40,560 nt of DNA from Planctomycetia bacterium (lineage in GTDB: Bacteria; Planctomycetota; Planctomycetia; Gemmatales; Gemmataceae): assembly GCA_005808665.1 (NCBI GenBank), contig SYLG01000009.1, positions 1 through 40,560 on the forward strand, in the 5' to 3' direction. The notes under the pieces are model-generated. The model did no database searches, was not told the DNA's origin, and worked only from the letters and a program-made list of their open reading frames with translations. Numbering within the stretch: the stretch's first letter is position 1; each line of letters begins with the position of its first letter. Made by a program: the position numbers and the translations under genes. This document shows positions 1-40,560 of this stretch, in pieces.

Positions 1-300
1 CACGGATGGCAACGGGAACCTGGACGAAAGGTTATTTGCCCTTCAGGATGCCAACTGGAATGTGACAGGGATCACCAACACCAGTGGAACAGTTCAGGAA
101 CGGTACACGGAAACACCGTTTGGAGTGGTGACCTTTAGGGAAGGTTCAGGCTGGACGATTTCGATGAGTACAAAGGGCTGGGATATTCTGCATCAGGGAG
201 CCAAAATAGATGTTATTGGGAATTATGACTTCAGGAACCGAGTATATACCCCGACCTTGGGTAGGTGGTTGTCCAATGATCCAGTTGGTTTTAGTGCGGG
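1..300 (+). repeat. RHS core direct repeat, copy 1
   Basis: This stretch encodes the end of the RHS core and is clearly homologous, at DNA and protein level, to about 2281-2590 in the same orientation. Shared blocks include GGATGCCAACTGGAA and AGGTGGTTGTCCAATGATCCA. Similarity stops at the core/tip junction. Such a pair is a substrate for homologous recombination that would swap tips. Confidence 0.8.
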
Positions 301-979
301 GGATGTGAATACCTATCGATATGTGGGAAATGGTCCGGGAAATGGATTGGATGAGATGGGATTAGAAAGGAAAGATTTTCTGCCGAATGGGGGGCCAAAT
401 TGGTGGAGGGATGGAAAGCCATTAGTTTCTTTAGGACCTCCAATATATCCACCTATACCGTATTTACCGCCAGAAATTAAAGACCATTACGGTTTAGAAC
501 CGGTATACTTCGTCAATGGATGGATTTTACCAATGCCAAAAGATTTAAAAAAACTTTACGAAATCAGCGAAAAATACGGCACACATGTAAAGGCAATTGA
601 AGATTATTTTATTTTTACACATATTTATCACAGAGGGGCAGGTTCGACATGGAGATTTCAGATAATTGGTCAGGTTTCAGGAAATCATGGTGGTTATACA
701 GATAATGGTATTTTAATTACTGATGGAACAGGATCTGGATCTGCCGACAAAAATGTGGATTTTTTACCACATTTGTGGAATGATGTGATTCCATGGTTTA
801 CAATGGACGATATTAAATATAAAGAGGAATGGAAAACAATTTCAGATCCAAGAGCTCCAAATGTTAAAACTCCAAACCCAGATTCCGGCCATAGCAGAAA
901 ATATCCTGGAACTGACACAACTATTATTACGGGTGATTTTCTAAAAGATTTTAGGCACCCAAGATTTGTTGGACCTTAA
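2..979 (+). CDS. RHS repeat-associated core protein, 3' end with variable tip (5' truncated by window)
   Basis: The frame is open from the first bases of the window, so only the C-terminal 325 or so residues are present. The first 115 residues are RHS core: a DANWNVTG segment, a TPFGVVTF segment, and the end-of-core motif FRNRVYTPTLGRWLSNDP followed by GFSAGDVNTYRYVGN. After GLDEMGLE the sequence changes to a tip of about 205 residues that I do not recognise. It is rich in Pro and aromatic residues and includes HIYHRGAGSTWRF and SGNHGGYTDNG. In RHS proteins the core forms a shell and the C-terminal tip is usually the toxic or effector part, so this tip is a candidate toxin by position only. 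The tip DNA from about 430 onward is visibly richer in A and T than the core, which fits separate acquisition. A small membrane-protein gene follows after about 20 bases. Confidence 0.88.
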   Translation, partial: TDGNGNLDERLFALQDANWNVTGITNTSGTVQERYTETPFGVVTFREGSGWTISMSTKGWDILHQGAKIDVIGNYDFRNRVYTPTLGRWLSNDPVGFSAGDVNTYRYVGNGPGNGLDEMGLERKDFLPNGGPNWWRDGKPLVSLGPPIYPPIPYLPPEIKDHYGLEPVYFVNGWILPMPKDLKKLYEISEKYGTHVKAIEDYFIFTHIYHRGAGSTWRFQIIGQVSGNHGGYTDNGILITDGTGSGSADKNVDFLPHLWNDVIPWFTMDDIKYKEEWKTISDPRAPNVKTPNPDSGHSRKYPGTDTTIITGDFLKDFRHPRFVGP

Positions 980-1001
980 ACCAGTAATCGTATTAAAAAT
1001 A

Positions 1002-1373
1002 ATGAATGTAGATTTTGAAAAAATAATAATTAAAAGATTTGTGATTTTTGTATCATCATATGTTGTATTTTTGTTTGTGTACGCTATAACATATTTAACA
1101 ACAGCTTATTTTGGTTACTATTACGCAAACATTAGTGTTGAAAAAAAATTTAAAGAAATTGGAATGGAAACAAACAAAGATGGTTTTTCAGGAAGAATTA
1201 TTAAACAGCAAACAATAACAGGTAATGTGAAATTGTTGCTATTAATAGTAGCATGGAAAAATGAAACTCCTAATATAAAACACAACTACCATGTAAGAGT
1301 TGATAAAAATTGGTTTTTTGGTGAATGGAAAATAGTATCAATTGATGAAAGAGGAGAATCATATCGGAAATAA
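1002..1373 (+). CDS. small membrane protein, candidate immunity partner of the RHS tip
   Basis: An ATG at 1002 gives 124 residues. A TTG at 966 in the same frame would overlap the RHS stop, but neither start has a clear ribosome binding site. Residues about 13-43 form one long hydrophobic segment (FVSSYVVFLFVYAITYLTTA), a probable single membrane helix. The rest is a soluble domain ending near NWFFGEWKIVSIDERGES. I do not recognise a family. The gene starts 22 bases after the RHS stop, has the same A/T-rich composition as the RHS tip, and lies in the usual place for an immunity gene. Immunity function is inference from position; the single-helix architecture would suit a protein that meets its target at or outside the membrane. 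Confidence 0.6.
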   Translation: MNVDFEKIIIKRFVIFVSSYVVFLFVYAITYLTTAYFGYYYANISVEKKFKEIGMETNKDGFSGRIIKQQTITGNVKLLLLIVAWKNETPNIKHNYHVRVDKNWFFGEWKIVSIDERGESYRK

Positions 1374-1387
1374 CATATAGAATTAAA

Positions 1388-1515
1388 TAGTCGTTCCTGG
1401 AAAGCCATCCAAGTGCTTTCATTTTGAGATCAAATTGGTTTTTTGGTTTTAGTTAAATTTACAAATATTCCCACGAAACTCTTCGGATAGCTGGAAAAAA
1501 ATGGCGTCAAAACGC
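1388..1515. repeat. 128-base intergenic element, copy A
   Basis: This starts 15 bases after the preceding gene. It aligns without gaps to 3664-3791 over exactly 128 bases; I counted 86 identities by eye (about 67 percent). Read on the minus strand in the frame that is open in copy B, it gives AF*RHFFPAIRRV and ends in LSRND, against AFCRHYLPAFRRV and FFRDD in copy B. It therefore looks like the decayed 3' end of a gene (three stops in this copy), possibly a transposase next to its terminal repeat. Confidence 0.6.
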
Positions 1516-1885
1516 ACCTATGTGAGCTTGATATGTATTATGATTTGCAAAGTACGCCCTTGACCGTTCTTGCAGGCTAGTAAATGTACCCCATGGCAAC
1601 TCCCAAAAAATAGTTTTATGGGAATTTCCCCTTTACTTGATCTCATCAAAGGCCCAAAATATAACCATTGAAATAACTGTCGGATCTGCGTTCATGTCTA
1701 GAACCTCAAGTTTTTGTCAAACCAACCGGCCTGGAAGGGTAGTTTCCTGGGCTGACAAGCCTTGTGGCCAGCCTTCCACGAACCTTCCGAATTGTTCTTC
1801 CCATCGTCCAAATTTCAAATCCAAGTTTGGTCCTTCCTCAAATTGGTTGCCAAATTGCCCTACTCCCACCAACACCCAAAGCTGA
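1516..1885. other. Non-coding or decayed stretch between the first cassette and the truncated RHS gene
   Basis: I see no convincing gene on either strand. Short open frames lack a ribosome binding site and recognisable sequence. The stretch ends abruptly with a TGA at 1883-1885, and RHS-like coding sequence begins at the very next base. That marks 1885/1886 as a likely rearrangement junction. Confidence 0.5.
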
Positions 1886-3238
1886 GATTATGATGCGGTA
1901 GGCAACTGGGACTCGGTAACGACCAACAGCACGACCCAGACCCGGGGAGCGAACAGGCAAAACGAGATCACCAGTGTCAGCGGGGCGACGACTCCGACCT
2001 ATGACAACAATGGCAACCTGACCAAGGATGAGAACGATAACCGGTTTGTGTGGGATGCCTGGAACATGATGGTTCAGGTCAAAAACGCATCGAATGTGGT
2101 CATTGTCACAATGGGTCGCGATGCCCTCCATCGCCATGTGAGCGATACGGAGGGAACTTCCCTGAAGGATCGATTCTTTGGTTTGAAATGGCAGATATTG
2201 GAGGTCAAGGTTGGATCAAACACGGTTTCCCGAAATGTCTGGAGCCAAGCGTATGTGGATGGGATGATTCTGAGAGACCGGGATACGGATAGTAACGGGA
2301 CGATGGATGAGCGGTTATATTCCTTGCAGGATGCCAACTGGAACACGACAGGGTTGGTGAACCCAAGTGGCACCGTGGTGGAGCGGGACACTTACACACC
2401 CTTTGGGGTGGTAACCTTCCGGGATGCTTCCGGGTCGGCATTGTCCGCATCCACCAAGGATTGGGTTTTCCTCCATCAGGGAGGCGAGAAGATCGCGGCC
2501 GGGAATTACGAATTCCGGAATCGGATCTATAGCCCGACATTAGGAAGGTGGTTGTCCAATGATCCATTGGGATTTGATTCTGGAGATCTTGGATGGTACA
2601 GGGGGATCGAAAATAACCCAATAATAATGCTTGACCCGAGCGGGCTTTGGTCATTTGGAGGTGCTTTTGGGGGAATGGTCACTGGAGGGGGGGTGGGTGC
2701 CGGTGTTGGCGCGACTGTAGGTGCTCCGATTTTTGGAATCGGTGCATTGCCTGGTGCGATTGGGGGTGGGATAATTGGCGGCATTGGAGGATTCGTTGCA
2801 GGCGGTGTATTTACCGAACCAGCCTATTCCGCAATAAGTGGGAATCTTGACCTTCAAATTTCCGTGGCGGAAGAGGTAGGCATGGGTATCCTACTTGGGG
2901 CACCTTTTGGTGTTGTTGGAGGTATCTCAGGACCAGCCGGCTTTGCACTAACCAATGGCTCTTTTTGGACATCGAGTTCAGCATATTATTTAGGTCTTTC
3001 GGTGCCAGGGGCGACTATGACCGTATCTCATTGGGGAAAGCCGGGGATCTACCCGGGTTCTTGGGTGATGGTTGGCAAACCCGATTGGTTAAGTTGGATA
3101 CTTGCTGGGGGGTGGGTGGTTGGTCCCTATTCGAGTGGCCTGCCGTATTCAGTTCCTGTCCAAAGTGTGGTACTACCAATTGGTAGCAAGATCCCCTGGT
3201 ACGAATGGACTAAGATTTGGCAAAGAACGATAAAATAA
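1886..3238 (+). pseudogene. RHS core fragment with second tip, 5' end missing
   Basis: RHS sequence begins at 1886 directly after an in-frame stop, with the YD-repeat-like DYDAVGNWDSV, then YDNNGNLTKDENDNRFVWDA. There is no signal sequence, N-terminal domain or convincing start; an ATG at 2048 gives 396 residues. The core continues through WSQAYVDGMILRDRDTDS, DANWNTTG and FRNRIYSPTLGRWLSNDP. After DPSGLWSFGG comes a Gly-rich zipper-like hydrophobic stretch (about 2655-2815), then a tip containing VSHWGKPGIYPGSWVM and GPYSSGLPYSVP. I have the impression that tips with a W-G-x-x-G-x-x-x-G-x-W-V-M motif occur at the ends of RHS proteins in other phyla, but cannot name the family. The fragment may be silent, serving as a tip donor by recombination with an intact RHS gene. 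Confidence 0.75.
2281..2590 (+). repeat. RHS core direct repeat, copy 2
   Basis: This is the partner of the direct repeat at 1-300, in the same orientation. Recombination between the two would delete the first tip, its immunity candidate, element copy A and the 1886 junction, and would join the upstream RHS gene to the second tip. Confidence 0.8.
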
Positions 3239-3301
3239 AAACAGACCTTTTTTGGCGGAATTTAAAATTGCCATAAATGAATATTTTTAGGAGATTTAAT
3301 A

Positions 3302-3598
3302 ATGCGTGATCAAATTTCTGTTGAAAGAATTTCTTATCTTTGTTACTTGTGTTCATCTATATTTTTTCTATCTCTTGGAACATTATTTATTTTATATAAC
3401 TATTTTATTCTCGCTTTAAATCGTCGAAAGGAAAAGCGGGTATCTTTAATACTTCTTCTTGGTTGCCTCAATATGTTTGCTGGACTTTTGCTGTTCCCAT
3501 CGACGATAGTGCGTTTGCTTTGCTGGACTGCTTTTTTCATTGATCCTGGATGCTGGGACTTATGGAAATCTTTTATTGGAAGGAAATCTCCAAATTGA
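3302..3598 (+). CDS. small three-helix membrane protein, candidate immunity partner of the second RHS tip
   Basis: The 98-residue product starts at an ATG preceded at 8 bases by a good ribosome binding site (AGGAG, 3289-3293). It is almost entirely hydrophobic: helices at about residues 12-37, 47-63 and 64-80, with a basic loop NRRKEKR between the first two. The C-terminus is short and basic (SFIGRKSPN). I recognise no family. It lies 63 bases after the second RHS tip, as the gene at 1002-1373 follows the first. Its own ribosome binding site means it could be expressed even though the RHS fragment upstream lacks a start. This is what one would expect if immunity must be kept against siblings carrying that tip. 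The function is inferred from position only. Confidence 0.65.
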   Translation: MRDQISVERISYLCYLCSSIFFLSLGTLFILYNYFILALNRRKEKRVSLILLLGCLNMFAGLLLFPSTIVRLLCWTAFFIDPGCWDLWKSFIGRKSPN

Positions 3599-3663
3599 AC
3601 TACACCAAGTTACTTAGTTTGAGTGATTTTTTAGGATTTTTTACCCAATTTTGGGACAATAAT

Positions 3664-3791
3664 TAGTCGTCCCTGAAAAACCCTTCAAGGACCTTGAATT
3701 TGAGGTCGATTAACGTCATTTGGTATGGATTTATTTGCAAGGTTTGCTGGGGAACCCTTCGAAAAGCTGGCAAATAGTGGCGGCAAAACGC
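3664..3791. repeat. 128-base intergenic element, copy B
   Basis: This is the partner of the element at 1388-1515, with gap-free alignment over 128 bases. On the minus strand it is open and reads AFCRHYLPAFRRV, then IDLKFKVLEGFFRDD and a stop at its end. The open frame extends upstream to about 3950, but that part shows no convincing match to copy A. The first 20 bases (plus strand) also match 11242-11261 at 18 of 20 positions. Confidence 0.6.
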
Positions 3792-4143
3792 TTGGATGCG
3801 ATGCCCTAATTGATTGGTTTTTCGCTTGCCAATGTGGTCTGGTTGGATCATCCTTTTGTCAGGTTGGCATCCAAATCCGATAGGGAAGGAATCCTTGGTG
3901 GTAACGAGCGTTGCAATGGGGACCGGTTTGCTCATGGAAACGGGGACCACCTAGGAACAAGAATATACCTCAATAAGGCAATGGGATTGATTTTATTTTC
4001 GTGGCTGTCATTGTTTTTGGGTTTCTAATCCTTAACTTTGATCGCCCCATTCTATCTGTTCCTGAGAGTTGTTTGGGAGTCGAAAGCTTTCACCAAGAAG
4101 CTCCACGCTGTGGTGACGCCCATTGGTTGCATATCTTGGTTTT
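3792..4143. other. Intergenic stretch before queD
   Basis: Apart from the minus-strand extension of the frame that crosses the 128-base element, I see no supportable gene. A 72-codon plus-strand frame at 3810-4028 has no ribosome binding site and no recognisable sequence. No strong terminator is visible for the queCD operon that ends at 4144. Confidence 0.4.
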
Positions 4144-4545
4144 TTATCCGGTATAGGTTGCAAAGCAGCTTTCCGTTTCCCAGAGGGTGACTTCGGTCAC
4201 GGGAAAACCTTCCGAGCGGGCATGATCATAGATCAGCTTGGCAATGTTTTCCGCTGTGGGATTGGTATCCACCACATGGATCGGTTCGCCCTGACCCAAA
4301 AGGTAGGGCAGCACTGGATCATCCCGATGCAGAATCATGCGATGGTCCAGATTTTTGTCAATCCACTTTCCCACCGTCTCTTTCAGCCTGCCAAAATCCA
4401 CCACCATGCCAAGGTAATCCAGCTTGTCGGCTTCCAATGTGATAACCGCCTTGCCATTGTGGCCATGGAGGTTTTTACATTTCCCGTCATAATGCAGAAG
4501 GCGATGGCCATAGCAAAAGTGGATTTCCCGGGTCACGCGGTACAT
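4144..4545 (-). CDS. queD: 6-carboxy-5,6,7,8-tetrahydropterin synthase (QueD family)
   Basis: The 133-residue product is the usual length for the QueD/6-pyruvoyl-tetrahydropterin synthase family. The zinc ligands are visible as H14 (YGHRL) and H27/H29 (NLHGHNG), and the catalytic Cys is C23 just before the HGH pair. PTAENIA and the C-terminal WETES segment are also typical. QueD converts dihydroneopterin triphosphate to 6-carboxytetrahydropterin, the second step towards preQ0 and queuosine. Its ATG lies inside the last codons of queC (13-base overlap), with a GAGGTG ribosome binding site also within queC, so translation is probably coupled. QueE and a GTP cyclohydrolase are not in the window. 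The CxxxHGH arrangement favours the QueD-type enzyme over other pterin synthases. Confidence 0.92.
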   Translation of the reverse strand: MYRVTREIHFCYGHRLLHYDGKCKNLHGHNGKAVITLEADKLDYLGMVVDFGRLKETVGKWIDKNLDHRMILHRDDPVLPYLLGQGEPIHVVDTNPTAENIAKLIYDHARSEGFPVTEVTLWETESCFATYTG

Positions 4546-5270
4546 TGGTTCACCTCATTGGCATAGGGAGTCGGGTCCAAAAGGTCAGCGTCGGCAAAGG
4601 CGTGACGGCGCTCGGCGCATTTGTTGCACGCACCACAGTGAATGTTTTTTTGGGGATGAATGCAGGAAAAAGTCAACTCCAGGGGCAAGTCCCTGCCTCG
4701 CCGCATGACCTGCCGCTTCCGAAGGCCAAGGTAGGGTAACCTTAGGGCCACATTTCCTTTAAGCGCCTGATTCAACACACCAACCATCCGTTGGAAAAAT
4801 TCCGGGGTGGCATCCGAAAACGGATTCGATTGCAAGGGTGCCATGGCAAGGGTGGGAATGTTTTTCATGTGGCAATAAACCATTGGTTTGGCCAGCAAAA
4901 AAACATTTCGCCCAGGCAGAAACACGGCATCATCGGGGGAATGTGCGTCCGGGATATCTTCACCCGTTGTCGACCAATGAAGGCCATACAAATCATCCAC
5001 AGGTTGGGTCAGAGTAACCAAAGGGGCCAATTTGGGAGAGGCAACCGCCCGAAGGAAGCGAGCCAGGTGATCCTGTTCAATGGCTTCCCAATACAGCCCA
5101 CATCGGAGGGTAATGGGGTGTACACAGGGGTGGACCTTTAACGCTTCCCCCAAAAGGATTGCACTGTCCAGTCCACCGCTAATCAGGATGGCAATATCCT
5201 GATTGGCACCATTTCCCATGGTTTGGGCATAGGATTCTGCAAAAGGCGTTGGGAAAGTATGGCTGGTCAT
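4533..5270 (-). CDS. queC: 7-cyano-7-deazaguanine synthase (QueC family)
   Basis: The PP-loop SGGLDS sits at residues 31-36, PGRNVFLL follows in the middle, and the C-terminal zinc site is C203, C212, C215 and C218 (CGACNKCAERRHAF). QueC uses ATP to convert 7-carboxy-7-deazaguanine to preQ0 for tRNA queuosine. I chose the ATG at 5270 (245 residues), which fits the family length. The frame is open to a TTG at 5390, and an ATG at 5219 is also possible; none has a strong ribosome binding site. The middle of the protein (GLYWEAIEQDHL, QSNPFSDATPEFF) departs from the common QueC pattern (DYGQRH, DYSGYPDCR), so this may be a divergent lineage. It diverges from murB, leaving a short shared regulatory region. 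Confidence 0.88.
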   Translation of the reverse strand: MTSHTFPTPFAESYAQTMGNGANQDIAILISGGLDSAILLGEALKVHPCVHPITLRCGLYWEAIEQDHLARFLRAVASPKLAPLVTLTQPVDDLYGLHWSTTGEDIPDAHSPDDAVFLPGRNVFLLAKPMVYCHMKNIPTLAMAPLQSNPFSDATPEFFQRMVGVLNQALKGNVALRLPYLGLRKRQVMRRGRDLPLELTFSCIHPQKNIHCGACNKCAERRHAFADADLLDPTPYANEVNQCTA

Positions 5271-5420
5271 GCTTTCATTGATAGCCAACCCACCCCTATC
5301 TGGCCGTCTTGCAAAAAAAAAGATGGGCGAAACCATTTTGGCGACCTTAGGCCCCCCGACCGGGAATCGTATAGTAACTGGGTAAACCAATCATGCCAAC
5401 CCACTAGGATCCACAGGACC

Positions 5421-6305
5421 ATGGAAGATACGGGAGCCTTTAAAGACCTTGGTTTTGTTCAGTTGAATCGAATGCTTGCCCCGTTCACCCATGCCGGGGT
5501 GGGTGGACCGGCCGAGGTATTGGCGGAGCCTCAAACGCGGGAGGACCTTGCCAGGTTGGTGCGCATTTGTTCGGCGCAAAAAGTCCCCCTCAAAATCCTG
5601 GGGGGAGGGACCAACCTTTTGATTCGAAGTGCCGGGGTGAGTGGTGTGGTGCTCCGGTTGGCCCAACCGGAATTTCAACACATCGATATCACCGGAAAAA
5701 CGGTCCGGTGTGGTGCCGGGGCCGATACCCTTGACCTTATCAAGGCATGCTCCCGGGCAGGCCTTGGTGGCCTCGAATCCCTGGTGGGCTTTGCCGGCAC
5801 CGTCGGTGGAGCCGTTGTCAACAATGCGGGAGACGAACGAAACGGGATTGGCCAATTGGTTCGCCGTGTTGAGGTTATGGAACAAAGTGGCCAAATCGTC
5901 CTGAGAGACAGCGAAGAATTGCGGTTTGGGGACCATTCGAGCAATATCGATGAACCGGTCATATTGTCCGTGGAACTGGTGCTGGAACCCACAGCGGAAA
6001 CCCAATTGGTCCGAAGATTGAGGCGAGCGCTGATTCGCCGCATGGCCCATCAACCGCCTGTGCATCAATCGATAGGTCGCATATTCCGGGATCCTCGGGG
6101 GTTGGATGCGGCCGACCTGATTGCCAAAGCGGGTCTTGGCCGAACCAAACTCGGGGCCGCTGAGGTTAGCGACAGAAACGGGAACTTTTTCCTTACCAAT
6201 CCCGGGGTGACCACGGAAGATATTCTTCGCCTTGCGGACCTTGTCCGGGAAAGGGTTCAGGAACGATTTCATGTCTCGCTCGAACGGGAAATCGCCGTCT
6301 GGTGA
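5421..6305 (+). CDS. murB: UDP-N-acetylenolpyruvoylglucosamine reductase (MurB)
   Basis: MurB is the FAD enzyme that reduces UDP-GlcNAc-enolpyruvate to UDP-MurNAc for peptidoglycan. GGGTNLLI at residues 61-68 is the FAD-binding loop, GFAGTVGGAVVNNAG at 123-137 matches the GIPGTVGGA motif, and the C-terminal LEREI motif is kept. The length (294) and lack of extra insertions fit the shorter type II enzymes. The ATG at 5421 follows AGGATCC and AGGACC; earlier in-frame starts would overlap queC. At R220 (SIGRIFRDP) the family normally has Ser or Cys, the proton donor in catalysis; a single C-to-T change in the CGC codon would restore Cys. The end overlaps the next gene by 35 bases. Confidence 0.93.
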   Translation: MEDTGAFKDLGFVQLNRMLAPFTHAGVGGPAEVLAEPQTREDLARLVRICSAQKVPLKILGGGTNLLIRSAGVSGVVLRLAQPEFQHIDITGKTVRCGAGADTLDLIKACSRAGLGGLESLVGFAGTVGGAVVNNAGDERNGIGQLVRRVEVMEQSGQIVLRDSEELRFGDHSSNIDEPVILSVELVLEPTAETQLVRRLRRALIRRMAHQPPVHQSIGRIFRDPRGLDAADLIAKAGLGRTKLGAAEVSDRNGNFFLTNPGVTTEDILRLADLVRERVQERFHVSLEREIAVW

Positions 6306-7176
6306 GGAAGAAAGGCCAAACCCGGATAGGGAGGTCTCCACTTCGGAAACCGGGAAAAAGCCACGGGCCAGACGCAAAAACGGTTTTGCCCAGGAAAAAC
6401 CGGGCGATCCAGGAGGCCAAAGGGAAGGCACCCCAAATGGAGCCCCGCACCGGGGTGGATGGCCTGCATGGACTGTTCCCATCCCTGCCCTTTTAGGCAT
6501 GGCCATCATCTATTTATTCGCCTGGGTGGGTACCCGTAATCCCGCTTTTGGTCCCAAACCCATTCCCCTTCAACAAATCCAAATTGTCCTGCCCTCCTGG
6601 CTCAACCGGGTCAAATTTCTGGACGAGGTTCGCTACCTGAGTGCCTTTCCCGCCACCGTAAACCCATCCTCCGGGGAAGACCTTTTCCACCTTAAGGCAG
6701 GCTTTGGCAAGCACCCTTGGGTCCGATCGGTCGATACGATAGAACTCCAGGAAGGGATCCTTACCGCAAAGGTTCAGTTTCGGATTCCAGTCCTCGAGGT
6801 TGGAGTCGATCCGGACAAAACCACTCGGGGAAATACCCGCTTTGTGGACGAGGCGGGCGTTCTTTTGCCGGTGGGGGAGTTTCCAGGTTTAACCAGGTTG
6901 GGAAATCCCGTGCCCGCCCCCAAAGGGGAACCAGGCCAGCTTTGGGGTGATCCCTTGGTGGAAGGTGGGGCTTCCCTCGCAGGATGGTTGCTTCGCCAAA
7001 CCCCTCCCCTTCGACCGACCGCCATGGAAGGCCACCTTGGGGCTTGGCGACTGCAAATTCAGGACCATCCGGTTTTCTGGGGAACCGGAACCAACAATCC
7101 TGGCCGCTTGGCCATTCTGCGCCTGGCTTTGGAAAGTACCGGACCAAACCTGCCCATTGATGTGTCGGGCAAATGA
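6271..7176 (+). CDS. ftsQ: FtsQ/DivIB-like cell-division protein
   Basis: The product is 301 residues. The N-terminal 65 residues are charged and cytoplasmic (KKPRARRKNG), one membrane helix lies at about residues 70-87 (ALLGMAIIYLFAWVG), and a periplasmic part follows. That part has the POTRA/FtsQ hallmark GKHPWVRSV near residue 147, then a beta-rich region with RFVDEAGVLLPV, as in the VD-x-x-G-x-x-x-P element of FtsQ. FtsQ normally scaffolds FtsB, FtsL and septal synthases. Position right after murB, with overlap, is the normal dcw arrangement. The ATG at 6271 follows AGGAA at 8 bases. Overall identity to textbook FtsQ is low, so the assignment rests on architecture, two motifs and synteny. 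Planctomycetes are known to lack FtsZ, which makes the retained gene notable. Confidence 0.75.
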   Translation: MSRSNGKSPSGEEERPNPDREVSTSETGKKPRARRKNGFAQEKPGDPGGQREGTPNGAPHRGGWPAWTVPIPALLGMAIIYLFAWVGTRNPAFGPKPIPLQQIQIVLPSWLNRVKFLDEVRYLSAFPATVNPSSGEDLFHLKAGFGKHPWVRSVDTIELQEGILTAKVQFRIPVLEVGVDPDKTTRGNTRFVDEAGVLLPVGEFPGLTRLGNPVPAPKGEPGQLWGDPLVEGGASLAGWLLRQTPPLRPTAMEGHLGAWRLQIQDHPVFWGTGTNNPGRLAILRLALESTGPNLPIDVSGK

Positions 7177-7327
7177 AAAATGGTTTTTCCGTTTGAAAGT
7201 ATGTTGCCAGGCCTGGGTTTTATAAGTAAAGATTCCTTTTTGCTCTCTTTGGGTTAACCGCCATCCTGTACAATACTTGGGATGCAGTTTGTTGATGTCG
7301 ATTCCTCACAATTGAAAGCTGCCGCTT

Positions 7328-9766
7328 ATGGTCGGTATTTCCCTGGTATTGGCTCTCCCGTTTTTCGCTCCGGCTGCGTTTCCAGAGGTTGTTCAGGCAA
7401 CCCAAAAGGTCAATTACACCAAAGAGATCAAACCGCTCCTGGCTCAAAAATGCGTTTCGTGCCATGGTGAGGAACGACCACGAGGGGGCCTTCGGTTAGA
7501 CACCGCCGCCAATGGCCTCAAAGGAGGCAAGTCTGGATCGGCAATTGTTGCCAAAAAGGCTGCGGATTCTCCCTTGATTATTGCCATTCACGGGGAGGGA
7601 TCCATTGCCCGAATGCCCCTCAAACGCCCCCCCCTTAAACCAGAAGAAATTGCCCTTTTGACCCGGTGGATTGAGGAAGGGGCTTTAGCACCTCGTGATG
7701 AGGTTCCCACCCGACTCAACCAAACCCATTGGGCTTTCCTTCCACCGGTTCGACCTCCGGTGCCTTCCCTTCCCACCAAAGGGGTCCACCCGATCGACGC
7801 CTTCATCGTGGATCGCCTCCATAAGGAGGGGTTTTCCCCTTCCCCAGGTGCGGACAAGGCAACCCTGATTCGCCGGGTTAAACTCGACCTTGTGGGACTT
7901 CCTCCCACTCCCGCCGAGGTAGCAAACTTTCTGGAAGACAATCAACCCGACGCCTACGAACGGTTGGTGAACGGGTTTTTGGCATCCCCGCATTTTGGGG
8001 AACGGTGGGCAAGGCCCTGGCTGGATGCCGCACGGTACGCCGATTCCAATGGGTACAGTATTGACGCCCCAAGGTCCATTTGGAGCTATCGGGACTGGGT
8101 AATCAAATCGTTGAATCGCGATCAGCCCTATGACCAATTCCTGGTGGAGCAACTTGCAGGGGATATGTTGGCTAACGCAACCATGGACCAAAAGGTAGCC
8201 ACCGGTTTTCACAGAAACACCCAGATCAATCAGGAGGGCGGGATCGACCAGGAACAATTCCGGATTGATTCGGTCTATGATCGCGTTGCCACCACCTCAA
8301 CAGTGGTATTGGGTCTGACCATTGGTTGTGCCCAATGTCACGATCACAAGTATGATCCGGTCAGCCAACGGGAATATTTCAGACTCTTTGCGTTTTTGAA
8401 CAATGTGGACGAGCCGACTTTGGAGTTTGCCTCAGACAAAGATTTTGCGGCCCGTGAAAAGGTTCGTGACGAAATCATTGACTACCACAAAAAGTTAAAC
8501 GCAAAACACCCCGAAATTGTCACCCAAATGAAAGATTGGGAATCGATCCTTTCCCCTGTTTTCAAAGTGGATCAACCCCCTGAAATCAAGGACTCTTTTG
8601 ACAGGGCCGTAGACAAACGGACCGAGAACCAAATTCGCCTTCTAACGGAGCTTTTCCTGAAGGATAGCAAAGATCCCAACTACATCGCTCACTTGAAAGC
8701 CCTGAATGCCAAGCGTAAACGCGAGCCAAAATTCGATACCACCCTCGTTGTCACGGAAAGGGAAAAACCCCGGACCACCTACATTCACATCAATGGCGAC
8801 TTCACCCGCAAAGGGGAGGAAGTTTCGCCCGGAGTTCCTGCAGTTTTGCCCAGACTTACGGCTCGAAATCCCATGAAACCGGATCGGTTGGATTTTGCAA
8901 AATGGTTGGTGGATCCCGCCAACCCACTAACGGCCAGGGTCGCCGTGAATCGGCTTTGGCAATCCTATTTTGGCAGGGGACTGGTGGAAACTGAAAACGA
9001 TTTCGGCACCCAGGGCACCCCCCCCAGTCACCCGGAATTGCTCGACTGGCTGGCCACGGAACTGGTCGCCAAGCAGTGGAGCTTGAAAGCACTTCACCGT
9101 GAAATCGTTTTATCGAGCACTTACAAACAGGCTTCCCAAACCAGAGATGACCTTGACCGGGTCGATTCTGGCAATCGGTTGTTGGGAAGGCAATCCAGGA
9201 TCAGGCTCGAAGCAGAATTGATTCGGGACAATGCCCTGGCCGTCAGCGGTTTGCTCACGCCAACGATTGGCGGGCCCAGTGTCTTTCCGCATCAACCCCC
9301 AGGGGTAATGGAACTCGGCCAAATGAAGAGGCCTTGGAAAGTCAGCACAGGCCCAGACCGCTTTCGCAGGGGATTGTACACCTTTTTTTGGCGGGCGACC
9401 CCGTTTCCCGCCATGCTGGCATTTGATGCACCCAACTCGTTTCAAACCTGCACCAAACGCAACCGCTCCAACACCCCTATCCAGGCCCTAACCCTATTGA
9501 ATGATGCTTCGTTTCTTGAGTGTGCTCAGGCCCTTTCCCAACGGGCCGAAAAAGAAGGAGGCACAACCGATCTGGCACGCATCGATTTCCTTTTCAAAGC
9601 CACCCTTGGGCGAAAAGCAACGCCGACCGAAAATCAAACGCTTGTGGAATTGCTTCGGGCAGAACGAAACGATTCCCAAACCGGGTTAACCCATCGGGAA
9701 AAAGACGCATGGTTGGCTATCGCCCGCGTGTTATTGAACACGGATGAATTCATTACACGAGAATAG
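7328..9766 (+). CDS. PSCyt1-DUF1549-DUF1553 planctomycete cytochrome-like protein
   Basis: Residues 1-24 look like a signal peptide (GISLVLALPFFAPAAFP). A planctomycete-type cytochrome c domain follows, with CVSCH at residues 42-46 and ARMPLKRPPL as a possible axial-Met region. DUF1549 (from about IDAFIVDRLHKEGF) includes FGERWARPWLDAARYADSNG and a second heme-type motif, CAQCH, at 334-338 within CAQCHDHKYDP. DUF1553 covers the last 300 residues, with RVAVNRLWQSYFGRGLVET and SSTYKQAS. Such proteins are abundant in Planctomycetes and thought to work outside the cytoplasm, perhaps in polysaccharide breakdown; their reaction is not established. An in-frame TGA at 7313 limits the start to 7328 or nearby. 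The DUF1501 partner follows 14 bases later, so the two form an operon. Confidence 0.92.
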   Translation: MVGISLVLALPFFAPAAFPEVVQATQKVNYTKEIKPLLAQKCVSCHGEERPRGGLRLDTAANGLKGGKSGSAIVAKKAADSPLIIAIHGEGSIARMPLKRPPLKPEEIALLTRWIEEGALAPRDEVPTRLNQTHWAFLPPVRPPVPSLPTKGVHPIDAFIVDRLHKEGFSPSPGADKATLIRRVKLDLVGLPPTPAEVANFLEDNQPDAYERLVNGFLASPHFGERWARPWLDAARYADSNGYSIDAPRSIWSYRDWVIKSLNRDQPYDQFLVEQLAGDMLANATMDQKVATGFHRNTQINQEGGIDQEQFRIDSVYDRVATTSTVVLGLTIGCAQCHDHKYDPVSQREYFRLFAFLNNVDEPTLEFASDKDFAAREKVRDEIIDYHKKLNAKHPEIVTQMKDWESILSPVFKVDQPPEIKDSFDRAVDKRTENQIRLLTELFLKDSKDPNYIAHLKALNAKRKREPKFDTTLVVTEREKPRTTYIHINGDFTRKGEEVSPGVPAVLPRLTARNPMKPDRLDFAKWLVDPANPLTARVAVNRLWQSYFGRGLVETENDFGTQGTPPSHPELLDWLATELVAKQWSLKALHREIVLSSTYKQASQTRDDLDRVDSGNRLLGRQSRIRLEAELIRDNALAVSGLLTPTIGGPSVFPHQPPGVMELGQMKRPWKVSTGPDRFRRGLYTFFWRATPFPAMLAFDAPNSFQTCTKRNRSNTPIQALTLLNDASFLECAQALSQRAEKEGGTTDLARIDFLFKATLGRKATPTENQTLVELLRAERNDSQTGLTHREKDAWLAIARVLLNTDEFITRE

Positions 9767-9780
9767 GCGGAGTCCTTGTT

Positions 9781-11244
9781 ATGAACCAAACCAATCTCCA
9801 ATGTCCGCTTCTGAACCGTACCCGGCGACACTTCTTTCATGAATGTGGGGTGGGCATTGGATCCATGGCACTTTCTGCTTTGGCCAACCCAAACAGTGCC
9901 AAGGCGGAAAGACAATCCAAAGCGTTCACCCAACCGGCGGCTCCGCCCAGGGGACATTTTCCCGCCAAGGCAAAAAGTGTGATCTACCTTTTTATGGCGG
10001 GGGGACCGAGCCAACTGGAACTGTTTGATTACAAACCCGAACTGCAAAAAATGTCAGGAAAACCGATTCCGGATTCCTTCACGGCCGGAAAACGGTTTGC
10101 TTTCATGGATACTTTTTCCAAGGAAAAACCCAAATTGCTGGGCACCCAACGCAAGTTTAAACAACATGGAAAGTCCGGGGCATTCGTTTCGGAATTGTTA
10201 CCCGAGTTTGCCAAAATCGTCGATGAAGTGGCAATTCTTAAAACAGTTGCCACCGATGTGTTCAATCATGCTCCCGCCAAACTCTTTGCCAACACGGGCT
10301 CGCAACAATTTGGCCGACCCAGCATGGGTTCATGGGTCACCTATGGACTTGGTAGCGAGTCTCACAACCTGCCCGGGTTTGTTGTTTTGCAATCGGGTCC
10401 CAGGGGTCCTCGGGGCGGAGCAGTGAATTGGGGTAGTGGCTTTTTGCCCACCGCCTATCAGGGTGTTCCCCTTCGGTCCGCAGGCGAACCGATATTGAAC
10501 CTGGCGAACCCAAAAACGATTTCCAAAGCCCAACAACAACGGGCTGTTGATGCTGTGGCTGTCCTCAATCACCAACGAATGGTCGCAACCGGGGATCAGG
10601 AAATTGCCACCCGGGTCGCTGCCTACGAAATGGCATTTCGTATGCAGACGAGTGCTCCGGACCTGATAGACTTTTCGAGCGAATCTGCCCAGACACTTGC
10701 CCTGTATGGAGTGGAACCGGGCAAACCATCTTTTGCGAACCAATGTTTATTGGCAAGGCGGATGGTCGAACGGGGGGTGCGGTTTGTCCAGCTTTACCAT
10801 TCCGAATGGGATCACCATGGGGGACCAGGCATTAGCCTGAACAAGGATCTGGAGGTTACTTGCCGGGATATTGATCGACCCATGACGGCTTTGATTTACG
10901 ATTTGAAAGCACGCGGATTGCTGGACGAAACCTTGGTCGTTTGGGGGGGAGAATTTGGGCGTACCCCGATGGGGGAAATCCGGGAAAATACCGGGCGCAA
11001 CCACCATATTGACACCTCGACCATGTGGATGGCAGGTGGCGGCATAAAGCCAGGCATCGTTCATGGCAAGACCGACGAATTCGGATTCGGACCGATCGAA
11101 GACCGGGTGCATATGCACGATATCCAGGCCACCATTCTCAATCAACTAGGCTTGGAACACACCAGGTTGACTTATCGGTTTCAAGGACGCGATTTCCGAT
11201 TGACCGATGTCGAAGGCCAGGTTATTTCCAAAATCCTTGCTTAG
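9781..11244 (+). CDS. DUF1501 family protein, Tat-type signal
   Basis: The 487-residue product has a twin-arginine-like leader (RTRRHFFHECGVGIGSMALSALA, seen around residues 13-35, where the RR is followed by HFF). The mature part starts with VIYLFMAGGPSQLELFDYKP, typical of DUF1501 proteins, and later has VVWGGEFGRTPMGE and RNHHIDTSTMWMAGGGIKPG, which resemble the metal-site regions of sulfatase/alkaline-phosphatase-like enzymes. The DUF1553-DUF1501 pair is a common planctomycete operon; the function is not established, but export and association with polymer degradation are usually assumed. The ATG follows GGAG at 9 bases. The stop TAG at 11242 coincides with the start of a 20-base sequence shared with the intergenic elements near the RHS genes. 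Confidence 0.93.
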   Translation: MNQTNLQCPLLNRTRRHFFHECGVGIGSMALSALANPNSAKAERQSKAFTQPAAPPRGHFPAKAKSVIYLFMAGGPSQLELFDYKPELQKMSGKPIPDSFTAGKRFAFMDTFSKEKPKLLGTQRKFKQHGKSGAFVSELLPEFAKIVDEVAILKTVATDVFNHAPAKLFANTGSQQFGRPSMGSWVTYGLGSESHNLPGFVVLQSGPRGPRGGAVNWGSGFLPTAYQGVPLRSAGEPILNLANPKTISKAQQQRAVDAVAVLNHQRMVATGDQEIATRVAAYEMAFRMQTSAPDLIDFSSESAQTLALYGVEPGKPSFANQCLLARRMVERGVRFVQLYHSEWDHHGGPGISLNKDLEVTCRDIDRPMTALIYDLKARGLLDETLVVWGGEFGRTPMGEIRENTGRNHHIDTSTMWMAGGGIKPGIVHGKTDEFGFGPIEDRVHMHDIQATILNQLGLEHTRLTYRFQGRDFRLTDVEGQVISKILA

Positions 11245-11261
11245 CCGTCCCAGAAAAACCC
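11242..11261. repeat. Partial third copy of the intergenic element end
   Basis: The 20 bases from 11242 match the first 20 bases of element copy B (3664-3683) at 18 positions: TAGCCGTCCCAGAAAAACCC here against TAGTCGTCCCTGAAAAACCC. The match begins at the stop codon of the DUF1501 gene. Beyond 20 bases it becomes weak. Eighteen of 20 is unlikely by chance in 40 kb, so an element end or a small mobile remnant may sit here. Confidence 0.4.
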
Positions 11262-11448
11262 CCAAACCGATTTTGGATTGGGGATGGGTTTTGCAGCCCT
11301 GATTTGGACTTGTCATTGGCACTGAAAATCCAAACTTTTCGCTAACGACTCGGCAAAAACGGGACCCTAAGCTTTTTCTTTAATGAAACGATTGTGCTTT
11401 GACAGGGACCTAACCAGCCATACGGCCCCTTTCCAAAGCGGCAATCTT

Positions 11449-13002
11449 TTATTTTTTCACCAATTTGGGATCAATCCTTGTGGCTCGGCGATAATCCTCC
11501 TCGGCATTTGCCTCATTTCCTTTCACCCGATATTCTTCGGCCCGCCGCAAAAGTGGGTAAGGGTCCTTGGGCGCCAACCGGGCAGCTTGACTGAGAAAGT
11601 GGATAGCTTCATCGTGCTTCCCAAGGTCCCCCCACAGAATGCCCAGAACACAGAGGATATCCGGGTTATCAGGGTCCATGCGAACGGCTTTGTTAATGTC
11701 GGTTAGGGCCTTTTCCCGGTCACCCCTTTCCCAGAAGCCAATGCCCCGAATGGCATAGTGTTCCGGGATACGGGGGTCCTTGATGATCAGGCGGGAGCAA
11801 AGTTCCAGGGTTCGTCTAAGGTCGCCCTTTTCGATCCTTTCCAATCCTTTGAAGGGAAAGGCCCGGATCATTTTTTCGTCCAGTTTCACGGCCTTGGCGT
11901 AGTCCACCAGGGCTTTTTCCGGTTCATCCATATCCAGCAAAACAAGACCTCTGTTGTAGTGATAACCGGGGTTGGCTGGTTCGAGACGAATCGCTTCCGT
12001 AAAAGAAGCTATCGACCTTTTGCGGTCATTCTTTTCCATGCAGGCGATACCCCGGATGTGATACGCCATCGCATTCCGCGGGTTTTGCCTGATCATTTCA
12101 TTGCATTCCACGATGGCGACATCGTAGGCCCCTTTTTCAAAACGGGCCGCTTCCAGGTGGTGAAACGCCCGGGGATGTTTGGGGTCCAGGCGAAGGACCG
12201 AGCTGAAATCCGTAGCCGCACGATCAAATTCCCCCTGTTCCAAATAGGCCACCCCCCGGGTAAAATGGTTCTCGGTGTTGGTGGATTCGTGGGTAATCGC
12301 CTCTGTGTAATCGGTAATGGCAATGTCGTGATGGCCCCTGGTGCGAAAAGCGTTTCCCCTTGCCGTAAGAGCATGGACGAATTGGGGCCTAATCCTGATC
12401 GCCTCGGTAAAGTCGGCGATGGCATCATCCGTCCTGGCAAGGGCGAATTGGGCACTTCCCCGCACATAGTGGGCATCCGGATTTTCCGGAACGATTCGAA
12501 GCGATTCGGTGCAATCCTCAATGGCCTGACGGAAGGTTCCTTTTTCCAGGCAGACCATTCCTCTCGAAGTCCAGGTTTCGGCCAAAGCCGGTTTCAGACG
12601 AATTGCCTCGGAATAATCGGTAATGGCACCCTCAAGGTCCCTCATCCTGTAACGGACATTTCCCCTTATATGCCACGCCTTGGCTTCTTCTCGGGCAAAA
12701 TTCACAGCTTCATTGGCCAAACGAAGGGCCGTGGCGATCTCCCCATCATTGGTGGCATTCTGCAACTGTTCCTGGGCCTGTTCCCAAGGTTTGATGACCG
12801 GGGGGGACGATTGCTTGGCTACTTTGGATTCAACACCCGCCTGTTTGATTGGGGTCCATTTGTTTGGGGTGGTAGGAGAGGATTTGGCAAACGGTTTTAC
12901 CTTGGTAGCAGGGTTGGTCTCCATCGCTGGTTTGACATCCACCGACTGGGAACAACCCACCAATATTAGGAAGGCAGTTTGCCAAATTTTTTTTACAACC
13001 AT
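11449..13002 (-). CDS. TPR-repeat lipoprotein
   Basis: The start at 13002 (ATG after GGAAGGA at 7 bases) gives 517 residues beginning MVVKKIWQTAFLILVGC, a lipoprotein signal whose lipobox Cys is at residue 17. A Ser/Pro/Lys-rich linker to about residue 80 follows. The rest is about 11-12 tetratricopeptide repeats of 34 residues, recognisable from repeated A-x-x-x-R-G-x-x-x, G-x-x-x-x-A-I-x-D-(Y/F)-(S/T)-E-A-I and P-x-x-x-x-A-(Y/F/H) patterns, as in GAITDYSEAIRLKPALAE. TPR arrays bind other proteins, so this is probably an envelope-anchored scaffold; the partner is unknown. An earlier in-frame start at 13092 would put 30 unlikely residues before the lipoprotein signal. It lies 260 bases downstream of plsY. 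Confidence 0.88.
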   Translation of the reverse strand: MVVKKIWQTAFLILVGCSQSVDVKPAMETNPATKVKPFAKSSPTTPNKWTPIKQAGVESKVAKQSSPPVIKPWEQAQEQLQNATNDGEIATALRLANEAVNFAREEAKAWHIRGNVRYRMRDLEGAITDYSEAIRLKPALAETWTSRGMVCLEKGTFRQAIEDCTESLRIVPENPDAHYVRGSAQFALARTDDAIADFTEAIRIRPQFVHALTARGNAFRTRGHHDIAITDYTEAITHESTNTENHFTRGVAYLEQGEFDRAATDFSSVLRLDPKHPRAFHHLEAARFEKGAYDVAIVECNEMIRQNPRNAMAYHIRGIACMEKNDRKRSIASFTEAIRLEPANPGYHYNRGLVLLDMDEPEKALVDYAKAVKLDEKMIRAFPFKGLERIEKGDLRRTLELCSRLIIKDPRIPEHYAIRGIGFWERGDREKALTDINKAVRMDPDNPDILCVLGILWGDLGKHDEAIHFLSQAARLAPKDPYPLLRRAEEYRVKGNEANAEEDYRRATRIDPKLVKK

Positions 13003-13262
13003 GATGTTATCCTTCCGCAAAAACGGTTTTTGGCTTGGTTGCTGGGGTCCGGGCGGAAATCCCTTGCTAAAGGCCAGGTTGTCAGCAGGCACAACAACCG
13101 CAAATCAAGGATGGTGCGTTGAATGAATCCAAGGCACCGAGGGCCCATCACAAGGCCCAGGTAGGTGAGAGTATTCTAACCTTTATTGGCAAGGAAAGCA
13201 ACCCAAAGCGATTTCATTTGGATAATTGGGTAGATTTGGCTAAATAGAGAAAACGAAATTTG

Positions 13263-14507
13263 CTAATTTTCCTTTGGGTCCTTCTCCAGTGATGAGACTA
13301 CTGGGAGGAACCCTGCAAATCCCAACCCGGCGGTTGCCACGATTAGTGTTACAAGGTTAAGTAGAATGCTAAAGCCATGGAGATGGTTGAATTTGGCCCT
13401 TTGGAGGCCTGCTTCCTGAATAGGATGGGTTTCCTTGGACAAAAGGGCTTTGTGGAGGGAATCCGTTTTTGCCAAGCGCATTTGGGTTAGCTGTTTTTGA
13501 AACGCCCAGCCACAAATCACCAGAAGCAAACCCACCCCGATTATCTGAACCCGGATACGATGCATTCGGCCCTGTTTTTGCCACACAACAGCTGTAAGCA
13601 AAGAGGCCAAGGCCAACCAGACTTGGACCTCATAATAGGTAGGAAAAACCGCCGAGACAGCTTGACCTGCCAGGAGGCTTCCCTGTTCCTTCCGCAAGGG
13701 ATCGGGAAATTGGGAGCTTGGGGGAGCTTGGTCGAAAATAACCGGGACGGGTAACCACCAAGGTCGTTGGTTGTCAGGCAAGGATGTCAAGTCAGAAAAG
13801 GTGGCAAAAATGCCTAAGCCAATAACCAAGGTGAAAAACCAACCGATCCCAACCCAGGCACCCATAGATCCAATGTGAAGGATTCGTACCATTGCGGATA
13901 ATGCGCCTGAGGGTTTGATTTGATTCTCCGTTCCGGCCAGGATGCGCCGAATGTTTGAGGTATGGGTAAGAAGGACTCCCAGACCGGAAACCAAACCCAA
14001 AAGTGTTTGGCCCAAACGAACTTCTCCAAAAGGATCTTTTTCCACCAAAACCGTGGCAATAAGGGTTCCAGCGGCCGCAAGGCTGGCTAAAGAGACCATC
14101 CTCCACGCCAAAAGGAAAAGAATCCAGATCGCAAGGGATGCCAGAAACGGGCCGGGTAGGATGACCGCAGTAATTCCTCCGGCGGTAGCGACCCCTTTTC
14201 CACCCTGAAACCGTAACCACACGGGAAACAAGTGCCCAAAAAACGAAGCCATTCCCGCAAGGATGGCCACCCAAACGGGAAATCCTTTAAGGGCAAGGGC
14301 CGTTGGAATCGCCCCTTTCAGAAAATCGAGGGCAAAGACTGATAAGCCAATCTTCCAGCCTAAAACCCTGCCGGCATTGGTTGCCCCAATGTTGCCGCTA
14401 CCCTGTTTGCGAAGGTCAATTCCCTTGGCCAGCCCGGCAAGAAAACCAATGGGAATGCTTCCCAGGAAATAGGCGGCGAACCACAAACCAACCATGGTCC
14501 AAGTCAC
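13263..14507 (-). CDS. plsY: PlsY glycerol-3-phosphate acyltransferase fused to a DUF4149-like membrane domain
   Basis: Residues 1-200 are a complete PlsY, which transfers acyl groups from acyl-phosphate to glycerol-3-phosphate in phospholipid synthesis. All three catalytic loops are present: GSGNIGATN at 36-44, GHLFPVWLRFQGGKGVAT at 91-108, and HTSNIRRILAGTE at 182-194. PlsY is normally about 200 residues, but this protein has 414. The C-terminal half has about four membrane helices, starting LHIGSMGAWVGIGWFF, then YYEVQVWLALASLLTAV and ILLNLVTLIVATAGLGF, which resembles the DUF4149/TMEM205 type of four-helix domain. The GTG at 14507 follows AGGAGG at 6 bases, and no frame break separates the halves. 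A regulatory or substrate-handling role for the extra domain is inference. Confidence 0.9.
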   Translation of the reverse strand: MTWTMVGLWFAAYFLGSIPIGFLAGLAKGIDLRKQGSGNIGATNAGRVLGWKIGLSVFALDFLKGAIPTALALKGFPVWVAILAGMASFFGHLFPVWLRFQGGKGVATAGGITAVILPGPFLASLAIWILFLLAWRMVSLASLAAAGTLIATVLVEKDPFGEVRLGQTLLGLVSGLGVLLTHTSNIRRILAGTENQIKPSGALSAMVRILHIGSMGAWVGIGWFFTLVIGLGIFATFSDLTSLPDNQRPWWLPVPVIFDQAPPSSQFPDPLRKEQGSLLAGQAVSAVFPTYYEVQVWLALASLLTAVVWQKQGRMHRIRVQIIGVGLLLVICGWAFQKQLTQMRLAKTDSLHKALLSKETHPIQEAGLQRAKFNHLHGFSILLNLVTLIVATAGLGFAGFLPVVSSLEKDPKEN

Positions 14508-14613
14508 AAAACGCCTCCTGTTGGGAAGGGATCAATTAAAGGAAAGGCAAATCATGAGAACCAAGGGGGGGAGGATTCCCAGCCGTCTTAGCACCCTTTC
14601 GTGGAAAGTACCC

Positions 14614-15156
14614 CTACTTCAGGCCGAAATCAGATAAGGTGAAGATCGAGCGGAAAACATACTTGGGTTCAAACAATTCCCGGGCACCCGCCTTGCGATC
14701 CACCAAACAGATTACGGCAACCACAACGGCACCGGCGTCTTCGGCCGCATCCACAGCAAGCTTGGCACTTGTGCCTGTACTCAAAACATCATCCACAATG
14801 ATGACCCGGCTTCCGGGCATAAGCACTCCTTCCACCCGCTGTTTGCTGCCATGATCTTTGGCCTGTTTACGGACGAAAAAACCCTCAAGGGTAAGGCCCT
14901 TTGCATGACGGGCCATGGCAAGGGTGGCGGTAAGTGGCAAAGCACCGACCTCAAGCCCCCCTGCCCCTGAAAAATCCAGGTCCCTAGCAAGGTCCTGAAG
15001 GCCTTCACCAATCAAGGCGACTGATTCCGCGTGAAACATCACCAATTTGCTGTTGATGTAAAACGAACTTTTTTTGCCCGAAGCTAGGGTAAAGTCACCA
15101 TGAAGGATTGCCCGTGAAGCAAAAAGCTCCTGCAACCGTTTTCGATTGAAAGCCAT
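14614..15156 (-). CDS. pyrE: orotate phosphoribosyltransferase
   Basis: PyrE joins orotate to PRPP to form orotidine monophosphate in pyrimidine synthesis. The PRPP-binding motif is VIIVDDVLSTGTSA at residues 118-131. The N-terminal HGDFTLASGKKSSFYINSK is the family's substrate-binding region, and the flexible-loop Lys residues lie in VRKQAKDHGSKQR. The length of 180 is normal. I chose the ATG at 15156, with GGA about 7 bases upstream; a TTG four codons earlier (15168) is possible. The gene follows the DUF1571 gene on the same strand by about 50 bases and may share its transcript. PlsY is next downstream. Confidence 0.93.
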   Translation of the reverse strand: MAFNRKRLQELFASRAILHGDFTLASGKKSSFYINSKLVMFHAESVALIGEGLQDLARDLDFSGAGGLEVGALPLTATLAMARHAKGLTLEGFFVRKQAKDHGSKQRVEGVLMPGSRVIIVDDVLSTGTSAKLAVDAAEDAGAVVVAVICLVDRKAGARELFEPKYVFRSIFTLSDFGLK

Positions 15157-15207
15157 TTCATTTTCCAAGTGGTATCTATACGGCTCAAATGCCTTTGGGG
15201 GCTTGGC

Positions 15208-16047
15208 CTAATTTTTCCGGAAATCTTCGGTTAAACCCGAATTGATTTCCAACTTGTGATATTGATACGACTCCAACAACTCCCCGACGCTTTTGCCGTC
15301 TTCGGCCCAACCAAAAAGCTCGAGACGGATTGGAAAACCCGAATCGGCGGCGAAGGTAACGATCGTGCGACCAAATTCGTTGGTTTTATTGGTGGAAGGA
15401 GACTGAAGGACATCAACCGTGGTGCAGGTTTTTCGGTCCAATTCGCCCTGGGTCACCCGAACTTTGGTATCATCCTCATCGGGCCAAAGGTCCCAACTCT
15501 TCCTCAACCGGTTGAAAAGGTTCTGGAAACCTGCCTCGTCAATTCCATGGCGACTGGTGGCTCTTGAAAGAGGATCATCCAGCCCCATGCTGATGAAACC
15601 CAAATTTCCCAAAAACCCGGCCGACTTGCCTTTCATACGCTTGGGGTTGGTTTCCAGACAAAATACCCCGACCTGCCCACTGAGGGCTTTGGGCTCCTTC
15701 CACGCCATGCGTACTTTGAAGGGGTGTTGGCGAACCATCATATCAATGACCTGCTCCGCCCCCAATTTTCCGTTAAGCCTTTCCTTTTTGTGGAGCTCCA
15801 ATTGATAATCCGTCACCTTTGCCATTTCCGCAAACGAACGGGCAAGGAGGGCAAGGGCTTTGGTTCGGTCCGCCTCATCAGCATGGTGGTGGAGGGCTTC
15901 GGGAGCGGCAATGGTCCCGGCGGCCTCGTTGGGTTCTTCGGGCCAAAAATTGGCGCCCGACAAAAGGGCAACCCCAAGCACCGACCCCCAGGCTACATTC
16001 CAGCCATAACCCCGGATTTTCGCTGAGCCTTGCTCTCCTTGGGTCAT
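15208..16047 (-). CDS. DUF1571 family envelope protein
   Basis: The 279-residue product has an N-terminal hydrophobic segment at about residues 18-33 (VAWGSVLGVALLSGANF), a signal peptide or anchor. The region YQLELHKKERLNGKLG, followed by HPFKVRMAWKEP, matches the start of the DUF1571 domain, a beta-rich, LolA-like fold common in Planctomycetes. Later segments (RKTCTTVDVL, SGFPIRLELFGW) fit strands of the same fold. Its role is unknown; lipid or lipoprotein handling in the envelope would be a guess from fold resemblance only. The ATG follows AGAGG at 8 bases. It diverges from the MBL-fold gene at 16158, with about 110 bases between them. Confidence 0.8.
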   Translation of the reverse strand: MTQGEQGSAKIRGYGWNVAWGSVLGVALLSGANFWPEEPNEAAGTIAAPEALHHHADEADRTKALALLARSFAEMAKVTDYQLELHKKERLNGKLGAEQVIDMMVRQHPFKVRMAWKEPKALSGQVGVFCLETNPKRMKGKSAGFLGNLGFISMGLDDPLSRATSRHGIDEAGFQNLFNRLRKSWDLWPDEDDTKVRVTQGELDRKTCTTVDVLQSPSTNKTNEFGRTIVTFAADSGFPIRLELFGWAEDGKSVGELLESYQYHKLEINSGLTEDFRKN

Positions 16048-16065
16048 TTCTGAAACCTCTGCCTT

Positions 16066-16093
16066 TTGGCTACACTATGGTTTGGATTATAAA
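16066..16093 (+). promoter_or_regulatory. Possible sigma70-type promoter for the MBL-fold gene
   Basis: TTGGCT at 16066-16071 and TATAAA at 16088-16093 are separated by 16 bases. Transcription would start near 16100, upstream of the ATG at 16158 but downstream of the alternative start at 16080, which supports the later start. This was found by eye only. Confidence 0.35.
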
Positions 16094-16157
16094 ATACCCG
16101 TTCCTTGTTTGGAACTCCAAGGCAAGTTTTCCTCAAGTTTTGTTTAGAGCAACCCAA

Positions 16158-16817
16158 ATGAGCCAAAATATTCAAATTCAAACCGTGGTTTCACCTCTTT
16201 TTGAGGAAAACGCCTACATCATCTGGAAAAATGGGCAATCTGAGGCAATTGTCGTCGATCCCGGCCTTGACCCCGATGCCATTTTGGGCCTTCTCAAAAA
16301 ACATAACCTTCGCCTAACACACATCTTCAACACCCACGGTCACGCCGACCACATTGCCGGGAACGAAGCTATGAAAAGCGCCTTTCCCGAGGCGATATTG
16401 CTTATTGGTTTGAAGGACGCCCCCATGCTTTCGGATCCAATCCTAAACCTTTCCAAAAAGTACGGAATTGCCATACGAAGTCCCAAGGCTGATCGACTCC
16501 TTGAAGAGGGTGATAAGGTCCAAGCATTAGGAATGAGCTTTGAGGTTCTCGACTTGCCTGGACACAGTCCCGGACACATTGTTTTTGTTTGGCACCCTGA
16601 CCCAAACAGTAGCCAATCCACCATCCTGGTGGGTGGAGATGTCCTATTCCAGGATTCCATAGGACGAACGGACTTTCCGGGTGGAAGTCACAAACTATTG
16701 ATCGAGGGAATCAAAACCAAACTATTTATTCTCCCCCCAGACACCCGGGTACTCACTGGGCACGGCCCAATTACTACCATCGGGCGCGAGATACGGGAGA
16801 ATCCATTTTTGCAATAG
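16158..16817 (+). CDS. MBL-fold metallo-hydrolase (glyoxalase II-like)
   Basis: The 219-residue product has the metallo-beta-lactamase metal motif THGHADH at residues 59-65 (H60, H62, D64, H65), a further His in LPGHSPGH, a bridging Asp in VGGDVLFQDSIGRTD, and the last His in LTGHGPIT. The GGDVLF-x-x-x-IGRTD-x-P-G-G pattern is typical of small glyoxalase II-like hydrolases (YcbL type). The substrate cannot be read from sequence: lactoylglutathione or another thioester is possible. I chose the ATG at 16158 because earlier in-frame codons cover the divergent promoter region and look non-coding. The gene diverges from the DUF1571 gene. Confidence 0.88.
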   Translation: MSQNIQIQTVVSPLFEENAYIIWKNGQSEAIVVDPGLDPDAILGLLKKHNLRLTHIFNTHGHADHIAGNEAMKSAFPEAILLIGLKDAPMLSDPILNLSKKYGIAIRSPKADRLLEEGDKVQALGMSFEVLDLPGHSPGHIVFVWHPDPNSSQSTILVGGDVLFQDSIGRTDFPGGSHKLLIEGIKTKLFILPPDTRVLTGHGPITTIGREIRENPFLQ

Positions 16818-17196
16818 GCCTACCGGTATCGCTCGATTTCCAGGCACCTCCAAAATGAGGCCTTAACCAGGCCCAGCCAAAGGGCAATCAAGGGCCAACC
16901 CGCAAGTGTCACGGTTAATAGTTCATGGTTCATTTTTCCTTGGTAATCCGGAATGCGACTTTGATCTGGGCAATGGCCAGTTTTGTCTCAATTCCGCTAT
17001 TTACTGATATTCGGCAACGGGTACATCCCCTCAAAAGATGCCCAAACACCAATATCCAGCTGGAAACGGTGAAACCCATTATTCTCCCTTTACCGATTAC
17101 CAGGTGAAGACACCTCCCAGCTTGCATAGGTTGCGTTTAGGGACTTTCTCCATCCATTTCCGTGGTTTCGGTTTTTCTCCACCAGGGGAGTTTGCC
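16818..17196. other. Intergenic region upstream of the DUF1559 gene
   Basis: There is no convincing gene on either strand. Short open frames exist but have no ribosome binding site or recognisable sequence. No clear terminator for the MBL-fold gene was seen. The last bases contain the strong AGGGGAG ribosome binding site of the next gene. Confidence 0.45.
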
Positions 17197-18195
17197 ATGA
17201 ACCCAATTCGGCGGGGCTTTACCTTGATCGAGCTTTTGGTGGTGATCGCCATCATTGCCATCCTTATTGGCCTGTTATTACCTGCGGTACAAAAGGTCCG
17301 GGAAGCGGCCAACCGGATGAGTTGCACCAACAACATGAAACAACTCGGACTTGCCGGCCAAAATTATCATGGAACCATGGGCAACTTCCCGGCCGCCTGG
17401 CAACTCCCCATCCCTGGACCTACCACCGGCAATGTTTGGTCCAATCCGGTATACTGCGCAACTCAGGTCCGTATGGATCCCTCCTATCCAGGTGTACCCC
17501 GTTTTACCAACCTTTTGGTGGAATTGATGCCCTTTATCGAACAGGACAATCTGGTAAAACAGTGGGATTCCAATGTTATTGGAAACAATATCGGGCCAGC
17601 AGGTTCCATTGCCTCCCAAGTGGTCAAAGCATTCCTTTGCCCCAGCAGTAATCTTGCATCCCAACCCCAGGCGACCGTCTCGGGAAATGTATATGGTTTG
17701 AACTCGTATGGCGGGATTGCCGGGACCTATTCCTTTCGGGCCTACAACGGTAGTGCTTATCAGATCTCCAATGATGGCGTTTTTTACATCAACAGCCGTA
17801 TTCGGCTAACCGACATTCACGATGGCACCAGCAATACTTTTCTTTTCGGGGAACGGTACCACCTGGATCCCGAGTTTGATCGGATGTATATCAACTATCC
17901 GATCAAGGGATGGAGTGGTTGGGCCTGGTGTGACCAACCCAACTCCATTGGGGATTACCTGGTAGGTGCCGCCCAACCGATCAACTGGAAGGTCCCCAAG
18001 GAAGCAACCGGAGCCAACAGTTCTTCCAATCCATGGGTTCAAATGCGGCTTTCGACCATGGGATCCGGTCACCTTGGTGGAGCCAATGTGGGATTGGCGG
18101 ATGGTTCCGTTCGTTATTTCAAGGAAAGCACCGACATTGCCTTGTTACGAGCACTTGTAACCCGGACCAAGGGGGAGGTAGCAACCCCGGAATAA
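17197..18195 (+). CDS. DUF1559 protein with type IV pilin-like N-terminus
   Basis: The 332-residue product starts MNPIRRGFTLIELLVVIAI, a prepilin-type leader with cleavage after G7 and the conserved Glu five residues into the mature chain. The hydrophobic helix runs to about residue 33, and LPAVQKVREAANRMSC after it is the planctomycete DUF1559 signature. The C-terminal H-x-G-G-A-N-V-x-x-A-D-G-S-V-R-Y motif (around GSGHLGGANVGLADGSVRY) is also typical. These proteins form large paralogous families in Planctomycetes and are assumed to be exported pseudopilin-like components; the exact role is unknown. The ATG follows AGGGGAG at 6 bases. It converges with the next gene, with 13 bases between the stops. 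Confidence 0.93.
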   Translation: MNPIRRGFTLIELLVVIAIIAILIGLLLPAVQKVREAANRMSCTNNMKQLGLAGQNYHGTMGNFPAAWQLPIPGPTTGNVWSNPVYCATQVRMDPSYPGVPRFTNLLVELMPFIEQDNLVKQWDSNVIGNNIGPAGSIASQVVKAFLCPSSNLASQPQATVSGNVYGLNSYGGIAGTYSFRAYNGSAYQISNDGVFYINSRIRLTDIHDGTSNTFLFGERYHLDPEFDRMYINYPIKGWSGWAWCDQPNSIGDYLVGAAQPINWKVPKEATGANSSSNPWVQMRLSTMGSGHLGGANVGLADGSVRYFKESTDIALLRALVTRTKGEVATPE

Positions 18196-18208
18196 AGTCC
18201 GAATGGGC

Positions 18209-18775
18209 CTATCGTTTACCTTCGTCGCATTGAGTAGCCAGGTCCAATTCATAAGCAAGTCCCTCCCTTGCGGGTGGGGTTTGGGGGCCTGGGGTGAGGC
18301 AATGCAGGTCCCATTTTTCGCTGGCAAAACCAGCCTGACGGATCAGCCATTGCGATTCACCGTAGCGTTCTACCGGAAATAGGGCACAAAGAACGGGTTT
18401 GTATTTGAGAGAGTCGCCTTCTGCGGCACCAAGGGTATGTAACACACAGCCCTTGTTAAAAAAGACACACCAATGATTGTCCACACGGAGGCTTCGAACG
18501 CCCATTTTCTTTCGATGGGAAAGAAATCCTTCTTTTTCCACGAGCGTTCGGGCGGTTGGCCGCAGGAGCGCCAACGCCCTCTCAAGAACACTTTGAATGC
18601 GCTTGGCAACTTCAGGTCCAATGGGTGGTCGGCTGTTTTTGCAGCAAAGACCTTCGCATCCCCGGCCAAAGGTACATTCAAACCGGGCCTCGTTCAGGTT
18701 GACCACATTAGCGTTTACCATATTCAGGGACATGGCACCGGGAAGGGAGGATTGTTCATCGGTTTTTGCTGCCAT
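18209..18775 (-). CDS. DUF3109/YkgJ-like Cys-cluster protein
   Basis: The 188-residue product has a Cys cluster C34, C40, C44, C45 (FECTFGRGCEGLCC), then GFLSHR in the middle, a second set CVFF and GCVLH, and a C-terminal KPVLCALFPVERY. This arrangement matches the DUF3109 branch of the YkgJ-type zinc/iron-chelating proteins, which are presumed to bind metal; no reaction is known. The ATG at 18775 follows GGAG at 10 bases, and alternatives lie at 18805 and 18733. It lies just downstream of fusA on the same strand but is separated from it by a clear terminator, so it probably has some independent transcription. Confidence 0.75.
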   Translation of the reverse strand: MAAKTDEQSSLPGAMSLNMVNANVVNLNEARFECTFGRGCEGLCCKNSRPPIGPEVAKRIQSVLERALALLRPTARTLVEKEGFLSHRKKMGVRSLRVDNHWCVFFNKGCVLHTLGAAEGDSLKYKPVLCALFPVERYGESQWLIRQAGFASEKWDLHCLTPGPQTPPAREGLAYELDLATQCDEGKR

Positions 18776-18810
18776 CGGTGGGAAACTCCGCCAATTTGGG
18801 TCCATGGGTG

Positions 18811-18846
18811 TATAAAAAAAGCGGGACGCAAATCATTGCATCCCGC
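18811..18846 (-). terminator. Rho-independent terminator of fusA
   Basis: On the minus strand, GCGGGATGC (18846-18838) pairs with GCGTCCCGC (18829-18821), with one G-T wobble and a loop of 8 bases. A run of seven T follows. It lies about 30 bases after the fusA stop. Confidence 0.85.
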
Positions 18847-18875
18847 AGGGAAATGGGCCATTCTAAAGGCCGGCT

Positions 18876-20990
18876 TTACTTTTCCTTTTTGGGGATGTGG
18901 GCCAACTCTTCTTTGACCTCGGCATAGTGGCTGAATTCCATGGTGAATGAGGCTTTCCCTTGGGTGGATCCCCGGAGGTCCGTGGTGTACCCAAAAAGTT
19001 CCGCAAGGGGAATTTGGCCAATGATGTTCACCCGGCCCATGTTGGTGGCGGATTCCATGATAATACCACGGCGGCGGCTAATGTCGCCCGTGATAAAGCC
19101 CATAAAGGTATCGGGCCCCACCACCCCAACCTTCATGATAGGTTCAAGCAGCACGATACCGGCGTTGACTTGGGCGTCCCGGAAATTTTCCCACCCGGCA
19201 AGGCTGAAAGCATCCTGGGAGGAGTCGACCGCATGGATCTTGCCATCGATGAGACAAGCCTCGATATCGACACAGGGGAATCCGTATTTGGCACCCTTGA
19301 CGGCGGCCCGGCGAATCCCATCTTCTGTCGGTTTGATATACTCCTTGGGAACCGAACCCCCAAAAATCCGGTCATGGAAATAGATGTTGTTGATATCGGG
19401 CTTTTCGCCCTCTTCTTCTACCTTTTTGTGCCACTCGGTTATGGCTTCCGGGCTAAGGCGTTTGTATTCAACAACCACCACCGCGAATTTGCCCCGACCA
19501 CCCGTTTGTTTGACATACTTGGTTTCCTGGGTAATGTCTTTGGCAATGGTTTGGCGGTAGGCGACCATAGGCTTTCCGGTGGTCACTTTTACGCCTGGAA
19601 ACCTTTGAATCTTGTCTACCGAAACTTCGAGGTGGAGTTCACCCATGCCCGAAATAATAAGCTCGTTGGTTTCAGGATCGGTGTGGGCTTTAAGCGTGGG
19701 ATCGTCCCGGACCAATCGGCCAAGGGCATCGGCAAGTTTGCTTTCGTCGGTACTTTTGTCCGGAATGAGCGAACAACTGATGACTGGTTTGGGGAAATTG
19801 ATCGATTCGAGGGCGACGGGTTTGTCTTCGTCGCAAATGGTGTTTCCCGTGTAGGTCTGTTTTAGGCCAATAACCGCCACGATCATTCCGGGACCGGCTA
19901 CTTCCAATTCCACACGCTTGTTGCCCATCATCCGATAGATGCGCCCAATGCGCTCGGACCTTGTGTTGGAAGTGTTCGTGACGGTGTCACCGGGCTTGAG
20001 TTCGCCCGAATAGACCCGGACATAGACCAAATCGCCTGCGGTGGCATCCGCAACCGTTTTGAAGGCCAAGCCCGAAAAAGGCACCTTGGGGTCGGGGGGC
20101 CGCATTTCCTTGGCTTTGGTTCGAGGCACGATTCCTTCCACCGGAGGTCGATCCAGGGGGGAAGGGAGGAAATCACAAACAGCGTCGAGTAGGTGCTGGA
20201 CCCCATGAAAGGTTTTGGACGAACCGCAAAGGACGGGAGTGAAAAGGGTCTCAATGGTCCCTTTGCGAATGGCGTTCTTGAGGATCTCTTCGGGAACTTC
20301 TTTGCCATCAAGCAACAATTCCGCCACTTCATCCGAAGCCAGGGATGCCTGGTCCAGCAACAGGTGGCGATATTCTTCGGCTTGGGCTTTGTGTGATTCC
20401 GGAATTTCAACAAGCGAGAAATCCACATTCTTCTTATCGTTGGGATTGCGTTCGATGAACTTCATTTTTACGAGGTCAATGACGCCCTTAAAATCGGTGT
20501 AGGCACCAATGGGGAGGGTAAGGATGCAGGGTTTTGCCAGGAGTTTTTCTACCATCTGGGTTACGCAAGCAAAGAAGTCGGCGCCTGTCCGATCCATTTT
20601 GTTGACATAGGCCAACCGCGGCACCTTGTACTTGTTGGATTGGAACCAAACGGTCTCGGATTGGACCTCAACCCCACCCACAGCACAGAAAACACCAATG
20701 GCCCCATCAAGGACCCGGAGGGATCGTTCAACCTCGGCCGTAAAATCCACATGCCCGGGGGTATCAATGATATTAATCATGTTGTCGCCCCAGTCGATGG
20801 AGACGGCGGCAGAGTTGATCGTGATCCCCTTCTGGCGCTCCAAAGGGTCAAAGTCGGTGGTGGTGTCGCCGGTATCGACATCACCCACCCTGTGCTTTGT
20901 TCCCGAGAAGTAAAGGATTCGCTCGGTTGTGGTGGTTTTGCCGGCGTCGACATGGGCAATGATCCCGATGTTGCGCACATTTTCGAGCAT
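18876..20990 (-). CDS. fusA: translation elongation factor G
   Basis: EF-G is the GTPase that drives translocation on the ribosome. The 704-residue product has AHVDAGKTTTTE (G1, residues 12-23), GITI at 55-58 (switch), DTPGHVDF at 76-83 and NKMD at 130-133. The C-terminal part has GGRGKFAVVVVEY (start of domain IV), FGGSVPKEYIKP, LLEPIMKV and FGYTTDLRGSTQGKASF (domain V). Compared with the usual EF-G, domain IV carries about 14 extra charged residues after EYKRL, around ITEWHKKVEEEGEKP. It stands alone, not next to rpsL/rpsG or tuf, so it may be either the only EF-G or a paralogue. The ATG at 20990 has no strong ribosome binding site. Confidence 0.95.
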   Translation of the reverse strand: MLENVRNIGIIAHVDAGKTTTTERILYFSGTKHRVGDVDTGDTTTDFDPLERQKGITINSAAVSIDWGDNMINIIDTPGHVDFTAEVERSLRVLDGAIGVFCAVGGVEVQSETVWFQSNKYKVPRLAYVNKMDRTGADFFACVTQMVEKLLAKPCILTLPIGAYTDFKGVIDLVKMKFIERNPNDKKNVDFSLVEIPESHKAQAEEYRHLLLDQASLASDEVAELLLDGKEVPEEILKNAIRKGTIETLFTPVLCGSSKTFHGVQHLLDAVCDFLPSPLDRPPVEGIVPRTKAKEMRPPDPKVPFSGLAFKTVADATAGDLVYVRVYSGELKPGDTVTNTSNTRSERIGRIYRMMGNKRVELEVAGPGMIVAVIGLKQTYTGNTICDEDKPVALESINFPKPVISCSLIPDKSTDESKLADALGRLVRDDPTLKAHTDPETNELIISGMGELHLEVSVDKIQRFPGVKVTTGKPMVAYRQTIAKDITQETKYVKQTGGRGKFAVVVVEYKRLSPEAITEWHKKVEEEGEKPDINNIYFHDRIFGGSVPKEYIKPTEDGIRRAAVKGAKYGFPCVDIEACLIDGKIHAVDSSQDAFSLAGWENFRDAQVNAGIVLLEPIMKVGVVGPDTFMGFITGDISRRRGIIMESATNMGRVNIIGQIPLAELFGYTTDLRGSTQGKASFTMEFSHYAEVKEELAHIPKKEK

Positions 20991-21152
20991 GGGTTATTGG
21001 CCGGGGCAGGTTTGGCTCCCGGCACTCCTCTGTAAGGTGGATTCCCAAATGCCGCATCCGCCGCGGAGTTGAGTAATCCAGGCACTAAAGCAAAAAAAAC
21101 GATCCAATCGGAGCTTGCTTGGCAGGTTCCGTTTGGAAGGCTTGAATGAGGT

Positions 21153-21161
21153 ATTATGACA
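21153..21161 (-). promoter_or_regulatory. Possible extended -10 promoter element for fusA
   Basis: The minus strand reads TGTCATAAT, an extended -10 form, about 160 bases upstream of the fusA start. No good -35 box is visible. Found by eye only. Confidence 0.25.
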
Positions 21162-21249
21162 GATGCGTTCGTTTTTATCGAGGGGAAAAGCTAAAAAGGA
21201 GATGAAGAATCCGAGAAGGGGTGCGGCCTAATCTCCCTATTTTGCCCAA

Positions 21250-22554
21250 TCATCCATACAGGGCTTTCCAAACGAGCCAAATCAGGCCGGTCATCACCCC
21301 GGTTGCCAAAAGTGCTCCAGCCAAGTATCCAAGTTTGGCCCAAAAACGAATGGGTCGAGGATCCTCTGGCCGTTTTTTGAGTTTTTTGGAACCAGACTTT
21401 CCCTGACTTACAGGGGGTTTTCCAGCATCTTCCCCTGGGGTTTGGTTAACCAGTCGATGGGTAAGGTCCCGAAACTCTGGTATGTCCTTGAGGGAATGAA
21501 AGGGGCCTTCCATAGAGCGGGAGGCCCGGATATTTCGGTCGGTAATGTTCGTTGCATCCCCCAAAAGACCCTCCTTGATCGACCTTCTGACCGCACCCAA
21601 GGTCCCCATTACAGAGTGAATCTCCTCATTTTCATCTTTCCAGGAAAGGTACCAGTGCTCCTTTTGAGGCTGGTTGGTGGTGGGCAGATGGGTTTTTCGG
21701 GTGCTTCGGCCGGTTAGGTCTTCGATAAACTCGCGGCAATCTTTGGGCCGAAGCATGGGGTCTGCACTCATCGCCCGCCGAACGGCCCAGGCGACCCGTT
21801 CACTTACCAGCGGGTTGATCTCCCGGATAGGGGTATATTCATCGTGGATTTTTCGCATCCAGGCATCCAGGGGATTGGCCTGTTTGAAGGGGGTTACTTT
21901 GGTCAAAAGGGAGTAAAGGGTAGCTGCCAGGCTGTAAATATCGCATTTAATGGTTGCGTTTTTGGCGTTTTTGAACTGTTCCGGGGCCATGAAATGCGGG
22001 GTACCCAAGCCACGGCCGGTTCGAGTCAGGTCGAGATCTGCTTCCTGTTCCTTAACCAATCCCAAATCCGTGACCTTTGCCACCCTTTCCCCGGTGGTTT
22101 TGTCATGAGTCACCAGGATATTGTCTGGTTTTACATCGCGGTGGATAAGGTTGTGGCGGTGGGCCCGATGGAGCCCTTGGGCTACCTGCGCAATGAGCCG
22201 AATCCCCTCCACCTCATTCAACGGGGCCTCCCGGTCGATCAGCTTGGCAAGGGATTCGCCTTCCACAAACTCCATTACCAAATAGGGGATCCCATTGTTT
22301 TCGCCATAATCCAGGGCCCGAACGACATTCGGGTGTTCGATAGTGGAAGCGGCTCGAAATTCCTGTTCAAAGCGTTTGAGCATGACAGGGTTGTCGACCA
22401 TTTCCCCGTACATCAATTTGATTGCGACAATCTCCCCATTCTGATCATTTCGGGCCTTTACAACAGTGCCCATTCCACCTTCCGCAATCCTCCCCAAAAT
22501 TGCGTAATTGCCTAATCGGTCCGGTAAAGCGAAAGGATGGTATTTTGCAGCCAT
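21250..22554 (-). CDS. membrane-anchored serine/threonine protein kinase
   Basis: The 434-residue product has a kinase domain at residues 15-285: Gly-rich loop GRIAEGGMG, Lys K46 (VAIK), HRDVKPDN at 138-145, metal-binding D163 in DLG (the commoner form is DFG), and GTPHFMAPEQ. Next comes an accessory segment at about 307-375 (HWYLSWKDENEEIHSVMGT, then FHSLKDIPEFRDL), a short module I cannot name. A Lys/Pro-rich linker follows, then one membrane helix near residues 407-430 (GYLAGALLATGVMTGLIWLVW), so the kinase faces the cytoplasm with a C-terminal anchor. Planctomycetes carry many such kinases. Targets are unknown. It lies between the lactonase gene and fusA, all on the minus strand, with gaps of about 180 and 260 bases. 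Confidence 0.93.
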   Translation of the reverse strand: MAAKYHPFALPDRLGNYAILGRIAEGGMGTVVKARNDQNGEIVAIKLMYGEMVDNPVMLKRFEQEFRAASTIEHPNVVRALDYGENNGIPYLVMEFVEGESLAKLIDREAPLNEVEGIRLIAQVAQGLHRAHRHNLIHRDVKPDNILVTHDKTTGERVAKVTDLGLVKEQEADLDLTRTGRGLGTPHFMAPEQFKNAKNATIKCDIYSLAATLYSLLTKVTPFKQANPLDAWMRKIHDEYTPIREINPLVSERVAWAVRRAMSADPMLRPKDCREFIEDLTGRSTRKTHLPTTNQPQKEHWYLSWKDENEEIHSVMGTLGAVRRSIKEGLLGDATNITDRNIRASRSMEGPFHSLKDIPEFRDLTHRLVNQTPGEDAGKPPVSQGKSGSKKLKKRPEDPRPIRFWAKLGYLAGALLATGVMTGLIWLVWKALYG

Positions 22555-22734
22555 GAACCCGTCCCAAAGGGAAAAAGGGCGACTCTCATCAATTCTATGC
22601 CCTACCGGTCCACCGATCGAAAGGATTCAAAGGTCGTGTCCCAAAAGGACAACAAGGGTTGTAAACCCTTGGCGAAACCAAACCATCTGGCGGGTTAAAA
22701 ACCTGGATTGGTTGAGCGGAAACACACAATATGC

Positions 22735-24003
22735 CTACTCCAACGCTGTGGATTTAGCCAAGTCAAGGAAAACAATATGGGACGGGTTGCCGACCGGGGT
22801 GTAATGCCCAGTAAACTTGAGGCTGCCGGTATTGGGATCCACCGAGAAGGTTGTGAGGTTGTCTCCCCTTTGATTGCAGCAATAAAGGAACCGGCCGCGG
22901 GGATCGAAGTTGAAGCTTCGTGGATAATTTCCGCGGGTCCATTCTTCCCCAATAAACGAAAGTTGCCCCTTTTGGTCCACGGAAAAAATTCCAATGCTAT
23001 CGTGCAGCCTATTGCCCGCATAAACAAACCTGCCATCCGGAGAAACCAATATCTCGGAGCAAAAATTACTGCCCGCAAAACCCGGTGGCAGGCTGGAAAT
23101 GGACTGTCGGGATTGCAACCTCCCGGAATCGTAGTCAAAAAGCACAATGTTGGAGCCTTCTTCCTGAAGGGAGTAAAACCATCGCCCATTGGGGTGAAAA
23201 TGAAAATGTCGGGGACCGTCTCCCGGAGGCAGCGATGCGGTGGGTGTTTCACTTGGGGTCAGTTTTCCATTTTGATCGTCAAATTTCCAGACAAAAATGG
23301 TATCAAGCCCCAAGTCCACATGAATGACAAAGCGTCCAGAGGGATCGGCCTGGATCATATGGGCATGGGTTCGATCATGACCGCTAAACGCAAAACTGCC
23401 AGGTGGGGCATTGGTCGCTTTTGTCGGCCCAATTTTACCCCCATCGTTCTTGATATCAGTAGCCGGACCCAAACGACCATCGGCAAGGATCGGCAAAACC
23501 GAAACGGAACCTCCGAAATAGTTGGCTACCAAAACAAACCGCCCGGAAGGATGGAGGCTTACATAGGTTGGCCCAGCCCCGCCGGAACGGACAGTGTTGA
23601 GTAGTCCCAATTTTCCATCGGCCCGATTGATGCCAAAGGCACTAACCGTACCTTCCCTGGTTTCTCCAACCCGATCGGTTTCATTGGCAGAATACAAACG
23701 GGTTCCTGCAACATTCAGGGCAAGGCAGCTAGGGCTCGTTCCCATTTCGTGGATGCCGGCAGGATCCAGAACGCCTGTGCTGCGATCGACCCGAAAAAGA
23801 TGGATGCCTCGGCCATTGCCTGGAGGCAGGTCCACTTGGGTGGGCAAAACATCCCGAAGGGGGGAACTAAAGGTTCCGACATAGGCGATGAGCGGACCCA
23901 CACCTTTCTCCCCGGGAACCAACCCGGTAAAAAGGGGTCCAGCTCCTGTGGCAGCCACCGAGGATTTCAGAAAAGACCGGCGCGAATCAAAAAGGGCTTG
24001 CAT
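22735..24003 (-). CDS. lactonase-family seven-bladed beta-propeller with Tat signal
   Basis: The 422-residue product starts with a twin-arginine leader (SRRSFLKSS at 7-15, then AATGAGPLFTGL). The mature part has the repeated propeller pattern of the 6-phosphogluconolactonase (YbhE/Pgl) family: AYVGTFSS, GTSPSCLALN, GGAGPTYVSLHPSGRFVLVANY, GDGPRHFHFHPNGRWFY, SPDGRFVYAGNR and NPSHIVFL. Cytoplasmic members hydrolyse 6-phosphogluconolactone, but an exported member is unlikely to act in the pentose phosphate pathway, so it is better called a lactonase-like protein of unknown substrate. The ATG follows GGAAGG at 6 bases. It is transcribed away from oleA. Confidence 0.9.
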   Translation of the reverse strand: MQALFDSRRSFLKSSVAATGAGPLFTGLVPGEKGVGPLIAYVGTFSSPLRDVLPTQVDLPPGNGRGIHLFRVDRSTGVLDPAGIHEMGTSPSCLALNVAGTRLYSANETDRVGETREGTVSAFGINRADGKLGLLNTVRSGGAGPTYVSLHPSGRFVLVANYFGGSVSVLPILADGRLGPATDIKNDGGKIGPTKATNAPPGSFAFSGHDRTHAHMIQADPSGRFVIHVDLGLDTIFVWKFDDQNGKLTPSETPTASLPPGDGPRHFHFHPNGRWFYSLQEEGSNIVLFDYDSGRLQSRQSISSLPPGFAGSNFCSEILVSPDGRFVYAGNRLHDSIGIFSVDQKGQLSFIGEEWTRGNYPRSFNFDPRGRFLYCCNQRGDNLTTFSVDPNTGSLKFTGHYTPVGNPSHIVFLDLAKSTALE

Positions 24004-24408
24004 GGGAACCCTTCCAAAGAAAAGGCAAAGGCAAGTAGCCTGATACGGACCAAAAACCGGAATTCAAAAGGAGCTCCCCAAGAATTCAGACATTGGTATT
24101 TTGGAATATCCTAGCGGTTTTGGGTAAGGACGAGGCCAACCCTTGGGTGGTATTTTCACACCCCCTGTTTTTGCTTCAACCACCCGTTTTGTGCGCCCAT
24201 TGGACCAAATGCCACCTGTTCGTTTTCCGCAAAAATCCATCCCCCCGCTTTTGGCAGGCCAGGTTGGCCATTGTTCAAGCTCGGCCTGGATAGGCCGATT
24301 CCTGAAGAGTTGAAGGCGAAATGCCTCGTTGCCACCCTACCAGACAGTGACCCCATACCTTAGTATGTCTGTTGGCACTCAAATTCATTTTTTGGAAATC
24401 GGGGCGGA
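24004..24408. other. Divergent intergenic region between lactonase gene and oleA
   Basis: About 400 bases between two divergent genes, presumably with promoters for both. I see no gene or clear hairpin. The last bases hold GGGGCGGA, the likely ribosome binding site of oleA. Confidence 0.45.
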
Positions 24409-25497
24409 ATGCGCTACTCGAAGGTCTATCTCGAGTCGTTTGGCTACTACTTGCCCCAGCAAGTCGTATCCACCGCAGAGCTTGAGGAACGATTATTGCC
24501 CCTGTACAAGGAACTCCGCATTCCCCCTGGGCAACTTGAGGCGATGACGGGAATTACCGAGAGGCGCTATTGGGAACCCGGCTATTCGGTCACCCAGGGT
24601 GCGTTGGAAGCGGCCAAGAAGGCAATCGCCAAAACCAATGTGAAACCAGAGGACATTGAGGTCGTGATCTATGCGGCCGTCTGTCGTGAAAATTTCGAAC
24701 CCGCCTCGGCGTGCCATGTTGCCGCAGGTCTTGGAGTAAGCCCCAACGCTTCGGTGTTTGACATTTCAAACGCCTGCCTGGGAGTCCTCAATGGCATCAT
24801 CGACATTGCCAATCGTGTCGAATTGGGACAAATCCGGGCGGGGTTGGTGGTTTCTTGCGAAACCTCGCGGGAGATCATTGATACCATGATCCAAAAAATG
24901 ATGACCGAGCGGAACATGGATACTTTCAAGTCATCCCTCGCCACCCTCACCGGAGGGTCAGGTGCGGTTGCCGTGCTGGTTTCCGATGGAAGTTTCAACA
25001 AAGAGTATCGGCGCAAGCTGGTGGGGGGAACGACCCAAGCCGCCCCCCAACATCATGGGCTTTGCAAATGGGGACTTGCTCCTGCCGCTTTTGATTTTGC
25101 CGCCACCGCCCCGGCTATGGCAATGGGTCATATGCTAAACCTTGCAAGGCAAGTCATGTCCACGGATTCTGTAGCGGTCCTCAAACACGGGGTGGACCTT
25201 GGCCTTAGAAACTGGCGCAATTTCCTCCACAAGTTTGGCTGGGCCAGCGACTTGATTGATAAAGTCATTTGCCACCAGGTTGGCACTCCGCATCGTGACA
25301 CGGTTCTCAAAGCCCTTGGAATTGACCGGGCCAAGGATTTTTCCACTTATCACTACCTTGGAAACATTGGCACTGTTTCCCTCCCCTTGACGGCGGCCCT
25401 CGCCGAAGAACGGGGATTCCTGAAGCCCGGTGATCGAGTCGGCTTTCTGGGCATTGGCAGCGGGCTCAATTGTCTAATGCTTGGCATCGACTGGTAA
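24409..25497 (+). CDS. oleA: OleA, acyl-CoA head-to-head condensing thiolase
   Basis: The 362-residue thiolase-fold protein is related to FabH. Active-site residues are C123 (ISNACLGVLNG), H289 (VICHQVG) and N319 (YLGNIGTVS). E97 (NFEPASAC) lies 26 residues before the Cys, as in the catalytic Glu of known OleA, and is not found in ordinary FabH. OleA condenses two fatty acyl-CoA molecules to a 2-alkyl-3-ketoacid. The ATG follows GGGGCGGA. OleB, OleC and OleD follow with little or no space, which makes the OleA assignment much safer than ketoacyl-ACP synthase III from sequence alone. The TTHXG-like and TQAAPQHHGL segment near 208-218 is typical of this branch. Confidence 0.93.
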   Translation: MRYSKVYLESFGYYLPQQVVSTAELEERLLPLYKELRIPPGQLEAMTGITERRYWEPGYSVTQGALEAAKKAIAKTNVKPEDIEVVIYAAVCRENFEPASACHVAAGLGVSPNASVFDISNACLGVLNGIIDIANRVELGQIRAGLVVSCETSREIIDTMIQKMMTERNMDTFKSSLATLTGGSGAVAVLVSDGSFNKEYRRKLVGGTTQAAPQHHGLCKWGLAPAAFDFAATAPAMAMGHMLNLARQVMSTDSVAVLKHGVDLGLRNWRNFLHKFGWASDLIDKVICHQVGTPHRDTVLKALGIDRAKDFSTYHYLGNIGTVSLPLTAALAEERGFLKPGDRVGFLGIGSGLNCLMLGIDW

Positions 25498-25504
25498 CCG
25501 ACCT

Positions 25505-26410
25505 GTGAACGCCGCCGTCCCCCAAGCCCATCCGTTGCTCAAAACAACCCCAAAACATTTCACCCGTCACCAATCCCACATCGCCTGGTATGAAGCGGGG
25601 CAAGGTCACCCCGTCATTTGCCTTCATGGGAATCCCAGTTGGTCCATCCTTTTCAGGCCCCTGTTTACAGGTTTGGGTGATGGCCTTCGGGTGATTTCGA
25701 TGGACCAAATGGGGTGTGGCCAATCAGGGATGCCCAAAGGGAACTATGGTTGGAACCTTGAAAGCCGGATGGCCGATTTTGGGGCATTTGTTGATCATGT
25801 TGCTCCAGAACAAAAAGTCTCCCTTGTGGCCCACGACTGGGGCGGAATGATCGCAACCTCCTGGGCGGTACGGAACCCCCACCGGATCGCCTCGATGGTT
25901 CTGATGAACACCGCTGCATTTCCTCTACCCAATCGAAAAACCCTACCCCGAACCATTGGCTGGTGCCGGGCCCCCCTTATTGGGACCATACTCACCCGGG
26001 GTTTTAATGCCTTTTTGCGGGGTGCCATTCGCTATTGTTCCACCAGGAAACTTTCGCCGATGGTGGCCGCGGCCTACCTTTCCCCCCATGACAGTTGGTC
26101 ACGGCGCCGGTCAATTCAAGCATTTGTCAATGACATCCCGCTGAACAAAAACCATCTGTCCTGGCCAACGATTCTTGAAACCCAAAACCGGCTAGGCCTC
26201 CTCAGGGACAAGCCTGTCCTGTTGCCCTGGGGCCTATTGGATTTTGTCTTCGATGGCGATTACCTTGCCGAGTTTCAAAGGCATCTTCCTCAGGCCAGGG
26301 CTATTTCCTACCCCCATGCCGGGCATTGGCTCCTGGAAGATGAACCAGAAGCAGTCACCTTGGAAATCCGCAAATTCCTCCAGCAAAATGTCCTGGTACC
26401 CGTGCCATGA
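25505..26410 (+). CDS. oleB: OleB, beta-lactone decarboxylase (alpha/beta hydrolase)
   Basis: An alpha/beta hydrolase of the haloalkane-dehalogenase-like group. HGNPSW near residue 42 forms the oxyanion region, the nucleophile is the Asp in VAHDWGG (D111), and the catalytic His lies in HAGHWLLEDEPE near 274. An Asp nucleophile in place of Ser is characteristic of this subgroup. OleB decarboxylates the beta-lactone made by OleC to a cis-olefin and was once annotated as a dehalogenase. No ATG lies near the 5' end: I chose GTG at 25505, 7 bases after oleA; a TTG at 25481 within oleA is also possible. It overlaps oleC by 4 bases (ATGA), indicating coupled translation. Confidence 0.92.
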   Translation: MNAAVPQAHPLLKTTPKHFTRHQSHIAWYEAGQGHPVICLHGNPSWSILFRPLFTGLGDGLRVISMDQMGCGQSGMPKGNYGWNLESRMADFGAFVDHVAPEQKVSLVAHDWGGMIATSWAVRNPHRIASMVLMNTAAFPLPNRKTLPRTIGWCRAPLIGTILTRGFNAFLRGAIRYCSTRKLSPMVAAAYLSPHDSWSRRRSIQAFVNDIPLNKNHLSWPTILETQNRLGLLRDKPVLLPWGLLDFVFDGDYLAEFQRHLPQARAISYPHAGHWLLEDEPEAVTLEIRKFLQQNVLVPVP

Positions 26411-28071
26411 ACCATGCGGGCACCCATGGCAACATCGTTGGTGCCCTGGCCCATCAGGCCCGTACACAGCCCGCTTTTCACGCACTTGTCGAGCCTAAAC
26501 ATCCCGGAGTAAGGCAGGTCGCCCGGTCGGTAACCTTTTCCGAATTAAATGAATTGGCAACCACACTGGCCAAGGGCCTTGCCCATTACGGATTTGCCCC
26601 TGGGGATCGGGTGGCCCTGTTTGTTCCCCCTTCAATAGAATCCTTTGCCCTTATTTTTGGCCTGTTTCGGTTGGGGGTCACCCCGGTTATGATCGACCCA
26701 GGACTTGGCATTCGAAGCATGGGACATTGCCTGGAACAAGCCAGGCCATCCGGGTTCATCGGCATCACCAAAGCCCAGGTGGCCAGACTCCTGTTTGGAT
26801 GGGGTAAATCCACCATTGTCCGGTCCATACAAGTGGGCCCTGCCCTGCCCGGAGCGGGGGTAGAATACAAATCGGTTTTTCGTGCCGGCACAACGCAACG
26901 ATTAACCGACCTTCCCCGGTTGGACTATGCCGGGGCTTCCTCCCCGCCTGCGGCAATCCTTTTCACATCGGGCTCCACCGGCCCGGCCAAAGGTGTCGTT
27001 TATACCCACAGCCACTTTTATTCTCAGCTTCGGCTCCTTGGGGAACATTTCGGCATGGGGCCGGGCGATATTGATATCCCAACTTTCCCCCTTTTTGGGT
27101 TGTTTGGCCCGGCACTGGGTATGCAGGAAGTCATTCCGGTGATGGATTTCACAAGGCCCGCCAAGGTGAATCCTGCCATGCTTGCCCAACTGGTCAAGTG
27201 CTACCAGGCGACCAGCCTTTTCGGATCGCCCGCACTCCTTCGCCGACTTTGTGACTATGCGGTACCAAGGGGTATTCGGCTCGATAGCATCAAGCGGATC
27301 GTCTCGGCGGGAGCCCCCGTACCAAGTGATGTTGTCGCAAAGACCAGGTCCCTTCTATCCCCCCATGCCGATGTTCACACACCTTATGGTGCGACCGAGG
27401 CGTTGCCCGTTGCCTCGATTTCCGGCCACGAAATCCTTGGCGATACCTCGGAGGAGACAAGGCGGGGAAGTGGCGTATGTGTTGGACGGGCAATACAAGG
27501 CATTGAGGTGCGGATAATACGGATCTCTGATAACACAATGCCCCAATTTCGCCAGATCGACCTGGCAAAAGTGGGTGAGGTAGGTGAAATCGCCGTATCT
27601 GGCCCAGTAGTCACCACGGAATATTTCCAACGGCCTGACCTCACTGCCCTGCACAAGACCATTGGGCCGGATGGCACCCTGTTCCATCGCATGGGCGACC
27701 TTGGCCATTTGGACGAAGCAGGCCGTTTGTGGATGTGCGGACGAAAATCCCAGCGGGTCCAAACCAAGAACGGAACGCTATTTACCGAAGCTATTGAGGG
27801 AATTTTTACCGGGATGAAAGGCGTAAGGCGCACGGCTTTGGTTGGAGTGGGACCGGAGGGCTCTAAATGCCCGGTGTTGTGGGTTGAACCTGACGGATCC
27901 ATTGCCTGGAAAGTGCTTTTACCACTCCTTCGCCAACGGGCCGAAGGTCACCCTCAGGCGGCAAACATTGCCACATTTTTTTGTGAGGGTGCCTTTCCGG
28001 TCGATATTCGCCATAATTCCAAGATCAAGAGGGAATTATTAGCGGCCAAGGCGGCAAGGTTGTTTCCATGA
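26407..28071 (+). CDS. oleC: OleC, beta-lactone synthetase (AMP-dependent synthetase fold)
   Basis: The 554-residue adenylate-forming enzyme has the P-loop FTSGSTGPAKGVVYTH near residues 184-200, the TPYGATEALPV motif near 322, and RMGDLGHLDEAGRLWMCGRKSQRV (the G-D-x-G and hinge region, near 420-445). The C-terminal Lys lies in NSKIKREL. OleC converts the 2-alkyl-3-hydroxy acid to a beta-lactone using ATP, and does not make an acyl-CoA. Its position between oleB and oleD, with ATGA overlaps on both sides, supports this. OleB and OleC are separate proteins here and not fused as in some actinobacteria. Confidence 0.93.
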   Translation: MNHAGTHGNIVGALAHQARTQPAFHALVEPKHPGVRQVARSVTFSELNELATTLAKGLAHYGFAPGDRVALFVPPSIESFALIFGLFRLGVTPVMIDPGLGIRSMGHCLEQARPSGFIGITKAQVARLLFGWGKSTIVRSIQVGPALPGAGVEYKSVFRAGTTQRLTDLPRLDYAGASSPPAAILFTSGSTGPAKGVVYTHSHFYSQLRLLGEHFGMGPGDIDIPTFPLFGLFGPALGMQEVIPVMDFTRPAKVNPAMLAQLVKCYQATSLFGSPALLRRLCDYAVPRGIRLDSIKRIVSAGAPVPSDVVAKTRSLLSPHADVHTPYGATEALPVASISGHEILGDTSEETRRGSGVCVGRAIQGIEVRIIRISDNTMPQFRQIDLAKVGEVGEIAVSGPVVTTEYFQRPDLTALHKTIGPDGTLFHRMGDLGHLDEAGRLWMCGRKSQRVQTKNGTLFTEAIEGIFTGMKGVRRTALVGVGPEGSKCPVLWVEPDGSIAWKVLLPLLRQRAEGHPQAANIATFFCEGAFPVDIRHNSKIKRELLAAKAARLFP

Positions 28072-29099
28072 GGGTATTGGTCACGGGGGGCAATGGTTTT
28101 TTGGGGCGAGCCATTCTGAGGCGCCTCGTAAAACAGGGACATATTGTCACCAGTTTATCGCGTCATACCCATCCGGAACTTTTGGCCCTTGGAGTTCATC
28201 AAATCCAGGGGTCGGTTACCGATCCAGCAGTGGTGGAAAGGGCCATCCAGGACCAAAATGCGGTAATTCATACGGCGGCAAAAACCGGGGTATGGGGGCC
28301 TGGGGACGAATATGAACAAACCAATGTCCATGGAACCCGAATCCTGCTTGCCGCCTCCAAAAGATTCAATGTCGAACGCTTCATTTATACCAGTTCTCCC
28401 AGCGTGATTTTTGATGGCCATCACGCCCCCAACCTCAGCGAGGAACAGGCATCGTATCCAAAGACCTATCTAACCCATTACAGCCGAACAAAGGCTATGG
28501 CAGAGAAGGAGGTGCTTTTGGCCAATGGCTCCGGGATTTGGACCATTGCCCTTAGGCCGCACCTGATTTGGGGGCCTGGAGACCCCCATTTGCTTCCAAG
28601 GCTTTGGGGGAGAGCCCTCGGAGGATCCCTTCGTCTCATTGGGCCTGGAACCAACCTTATCGACACGACCCATGTGGAGAATGCCGCCTTGGCTCACATT
28701 TTGGCCTTGGAAAACCTTGGCCCCAATGCAGCTTGTAAGGGTAAAGCTTATTTTGTCTCCAACGGTGAGCCACTCCCCATCAAAGATCTTTTTCGCCTGT
28801 TTCTTGAGGCGGCGGGAATCAACCAAGCCATTCCGTCAGTTTCCCGAACTTTTGCCAGGTGGGCGGCCTTTTTCGGGGAGGGGTGGGCGAACCTGACCAA
28901 CCAACTATCCGAACCTCTCCTTACCCGGTTTGTCGTCGACCAGCTTGCTTCAGAGCATTGGTTTTGTCTGGATGCCATCCGCCGGGATTTGGGTTATCAT
29001 CCCGAGGTTGATATTGCCTTGGGACTTTTAGGATTAGCCAAACATTTGCAATCGGTGAAGGAACCCGGTGCCACCTGTACCCTTTCGATTGGTTCCTAA
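28068..29099 (+). CDS. oleD: OleD, NAD(P)H-dependent 2-alkyl-3-ketoalkanoic acid reductase
   Basis: The 343-residue short-chain reductase of the 3-beta-HSD/extended SDR type has the nucleotide-binding loop TGGNGFLGR at residues 6-14 and the catalytic pair Y138/K142 (YSRTK), with Ser residues before it in YTSSPSV. RPHLIWGPGDPH follows, as in other OleD and sterol-dehydrogenase-like proteins. OleD reduces the OleA product to the 2-alkyl-3-hydroxy acid. The ATG overlaps the oleC stop by 4 bases. It is the last gene of the operon; no clear terminator was seen in the 84 bases before the next gene, which might therefore be cotranscribed. Confidence 0.93.
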   Translation: MRVLVTGGNGFLGRAILRRLVKQGHIVTSLSRHTHPELLALGVHQIQGSVTDPAVVERAIQDQNAVIHTAAKTGVWGPGDEYEQTNVHGTRILLAASKRFNVERFIYTSSPSVIFDGHHAPNLSEEQASYPKTYLTHYSRTKAMAEKEVLLANGSGIWTIALRPHLIWGPGDPHLLPRLWGRALGGSLRLIGPGTNLIDTTHVENAALAHILALENLGPNAACKGKAYFVSNGEPLPIKDLFRLFLEAAGINQAIPSVSRTFARWAAFFGEGWANLTNQLSEPLLTRFVVDQLASEHWFCLDAIRRDLGYHPEVDIALGLLGLAKHLQSVKEPGATCTLSIGS

Positions 29100-29183
29100 G
29101 GGTTTTCTCTCAAATTGCTTACCTTTTTATTTTGCATAGTATAACGGTTCACCATTCCCCACTTCCTTTCCCTGGAGCAATTC

Positions 29184-29627
29184 ATGAGCTTCAAGATGCA
29201 ACGGGTCCATGTCTACCACAAAGAAGTTGAGGACAAACCGGGCGGTGTTGGGGGCCTGTTAAAAGTTCTGGCCGGGGCAGGTACCCATCTGGAATATGTC
29301 TATAGCCAACGATCCGCCACCAAACAGGGGATGGGCGACCTTTATGTTGCCCCGCTTCGTAATGCGGCCGAAATCAAGGTGGCCAAAGAATCCGGTATGC
29401 GCGAAGTGACTGAACCCACGGTCATGCGGCTTGAGGGGGATGACAAGGCGGGCTTGAGCGGAAAACTGATCCAGGGTTGGGAGATGGCAGGGATTAACCT
29501 GCATGGTTTGGTATTGTCGGTGCTAAGCGGCCGGTTTGTAGGTTATGTAACCTTCGACAGCCCGGAGGATGGAAACCGGGCGGCCATCATTCTTGCCGAA
29601 CTGGGCACATCTGCGGTTCATGCCTAA
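29184..29627 (+). CDS. ACT-domain protein (two ACT-like repeats)
   Basis: The 147-residue product has an N-terminal ACT pattern: VEDKPGGVGGLLKVLAGAGTHLEYVYS is seen around residues 15-41, where DKPG-x-(V/L)-x-x-L is the ligand-loop motif. A second half (GDDKAGLSGKLIQGWEMAGINLHG, around 85-108) repeats the strand-helix-strand pattern. No catalytic domain is present. Stand-alone ACT pairs usually sense amino acids or act as regulatory subunits; the ligand here is unknown. The ATG follows GGAG at 8 bases. It lies 84 bases after oleD, but shared transcription is not certain. Confidence 0.8.
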   Translation: MSFKMQRVHVYHKEVEDKPGGVGGLLKVLAGAGTHLEYVYSQRSATKQGMGDLYVAPLRNAAEIKVAKESGMREVTEPTVMRLEGDDKAGLSGKLIQGWEMAGINLHGLVLSVLSGRFVGYVTFDSPEDGNRAAIILAELGTSAVHA

Positions 29628-29662
29628 GGCTCCTGGCAAGGACAGGGGAAGCGTGGGTTTTT

Positions 29663-29691
29663 TGGAGTGGGTTGCACCCATTTTCCTCTTT
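29663..29691 (+). terminator. Possible weak terminator after the ACT-domain gene
   Basis: TGGGT (29668-29672) and ACCCA (29676-29680) form a short stem with a three-base loop, extended by wobble pairs. T-rich sequence follows. Weak because the stem is only five Watson-Crick pairs. Confidence 0.35.
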
Positions 29692-29729
29692 TTTCATCCT
29701 TTTTCAAGATTTATTGAGTCATTTTGAAA

Positions 29730-29778
29730 ATGCCTTTTCATTTCCCTCAACGGGAAAGGCCCTTGGGGAGGCATTTTT
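29730..29778 (+). terminator. Nested hairpin with T-run, probable terminator
   Basis: The outer stem ATGCCT (29730-29735) pairs with AGGCAT (29769-29774). The inner stem TTTCCC (29741-29746) pairs with GGGAAA (29752-29757). TTTTT follows directly. It lies about 100 bases after the ACT-domain gene and upstream of clpB, so it could isolate clpB from upstream transcription. Confidence 0.5.
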
Positions 29779-30052
29779 GACTCCTGGCATACTTTCGCTT
29801 TTAAAATGAAATGCGATTTGGTTTTCATCCCGGTTTTGTGTCCCCTTTAGAATGGCTCCGGGCAGGAAAGGTCATTTGTCTCCTATCCCTGTCAAAATGC
29901 CAGTAGCAATTCCCCGACCCCAAAATGCAAATATCAGTAACTTCTTTATAATTCACAAGTTAGGTTTGCAATCGGAATAATCTCATTAGGCATGACTTCT
30001 GCTTAATTAACCATTATCGAATCCTTTGTTTCGACCACATAAGGAGGATCTG
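29779..30052. promoter_or_regulatory. clpB upstream region
   Basis: A perfect TATAAT lies at 29947-29952, about 100 bases before the clpB ATG, but no matching -35 box is visible 16-18 bases upstream. No CIRCE-type inverted repeat (the HrcA operator) was seen. The ribosome binding site AAGGAGG lies just before the ATG at 30053. Confidence 0.35.
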
Positions 30053-32647
30053 ATGGATCTTAAAAAGTTCACCGAGAAAGCGTCTGAAACGGTTCAGGAT
30101 GCGGTCAAATTCGCCCAAAAAAACGGCCAACAGCAAGTCGACCCCGAACATTTATTGCTTGCCCTTTTGAATCAGGAAGGGGGCTTGGCTGGGGCAATTC
30201 TGCGAAAAGCCGGGGTTGAGGTTATTTCGCTGCTTAAAAAAGCCCAACAGGATGTCGATAAACTCCCCAAAATGTCCGGAGGCGAGGACCGCTTTGCACT
30301 TGGCCCCCGCATGGTCCGCCTGGGGCACAAGGCGGACGATGAGGCCAAAAAATTCAAGGACGATTTCGTCTCGGTTGAACATCTCCTATTAGCCCTTTTG
30401 GAGGACACCGGAACCGCTGGCCGAACCCTCAAAGAGAATCAGGCCAAGGTGGAAAAGGTGATGAAGGCGCTTCAGGAAGTTCGGGGAAACCAGAGGATTA
30501 CCTCACAAAACCCCGAAGCCACCTATGAAGCATTGCATAAATATGGTCGCGACCTGACGGAAATGGCCGCCAAGGGAACGCTCGATCCGGTCATTGGCCG
30601 CGATGAAGAAATCCGGCGGGTAATTCAGGTTTTATCAAGGCGAACCAAGAACAACCCGGTTCTCATTGGTGAACCCGGAGTGGGTAAGACAGCCATTGCC
30701 GAGGGCTTGGCCCAACGCATAATGAGAGGCGATGTACCGGAGGGTTTGAAAAACCGCAAACTGGTCTCCCTGGATATGGGAGCCCTTATTGCCGGGGCCA
30801 AGTTCCGGGGAGAGTTCGAAGAAAGGCTTAAAGCGGTCCTGAAGGAAGTCCAGGCGGCCGAGGGAAAGATTATCCTGTTCATAGACGAGTTGCACACGGT
30901 GGTGGGGGCGGGGAAGGCCGATGGCGCCATGGATGCCGGAAACCTGCTCAAACCGTTGTTGGCCCGCGGGGAATTGCATTGCATTGGGGCGACAACCCTG
31001 GATGAATATCGCCAACATATCGAAAAGGACCCTGCCCTGGAACGCCGCTTCCAACCGGTGACCGTGGACCAACCCACCGTGGAGGACACTATCTCGATAT
31101 TGCGGGGACTCAAGGATCGCTATGAACAACATCATGGAGTCCTGATCAAGGATGCCGCCCTGGTTGCCGCGGCGGTTCTTTCCCATCGCTATATCACCGA
31201 CCGGTTTCTCCCCGACAAAGCCATTGACCTGATGGACGAGGCCGCCGCCAAATTACGAACTGAAATCGATAGTCGTCCCGCCAAGTTGGACGAGGTCCTT
31301 CGTCGCAAGCTCCAGTTGGAAATCGAATTGGTTGCCCTCCGCAAGGAAACCGATGTTGCCAGCAAGGATCGGTTAACGAAATTGGAGAGGGAGGTTGGTG
31401 ATTTGAAGTCCCAGGCGGATGCCCTTCAGGCGGCATGGGAAACGGAGAACTCCTTAATCCAGAGCCAGCGAACCATTCGCGGCGAAATCGAGGAAACCAA
31501 GCTTGCTATGGAAAGGGCCGAGCGGGAATACGATCTCAACCGGGCTGCCGAACTCAAATATGGCAAGCTCCTTGAACTGGAGAAGCGGCTCAAGCGGGCC
31601 GAAGAGGAGGCCAATAAAGCTGCGATTGGGCCAAAGCTCATTAAAGAAGTGGTTGATGCCGAGGATATTGGTGCCATTGTCAGCCGGTGGACTGGAGTGC
31701 CTGTTGCTAAACTCCTGGAAGGGGAAAAACACAAGTTACTTGGGCTCGGAAATGAATTGCACAAGCGGGTGGTTGGGCAGGACCAGGCAGTGGTTGCTGT
31801 AGCCGATGCCATCCTTCGGGCCCGAAGCGGTTTGAAGGACCCGGCCAAACCGATTGGTTCGTTTCTCTTTTTGGGGCCCACCGGGGTGGGCAAAACGGAA
31901 CTCGCCCGTGCTTTGGCGGAGTGCCTCTTCGACGATGAACGAGCCCTGATCCGGATGGATATGTCCGAATACCAGGAGAAGCACACCATCAGCCGCCTTG
32001 TCGGGGCACCTCCTGGTTATGTCGGTTTCGACGAGGGTGGCCAGCTCACGGAGGCAGTCCGCCGGAAACCTTTTGCCGTGCTCCTTTTTGACGAAATCGA
32101 AAAGGCTCACCATGATGTTTTCAACATCTTGCTTCAGGTCCTGGACGATGGTCGTTTAACCGACAGCCAGGGCCGGGTGGTGGATTTCAAGAATACCTTG
32201 ATCATTTTGACAAGCAACATTGGCAGTCAGAAAATCCTCCAATTCAAAGGTCACCATGTGGGCGAGGTGTTTGACCGAATGGAGGCGGCGGTGATGGAGG
32301 AGCTGAAAAAACATTTTCGCCCTGAATTCCTGAACCGCATCGACGATTCCATTGTTTTTCATGGCCTTACGATAAAAGACCTAGGCAGGATCATTGAGAT
32401 TCAATTGGATCGCCTGAGGAAGCGGCTCGCAGAACGGCAGATCACCCTGAAAATAACCGATCCAGTCAAGGAAAAGCTGGTCGAAATTGGGTACGATCCG
32501 GCCTTTGGAGCAAGGCCTCTCAAGCGGACAATCCAGAAGGAACTGGAAACACCGATCGCCAGAAAACTGCTGGAAGGGTCGATAGGGGATGGCCAGGAGA
32601 TCCAGGTGGGTCTCGAGGGTGATACACTTACCTTTGTCGGGAAATGA
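30053..32647 (+). CDS. clpB: ATP-dependent disaggregase ClpB
   Basis: The 864-residue product has the full ClpB layout: an N-domain with two Clp repeats (residues 1-150), AAA+ module 1 with Walker A GEPGVGKT at 206-213 and Walker B IILFIDE, a long charged coiled-coil middle domain (about 395-520, [14 protein letters not shown]), and AAA+ module 2 with [11 protein letters not shown] and a C-terminal domain ending near FVGK. ClpB pulls aggregated proteins apart with DnaK. The middle domain and the lack of the ClpP-binding IGF/L loop separate it from ClpA and ClpC. The ATG at 30053 follows AAGGAGG at 8 bases. The HtrA-type protease gene follows after 23 bases, suggesting a protein-quality operon. 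Confidence 0.97.
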
Positions 32648-32670
32648 TTCGGGAATAAAGGGAATGAACC

Positions 32671-33888
32671 ATGGCAAATGAAGGCTTTGAACCGTTGAAC
32701 AGCCCAGGCGGTGACACCCATGCGATGTCGAGGAGGCCTTTATTTCCCGGGCCGTTGACCCTATTGGCGTTCTCCCTGATCCTGGTGTTACTTGCCTATC
32801 AAGTGTACCAATGGGCAAGGGAATGGGGTTTGGATGTCAACAATCCGGATGCCCAACCCCGGGCGGTTACACCAAGGGGTGACCTTGCTTCGGATGAAAA
32901 ATCGACCATTGAGATTTATGAACATAACCGATCTTCTGTGGTTCACATTACCAGTCTTGCCGCAAGGCGGGACCGTTTCAGCCTCGATATCATGCGGATT
33001 CCCGCCGGGATGGGATCGGGCTTCATCTGGGACGATACCGGCTATATCGTGACAAATTTTCATGTGATTCAGGGAGCGGCAGCCGCCGAGGTTACCCTTG
33101 CCGGGGAGAAAAGTGGTTACAACGCCCAGCTTGTCGGAGCTTATCCTGAAATGGACCTGGCAGTTCTCAAAATCAAAACCTCCGGGAAAAAACTTAGAGG
33201 GTTACCCATTGGAACCTCTTCGGAACTTAAAGTGGGCCAAAAGGTTTTTGCCATCGGGAACCCTTTCGGCCTCGATCAAACCCTGACCACAGGAATCATT
33301 AGTGCCCTGGATCGCGAATTGCCCAGCGACACAGGCGTGGTCCTTAAGAATTTGGTACAAACCGACGCAGCCATCAACCCGGGAAATTCCGGCGGACCGC
33401 TCCTTGATTCTGCAGGAAGGCTGATCGGGGTCAATACTGCTATCCTCAGTCCCAACGGGGTATCAAGCGGCATTGGTTTTGCCATTCCCGTGGACGAGGT
33501 CAACCGGATCGTTCCCCAACTCATCCGAAATGGCCGGGTGACCCGTCCGGTGATGGGGATCACCTTGGCGTCCGATCAAACCGCAAAAGACAACGGAATC
33601 GAGGGTTTGGTAATCACGGCCGTTGCCCCCAAGGGGCCAGCGGCCAAGGCAGGAATGGTAGGCCTTAGAAGTTCCCCGGGTGGGAGGGCAACGGTCGGTG
33701 ATGTACTCAAGGAATGTGAAGGAATCCCCCTCGCGCGGGTTCGCGACCTTCATGATATTTTGGCAAAGAAAACCCCAGGCGATACGATCCTGATCAAAGT
33801 GGAACGGGACGGGGAAATGCGCGAAATCAAAATTGTTTTGATTGAACCGGAATTTTTCCAGCCCGATTTGCCCCCGAAAGGCAATTAG
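32671..33888 (+). CDS. HtrA/Deg-type serine protease with one PDZ domain
   Basis: The 405-residue product has a short cytoplasmic N-terminus and a membrane helix at about residues 27-44 (GPLTLLAFSLILVLLAYQ), which makes it an anchored, outward-facing protease. The trypsin-like catalytic triad is H131 (TNFHV), D162 (MDLAVL) and S240 (NPGNSGGPL). One PDZ domain covers about 290-395 (GLVITAVAPKGPAAKAGM, GDTILIKVERDG). This is the DegS/HtrA-like layout with one PDZ, not the two of DegP. It lies 23 bases after clpB and 56 before the transporter gene, so it is probably part of the clpB transcript. In the sequence GLRSSPGGRATVGDVLKE the PDZ loop carries a short insertion. Confidence 0.93.
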   Translation: MANEGFEPLNSPGGDTHAMSRRPLFPGPLTLLAFSLILVLLAYQVYQWAREWGLDVNNPDAQPRAVTPRGDLASDEKSTIEIYEHNRSSVVHITSLAARRDRFSLDIMRIPAGMGSGFIWDDTGYIVTNFHVIQGAAAAEVTLAGEKSGYNAQLVGAYPEMDLAVLKIKTSGKKLRGLPIGTSSELKVGQKVFAIGNPFGLDQTLTTGIISALDRELPSDTGVVLKNLVQTDAAINPGNSGGPLLDSAGRLIGVNTAILSPNGVSSGIGFAIPVDEVNRIVPQLIRNGRVTRPVMGITLASDQTAKDNGIEGLVITAVAPKGPAAKAGMVGLRSSPGGRATVGDVLKECEGIPLARVRDLHDILAKKTPGDTILIKVERDGEMREIKIVLIEPEFFQPDLPPKGN

Positions 33889-33944
33889 TTTTGTTACCCT
33901 TCCCCATGAATCCAAGCTAGACTCTTACCAGAGGGGAAATCGGG

Positions 33945-35312
33945 ATGATTCAAGCAAAGAAAAGTGGTTTGTTCGGGTTTAGGTGTCTGGCTGGATTTAT
34001 CTTTCTCATGGCATTGGTTGTGTCGGTGTTGTTTCAGGGAATTGTTCCTCCCCAAATTCTCGCCGCACTTGGTGTTTTTGCCATGCTCGCTCTTGCTGCT
34101 TGGGCCAGCTCTGATCCCAATGCGATTCCATGGAGGATGGTGTTAAACGGACTTTGCCTCCAATTTGGATTAGCGGTTTTTGTGCTCAAGGTCCCATTTG
34201 GTTACCATGTTTTTGATTGGGCGACCAACCTGGCTTCGGCCTTTCTCGACTATGGGATGGTAGGAACCCGTTTTGTTTTTGGTCCTTTGGCTGAAAGCGA
34301 CCTCACCAAAAAAGCCTTTGGCACAGCAGCACCTTTTTTTGTGGCCGTGCTTCCCACCATCATCTTTGTCTCCTCCTTTTTCACAATCCTCTATCACCTG
34401 GGAATACTCCAGGGCATCGTTCGCGGAATGGCCTGGTCCATGCAGAAAATCCTGGGTACCAGTGGGGCCGAATCCCTTTCAGGTGCCGCCAACATTTTCA
34501 TGGGGCAAACGGAAGCTCCCCTGGTCATCAAACCCTACCTCGAAAAGATGACCATGTCCGAATTGCTGGCCATCATGTCAGGGGGCATGGCGACCGTTTC
34601 AGCGGCACTTATCGTCATCTACATTGGAATGTACAAGGAAATCGGTGCCGACCCCATTGGTATCCTTTGTACCTCGGTCATGGCGGCCCCGTGCGCCCTC
34701 TTTCTGACCAAGATTATCCTGCCTGAGTCCGAAGTTCCCCAAACCCGGGCAGGGCAGGTGATTTCGCCCCCCTCAAACTATGCCAATGTGATCGACGCCG
34801 CCTCGGGAGGCGCGACCGACGGCCTGATGTTAATGCTGAATGTCGGTGCCATGCTTATCGCCTTTCTGGGATTATTGGCCCTTTGTGATGGTTTGCTTGA
34901 CCAAATCAGGATCGGACTTTCCCACCTTGGTGCATCTTTTCCCGGTCCATGGAATCTGGGTGCCTTGTTTGCCTGGCTCATGAAACCTGTGGCACTCCTT
35001 TTGGGAATAATTCCCCAGGACGCGGGCCTGGTTGGCCAACTCCTTGGAACCAAACTGGTCGCTAATGAGTTTGTCGCCTTCACCATGTTGGGAGGAGGTG
35101 AATTCGCAGGACTTGATTCCCGCAGCAAAATCCTTGCCGCCTTTGCCCTCACAGGTTTTGCCAACCTTTCTTCGATAGGCATTCAGATAGGTGGAATTGG
35201 GGCACTTGCACCCTCCCGGCGGTCCGACCTGGCCAGGCTAGCCCCACGCGCCTTGCTGGTAGGTTTTTTGACGACCCTTATCAATGCCGCCATGGCGGGA
35301 ATCCTTTTATGA
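33945..35312 (+). CDS. concentrative nucleoside transporter (NupC/CNT family)
   Basis: The 455-residue polytopic membrane protein has about ten hydrophobic segments. CNT motifs are visible: the GQTEAPLVIKPY signature near residue 186, preceded by SGAANIFM, and later LVANEFVAF and the C-terminal FANLSSIGIQIGGIGALAP, which lines the substrate site. CNT proteins import nucleosides with Na+ or H+. The first 75 residues contain two or three extra helices, as in NupC. The specific nucleoside cannot be told. The ATG at 33945 follows AGGGGAAAT. It is the third gene of the clpB cluster, and about 160 bases without a recognised gene or clear terminator follow it. Confidence 0.9.
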   Translation: MIQAKKSGLFGFRCLAGFIFLMALVVSVLFQGIVPPQILAALGVFAMLALAAWASSDPNAIPWRMVLNGLCLQFGLAVFVLKVPFGYHVFDWATNLASAFLDYGMVGTRFVFGPLAESDLTKKAFGTAAPFFVAVLPTIIFVSSFFTILYHLGILQGIVRGMAWSMQKILGTSGAESLSGAANIFMGQTEAPLVIKPYLEKMTMSELLAIMSGGMATVSAALIVIYIGMYKEIGADPIGILCTSVMAAPCALFLTKIILPESEVPQTRAGQVISPPSNYANVIDAASGGATDGLMLMLNVGAMLIAFLGLLALCDGLLDQIRIGLSHLGASFPGPWNLGALFAWLMKPVALLLGIIPQDAGLVGQLLGTKLVANEFVAFTMLGGGEFAGLDSRSKILAAFALTGFANLSSIGIQIGGIGALAPSRRSDLARLAPRALLVGFLTTLINAAMAGILL

Positions 35313-35472
35313 GCAAATTTGGTCCTGGACATATGAAAAACCAGAGTAGGCCCGAACGGAATGGGTTACCCCCAGGGAGCCGGGCTATCCCCAACGGGTC
35401 ATGGATATTGGTTAGGCTTCCATAGAATAAAGGCTTAAGCGAAACCCGATTTTTTTTGGGAGACCCCCCACA

Positions 35473-36513
35473 GTGTCAAGCGGCGATCCCCGCGCTGGCG
35501 ACAAGATCGCCGAATACCTTTCGCAATTCAGCCAAAAGCGTACCCAGATGCTCGAACAGATCCACAAGGTGATCATCGGGCAAAAACAGGTTCTTGAGCA
35601 GGTTTTGGCATCCATCTTTACCAGGGGCCATGTGCTTTTGGTCGGTGTGCCCGGCTTGGCCAAAACCCTTATGGTCCAGTCGATTGCCCAGATCCTCGAT
35701 GTGCAGTTCAAGCGGGTTCAGTTTACACCCGACTTGATGCCATCCGACATTACAGGCACCACAATCCTCGACGAGCAGGATGGCAAGCGGGCATTCCGCT
35801 TTGTTCATGGGCCGATTTTTACCAACATCCTTCTTGCAGATGAAATCAACCGGACCCCACCCAAGACCCAGGCCGCCCTGCTTCAGGCCATGCAGGAGCG
35901 CGAGGTAACGGTTGGTCAGGATACCTACAAACTGCCTGATCCCTTTTTTGTGATCGCCACCCAAAACCCGATCGAACAGGAAGGGACCTATCCTCTTCCC
36001 GAGGCCCAACTGGACCGTTTCATGTTTTCCATCAAGGTGGAATACCCCTCGTTTGAGGAGGAGAAGCGAATTCTTGCCGGAAGCACAAAAAATGAAACCC
36101 CTGAATTGGCAAAGGTCCTCACTATCAAAGAGATCCTTAACCTGCAAAAATTGATCCGGAATGTTCCGGTGGGCGACTATGTGCTTGACTATGTTGCCAA
36201 GCTTGTACGGGCGACGCGTCCCGGCCCGGAAGCCCCCGAAATGGTCAATCGCACGGTGGACTTTGGTGCAGGGGTTCGGGCAGGCCAATTTCTGGTTCGT
36301 GCGGGGCAGGCTTTTGCCGCCATGGAAGGCCGCTTTAGCGTGTCCATTGATGATATTCGCAAAGCGGCAGAGCCCGTCCTTCGTCACCGCATTGGGGCCA
36401 ACTTCCAGGCCCAGGCCGAAGGAAAATCCACCGAGGATATTGTCCGCCACCTGGTGGATACCATTCCCGAACCCGATGTTGCCAAGTACGGCAACAGGAC
36501 TGCCAAACGATAA
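35473..36513 (+). CDS. MoxR-family AAA+ ATPase
   Basis: The 346-residue product has Walker A GVPGLAKT at 58-65, Walker B ILLADE at 119-124 followed by [18 protein letters not shown], and sensor 1 N165 in [19 protein letters not shown], all hallmarks of MoxR AAA+ proteins. These act as chaperones or activators, usually together with a VWA or DUF58 partner encoded nearby; here a DUF58 gene lies 2 kb downstream in the same run. The start is GTG at 35473, with GGGAG 9 bases upstream. No ATG is available near the 5' end. The di-heme peroxidase gene follows after 48 bases. Confidence 0.95.
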
Positions 36514-36561
36514 GCCCGGTAAGTGTTACCCGTTATTCCTTTTCAATCAGGGAGACCCCTC

Positions 36562-38094
36562 ATGAATCTCACCCATCACACTGTTTCCCGTCTGTTTTGG
36601 CGACTTGGATTGTTTGGAATGGCCTCGTTTACACTCCTGGGAATTGCCCGGCTTTCCGCCAGGGAAGATGGCCCCGACGAGAAAGCCCTTACCGAATCCG
36701 AAGCTCAAATACCCTCCGAAAAACGCAAGGCCCCTTTTGAAAAAGAGATTGCAATTCGCTTTAGTACCTCGACCCAAAACAAGAAACAGTGGGACGAGTT
36801 GAAGGAATTCTGGAATGAGTCCACCGAATCGGTCATTCACCCAAGGACCGGGAAAACCGTCGTTCGCAAGGTGGTTTTGCTAAAGGTTCCCCTCGGGCTT
36901 CAAACACCCCCGCCGATTCCCCCGGAAAACCCAATGACCGTTGCCAAATTTCAGTTGGGAAAGAGGCTTTATTTTGATACGGTGATTTCTTCAAACAACA
37001 AGGTTGCCTGTGCCACCTGCCACAATCCCATGCGCGGTTTCACCGATCAGGCCAAGGTTTCAACCGGCATTTTCGAAAAACAGGGAGGGGTAAGCGCCCC
37101 CACGATTTACAACAGCGCTTATAGCCTCCTTCATTTTTGGGATGGCCGGGCCGCCACTCTGGAGGCCCAGGCACAAGGGCCTCCCCAAAACCCATCGGAA
37201 ATGTTTGATGGCAAGGGCCACCCCTGGTTTCATGTGATTCAAAGGCTCCGCAAGGATCCCTCCTATGTGAAAGCTTTTGAGGAAGTGTTTGGCCACGGAC
37301 CCACCCGGGACGCAACCGCCAAAGCCATTGCCGCTTATGAACGAACTGTCCTGACTGGTGACTCCATTGCCGATCGCGCCGAGGTCGCCATGCGCAAAAG
37401 GCTTGAAGACGCCGATGTTCCCACCAAACCCCTCCTGATTGCAGCGGATGTCGAGGTTGCCCTGAAAAAGGCCGTGGCGGAAAAAGAGAGTGAAATCGTT
37501 TCTGCCTTTGGTTTGCAAGAAGACGCTGATAAGAGAATCCCGGAAGTTGGTGCGTCGATTGCCCGTGGCAAAGCCCTGTTTTTGGGGAAGGCCCGGTGCA
37601 ATGGCTGTCATGTAGGCGACAGTTTCACCGATTCCGATTTTCATAATCTGGGTGTCGAAGCCAAGGATGGCAAGCTTCCTGCCGGCGACCTTTTTCGCTT
37701 TGGAGCCCAATCCATTGGGCACAAAAACCCTGCCCTTGTGGGAGCTACCAAAACCCCAACCTTGCGTCAGCTTTTAAACACTGCCCCCTATATGCACAAC
37801 GGCTCGGAAGCAACGCTTGAGGCAGTGGTGGACTTCTACGATAAAGGAGGCAACGCCAATCCGACACTTGATATCAAAATGAGGGATTTTGAGGCCGAGA
37901 AGGCCTGGCTTTTGGCCAAGGCTTCGGGTGAGGCAACCAACGGCAACGAACCCTTTGTAACGGAGGGAGGCCACCCCATCATCCCGCTTAAACTTGCACT
38001 CACGCCCCAGGAGAAAAAAGACCTCGTTCTTTACCTCAAGGCCCTTAATGGCGTCCAGGCCGACCCGGCTGTAACCGGGATAAAAGTGAATTGA
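36562..38094 (+). CDS. di-heme cytochrome c peroxidase family protein
   Basis: The 510-residue product has an N-terminal signal region (LFWRLGLFGMASFTLLGIA at about 10-28). The first heme motif CATCH is at 150-154 (VACATCHNPMRGFTD), and the second CNGCH is at 346-350. The distal-Met region APYMHNGSEATLEAVVDFY near 410 is typical of bacterial cytochrome c peroxidases and MauG-like enzymes. Between the hemes, about residues 255-335 carry extra charged sequence (RAEVAMRKRLEDADVP, KKAVAEKESEIVSAF), making it longer than the usual 330-400 residues. It should reduce peroxide, or oxidise a partner protein, in the periplasm. The ATG at 36562 follows GGGAG at 8 bases. It sits between the MoxR gene and the DUF58 gene, an unusual place. 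Confidence 0.9.
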   Translation: MNLTHHTVSRLFWRLGLFGMASFTLLGIARLSAREDGPDEKALTESEAQIPSEKRKAPFEKEIAIRFSTSTQNKKQWDELKEFWNESTESVIHPRTGKTVVRKVVLLKVPLGLQTPPPIPPENPMTVAKFQLGKRLYFDTVISSNNKVACATCHNPMRGFTDQAKVSTGIFEKQGGVSAPTIYNSAYSLLHFWDGRAATLEAQAQGPPQNPSEMFDGKGHPWFHVIQRLRKDPSYVKAFEEVFGHGPTRDATAKAIAAYERTVLTGDSIADRAEVAMRKRLEDADVPTKPLLIAADVEVALKKAVAEKESEIVSAFGLQEDADKRIPEVGASIARGKALFLGKARCNGCHVGDSFTDSDFHNLGVEAKDGKLPAGDLFRFGAQSIGHKNPALVGATKTPTLRQLLNTAPYMHNGSEATLEAVVDFYDKGGNANPTLDIKMRDFEAEKAWLLAKASGEATNGNEPFVTEGGHPIIPLKLALTPQEKKDLVLYLKALNGVQADPAVTGIKVN

Positions 38095-38113
38095 GTCGTA
38101 TAGAGGGGTAAAA

Positions 38114-38578
38114 ATGGCTGCTGCCTGGAGCCGGGTTTTCGGTTCGCTTGATCGAAACCCGGACCCAGCCCGGTTGGAACGGGCTGCTTTGGCGTTGGTT
38201 CCCCAAGCGGCGGTTCACCTCAAGGGCGATGATCTCGGCTGGTTTTGTGCGGAAATCTCTTGGAATCAAGGGGCACCCCTCACCATTGAATCCTTTGCTG
38301 CAACCGATCCCGAAGTCCGGGCCGATCTGAATACCTGGGCTGCCTATGTTGAGACTTGTGACTATTCCCCCAACGCCCACTCCCTCATGGTAAAAATAGC
38401 CCTCGCCCAACAAATAATCACCTTGCGGCGCCCCATTGACCATGCTGACGAATCGGGTTTGGACCGACTGATGCAAGGTATGGCCAAGCATCTTGCTTTG
38501 GAAATTGATGGCATTTTTCAAATCGACGAGGCTGGATTTTTCGACAAAACCGGAACCCTCCTTTTGGAGGAGTATTAA
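38114..38578 (+). CDS. unrecognised protein in the MoxR-DUF58 cluster
   Basis: The 154-residue product is soluble, with no signal peptide, membrane helix or Cys motif. It has a mixed alpha/beta look: LERAALALVPQAAVHLKGDD in the N-terminal third, FAATDPEVRADLNTWAAYVE in the middle, and FDKTGTLLLEEY at the end. I recognise no family. It begins 19 bases after the peroxidase gene with AGAGGGG before the ATG. Its 3' end contains the GGAGG ribosome binding site of the DUF58 gene, whose TTG start follows the stop directly. That coupling suggests a role together with the DUF58 protein and MoxR, but no activity can be inferred. Confidence 0.8.
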   Translation: MAAAWSRVFGSLDRNPDPARLERAALALVPQAAVHLKGDDLGWFCAEISWNQGAPLTIESFAATDPEVRADLNTWAAYVETCDYSPNAHSLMVKIALAQQIITLRRPIDHADESGLDRLMQGMAKHLALEIDGIFQIDEAGFFDKTGTLLLEEY

Positions 38579-39475
38579 TTGAGTACCCTCGAAAAATACC
38601 TTCGGCCCGATGTTATCCGCCAGGTGGAAAGGCTCGACCTTCGAGCCCGGTTCATTGTGGAAGGTTTTCTTTCAGGCTTGCACGCAAGCCCCAATCATGG
38701 CTTTTCGGTCGAATTCTCCGAACACAGAAAATACAATCCGGGCGATGACATCAAAGACATTGATTGGAATGTCTACGCCAAAACAGAGAAGTATTATGTC
38801 AAAAAATTTCAGGCCGAGACCAATATGTCTGGCTGGATGGTGCTTGACTCCTCGGGATCCATGGGCTGGACCTTTCGTCAGCAGATGACCAAGTTTGAGT
38901 ATTCGGTAAGCCTGGCAGCCGCCTTGGCCTATCTCATGATCCGCCAGCAGGACCCGGTTGGCCTGGCCATTTTCAACGACAAAATCCACCAAAGCCTCCC
39001 TCCAAAATCGAAACGAAGTCACCTGGGCGCCATGCTTTCCCTTTTGGGTGGCTTGAAACCCGGTGGTGTTTCCAACCCGGGTGCCGCACTAAGGCAACTT
39101 CAACCGCTCATGCGCCAAAAAAGTCTGGTCATGCTCTTTTCGGATATGCTCACGGAGACCGAACCCGTTATAGACGGCCTAAGGAGGTTACGGTTTGCCG
39201 GGCATGAGGTCATTGTGTTTCATGTACTCGACGAGGCGGAGATTCGCTTTCCTTTTGACCACCTTACCGAGTTTCATGATGTCGAAACCACGGACAAGAT
39301 GACCATAGATGCCCGGGCCGTCCGGGCGGACTATATCGCAACCATGGAAGCGTTTCGCAAGGAATTGGGTGAGGAATTGGGTCGGTCCAACATCGACTAT
39401 GTTCCCATGGATACAAGTGTAAACTTTGACAAAGCCCTGATGGGGTATTTGCAACAAAGGCAACACCGATGCTGA
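38579..39475 (+). CDS. DUF58 domain protein with VWA-like metal site
   Basis: The 298-residue product has the DUF58 signature FSEHRKYNPGDDIKDIDWNV at residues 46-65, followed by the MIDAS-type DSSGSM at 90-95, with a Thr/Asp region later (MLFSDMLTE near 180) completing a VWA-like fold. No membrane helix is present. DUF58 proteins are the usual partner of MoxR ATPases. The start is TTG at 38579, directly after the previous stop, with GGAGG 8 bases upstream. The next ATG in frame is deep within the domain, so the TTG is the likely start. It ends 74 bases before the inositol-phosphatase-family gene. Confidence 0.92.
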   Translation: MSTLEKYLRPDVIRQVERLDLRARFIVEGFLSGLHASPNHGFSVEFSEHRKYNPGDDIKDIDWNVYAKTEKYYVKKFQAETNMSGWMVLDSSGSMGWTFRQQMTKFEYSVSLAAALAYLMIRQQDPVGLAIFNDKIHQSLPPKSKRSHLGAMLSLLGGLKPGGVSNPGAALRQLQPLMRQKSLVMLFSDMLTETEPVIDGLRRLRFAGHEVIVFHVLDEAEIRFPFDHLTEFHDVETTDKMTIDARAVRADYIATMEAFRKELGEELGRSNIDYVPMDTSVNFDKALMGYLQQRQHRC

Positions 39476-39549
39476 CCGGAAATCGGGTTTTAGGGTTTTC
39501 CCATCCGGCAGGGATGGCCTCTTTGCAATAGGTGGTTAAGGAGTGGGTA

Positions 39550-40365
39550 ATGGCGTTTTCGGAAGGCGAATTGGATCAATGGTACCAGGCAGCCAAAGAT
39601 GCGGCCCATGAAGCAGGAAAGGTTTTACGACGCTGGAGTGGCAAGTTTTCCGTCAAGGAAAAAGGCCGGTTTGACCTGGTCACCGATGCTGATTTGGAGT
39701 CCCAGAAAGTCCTCCAGGAGTTTCTCCTTGGTCGTTTTCCCCGCCACCAATTCCTGGGGGAAGAGGGCGGAATGGAGGAAAAGGCCCCTCCGCCAGGCTC
39801 TCCCCCAACCTGGATCATCGACCCGGTTGACGGGACAAGTAACTATGCCCATGACTTTCCTTTTTATTGCACATCGATTGGACTGGTTGCGGAGGGTGAA
39901 ATTGTCGTTGGTGCCATTTACGATCCGACAAGGGATGAACTCTTCCATGCCGCCAAGGGAAGAGGTGCCTGGATCAATGGGAAAAGGGTGCAAACAAGCA
40001 ATGCCAAAACCCCCGAACAATCCCTGGTTACGACAGGGTTTCCTTACAATTTAATGGGCAAGGAGGAACTTTTGGGTTGGTGGGAGCATTGGTCTTGGCG
40101 GGTTCAGGCCTTACGGCGGACGGGGTCCACGGCATTGAACCTTGCCTATGTGGCCGCAGGCCGGTGTGATGCGTTTTATGCACTGGAGGGCCACGCCTGG
40201 GATGTTGCGGGGGGAGCCCTACTCGTTAAAGAGGCGGGGGGCACAATTACCTCTGTCAGGGGGAATGCGTTTGACCCGTTTATCCCGGACCTGTTGGCAA
40301 CCAATGGCAAGGTCCATACTGAGTTCGTTCGCCAATTTTGCTTGGGACCCAAAGGCAAGTTGTAA
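39550..40365 (+). CDS. inositol monophosphatase family protein
   Basis: The 271-residue product has metal-binding motifs GEE at 70-72, WIIDPVDGTSNYAH at 88-101 (D91, D94) and WDVAGGALLVKEAGG near 217. This is the Li+-sensitive phosphatase superfamily (IMPase/SuhB, also CysQ and archaeal FBPase). The DPVDGT-x-N-(Y/F)-x-H and FYCTSIGL segments fit IMPase/SuhB better than CysQ. It would hydrolyse inositol-1-phosphate or a related phosphate ester. The ATG at 39550 follows AAGGAG at 7 bases; a GTG at 39532 in frame is less likely. Confidence 0.92.
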   Translation: MAFSEGELDQWYQAAKDAAHEAGKVLRRWSGKFSVKEKGRFDLVTDADLESQKVLQEFLLGRFPRHQFLGEEGGMEEKAPPPGSPPTWIIDPVDGTSNYAHDFPFYCTSIGLVAEGEIVVGAIYDPTRDELFHAAKGRGAWINGKRVQTSNAKTPEQSLVTTGFPYNLMGKEELLGWWEHWSWRVQALRRTGSTALNLAYVAAGRCDAFYALEGHAWDVAGGALLVKEAGGTITSVRGNAFDPFIPDLLATNGKVHTEFVRQFCLGPKGKL

Positions 40366-40400
40366 CTTTGTAAATCCTTTTCATGAAAAAGGAGGTGCTT

Positions 40401-40560
40401 GTGATAGTTCCACAATTTTGGGCGGAGGCAGTCCTTCAACAATCCATTGGAAAAAAAAGTGTTACCCTTCGAAGGTTTGGCTGGTCCGATGAGAGTTTGG
40501 AGGCAGCCACCACCCATGCCCAAATAAGGTTGGAGGAGGCGGGCAAACAGCTTGCCCTAG
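40401..40560 (+). CDS. start of a conserved hypothetical protein (3' truncated by window)
   Basis: A GTG at 40401 follows GGAGG at 5 bases, and the frame stays open to the window end (53 codons). It begins MIVPQFWAEAVLQQ, then SVTLRRFGWSDESLEAA and a charged helical stretch. I have the impression of having seen similar N-termini (VPQFWAE, RRFGWSD) in uncharacterised proteins, but cannot name a function. The ribosome binding site lies in the 3' arm of a short inverted repeat (TCCTTTT-CAT-GAAAAAGGA, about 40375-40393), which could modulate initiation. The gene starts 35 bases after the phosphatase gene. Confidence 0.7.
   Translation, partial: MIVPQFWAEAVLQQSIGKKSVTLRRFGWSDESLEAATTHAQIRLEEAGKQLAL

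Follow-up and report, generated by a model that had tools for sequence, protein, structure and literature searches.

A complete oleABCD operon was found at positions 24409-29099 of the window (the whole stretch of 40,560 nucleotides analysed here, from a bacterium that most likely belongs to the Gemmataceae), where ORF calls and profile searches place four ORFs on one strand. The genome context allows a specific prediction of its product, namely that chains from a PUFA synthase are joined into a polyunsaturated long-chain olefin. The OleABCD enzymes are quite probably functional and receive their acyl chains from contig C145 of this genome, which holds a PUFA-synthase-like cluster; the product would then be a hentriacontanonaene-like (C31:9) polyunsaturated hydrocarbon.

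Organization of the oleABCD operon

The first gene, oleA (24409..25497, + strand, 362 aa), encodes a head-to-head (non-decarboxylative Claisen) condensing enzyme matched by NF006720 with 476 bits against a cut-off of 285. It is followed on the + strand by oleB (25481..26410, 309 aa when read from TTG), an alpha/beta hydrolase of haloalkane-dehalogenase type and by homology a beta-lactone decarboxylase, by oleC (26407..28071, 554 aa), an adenylate-forming beta-lactone synthetase (NF006754, 607 bits, cut-off 478), and by oleD (28068..29099, 343 aa), an NAD(P)H-dependent 2-alkyl-3-oxoalkanoate reductase of the extended SDR type with Y138-x3-K142. The start of oleB is ambiguous and lies either at the TTG at 25481, with a 17-base overlap with oleA, or at a GTG at 25505. 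The order of the four genes and the ATGA overlaps at oleB/oleC and oleC/oleD, as given in the original prediction, were both read in the sequence.

Of the 59 genomes sampled, 40 bear OleA, and 34 of these also match OleB, OleC and OleD; since the profile scores likewise lie far above background, the operon is not a chance assembly. Sequence and genome context bear out the reading as oleABCD, as do the fold of OleA and the catalytic residues. A 147-aa gene 3' of oleD gave no Pfam or NCBIfam match and was left outside the system, and promoter and terminator consensus matches showed no excess over shuffled sequence.

A PUFA-synthase-like cluster in the same genome

A search of the genome for polyunsaturated fatty acid genes, suggested at the outset as a check, was positive: profile matches delimit a PUFA-synthase-like cluster (pfaD, pfaA and a fused pfaBC) at C145:1469-16251. 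PfaD scored 634 bits (cut-off 449) and PfaA, which carries two ACP motifs, 1116 bits (cut-off 1010), while the fused PfaBC comprises two ketosynthase and two FabA-like stretches and gave a weak PfaB match only (43.6 bits against a cut-off of 144). When PfaD and the pfaBC C-terminus were searched in the whole genome, matches were confined to C145, that is, not adjoining ole, and no pfa-like ORF is present among the ORFs listed for the window. Any coupling between the two systems would therefore have to operate in trans. The genes after pfaBC on C145 (methyltransferase-like, unassigned and OYE-like) were also considered as parts of an olefin cluster and set aside, their single match in the other loci searched being a relative of the unassigned gene in locus L149.

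Linkage of ole and pfa genes in relatives

The separation of ole from pfa is an unusual arrangement. In 68 of 80 OleA loci from named genomes, the FabA part of pfaBC was matched within 2 kb upstream of oleA on the same strand, at a median distance of 28 bp; these loci are the best of 576 OleA matches, so that only the nearest OleAs are sampled. Singulisphaera sp. GP187 and Aquisphaera insulae are examples of planctomycetes whose locus holds both pfa and oleABCD. Among the remaining 12 loci, seven have less than 3 kb of upstream sequence, and a PfaD match was obtained in 11 of the 12 genomes (over the cut-off in nine).

Co-occurrence was followed in 59 genomes, namely this one and 58 relatives, of which 32 have both OleA and PfaD, 8 OleA without PfaD, 3 PfaD without OleA and 16 neither (Fisher p 6.5e-6, shared ancestry being ignored). 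Within the own family the corresponding counts are 25, 2, 2 and 8 (p 4.6e-5, again ignoring shared ancestry); outside it no significant association was seen (p 0.07). PfaD is not specific by itself: three of the 14 control genomes gave a match, one of them above the cut-off, and in 4 of the 35 PfaD-bearing genomes all matches stay under the cut-off, being to fragments or to a split gene.

These data bear on the possibility that OleA simply uses saturated, branched or mono-unsaturated type II chains, as in Xanthomonas and Micrococcus, the PUFA synthase serving something else. The lack of linkage in this genome is in keeping with such an ordinary pathway, and so are two relatives: congener G001 has PfaD, with the 1.9 kb upstream of its oleA occupied by other genes, and G029 carries oleA, pfaD and pfaBC on three separate contigs. 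PfaD is also missing from eight OleA-bearing genomes; however, six of these belong to other families and have an OleA outside the clade of the window OleA, and the two of the own family are incomplete (G002, 79%; G036, 83%). Moreover, just 3 of the 35 PfaD genomes lack OleA, and the loci with pfaBC next to oleA belong to the window clade. Consequently, the ordinary pathway is considered unlikely. The pfaBC C-terminus gave no match in G001, G002 and G013, all of them incomplete and fragmented genomes.

In a quick tree without Shewanella OleA, the window OleA falls within a clade of 105 rows (SH-aLRT 100). Outside this clade lie the OleAs of family f5 (two genomes, PfaD in both) and those of two further families, f4 and f6, whose six genomes all lack PfaD. 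The presence of PfaD in f5 together with an OleA of the outside type speaks against a simple coupling.

Predicted product and mechanism

By analogy with the characterised homologues, whose reaction steps are adopted here, OleA would join a pair of activated acyl chains in a head-to-head condensation, giving a beta-keto acid that OleD would reduce; OleC would then close the beta-lactone using ATP, and OleB would remove CO2, which leaves a long-chain olefin whose double bond is internal. The acyl chains would most likely come from the C145 cluster, probably off its acyl carrier protein domains. The own pfa cluster, the position of pfaBC upstream of oleA in most of the nearest loci and the co-occurrence of OleA with PfaD together make a polyunsaturated olefin the most likely product. 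In the original prediction, the product in this lineage was described as not evident, a caution that stands for production itself, but the pfa genes now point to the polyunsaturated type. The activity of the enzymes, the acyl source, the chain length and the number of double bonds are features that we infer from the genes.

A broader proposal can be put forward tentatively. Since PfaD without OleA is so rare in the genomes sampled and the pfa-ole operon is standard among the nearest OleAs, the PUFA synthase of Gemmataceae and related planctomycetes might be dedicated to olefin precursors and not to membrane PUFA. The pfa-ole operon might then have been split in the sub-lineage of the window, with OleA finding the carrier domains in trans, perhaps via a variable extra loop. 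Genomes in which ole and pfa have come apart are a natural setting for asking if OleA can use the synthase in trans.

Comparison with known systems and the prior record

The closest parallels are the pfa-like/ole clusters of Geobacter, Desulfuromonadales and Gemmata (Type I, PMC3098273), which share with this genome the fused pfaBC, and the window OleA is 56-60% identical to Geobacteraceae and Desulfuromonadales rows. Here, in contrast to those clusters and to the arrangement with pfaBC directly upstream of oleA in the nearest loci, ole and pfa lie on different contigs. The own pfa cluster is a candidate Type I cluster, the pfaBC fusion occurring in Types C, H and L too. Geobacter bemidjiensis produces 31:9, Type I pfa clusters, including one from Gemmata, were proposed in 2011 as source of olefin precursors, and the adjacency of ole to pfa was described as common but not obligatory (PMC3098273). 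The present results extend the 2011 proposal, made with a single Gemmata, to most of the 80 nearest named OleA loci (the best of 576 matches) in several phyla.

Shewanella likewise has both OleA and a PUFA synthase in its genome, and its OleA draws chains from the Pfa synthase to give 31:9 hentriacontanonaene, the ole genes being either clustered with pfa or located elsewhere (PMC6463001, accessible part). A polyunsaturated long-chain ketone has been reported for the Shewanella system as well. The product is demonstrated in Shewanella and predicted for the genome of the window. The OleABCD of Xanthomonas campestris resembles the present one in its four enzymes, its catalytic residues and its OleA fold (Z 47.7, 33% identity); by contrast, the window OleA has about 24 extra loop residues and falls in another clade, whose members occur next to PUFA synthases.

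Ole genes of Planctomycetes are already on record, and what is new is a sharper product prediction for a known system. In its accessible part, PMC7158056 treats the distribution of OleA and cites Sukovich et al. 2010 for olefin production in species from four Gram-negative phyla, one of which is Planctomycetes. A planctomycete olefin may therefore already have been measured in that work. Beyond this mention, no measured planctomycete olefin was found in the literature by a search that reached few subscription papers. The study of Sukovich et al. reportedly included a marine planctomycete whose product was of the 31:9 type. In Gemmataceae MAGs, oleC was reported (PMC10176705, likewise seen as an excerpt).

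OleB, OleC and OleD

The Asp nucleophile claimed for OleB is conserved as Asp119 and, together with His282, Asp254, Asn51 and Trp120, is kept in all 29 rows. OleB has an Abhydrolase_1 match and no specific family model, the best NCBIfam model being a haloalkane dehalogenase at 140.5 bits (cut-off 241). In OleC, 30 of 36 adenylation motif positions are kept in 22-25 of 25 rows, and the next best models after NF006754 are olefin beta-lactone synthetases, scoring 550 bits (cut-off 900) and 482 bits (cut-off 850). The predicted YxxxK of OleD corresponds to Tyr138 and Lys142, conserved in 21/21 rows, and its best models by far are NF042422 (359 bits) and NF042423 (319 bits), both below their cut-off of 580.

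Scores of OleC and OleD below the olefin-specific cut-offs could be taken as a sign that the pathway ends in a beta-lactone natural product (oleACD type) instead of an olefin. These equivalog models derive from Xanthomonas and Shewanella, and their cut-offs are taken to delimit clades near the named organisms, not the pathway itself. The operon, on the other hand, contains oleB with its catalytic residues intact, and beta-lactone clusters are described as being without oleB (PMC7064751, accessible part). The presence of oleB therefore renders a beta-lactone end product very improbable.

Residues, fold and extra loop of OleA

Glu97 and Cys123, the two residues singled out beforehand, are present and form with His289 and Asn319 a catalytic set that is invariant in 40/40 OleA rows, the window included. 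A fold alignment of model residues 1-362 on crystal residues 21-358 maps E97, C123, H289 and N319 to E117, C143, H285 and N315. The OleA pattern EPxx[AS]x(14,18)DxxNACL, as it appears in the accessible part of PMC7158056, is satisfied at residues 97-124 (EPASA, 16 residues, DISNACL; read by eye). The fold search, for which the OleA model alone (pLDDT 91.7) served as query against the PDB, returned 18 best rows that are all OleA (17 from X. campestris and 3fk5 of X. oryzae) with Z 42.8-47.7, the next row being at 38.8.

That OleA is an ordinary FabH among unrelated lipid enzymes, the refutation named in the original prediction, is scarcely credible: the fold superfamily is shared, and PqsD and FabH structures come after OleA in the fold list, but the fabH profile gives 97.5 bits against a cut-off of 292, a separate true FabH is encoded at C145:26572-27594 (344 bits), Glu97 is invariant and the best fold rows are OleA-type, including 3fk5 despite its title of FabH.

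Relative to Xanthomonas OleA, the window OleA contains an extra loop at about residues 223-249 (25075..25155, + strand), with approximately 24 additional residues placed at 224-249 and a break in the phmmer alignment at query 223-250 and chain 229-232. The loop belongs to the low-confidence part of the model (block pLDDT 60-72), and a qualitative comparison of rows indicates that its length is variable among relatives.

Validation of the oleABCD operon

Within the source genome (4.48 Mb in 186 contigs), ORF reading placed oleA, oleB, oleC and oleD at 24409-29099 of the window, all on the forward strand, and the gene order and the ATGA overlaps at oleB/oleC and oleC/oleD claimed in the original prediction were seen in the sequence; for oleB there are two candidate starts, TTG at 25481 (within oleA) or GTG at 25505. 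OleA scored 476 bits against the NF006720 profile (cut-off 285) and OleC was above the NF006754 cut-off, its next best models being two olefin beta-lactone synthetase models, both under cut-off. In the same profile searches, two OleD models scored best for OleD, both under cut-off, and OleB showed a likeness to haloalkane dehalogenase with a score under that model's cut-off. The predicted Asp nucleophile of OleB is Asp119, kept in 29 of 29 rows together with the positions of His282, Asp254, Asn51 and Trp120, a set which we take to be the class III dehalogenase signature. The title of a cited reference also ties OleB to class III dehalogenases.

The expected E97 and C123 of OleA are present and, with H289 and N319, invariant in all 40 aligned rows, and residues 97-124 fit the OleA pattern given in PMC7158056. 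The predicted OleA structure (pLDDT 91.7, 50 sequences used) superposed on Xanthomonas OleA with 336 residues aligned at 1.6 angstrom; the Z for 3row was 47.6. OleA-type entries filled the first 18 rows of the fold search, including 3fk5 from X. oryzae which bears the title FabH, and the first non-OleA row was PqsD (Z 38.8). The reading of OleA as an ordinary FabH is contradicted by its score of 97.5 bits against the fabH profile (cut-off 292) and by the presence of a separate, genuine FabH at 26572-27594 of C145, another contig of the genome (344 bits against the same cut-off). The finding is real and its reading as oleABCD is correct.

Residues 223-249 of OleA (window about 25075-25155) form an extra loop, of low confidence in the model, whose length varies among lineages: many Gemmataceae rows and some of the Gammaproteobacteria have a long one, the countable Geobacter rows a short one. 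OleA is conserved far more than its partner proteins in the two congeners, with 93% identity in G001 against 69-74% for OleB, OleC and OleD, and 96% in G002 against 79-86% (loci L044 and L045 compared with the window). Directly after oleD, a 147-aa gene at 29184-29627 gave no match to Pfam and NCBIfam; in G002 it is 91% identical over 121 aa, there too beside oleD.

A PUFA synthase cluster on another contig

The suggested check for polyunsaturated fatty acid (PUFA) genes was positive, contig C145 carrying pfaD (1640-2953, 541 aa, 634 bits against a cut-off of 449), which is the single PfaD family match of the genome, a PfaA of 2243 aa (1116 bits, cut-off 1010) with ketosynthase, acyltransferase, two ACP motifs, ketoreductase and dehydratase stretches, and a PfaBC-like fusion of 2156 aa in which two ketosynthase and two FabA stretches accompany a weak PfaB match. 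The pfaBC fusion is shared with the Type I clusters, in which the typing given in PMC3098273 places Gemmata obscuriglobus and several Geobacter, but this fusion is likewise found in Types C, H and L.

Coupling of pfa and ole in genomes

In the source genome and 58 relatives, 40 of 59 gave a match of OleA grade (E of at most 1.7e-66), the remaining 19 having FabH-grade matches only (best 9.5e-14), and PfaD was matched in 35, over cut-off in 31, the other four being fragments or a split gene. Both proteins were present in 32 genomes, OleA alone in 8, PfaD alone in 3 and neither in 16 (p 6.5e-6). The corresponding counts were 25/2/2/8 in the source's own family (p 4.6e-5) and 7/6/1/8 outside it (p 0.07), relatedness being ignored in all three values. 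All four ole proteins were matched in 34 of the 40 OleA genomes, dispersed genes included, with limits of 1e-60 for OleC and 1e-40 for OleB and OleD. Where both occur, pfaD and oleA lie on one contig and strand at most 18 kb apart in 16 of 32 genomes, on one contig but far apart in one (G046), and on different contigs in 15, among them G018 where the pfaBC end still adjoins oleA.

Scanning with an alignment of 12 OleA sequences gave at least 576 relatives, the best 80 of which were kept and represent the nearest OleAs rather than a sample of all OleAs. In 68 of these 80, a match to the FabA part of pfaBC precedes the OleA match on the same strand and ends no more than 2 kb before it (median gap 28 bp, largest 1560). 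For seven of the other 12 the upstream sequence is shorter than 3 kb, and for five it is longer with no pfaBC; PfaD was matched in 11 of these 12 genomes, over cut-off in 9. The record titles include Geobacteraceae, other Desulfuromonadales, Gammaproteobacteria, Acidobacteria, Elusimicrobia and others, bin titles being fallible, as locus L083 is titled Kuenenia yet its OleA hardly differs from those of G020 and L086. The coupling of pfa and ole in genomes is clear, and the window is an exception in arrangement.

In a quick tree of 115 rows, the window's OleA and 104 others formed one clade (SH-aLRT 100), with the OleAs of families f4, f5 and f6, Xanthomonas OleA and the genome's own FabH outside it; long branches were flagged, including G051, Xanthomonas and FabH. 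Seven of the best 80 share their OleA with a genome of the relatives set and were left out of the tree but kept in the counts. None of the six OleA-positive genomes of f4 and f6 has PfaD, and two from f5 have PfaD with an OleA of the outside type, an exception to a simple rule.

Seven loci of these families (L070-L072, L074, L077, L078 and L080) have oleA genes without OleB, OleC or OleD within the surrounding 8.3-8.5 kb, their genomes holding relatives of all three elsewhere, as dispersed ole pathways. In G013, G029 and G005, FabH/OleA-like domains were also seen inside very large open frames, about 1780-1814 codons long.

Separation of ole from pfa in the source genome

PfaD and pfaBC C-terminus matches of the source genome are confined to C145, and among the ORFs listed from the 24.4 kb preceding oleA none of pfa type was seen. 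In congener G001, other genes occupy the 1.9 kb upstream of oleA and a genome-wide search for the pfaBC C-terminus found none; in G029, oleA, pfaD and pfaBC each sit on a contig of their own, with chaperone and regulator genes (by eye) in the 5 kb upstream of oleA. From these genomes, the standalone ole state seems to be shared within the sub-lineage, with differing upstream neighbours.

G020 (locus L085) has an intact pfa-ole cluster. Its oleD is followed, like that of the window, by clpB and a trypsin-PDZ gene, and its pfaD is preceded by relatives of the MoxR, cytochrome peroxidase and DUF58 genes that the window carries further downstream (all names by eye). The comparison suggests that the two loci share one chromosomal neighbourhood and that it was pfa, not ole, which moved, on the evidence of one lineage (G020 together with the closely similar L083 and L086). 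Among 127 loci, many of which were too short to show it, clpB turned up in 5.

Predicted product

The window's OleA, OleD, OleC and OleB would act as in characterised ole pathways, the reaction steps of which are described in PMC7158056 and PMC6463001. Shewanella OleA is argued in PMC6463001 to use the acyl-ACP of the Pfa synthase, giving hentriacontanonaene (31:9), a C31 olefin with nine double bonds, and the source genome likewise holds OleA and PUFA synthase genes. Section 10 of PMC3098273 proposes Type I pfa as supplier of olefin precursors and reports 31:9 from Geobacter bemidjiensis. Because both organisms give 31:9 and Geobacter-type OleAs belong to the clade of the window's OleA with 56-60% identity to it, our best guess for the product is a polyunsaturated C31-like olefin. 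The ole system was already known; what the analysis adds is a more precise prediction of the product and a clear coupling at the genome level.

Contig ends

At the left end of the window, where the GC of positions 1-2000 is 0.39, two ORFs (62-979 and 2048-3238) with an RHS repeat-associated core domain may be the C-terminal parts of RHS-type proteins. On C145, an open frame at the left end (L042:2-457) looks, by eye, like the closing part of an intein or HINT-type domain.
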